Both the position numbers and the translations under genes were made by a program. From assembly GCA_030754715.1 (NCBI GenBank), contig JASLZV010000037.1, positions 1 through 10,049 of the forward strand: a DNA stretch of 10,049 nt, written 5' to 3'. The notes below the pieces were generated by a model. That model did no database searches. It saw only the letters and a list, made by a program, of their open reading frames with translations, and was not told where the DNA came from. The stretch comes from Phycisphaerae bacterium. GTDB lineage: Bacteria > Planctomycetota > Phycisphaerae > SM23-33. Below, in pieces: positions 1-10,049 of this stretch. Numbering within the stretch: the first letter of the stretch is position 1; every line of letters begins with the position of its first letter.

Positions 1-218
1 GGCTGGTTGAGGACCTTTTCGGCGCCCTTGAGTTCGTCAATGATGTAGTCGTCGATGAACAGTTGCTTGCCGTTGATGATGATGGCGTCGCCGACAATCT
101 CGTCGTTGAGGTCCTTGAAAAGGCCCGGCGGGGCTTTCAAAGACTTCCCCGAAGTCGCCGAAGCAAACAAGGAAATCACAAACGCTGCGACCAGAGCGCA
201 AAAGAAACTGTTGTCCAT
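1..218 (-). CDS. Secreted FIDDY-motif protein, glycosidase-like, 5' part only
   Basis: This is the first 72 codons of a gene that runs off the left edge. The start is ATG at 218, chosen because AAGGA (226-230 on the plus strand as TCCTT) lies 7 nt upstream. The N-terminus MDNSFFCALVAAFVISLFAS is a signal peptide: a short polar head, then a hydrophobic core ending in small residues. It is followed by a charged spacer and the motif QLFIDDYIIDELKGAEKVLN near residues 51-70. Proteins with an early L-F-I/V-D-D-Y-L/I-I motif followed by a 'VLNQP'-like stretch are common in Planctomycetota and Verrucomicrobiota, and they usually continue into a five-bladed beta-propeller resembling GH32/GH43 glycosidases. 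The propeller itself is outside the window, so the enzymatic class is inference. It lies 295 bp downstream of TPR gene A in the same direction; the intervening region makes co-transcription uncertain. Confidence 0.6.
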   Translation of the reverse strand, partial: MDNSFFCALVAAFVISLFASATSGKSLKAPPGLFKDLNDEIVGDAIIINGKQLFIDDYIIDELKGAEKVLNQ

Positions 219-261
219 ACGGCGTTCCTTTTAATTATCCGGGATTTCCCGGATGAATTCC

Positions 262-287
262 GGCCCACGAGCATCGTGGGCCTTTTT
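262..287 (+). terminator. Hairpin followed by T5, plus-oriented
   Basis: GGCCCACGA (262-270) and TCGTGGGCC (274-282) form a perfect 9-bp stem with a GCA loop, followed by TTTTT (283-287). This is intrinsic-terminator architecture for plus-strand transcription, but no plus-strand gene lies upstream in the window. Read on the minus strand it has A5 before the stem and no U-tract after, so it would be a structured element in the leader of the gene starting at 218 rather than a terminator of gene A. A second small inverted repeat, CCGGGA/TCCCGG, lies at 239-252. The rest of the 219-513 intergenic stretch shows no convincing gene; a minus-strand reading frame there is weak in coding character. Confidence 0.5.
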
Positions 288-513
288 GATAAACCTACCA
301 CGTTTTCGAATACTCACAAACTCTTTTCCGGCTCAGCAAGGCGGCATTTGCCAACTGTCGGACAAGAATTGTGCCTGAAACTCACCTTCACCCGGGTATT
401 TGTGGCAGGTGGGAGCAGGCCGCCTCGGTCGCCTCCGCGTCCTGCCGCCATTTGGCCGTGTGCCGCCGGCATCCCGGGGCCGGATCCCGCTGACCGAGGC
501 GCGGGAGGGGGCG

Positions 514-2850
514 TTACGGCGCGGGCGGCGAGGCCTTGCGGAGGGCTGCAAGGAACCGGGGGGCGACCTCTGCGCCGAGGGCCTGTGCCTTCCTTACATC
601 GGCCCAGGCCCTGTCATACCGACGCTTGTGGTAGTATGCGATGCTGCGTCCGCTGTAGGCTGTGGCGTAGGCGGGATCTAGTTCGATGGCCCTGGTGTAA
701 TCGCGGATTGCGTTATCGGTGTCGCCCTTGTTTCCGTACGTGGCGGCCCGGTTGTAGCAGGCCCTGGCATAGTCGGGATCCAATTCGATGGCTCTGCTGA
801 AGTCGCTGATAGCCTTATCGAGGTCGCGGTTCTGCGCGTGGGCGAAGCCCCGGTTGTTGTGTGCTTCGGCGTAGTCTGGATCCAGTTCAATCGCTCTGTT
901 GAAGTCGCGGAATGCCTTATCGAAGTGGCCCTTCTTCCTGTGGGCAAGCCCGCGGTTATTGTGGGCCGGGGCGGAGTTAGGGTTGATTTCGATGACCCTG
1001 GTGTAGTCGTGGATTGCCTTATCATAGTCGCCCTTCTGGTCATGCGCAAGCCCGCGGTGGTTGCGGGCCTGCACATAGCCGGGTTCCAGTTCGATGGCCC
1101 TGGTGAAGTCGCGTATTGCCGCGTCGTAGTTGCCCTTCTTGCTGTGCGTAAGCCCGCGGTGGTTGTGGACCTGGGCGTCGTTGGGTTCCAGTTCGATAGC
1201 CCTGGTGAAGTCGCGGATTGCCTTATCGAGGTTGTCCATCCGCCCGTGTGTGAGGCCCCGGTTGTAGTAGGCGTCGGGATCGTTGCCCTCCAGTTCGATG
1301 GACCGATTAAAATCGTGGATTGCCTTATCGAGGTCGCCCTGTTGACCGTACGAGACGCCACGGTTGCCATGGGCCTTGGCATGCCTGGGATTCAACCGGA
1401 TGCCCCGAGTAAAGTCGCTGATGGCCTTGTCGTGGCTGCCCATTTTGCTGTAGGCCCGCCCCCGGTTGTGCCACGCCCGCCAGTTGCTCGGCTTTTTGGC
1501 AATGGTGTCGTCCCACACGGAAAAACTGCTGCGGTAGTCGTAATTGCGTCTGACGGTCAAAAACCCCAGTATCACCACGACGGCGGCGGTCAGCCCAACG
1601 CCGGCAATTGCGAAAGTCGGACGCAAGGTCCTGGCGACACCCGGGCGATCCAGAAGTCGTCTGCCAAGGATGTATGCGCAGACCACCACCGCCACGACGA
1701 CCGCCGCCATGGTAAGAAACATCCGCTTTTCGTCCACCGGCTGAATCAGGAGCGGGACAATGGTGGAACTGGGGGCCAGGATCCCAAAGAACCACACGCC
1801 GAGAAAGCCAAGCCGCGGTCTGCGGCAAAGTGCCCAGACGGTTGCGGCCAGTACGATCAGCATGACGGTTGCGGGCCAGATGCTAAGGGTGGCCCCTTCG
1901 AATGGGAGGGCGCCATAGTCAACAATCAGTGGATGAGGCCAGAAACAAAGACGCAGGTAGTGGGCGACGGCTGCGATCTGCATCAGGGCGTAGTTGCTTA
2001 AAGCCCACGAGAATTCCGCCCCAAGCAGTGTGACGCGACCGCCGCCGGGCACGACCAGGGCCGCCAGAAGCCCCCAGGTGGCGGCCAGGGCGATGTACAA
2101 GAGCCACCTGCGGCGGAACACCTCCTTGAACGAGCGTGCCAGGAACACCCGGTCATAGATCAGGATAACCACGGGGGCTGATGCTATCGTCTCCTTGCAG
2201 CCGGCGCCCATGGCGCAGACGACAATAGCGGCGATATACCAGCGGGCAGGTCGGGATGAGGCGGCGGCGCGGATGAGGCAGTAAAGGGTGAGGAGGTAGA
2301 ACAGACCCATCATGGATTCGGTTCGCTGGATGATGTACGTGACGGCCTCGGTGTTTAGCGGGTGGACCGTCCAGATCAGCGACGCGACAAAGGCCAGGGG
2401 CAGCGACGCACGGACGACATGCTCGGGCATGATCGGCAGGTGCAGCGTCCTTCGGATAACGGCGAACAGCGTCAGGGCCGCCAGGATGTGGATGACCAGG
2501 TTGAACACGTGGTAGCCGCGCACGTCCAGGCGGCCGATGGCGTAGTTGACCGCAAGGGACAGATTGACCACGGGCCTGTTCTGAACGGCCTCGCCACCTC
2601 CGGGTGGTGACAGGGGCGCCCAGATGGGCCAGAGGCTGCGGATGGTGGGATTCCTTTCGATCGAACCGGGGTCGTCGAAGATAAACGGCCGCTGGATGCT
2701 GTTGTAGTAGGCCGCCGCGCCGGCAAGGACGATGACCAGCCCCGCGGCCGACGGTATCCACCAGCGCGTGGCCGGGGCGGAACGTTCAACGGTTGACCTG
2801 GCCAGTAATTCGCTCATGTGTGCTGCCGACTTGTCGGGTCTTTCGGCCAT
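514..2850 (-). CDS. Copy A: TMTC-like membrane glycosyltransferase with 9 TPRs
   Basis: A 778-residue two-part protein. Residues ~33-433 form a polytopic membrane domain with roughly 11-12 hydrophobic segments (for example 33-50, 113-134, 249-267, 284-303, 347-370, 377-396, 412-432). The loop after the first segment carries FIFDD (D59-D60) and NPTIRSLWP; conserved HPLNTEAVTY (163-172), QRTES (175-179) and EKRM (374-377) follow. A first-loop acidic pair is typical of GT-C fold transferases, and the layout (GT-C half, then TPRs) is that of TMTC proteins, protein O-mannosyltransferases of animals. Residues 459-~752 hold nine 34-residue TPRs in exact register (starts near 459, 493, 527, 561, 595, 629, 663, 697, 731; the last is degenerate). 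The tail AQALG...V.P.FL..LRKAS is shared by all paralogs here. The membrane domain implies inner-membrane location, and TPRs in the periplasm would match TMTC topology, but the segment count is too uncertain to fix the side. ATG 2850 has no Shine-Dalgarno; the alternative M12 also lacks one. Substrate is unknown. Confidence 0.85.
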   Translation of the reverse strand: MAERPDKSAAHMSELLARSTVERSAPATRWWIPSAAGLVIVLAGAAAYYNSIQRPFIFDDPGSIERNPTIRSLWPIWAPLSPPGGGEAVQNRPVVNLSLAVNYAIGRLDVRGYHVFNLVIHILAALTLFAVIRRTLHLPIMPEHVVRASLPLAFVASLIWTVHPLNTEAVTYIIQRTESMMGLFYLLTLYCLIRAAASSRPARWYIAAIVVCAMGAGCKETIASAPVVILIYDRVFLARSFKEVFRRRWLLYIALAATWGLLAALVVPGGGRVTLLGAEFSWALSNYALMQIAAVAHYLRLCFWPHPLIVDYGALPFEGATLSIWPATVMLIVLAATVWALCRRPRLGFLGVWFFGILAPSSTIVPLLIQPVDEKRMFLTMAAVVVAVVVCAYILGRRLLDRPGVARTLRPTFAIAGVGLTAAVVVILGFLTVRRNYDYRSSFSVWDDTIAKKPSNWRAWHNRGRAYSKMGSHDKAISDFTRGIRLNPRHAKAHGNRGVSYGQQGDLDKAIHDFNRSIELEGNDPDAYYNRGLTHGRMDNLDKAIRDFTRAIELEPNDAQVHNHRGLTHSKKGNYDAAIRDFTRAIELEPGYVQARNHRGLAHDQKGDYDKAIHDYTRVIEINPNSAPAHNNRGLAHRKKGHFDKAFRDFNRAIELDPDYAEAHNNRGFAHAQNRDLDKAISDFSRAIELDPDYARACYNRAATYGNKGDTDNAIRDYTRAIELDPAYATAYSGRSIAYYHKRRYDRAWADVRKAQALGAEVAPRFLAALRKASPPAP
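595..1476 (-). repeat. 102-bp tandem repeats coding TPRs of copy A
   Basis: Nearly nine units of 102 bp, each encoding one 34-residue TPR with the core NRG....G..DKAI.D..RAIEL.P. Units are in perfect register with no indels. Because the repeat length is a multiple of three, unit gain or loss by recombination keeps the reading frame. The repeat also creates long open frames on the opposite strand, which should not be taken as genes. Confidence 0.85.
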
Positions 2851-2900
2851 GGACCGTTATGCTATATCGCCCCGGGGCGGCGGGAAAGATTATCTTCAAT
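2851..2900 (-). promoter_or_regulatory. Conserved leader of copy A
   Basis: The block GGACCGTTATGCTATATCG (plus strand, 2851-2869) touches the ATG. AAGATTATCTT, a near-palindrome, lies at 2886-2896, with CCCCGGGG in between. The same two elements at the same spacing precede copies B, C and D. Read toward the gene, the first block gives TATAGCATAACGGTCC-ATG. CATAAC five bases before the ATG resembles a -10 element of a leaderless promoter, which would explain the missing Shine-Dalgarno; no matching -35 is evident. The promoter role is inference; the conservation is seen directly. Confidence 0.45.
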
Positions 2901-2910
2901 GCGGATGCCC

Positions 2911-2926
2911 CCGCACGTACGTGCGG
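2911..2926. repeat. 16-bp perfect palindrome upstream of copy A
   Basis: CCGCACGTACGTGCGG is its own reverse complement. It lies 60 bp upstream of the copy A start, beyond the conserved leader block. The homologous position upstream of copy C reads CCGGACGCACATTGCGG and is not a perfect palindrome, so the symmetry is specific to this copy. It could be a protein-binding site or a small hairpin (8-bp stem, no loop). Confidence 0.4.
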
Positions 2927-2948
2927 ATGAGCGCTTTTTGTCGTGCGG

Positions 2949-3389
2949 CTAATTGTCGGGCGAGGCCTTGCGGAGGAGTTCGAGGAACGTTGGGTTGACT
3001 TTGTAGCCGAGGGCCTGGGCCGCGTTTACGTCCGCCCGGGCGCTCTTGTAGTTGCGTTTGTGAAAGTGCATCACGGCACGGTTGTGGTAGGCCTTGGCGA
3101 ATTTGGGGTCCAATGCGATGGCCTTGCTGTAATCGCGGATGGCGTGGTCGTAGTCGCCCTTGTGATCGCGGGCGATGCCGCGGTCACAATAGGCCCTGGG
3201 GCTGTCGGGATTCAGGTCGATGACCCTGGTGAGATCGCGGATTGCCTTGTCGTGCTCGCCTTTGCGGTCGTAGGCGACGCTCCGGTTCCTGAAGGCCTTG
3301 GCGAGTTTGGGGTTCAGGTCGATGGCCTTGTCGTAATCTCCGACGGCCCGGTCGTACTTCGTGATTCTGCCGGTGGGCCACGCCCCGGC
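2949..3389 (-). pseudogene. Copy A': 5'-truncated, frameshifted TPR remnant
   Basis: Only the C-terminal TPR part survives. From 3355 down to the TAG at 2949 the frame encodes YDRAVGDYDKAIDLNP, further TPR units and the family tail ending LELLRKASPDN. It is very close to the last ~135 residues of copy D at protein and DNA level. Upstream of ~3363 the homology continues in another frame (RGVAHRQNH, as in copy B), because CACGAAGTAC replaces the expected CACCACTAC-type sequence with one extra base. Homology then ends near 3389 at an abrupt junction with the PEP-CTERM leader region. The membrane domain and start are absent. An ATG at 3410 opens a 153-residue frame, but its first ~17 residues have no family resemblance and no Shine-Dalgarno was noticed, so expression as a small TPR protein is possible but not favoured. 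Compared with D, its TPR units 2 and 6 are directly joined, showing loss of four units. Confidence 0.75.
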
Positions 3390-3632
3390 GTCGGGAAAAA
3401 GCGGCCCCACCGCAAAAAATCATTCGAATCGGCTTTTTTTATCTTGACGCGTCACCGCTTTTGGGGTAACCTATTGACAGTGAGATAGAGTTCATTTACA
3501 GGTGAGGGTTGAGCGGCAGCAAACGAACGAAGGGCTCGTAGAGCGACAAGTTGTAAAGAGTGTTATGAACGGCAAGGCAATTATCAATTTACCAATCTAT
3601 CTTTTTGCTTTTTTTTGCTACAGGAGATGCGT

Positions 3633-3647
3633 ATGAGAAGAAGGTGA
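3633..3647 (+). CDS. Possible leader peptide MRRR
   Basis: ATG AGA AGA AGG TGA is preceded at 6 nt by AGGAG (3622-3626), a better-placed Shine-Dalgarno than those of several long genes here. The three Arg codons are AGA/AGG, which GC-rich genomes usually avoid. The stop codon is directly followed by ATG 3648, which is in frame with the PEP-CTERM gene. The arrangement resembles a translated attenuator or coupled upstream ORF. Four codons can arise by chance, so confidence is low. Confidence 0.25.
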   Translation: MRRR

Positions 3648-3689
3648 ATGCCAGGTAGTTTGAGGACAGTTTCACCGCGGCGGTTGGTT

Positions 3690-3718
3690 CCGGGCGCATG
3701 TAAACCCGGGCCGATGCG
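3690..3718 (+). promoter_or_regulatory. Possible H-type pseudoknot in the PEP-CTERM leader
   Basis: CCGGG (3690-3694) can pair with CCCGG (3705-3709). CGCAT (3695-3699), inside that loop, can pair with ATGCG (3714-3718) downstream. The two helices interleave as in an H-type pseudoknot, or they are mutually exclusive alternatives. The Shine-Dalgarno of the gene (3743-3748) lies 24 nt downstream, a suitable distance for translational control. No known riboswitch consensus was recognised. Confidence 0.3.
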
Positions 3719-3742
3719 GGGAAACGAAGCGAGAAAAAAGTT

Positions 3743-3748
3743 AAGGAG
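3743..3748 (+). promoter_or_regulatory. Ribosome binding site deciding the PEP-CTERM start
   Basis: AAGGAG lies 7 nt before ATG 3756 and only 1 nt before ATG 3750. This favours 3756 (MKKLAL...) over the longer in-frame starts at 3648 and 3750. The extra 36 residues from 3648 are Arg/Pro-rich and would bury the signal peptide. Confidence 0.8.
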
Positions 3749-3755
3749 CATGAGG

Positions 3756-4754
3756 ATGAAAAAGTTAGCATTAACGCTGTTGCTCGTATTGAGCGTGGCC
3801 GGCATGGCCAGCGGCGAGACGCTGCTGTCGATCGGGTTTGAGACGAGCGAGGGCTACACCGACGGCAGCAACGAGACGCTGTTGACCGAGTCCTTCGCCG
3901 GCGGCACCGGCAACCAGGGCGGCTGGTATGGCGAGATGTACTACACCGACAGCCAGGCCACCAACACCGGCACGGTGAGTGACCAGCAGGCCAAAGCCGG
4001 GACCCAGAGTTTGAGGTTGCCGAAGGAAGACTACTACTACGACTACTATCGTCACAAGTTCACACTCAAGAGCACCGGCGTCTTGACCGTTTCGTGGTGG
4101 CGCATGCTGGAGAACGTCGATACGGTAAACAAGAACAACTACAACCGTTCGACTGTCATCATCGACCAGACCGACGGCGGGACCGATGCCTTCCCAGCCA
4201 AAAACGGGAGCATCACAGTCGCCACGCCGACACAGAGCAATGTTACATACGCCTCGGCGCCGGATGAGATCCGCAGCCAAACTGGTGACGCTACCGAGAC
4301 GTACTGGGACGGCGACTCCAACACGGAGCAGTGGGTGGATTCGACAATGTCCGGTGTTGGGGCCCAGGGCGCGTGGGTCGGCACGAAGGTGGTCATTGAT
4401 CTGGATGCCGCCGGCGGCTGGGGCTCGTATGACCTGTACGCTGATACAGGGGCCGGCTGGACGTTATTGCAGAGCGCCCTGGACCTGAACTGGAACAGTA
4501 TCGGCAGCAATCCCCACCCGACATCGGCACCGTGGGTTGATCCGGAAGGGACCACGTACTCCCGGACGACCGACCCCTATGGTCTGGATACGTTTAACCT
4601 CTACGGGATCAACGGGACCAACTACTTCGACAATACGCAGTATGCGACCTTCATTGATGACATACTGGTCACGTGGGTGCCCGAACCGATCACCATGGGC
4701 CTGCTGGCCTTTGGCGGACTGGGCGTGCTGTTGAGGCGGCGCAGACGCCGGTAA
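3756..4754 (+). CDS. PEP-CTERM exported surface protein (exosortase substrate)
   Basis: A 332-residue exported protein. Residues 1-20 (MKKLALTLLLVLSVAGMASG) are a signal peptide, with cleavage likely after A-S-G. The mature part opens with a GFETSEGYTDG motif (~residues 25-35), followed by GGWYGEMYY, GTQSLRLP and LTVSWWRM. This is the pattern of beta-sandwich, concanavalin-A/LamG-like domains found in planctomycete PEP-CTERM proteins. It is rich in Thr, Ser, Asn, Gly and Tyr, with an acidic cluster before the anchor. The C-terminus has VPEP (308-311), the hydrophobic segment MGLLAFGGLGVLL and a run of six Arg, the tripartite PEP-CTERM signal recognised and cleaved by exosortase (EpsH/XrtA-type) at the inner membrane. 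No exosortase is in the window. Its direction is opposite to all the TPR genes, it sits between two decayed copies, and it has its own ribosome site and terminator, so it is probably a single-gene unit. Ligand or structural role is unknown. Confidence 0.88.
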   Translation: MKKLALTLLLVLSVAGMASGETLLSIGFETSEGYTDGSNETLLTESFAGGTGNQGGWYGEMYYTDSQATNTGTVSDQQAKAGTQSLRLPKEDYYYDYYRHKFTLKSTGVLTVSWWRMLENVDTVNKNNYNRSTVIIDQTDGGTDAFPAKNGSITVATPTQSNVTYASAPDEIRSQTGDATETYWDGDSNTEQWVDSTMSGVGAQGAWVGTKVVIDLDAAGGWGSYDLYADTGAGWTLLQSALDLNWNSIGSNPHPTSAPWVDPEGTTYSRTTDPYGLDTFNLYGINGTNYFDNTQYATFIDDILVTWVPEPITMGLLAFGGLGVLLRRRRRR

Positions 4755-4794
4755 GTGGTTGGTGAAAAACCGAATACGCAAATATGTTCTCAGG

Positions 4795-4827
4795 CGGCCC
4801 CCGCCTTTTGCGGGGGCCGTTTGCTTT
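4795..4827 (+). terminator. Intrinsic terminator of the PEP-CTERM gene
   Basis: CGGCCCCCGC (4795-4804) and GCGGGGGCCG (4810-4819) form a perfect 10-bp GC stem with a CTTTT loop, followed by TTTGCTTT-type T-rich sequence. It lies 40 bp after the stop codon at 4754. Confidence 0.85.
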
Positions 4828-4868
4828 ACGCCGACCACGCGTGACGGAAATAATGAAGGTTACGGGGG

Positions 4869-4895
4869 TCACCAAGTTCATCAAGGACACGAAGG
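4869..4895. repeat. Degenerate 9-bp periodic tract
   Basis: TCACCAAGT, TCATCAAGG and ACACGAAGG are three consecutive 9-mers sharing the core CA(C/T)(C/G/T)AAG. The tract lies in the 186-bp gap between the PEP-CTERM stop and the end of copy B. Similar CACGAAGGA-like 9-bp periodic runs are, from memory, frequent between genes in some environmental bacterial genomes. Their function is not known to me. Confidence 0.35.
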
Positions 4896-4940
4896 TCGCG
4901 GCTAACATGAGGCTTCATGGCGCCCGCGGGTGCAAGTGGC

Positions 4941-5420
4941 CTATTGGTGGCGCGTTGATGCCCTGCGTAGATCGACGAGAAAGGCGGGATTGACCTTGTA
5001 GCCGGGGGCTTGGGCCATCGGCATGTCGGCCAGAGCGTTTTGGTAGCCGCGTTTGAGGAAGCAGGCCAGGGCGCGGTTGTAGTATGCCCTGGCGAGTTTG
5101 GGGTCCGGTTCGATGGCCCTGGTGTGAAATTGCCGACGGCCCGGTCGTAGTGGTGATTTTGTCGGTGGGCCACGCCCCGGTTCACGTAGGGGTGGAGATA
5201 GGCGGGATTGAGGCGAATGGCCCGGGTGTAATCGGCGATGGCCTGTTGGCGGTTGCCCCGGCGGGCGTGGGCGTTTCCGCGGTTGTTCCAGGCGCGATAG
5301 TTTGACGACAGGCCCCAGCGACGTTGCCCAGCGGTGTCGGGCGCGGGGGTGAGACCCATCCGACGGTGCGGCCGAGGGAGGGCTGATGCGTGCTGCCGGC
5401 TTGTCGTGTCCTGCGGCCAT
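4941..5420 (-). pseudogene. Copy B: TMTC-like gene with membrane half deleted
   Basis: Both ends of a family member are present but the middle is gone. ATG 5420 is the family start in its usual leader context, and MAAGHDKPAARIS matches MAERPDKSAAHMS of copy A. The ~430-residue membrane domain is absent. Homology resumes near 5305 with SSNYRAWNNRGNAHARRGN in a different frame, giving two TPRs. At 5121-5127 (GGTGTGA) two extra bases shift the frame back, and HTRAIEPDPK continues to the family tail GYKVNPAFLVDLRRAS and a TAG at 4941. The start and tail are therefore in the same frame with a mistranslated stretch between, leaving a 159-residue open frame that would encode a meaningless middle. 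The homology break between ~5310 and ~5385 is the deletion scar. The leader upstream is intact, so transcription may persist. Confidence 0.75.
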
Positions 5421-5468
5421 GGATCGCTATGCTATATCGGGTCGGGACGTCGGGGAAGATTATCTCAA
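5421..5468 (-). promoter_or_regulatory. Conserved leader of decayed copy B
   Basis: The block GGATCGCTATGCTATATCG (5421-5439) and AAGATTATCTC (5456-5466) keep the family spacing of 35 bp, although the gene is broken. One arm of the near-palindrome has a mismatch here. The end of copy C's extended reading frame (stop 5460-5462) lies inside this element. Confidence 0.45.
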
Positions 5469-7208
5469 GGCGGCAGCCCCCAAGGGAGGAGTGCCCGCGG
5501 AGGAGTGTTTTTTTGTGGGGCGATAATTGTCGTGCGGGGCCTTGCGGAGGGCTTCAAGAAAACCGGGGGCGACCTTGTAGCCAAGGGCCTGGGCCCTCCG
5601 TGCATCCGCCCGTGCCCTGGCGTACTGGTGCTTGTGATAGTGCGCGACGGCCCGACTGTTGTAGGCTTCGGCGTAGTTGCCTTTGAGTTTGATGGCGTGG
5701 GTGTAGTCTTCGATAGCCTGGTCGTAGCGGCCTTTCTTCGAGCGGGCGAGACCCCGGTTCCTGTAGGTTTGGGCGAATTGCGGATTCAACCGGAGGGCCT
5801 GAGTGTAGTCGTGAATCGCCTGGTCGTAGTCCCCGACATCCTGGTAGGCGGCTCCCCGACTGTTCCACGCGTGATAACTGTGCGGCAGTTTGTCCACGGT
5901 GTCCTGCCAGATTGCCAGTTCGCTGCGGTAGTCGCAGTTACGCCTGACGGTCAGGAACCCCAGTATCAGCACGGCGGCGGCGGTCAGCCCAACACCGGCG
6001 AGTTGCCCGACGATTGTCCCCAGGTGAGGGCCCAAGCGGCTGGCAAGACGCCGTCCGAGGCCGTATGTACAGATTACAACCGCCACGATCACCGCCGCCA
6101 GGGGAAGGTACATGCGTTTTTCGGCCGCCGGCTGAATCAGGAGCGGCACGAGGGTGGAACTGGGGGTCAGGATTGCAAAGAACCACACGCCCAAAAAGCC
6201 CTGCCAGGGCCTGTCGCGAAATGCCAGAACCGTTCCGACCAGCAGCAGCACGAGGATAACCGCATATGGGAGGACCTGTGCCGCCGAGCCGGTCCGGAAA
6301 ATGCCGTAGTCAATGATCAGGGGGCTCGGCCAGAAGGAAAGACGCAAGTACCGGACGACGACGATAGCCTGTCCGGGGATGTAAGCCCGCAAGGCCGCCC
6401 AATAGCCGAACCCGACCGAACTGCCGCGACCGCCCGGGGGTATCACCAGCGCCGCCAGGAGCACCCAGGTAGCGGCCAGGCCTATGTACAAGGGCCATCT
6501 GTGGCGAAAGACCTGCTTGAGTGAACGTGCCAGAAACACCCGGTCATAGAGCAGGACAATGAGAGGGGCGGTTACCATCACCTCTTTGGATCCCATGCCC
6601 AGTGTGCAGGCGACTACGGCTGCGACATACCACCAGAAGGGGCGTACGGCACCGGCGCCTCGAATCATGCAGTACAACGTGAGCAGATAAAACAGCCCCA
6701 TCAGCGATTCGGTTCGCTGGATGATGTACGTCACGGCCTCGGTCTGTAGGGGGTGGACCGCCCAGATCAACGCCGCGACAAAAGCCAGGGGCAGCGACGA
6801 GCGGGCAATATGCTCCGGCATGACCGCCAGGTGCAGCGTCCTTTGGATAATGCCGAACAGCGTAAGGGCCGCCAGGATGTGGACAACCAGGTTGAAAATG
6901 TGGTAGCCGCGGACGTCCAGGCCGCCGATGGCGTAGTTGATGGCCAGCGAGATGTTGATAACAGGCCTGCTCTGGATGGCGAGACCCTCGGCCGGTGGGG
7001 AAAGGAGCGGCCAGATCGGCCAGAGGCTCCGGATAGTTGGATTGTCCCGGATGGAGCGGGGATCGTCGAAGATAAACGGACCGCCGAGACTGTTGTGATA
7101 TGCAAGCGCACCGGCCAAGACGATGACCAGCCCCGCCGCCGACGGTAACCACCAGCGCGTGGCCGGGGCGGAACGTTCAACGGATGATCTGGCCGACAGT
7201 GCGCTCAT
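5460..7208 (-). CDS. Copy C: TMTC-like protein, 3 TPRs, stop codon lost
   Basis: A 582-residue paralog of A and D with the same GT-C-like membrane half: FIFDD with D48-D49, HPLQTEAVTY at 152-161, QRTES at 164-168, EKRM at 363-366, and ~11-12 hydrophobic segments up to ~420. Only three TPRs follow (starts near 447, 481, 515), against 8-9 in A and D, then the family tail AQALGYKVAPGFLEALRKA. The family normally stops just after the A-x-x-(D/E)-N tail. Here N561 is followed by TAT instead of the TAG used by A', D and E, so the frame runs 21 residues further, through lysine- and alanine-rich residues, to TAA at 5460. ATG 7208 is chosen because GGAGG (7214-7218) lies 5 nt upstream. The ancestral ATG used by A, B and D is gone here, and a TAA precedes in frame. 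Membrane topology and substrate are as uncertain as for A. The extension may be neutral; the gene looks otherwise intact. Confidence 0.83.
   Translation of the reverse strand: MSALSARSSVERSAPATRWWLPSAAGLVIVLAGALAYHNSLGGPFIFDDPRSIRDNPTIRSLWPIWPLLSPPAEGLAIQSRPVINISLAINYAIGGLDVRGYHIFNLVVHILAALTLFGIIQRTLHLAVMPEHIARSSLPLAFVAALIWAVHPLQTEAVTYIIQRTESLMGLFYLLTLYCMIRGAGAVRPFWWYVAAVVACTLGMGSKEVMVTAPLIVLLYDRVFLARSLKQVFRHRWPLYIGLAATWVLLAALVIPPGGRGSSVGFGYWAALRAYIPGQAIVVVRYLRLSFWPSPLIIDYGIFRTGSAAQVLPYAVILVLLLVGTVLAFRDRPWQGFLGVWFFAILTPSSTLVPLLIQPAAEKRMYLPLAAVIVAVVICTYGLGRRLASRLGPHLGTIVGQLAGVGLTAAAVLILGFLTVRRNCDYRSELAIWQDTVDKLPHSYHAWNSRGAAYQDVGDYDQAIHDYTQALRLNPQFAQTYRNRGLARSKKGRYDQAIEDYTHAIKLKGNYAEAYNSRAVAHYHKHQYARARADARRAQALGYKVAPGFLEALRKAPHDNYRPTKKHSSAGTPPLGAAALR
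5595..5870 (-). repeat. 102-bp TPR units of copy C (three)
   Basis: Three 34-residue TPR units in register, beginning AWNSRG, TYRNRG and AYNSRA. The low number beside 8 and 9 units in D and A shows that the array has changed in size between paralogs while both flanks stayed homologous. Confidence 0.75.
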
Positions 7209-7241
7209 GTGCGCCTCCGGTGTGTCGAGTTCGGTCGTTGC

Positions 7242-7290
7242 GGACCGTTATGGTATATCGGAACGGGATGCTGGTGAAGATTATCTTCAA
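7242..7290 (-). promoter_or_regulatory. Conserved leader of copy C
   Basis: The block GGACCGTTATGGTATATCG (7242-7260) and AAGATTATCTT (7277-7287) are separated exactly as in the other copies. Here the block is 33 bp upstream of the usable ATG (7208), because the family's first ATG has been lost and translation must begin at the internal ATG with a GGAGG. The block's persistence without the adjoining ATG argues that it acts in transcription, or that the loss is recent. Confidence 0.45.
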
Positions 7291-7333
7291 TGTGAATGTC
7301 CCCGGACGCACATTGCGGATGATCGCTTTTTGT

Positions 7334-7397
7334 CGGACGGGCTTTTTGCCGGGCGGGCTGATTGTCGGGCGGGCTGGTTGTCGGGCGGGCTAATTGT
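7334..7397. repeat. Four 16-bp direct repeats over the end of copy D
   Basis: The units are CGGACGGGCTTTTTGC (7334-7349), CGGGCGGGCTGATTGT (7350-7365), CGGGCGGGCTGGTTGT (7366-7381) and CGGGCGGGCTAATTGT (7382-7397); a fifth partial begins at 7398. The unit is a duplicate of the last codons and stop of the family (on the minus strand ...GAC AAT TAG CCC), so the 3' end of copy D has been tandemly copied into the spacer before copy C. Other copies have a single unit. Confidence 0.7.
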
Positions 7398-9630
7398 CGG
7401 GCGAGGCCTTGCGGAGGAGTTCGAGGAACGTTGGGTCGACCGTCCAGCCGAGGGCCTGTGCCGCGTTTACGTCCGCCTGGGCGCTCTTGTAGCTGCGTTT
7501 GTAGAAGTGCATCACGGCACGGTTGTAGTAGGCCTTGGCGAATTTGGGGTCCAATGCGATGGCCTTGCTGTAATCGCGGATGGCGTGGTCGTAGTCGCCC
7601 TTGTGATCGCGGGCGATGCCGCGGTCACAATAGGCCTCGGGGCGGTCGGAATTCAAGTCGATGACCCTGGTGAGATCGCGGATTGCCCTGTCGTGCTCGC
7701 CTTTGCGGTCGTAGGCGACGCCCCGGTTCCTGAAGGCCTTGGCGAATTTGGGATTCAATGCGATGGCCTTGTCGTAATCCCCGATCGCCCGGTCGTGGTT
7801 GCCGTTGTTGCCGTGTGCGATGCCGCGGTCGTTGTAGGGGCCGGGGAGTTTGGGATTCAAGGTGATGGCCTGGGTAAAGTTGCTGATGGCCTGATCGTGA
7901 TTGCCTTTGCGATCGTAGGCGATGCCGCGGTTCCTGTAGGCTTTGGCAAACCTGGGATTCAATTCGATGGCCCGGTTGGCATCGCGGATTGCATCGTCGT
8001 AGCGGCCCCTCTTGCGATGCACGATGCTCCGGTTGTTGTAGGGCCCGGCGAATTTGGGGTTCAGGTCGATGGCCTTGTCGTAATCCCCGACGGCCCGGTC
8101 GTAGTTGCCCTTGGCCAAGTAGGCGTTGCCCCGGTTGGTATAGGCTTTGGCGTACAAGGGATTCAGTTTGACGGCCTGGTCGTAATCGCCGATGGCATGG
8201 TCGTGGTTTCCTTCACTGGCGTAGGCGCGCCCCAGATTGTTCCAAGATCGCCAGTTGTCCGGGCGTTTCTCGACCGCGTCGTGCCAGATGGCGAGTTTGT
8301 TGCGGTAGTCGTCGTTGCGCCTGACGGTCAGAAAACCAAGAACCAGGACCACAGCGGCGGTCAGCCCGCAGCCGAGAATCCTGGCGGCGGTTCTTGATGT
8401 GGACAGGCGATTTGCAAGATGCTGTCCGAGGACGTATGCGCAGAGCACCACGCCCACAACGACGGCTGCCAAGGGCAGGTACATCCGTTTTTCGGCGATG
8501 GGCTGAACCACAAGCGGCACAATGCTGGAACTTGGCGCCAAGATTGCAACGAACCACAGCCCCAGAAAACCAAGCGGGGGCCTGTAGAAGAATGCCACCA
8601 CCGCCGCGGCCAGCAGCATCACGAGGATGATCGCGTGCGGGATGCTCAGGGTAATCTCACCGGCCGGCAAATGGCCATAGTCCACAATCAGCGGATGGGG
8701 CCAAAAGCAAAGACCCAGGTAACGGACGACGGCTACAATCTGCGTTAAGGCATACGAATGGGTGGCCTGCCAGTACTCCAGGCCCTGGGCGGCGTGGTCG
8801 ATGCCGCGGCCGCTTAGGGGCAGTACCAGCGCCGCCAGGGGCGCCCAGGTGGCGGCCAGGGGGACGTATAATCGCCACCTGCGGGCAAAGGCGACGTTGA
8901 ACGAGGGGGCCAGAAAGAGCCGGTCGTACACCAGGATAACCACCGGCGCAGTTACCATCGCCTCCTTACAGCCCATGCCCAGAGCGCAGGCGGTTACGGT
9001 TGCGACATACCACCAGAAAGGTCGAGATGCGCCGGCGGCGCGGATCGCACAGTAGAGCGTCAGCAGATAGAACAGCCCCATCATGGATTCTGTTCGCTGG
9101 ATGACGTAGGTTACCGCCTCGGTCTGCAGGGGGTGGACTGCCCAGATCAATGCAACGGCAAGTGCCAGCGGAGTGGCCCCTGCGGCCAGGGCCTGCGGGA
9201 TGACCGGCAACTTGAGGGTCCCCCGTACGATGCCGAACAGCGTCAAGGCGGCCAGGATGTGGATGGCCAGGTTGAAAATGTGATAGCCGCGGACGTCCAG
9301 GCCGCCGATGGCATAGTTGATCGCCAACGACAGATTGACGATGGGTCTGTCCTGGACCGCCAGCCCGCCGCCTCTGGGTGGTGACAGTGCCGACCAGATG
9401 GGCCAGAGGCTCCGGATGGTCGGGTTGTTTTTGATTGATTCGATGTCGTCGAAGATGAACGGACCCTGAAAACTGTTGTGGTAGACGGCCACGGAGGCCA
9501 GGATGATGACCAGCCCCGCCACCGGCGGCGCCCACCAGCGTGGGGGCGTAGTGAAATGCTCAGCGGATGATCTGGCCGACAATGCGATCATGTGCGCCTC
9601 CGGTGTGTCGAGTTCGGGTTTTTCGGCCAT
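7390..9630 (-). CDS. Copy D: TMTC-like membrane glycosyltransferase with 8 TPRs
   Basis: A 746-residue paralog of A and C. The membrane half spans ~38-437, with FIFDD (D61-D62) in the first loop, HPLQTEAVTY (166-175), QRTES (178-182) and EKRM (380-383). Eight 34-residue TPRs begin near 462, 496, 530, 564, 598, 632, 666 and 700, with the family tail AQALG...V.P.FLELLRKASPDN and a TAG at 7390. Two starts compete. ATG 9630 matches the family start beside the conserved leader but lacks a Shine-Dalgarno. ATG 9591 (M14, giving 733 residues) has GGAGG at 9597-9601, 5 nt upstream, exactly as in copy C; I regard the latter as at least as likely. Its C-terminal ~135 residues are nearly the same as those of pseudogene A'. 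Role by family: GT-C-type transfer from a lipid-linked sugar donor to a protein acceptor; specificity is unknown. Confidence 0.85.
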   Translation of the reverse strand: MAEKPELDTPEAHMIALSARSSAEHFTTPPRWWAPPVAGLVIILASVAVYHNSFQGPFIFDDIESIKNNPTIRSLWPIWSALSPPRGGGLAVQDRPIVNLSLAINYAIGGLDVRGYHIFNLAIHILAALTLFGIVRGTLKLPVIPQALAAGATPLALAVALIWAVHPLQTEAVTYVIQRTESMMGLFYLLTLYCAIRAAGASRPFWWYVATVTACALGMGCKEAMVTAPVVILVYDRLFLAPSFNVAFARRWRLYVPLAATWAPLAALVLPLSGRGIDHAAQGLEYWQATHSYALTQIVAVVRYLGLCFWPHPLIVDYGHLPAGEITLSIPHAIILVMLLAAAVVAFFYRPPLGFLGLWFVAILAPSSSIVPLVVQPIAEKRMYLPLAAVVVGVVLCAYVLGQHLANRLSTSRTAARILGCGLTAAVVLVLGFLTVRRNDDYRNKLAIWHDAVEKRPDNWRSWNNLGRAYASEGNHDHAIGDYDQAVKLNPLYAKAYTNRGNAYLAKGNYDRAVGDYDKAIDLNPKFAGPYNNRSIVHRKRGRYDDAIRDANRAIELNPRFAKAYRNRGIAYDRKGNHDQAISNFTQAITLNPKLPGPYNDRGIAHGNNGNHDRAIGDYDKAIALNPKFAKAFRNRGVAYDRKGEHDRAIRDLTRVIDLNSDRPEAYCDRGIARDHKGDYDHAIRDYSKAIALDPKFAKAYYNRAVMHFYKRSYKSAQADVNAAQALGWTVDPTFLELLRKASPDN
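7465..8247 (-). repeat. 102-bp tandem repeats coding TPRs of copy D
   Basis: Eight units of 102 bp in register. Core residues NRG.AY..KG..D.AI.DY.KAI.LNP recur. Units 2 and 3 share near-identical DNA with later units (KFAGPYNNR versus KLPGPYNDR and KFAKAFRNR), consistent with internal duplication. Confidence 0.8.
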
Positions 9631-9680
9631 GGACCGTTATGGTATATCGCCCCGGGGCGCCGGGGAAGATGATCTTCAAT
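9631..9680 (-). promoter_or_regulatory. Conserved leader of copy D
   Basis: The block GGACCGTTATGGTATATCG (9631-9649) and AAGATGATCTT (9666-9676) are 35 bp apart start to start. With flanks the second reads GAAGATGATCTTC, a perfect 6+1+6 inverted repeat and the best example of the four. Upstream, GCGCCC/GGGCGC around 9688-9703 can form a 6-bp hairpin in the E-D spacer; without a T-run it is not called a terminator. Confidence 0.45.
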
Positions 9681-9733
9681 GCAGGAGCGCCCGGCGGGGC
9701 GCGCCTGGGGAGGAGTGTTTTATGTCGGGCGGG

Positions 9734-10049
9734 CTAATTCTCTGCCGAGGCCTTGCGAAGGGCTTCAAGAAATCCGTGGGGGACCTCGTAGCCAAGGGCC
9801 TGGGCCGCCCTTACATCGCCGCGGGCCCGGTCAAAGTTGCGTTTGTTGAAATACACCAAGGCGCGCTCGCTGTAAGCCATGGCGAGTTTGGGGTTCAGTT
9901 CGATGGCCCTGGTCAAGTCGCCGATCGCGGTGTCGAAGTCGCCCTTCATCCTGTAAGTGCTGCCGCGGTTGAAGTGGGCCTCGGCGTACTCATCCTTCAA
10001 TTCGATGGCTTTGGTGAAATCGGAGATTGCCTGGTCGAGCCTGCCGTCC
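9734..10049 (-). CDS. Copy E: TPR family member, C-terminal part
   Basis: 105 codons are visible and the gene enters from the right edge. It reads DGRLDQAISDFTKAIELK, then further TPRs beginning AHFNRG and AYSERA, then the family tail ARGDVRAAQALGYEV with FLEALRKASAEN and a TAG at 9734. The frame is open to the window end, so the apparent TTG/ATG-like starts inside it are not real starts. By analogy it should begin with the same GT-C-like membrane half, but that is not in view. It lies 103 bp upstream of copy D in the same direction. Confidence 0.8.
   Translation of the reverse strand, partial: DGRLDQAISDFTKAIELKDEYAEAHFNRGSTYRMKGDFDTAIGDLTRAIELNPKLAMAYSERALVYFNKRNFDRARGDVRAAQALGYEVPHGFLEALRKASAEN

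Follow-up and report, generated by a model that had tools for sequence, protein, structure and literature searches.

The whole contig of 10,049 nt that was analysed here (the window) carries six minus-strand loci of one TMTC-like/TPR family. A full gene consists of a polytopic membrane half, with the motif FIFDD in its first loop, followed by a TPR half. These genes are best read, with a probability of roughly 0.6, as belonging to a long-lived group of membrane glycosyltransferases, one that works like the animal TMTC proteins and whose TPR half chooses the acceptor. To judge from their sequences, the gene products probably transfer sugars to molecules that the cell exports.

The array and the state of its copies

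From high to low coordinate along the minus strand, the loci are ordered E, D, C, B, A' and A. The features of the window are:

514-2850, minus strand: gene A, 778 aa, intact; membrane half and the longest TPR half (344 aa)
2851-2897, minus strand: upstream block of A; CGATATAGCATAACGGTCC at 2851-2869 and a GAAGATNATCTTC-like palindrome with one mismatch at 2885-2897
2949-3388, minus strand: A', 5'-less, tail only
3756-4754, plus strand: gene for a PEP-CTERM surface protein, 332 aa; signal-peptide-like start (judged by eye)
4941-5420, minus strand: B, which keeps its putative promoter block, start, N-terminus and tail
5421-5466, minus strand: upstream block of B; palindrome one base short
5460-7208, minus strand: gene C, 582 aa; membrane half and a short TPR half (139 aa)
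7242-7288, minus strand: upstream block of C; CGATATACCATAACGGTCC at 7242-7260, palindrome at 7276-7288
7390-9630, minus strand: gene D, 746 aa, intact; membrane half and TPR half (309 aa)
9631-9677, minus strand: upstream block of D; CGATATACCATAACGGTCC at 9631-9649, palindrome at 9665-9677
9734-10049, minus strand: E, the 3' part of another gene, which runs off the contig

The sequence-only reading of this DNA had proposed six related neighbouring loci, and it is borne out by the coordinates, by a tail repeat of 169 nt, D4, that occurs six times (five copies being 65-93% identical to A', the reference), and by the membrane halves of A and C, which are 62.6% and 64.4% identical to that of D, far above chance, and share FIFDD with it as proposed. 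The states assigned to the loci were also correct, with A and D whole, C reading through its usual stop, A' and B damaged and E truncated at the end of the contig.

In C, a sense codon stands where D, A' and E have a stop, and the resulting run-on of 21 codons ends inside the upstream block of B. The same tail recurs in P0005, which has a different N-terminal region from C and is listed on contigs of up to 3283 nt. A' is 91.5% identical in nucleotides to the 3' end of D over 426 nt, with a dN/dS of 0.86, while its last 28 nt (3361-3388) are B-like. B has lost nearly its whole membrane half in a deletion with its junction at about 5303-5305, and it changes frame near 5125. E need not be a decayed copy: P0008 (565 aa), which matches its 104 residues exactly, represents it at full length. 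P0004 is near-identical to A (99.5%). The upstream blocks suggest a promoter block common to the array copies, which is offered as a lead. No matches were found when the window was scanned with Rfam at the gathering threshold and for tRNA.

Because the window is a whole contig, its flanks cannot be extended. The same genome holds ten membrane halves of the family, one of them cut, spread over five contigs, and among bacterial proteins the family's membrane half was found in 5128 of 8000 scored candidates (E<=0.001).

The membrane half and the TPR half

TMTC1-4 are animal protein O-mannosyltransferases (CAZy GT105), and full-length prokaryotic homologs are noted in PMC7801869. Like TMTC1-4, the array genes encode a membrane half with DD in its first loop and then TPRs, and they share M1, the RP of M2, M3, M4, M5 and, in shifted form, M7. 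Unlike TMTC1-4, they are bacterial, stand in tandem arrays and are without DUF1736, the HKS of M2 and the first proline of M6 (the last judged by eye). An acidic pair had been anticipated in the first loop, and DD lies in the loop after the first transmembrane helix in all nine own-genome copies compared. In a predicted model of D, whose hydrophobic helices reach about residue 441, D61-D62 are placed between a helix at 34-49 and another at 114-139. M3 (RxE), M4 (KE) and M5 (DY instead of DW) are likewise kept in 9/9 copies, and M7 reads E-x-R-M-Y in 8/9, with its R shifted by one place towards the C-terminus relative to TMTC. M2, which is SHKSYRP, is reduced to its RP, the own copies having QDRP, QNRP, QSRP or QRRP.

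DUF1736 (PF08409) does not match the three membrane halves of the window at E<=10, contrary to what the sequence-only reading would lead one to expect, and 28 membrane halves yielded a single match (E 0.13). It was over cut-off in none of five genomes, where three weak matches fell outside the family genes; the same search gave weak matches in 5/14 control genomes as well. Of the proposed relationship to TMTC, then, the likeness in most catalytic motifs stands in 9/9 copies, whereas membership of TMTC, with DUF1736 absent, does not.

A second likeness is to GT-C transferases of the PMT_2 type (PF13231, curated cut-off 26.1 bits). In a whole-genome search, A (29.1 bits), C (30.2 bits) and four other own-genome copies passed the cut-off, although the matches of A and C are partial, spanning about positions 50-155 of 160, and D fell below it (21.6 bits). 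An hmmscan of the window's three membrane halves listed no PMT_2 even at E<=10, so the scores of A and C depend on the search mode used. A TPR half is usually absent from PMT_2 proteins. With hhalign, alignment of the membrane half to two PMT_2 proteins from this genome had probabilities of 5.2 and 0.1, against 0.2 for an unrelated protein encoded there. A sequence search of the membrane half against solved structures gave no match, NCBIfam gave nothing useful on 28 membrane halves, and the matches listed in a structural comparison of the full-length protein were all of TPR type, which are uninformative on the membrane half. On its motifs, the membrane half fits a sugar-transferase-like, TMTC-like domain.

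The TPR half resembles the TPR superhelix of O-GlcNAc transferase (OGT), which is among its tied best structural matches. The catalytic domain of OGT is a soluble GT-B domain; in the array proteins the putative catalytic domain is instead the membrane domain.

The sequence-only reading had placed the variation of the family in the TPR half, and this half is indeed modular. TPR halves differ by whole units of 34 residues, and in P0017 a different membrane half is joined to a D-type tail, a swap supported by trees (AU p 0.0005 and 0.005). Among the best 120 of 129 matches to the D-type tail, identities of at least 78% were seen for D itself, P0002 and P0017 only. A further swap, between the C11b and C11d groups, is unsupported: a single clade of C11b, P0014, P0013, C11d and P0015 in the tail tree is not rejected (AU 0.459), so that fast TPR evolution is enough there. 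P0016 combines the membrane half of C11c with the tail of C11b, both at about 100%, while its N-terminal 30 residues differ; it may be either a real crossover or an assembly hybrid of these neighbours.

Candidate acceptors and neighbouring sugar genes

The plus-strand PEP-CTERM gene inside the array was absent from the sequence-only reading. Its product matches PF07589 with 22.8 bits (27.6 in a second search; cut-off 20.7) and, as in PEP-CTERM/exosortase sorting, ends in a PEP-CTERM signal; two paralogs sit within the C11 array. Family contigs make up 2.2% of the assembly and hold 3/9 of its PEP-CTERM matches (P 0.0008 if these are independent, 0.0125 with the C11 pair counted as one). The subfamily comprises 10 proteins (E<=1e-10), and 3/4 of the members whose longest contig exceeds 5 kb are on family contigs, the 15961-nt one apparently so. 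Another member from the same genome lies on C479, a contig without a family match. As a general rule the linkage fails: in 12 relatives whose PF07589 lists were complete (G005, G056 and three others of 16 being left out), 6/46 family sites had a PEP-CTERM match no more than 5 kb away, where 4.8 were expected (P 0.34). Together with the C479 member, this makes the linkage a lineage-specific lead only. That the embedded PEP-CTERM proteins might be acceptors is among the suggestions of which we are least sure. In PMC1569441, PEP-CTERM regulatory genes are described near glycosyltransferases and a TPR protein, PrsT, is named; unlike the TPR halves of the array, PrsT is there a lipoprotein, unfused to a membrane transferase.

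One family copy is adjoined by nucleotide-sugar genes (gmd and an Fcl-like gene, GDP-fucose-type) and a GT2 gene, and the gmd/Fcl pair could supply a deoxyhexose as the transferred sugar, which is equally a least-sure suggestion. These neighbours also suit an acceptor that is a glycan or a lipid, such that the array would modify polysaccharide of the envelope or outside the cell, with the TPR half as a docking platform. The lipid A-modifying enzyme ArnT lends this some weight. Among solved relatives, PMC7801869 names it as the one most like TMTC. However, the animal relatives modify proteins according to the same source, TPR halves of up to 309-344 aa suit peptide binding and the sugar genes were seen beside one copy only; a non-protein acceptor appears unlikely, if the strongest of the alternatives.

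Age of the copies and proposed mode of action

The array had been interpreted as a recent local amplification under selection for diversification of the TPR half. A' does look like a young partial copy of D, the copies are at several stages of decay and the TPR half diverges faster than the more constrained membrane half. Against this, a tree of 48 membrane halves, from which P0004 was left out, places an outside sequence nearest to 7/9 own copies; the only own-copy pairing is that of A with C11a, and the outside neighbours include several strain variants that are almost identical. D is 82% identical to P0002 and E 87% identical to P0010 (each with a longest contig of 10920 nt, apparently one and the same), so D and E predate the split from that population. 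Nor is positive selection on the TPR half seen. By simple counting over the aligned repeats, dN is lower than dS for the membrane half and the TPR half alike in 36/36 pairs, as under purifying selection, and in the one ortholog pair D and P0002 ligand-facing TPR positions changed at 4/35, compared with 27/126 other non-core positions. A recent burst thus appears improbable.

It is more doubtful still that the membrane half is a mere anchor and the proteins are scaffolds. The catalysis of the family is predicted from sequence, A has phenylalanine for the tyrosine of M7 and D scores below the PMT_2 cut-off, but the M1-M5 residues checked are of the catalytic type in 9/9 copies (the last place of M4 being T or S) and it is the membrane half that is the more constrained. 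Stacking or chimerism of copies in a metagenome bin of 498 contigs is the least credible account: contig ends do cut family genes (C310, C165, C388) and P0016 is a hybrid of neighbours, yet family copies are 56-73% identical to D, too divergent for assembler stacking, A, C and E recur in separate cluster sequences, and P0014, P0015 and P0243 share a longest contig of 15961 nt, as P0002 and P0010 do theirs.

If the family is a long-lived set of TMTC-like transferases, the PMT_2-type membrane half would take a sugar from a polyprenyl-phosphate carrier at the outer face of the inner membrane, while the periplasmic TPR superhelix would hold an exported protein as acceptor. We infer the enzymatic activity, the lipid-linked donor, the protein acceptor and the side of the membrane. 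Each copy would have its own conserved promoter block. Since the chief differences between copies lie in the number and sequence of their TPRs, each would act on acceptors of its own. Through its tandem direct repeats the array could lose, shorten and recombine copies, leaving tail-only and internally deleted remnants and, at times, joining a membrane half to the TPR tail of another copy. A bolder extension, combinatorial glycosylation, is a long shot: neighbours would recombine membrane and TPR halves, with 5'-less tails such as A' as donors, surface glycosylation would be re-aimed and the PEP-CTERM proteins of the array would be co-evolving acceptors.

A search of the open-licence literature found no functional study of prokaryotic TMTC relatives and none on bacterial TMTC-like arrays or TPR swapping. 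An array with some short TPR halves, shared promoters, candidate acceptors and candidate donor genes may serve as a testbed for TPR-based acceptor choice, and how TPRs select an acceptor is a question that would bear on TMTC too.

Anatomy of the array and its upstream block

The array is a real, old, multi-copy set of TMTC-like genes for predicted membrane glycosyltransferases, a family resemblance that the sequence-only reading had rightly recognized. The window spans the complete contig C310 of a metagenome bin (2.24 Mb, 498 contigs, 69% complete), and most of it is occupied by six minus-strand loci of this family, in which a full gene joins a polytopic membrane half to a C-terminal TPR half. 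The earlier description of these loci was accurate: A and D are intact, C runs on, A' and B are broken and E is cut.

3-218, minus: start of a secreted-looking protein with a hydrophobic N-terminus and LFIDDYII motif, continuing off the contig
514-2850, minus: gene A, 778 aa, intact
2949-3388, minus: locus A', tail only
3756-4754, plus: PEP-CTERM gene, between A' and B
4941-5420, minus: locus B, retaining promoter block, start and N-terminus
5460-7208, minus: gene C, with a sense codon at the place of the D, A' and E stop
7390-9630, minus: gene D, 746 aa, intact
9734-10049, minus: locus E, 3' end of a further family gene, at the contig end

C continues for 21 codons beyond the usual stop, into the upstream block of B. 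Nearly all of the membrane half of B is gone, with a junction near 5303-5305, and its frame shifts near 5125. A' is 91.5% identical in nucleotides to the 3' end of D across 426 nt, and its dN of 0.087 and dS of 0.101 against D match what a functionless piece would be expected to have. The 104 residues of E are present unchanged within P0008, a protein of 565 aa. Directly beyond the D stop there is a 16-nt repeat of 4.6 copies (7330-7403), the unit of which overlaps the last codons of D. Pfam gave no match for the protein piece at 3-218.

The genome holds ten membrane halves: three in C310, four in contig C11 (C11a-C11d) and one each in C165, C210 and C388, that of C388 being truncated at its 5' end. 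Broken family pieces are additionally found in C388 and C11. In full-length comparison, seven copies are 56-64% identical to D, and C165 is 73% identical. Adjacent copies are spaced by 39-181 nt, in most cases ~100.

Comparison by eye of ten copies revealed an upstream block common to nine, C210 being without it. It consists of a GAAGATNATCTTC-like palindrome and then CGATATA(G/C)CATA... adjoining the start; C11a carries two changes and B is one base short. There are three exact palindromes genome-wide, every one ahead of a family gene. Allowing at most one mismatch gives 27 genome sites, six of them ahead of family genes; a reversed control pattern has one site. In C (7209-7260) and C165 (region L036, 1534-1585) the first start codon of D is missing, and translation would start 13 codons downstream of it.

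Age and selection

The array does not represent a recent burst shaped by diversifying selection. A tree of 48 membrane halves separates the genome's nine copies into more than one group: for seven of them the nearest neighbour is a sequence from elsewhere, and A and C11a pair together. Since P0011, P0015 and P0016, among the outside partners, are strain variants with nearly the same sequence, the age argument rests on three pairs: D and P0002 (82% identity, both TPR halves 309 aa), E, represented by P0008, and P0010 (87%), and C165 and P0003 (membrane halves at 0.88). On these figures, the recent amplification proposed earlier is not borne out. P0002 and P0010 are both listed on a contig of 10920 nt, a hint, short of proof, that the orthologues of D and E are adjacent there too.

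Nor does positive selection find support. dN is lower than dS in both halves for all 36 pairs among the nine own copies, the TPR half being laxer than the membrane half. Over seven repeats compared between D and P0002, changes occur at 4 of 35 positions taken as ligand-facing, as against 27 of 126 other non-core positions; core positions have 4 of 77.

Modular TPR halves

Variation through the TPR half, as distinct from selection for it, is upheld in part. TPR halves measure 105, 139, 173-174, 309 or 344 aa, near 34-residue steps (C165, cut by its contig, is excluded and C is measured without its run-on). Over the first 87 residues of this half, D and P0002 share 0.78 identity at a membrane-half identity of 0.85; for D and C165 the value is just 0.49, at 0.82.

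One TPR tail swap is well supported by tree comparison. The membrane half of P0017 groups with C11c (support 100/100) and its placement with D and P0002 is rejected (AU 0.0005), whereas its last 105 residues group with D, P0002 and A' (100/99), with the C11c alternative rejected (AU 0.005); these p values should not be read as coming from a blind test, since the groups were named after the pair identities had been seen. Among the matches listed, P0002 and P0017 are the sole proteins besides D to have the D-type tail. A second swap is doubtful: P0016 combines the C11c membrane half with the C11b tail, at 100% each, and because C11c and C11b are adjacent it could be the product of either unequal crossing-over or a misjoin in the assembly. 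The membrane-half grouping of C11b, P0013, P0014, C11d and P0015 is compatible with the tail tree (AU 0.459).

Relatives, neighbouring genes and proposed function

In related genomes, 27 of 97 family genes lie no more than 4 kb from another member, where 1.7 would be expected, and tandem pairs occur in 6 of 25 family-bearing genomes. Seventeen of the 27 come from a single genome, G056, and are mostly distant relatives there. One of its contigs, C177 (L039, 1-19120), carries eight such ORFs head-to-tail, with 26-31% membrane-half identity; in the three aligned, HP, RxD and KP replace RP, RxE and KE. On contig C29 of another genome, G042, a single TGA splits a relative's gene within its membrane half (L046, 5875-7950). 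The source genome may belong to Planctomycetota. The two best-scoring organism-labelled proteins are P0024 (Actinobacteria) and P0027 (Phycisphaerae), and in the tree of 48 the P0024 membrane half is the same as that of G051, a class-mate genome. Named family loci belong to Pirellulales, Pirellula, Sumerlaeota, Omnitrophota and Nitrospirae bins.

The C11 array contains two paralogues of the window's PEP-CTERM protein (L035, 6655-8890). This subfamily is small (10 proteins found); a further member, P0243, has its contig listed at 15961 nt, as do P0014 and P0015. PEP-CTERM genes overall are not enriched near family genes in relatives. On C388, gmd and an Fcl-like gene come after the family copy.

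L038 4912-6336, plus: methyltransferase-GT2 fusion, convergent with the Fcl-like gene and adjoining a broken family piece
L038 6348-8486, minus: Fcl-like gene and gmd, beside the family copy

The top NCBIfam match of the fusion is AglJ, under the AglJ cut-off. From this single locus, it is plausible that donor supply runs from GDP-mannose to a GDP-fucose-type sugar and on to polyprenyl phosphate.

It is proposed that the membrane half would use a polyprenyl-phosphate sugar at the outer face of the inner membrane, while the TPR half would present an exported protein; as the TPR halves differ, so the acceptors would differ from copy to copy. The tandem copies contain internal repeat units of 102 nt, and together these would facilitate deletion and exchange and could in this way have produced A', B and the C11 piece that has only a tail.
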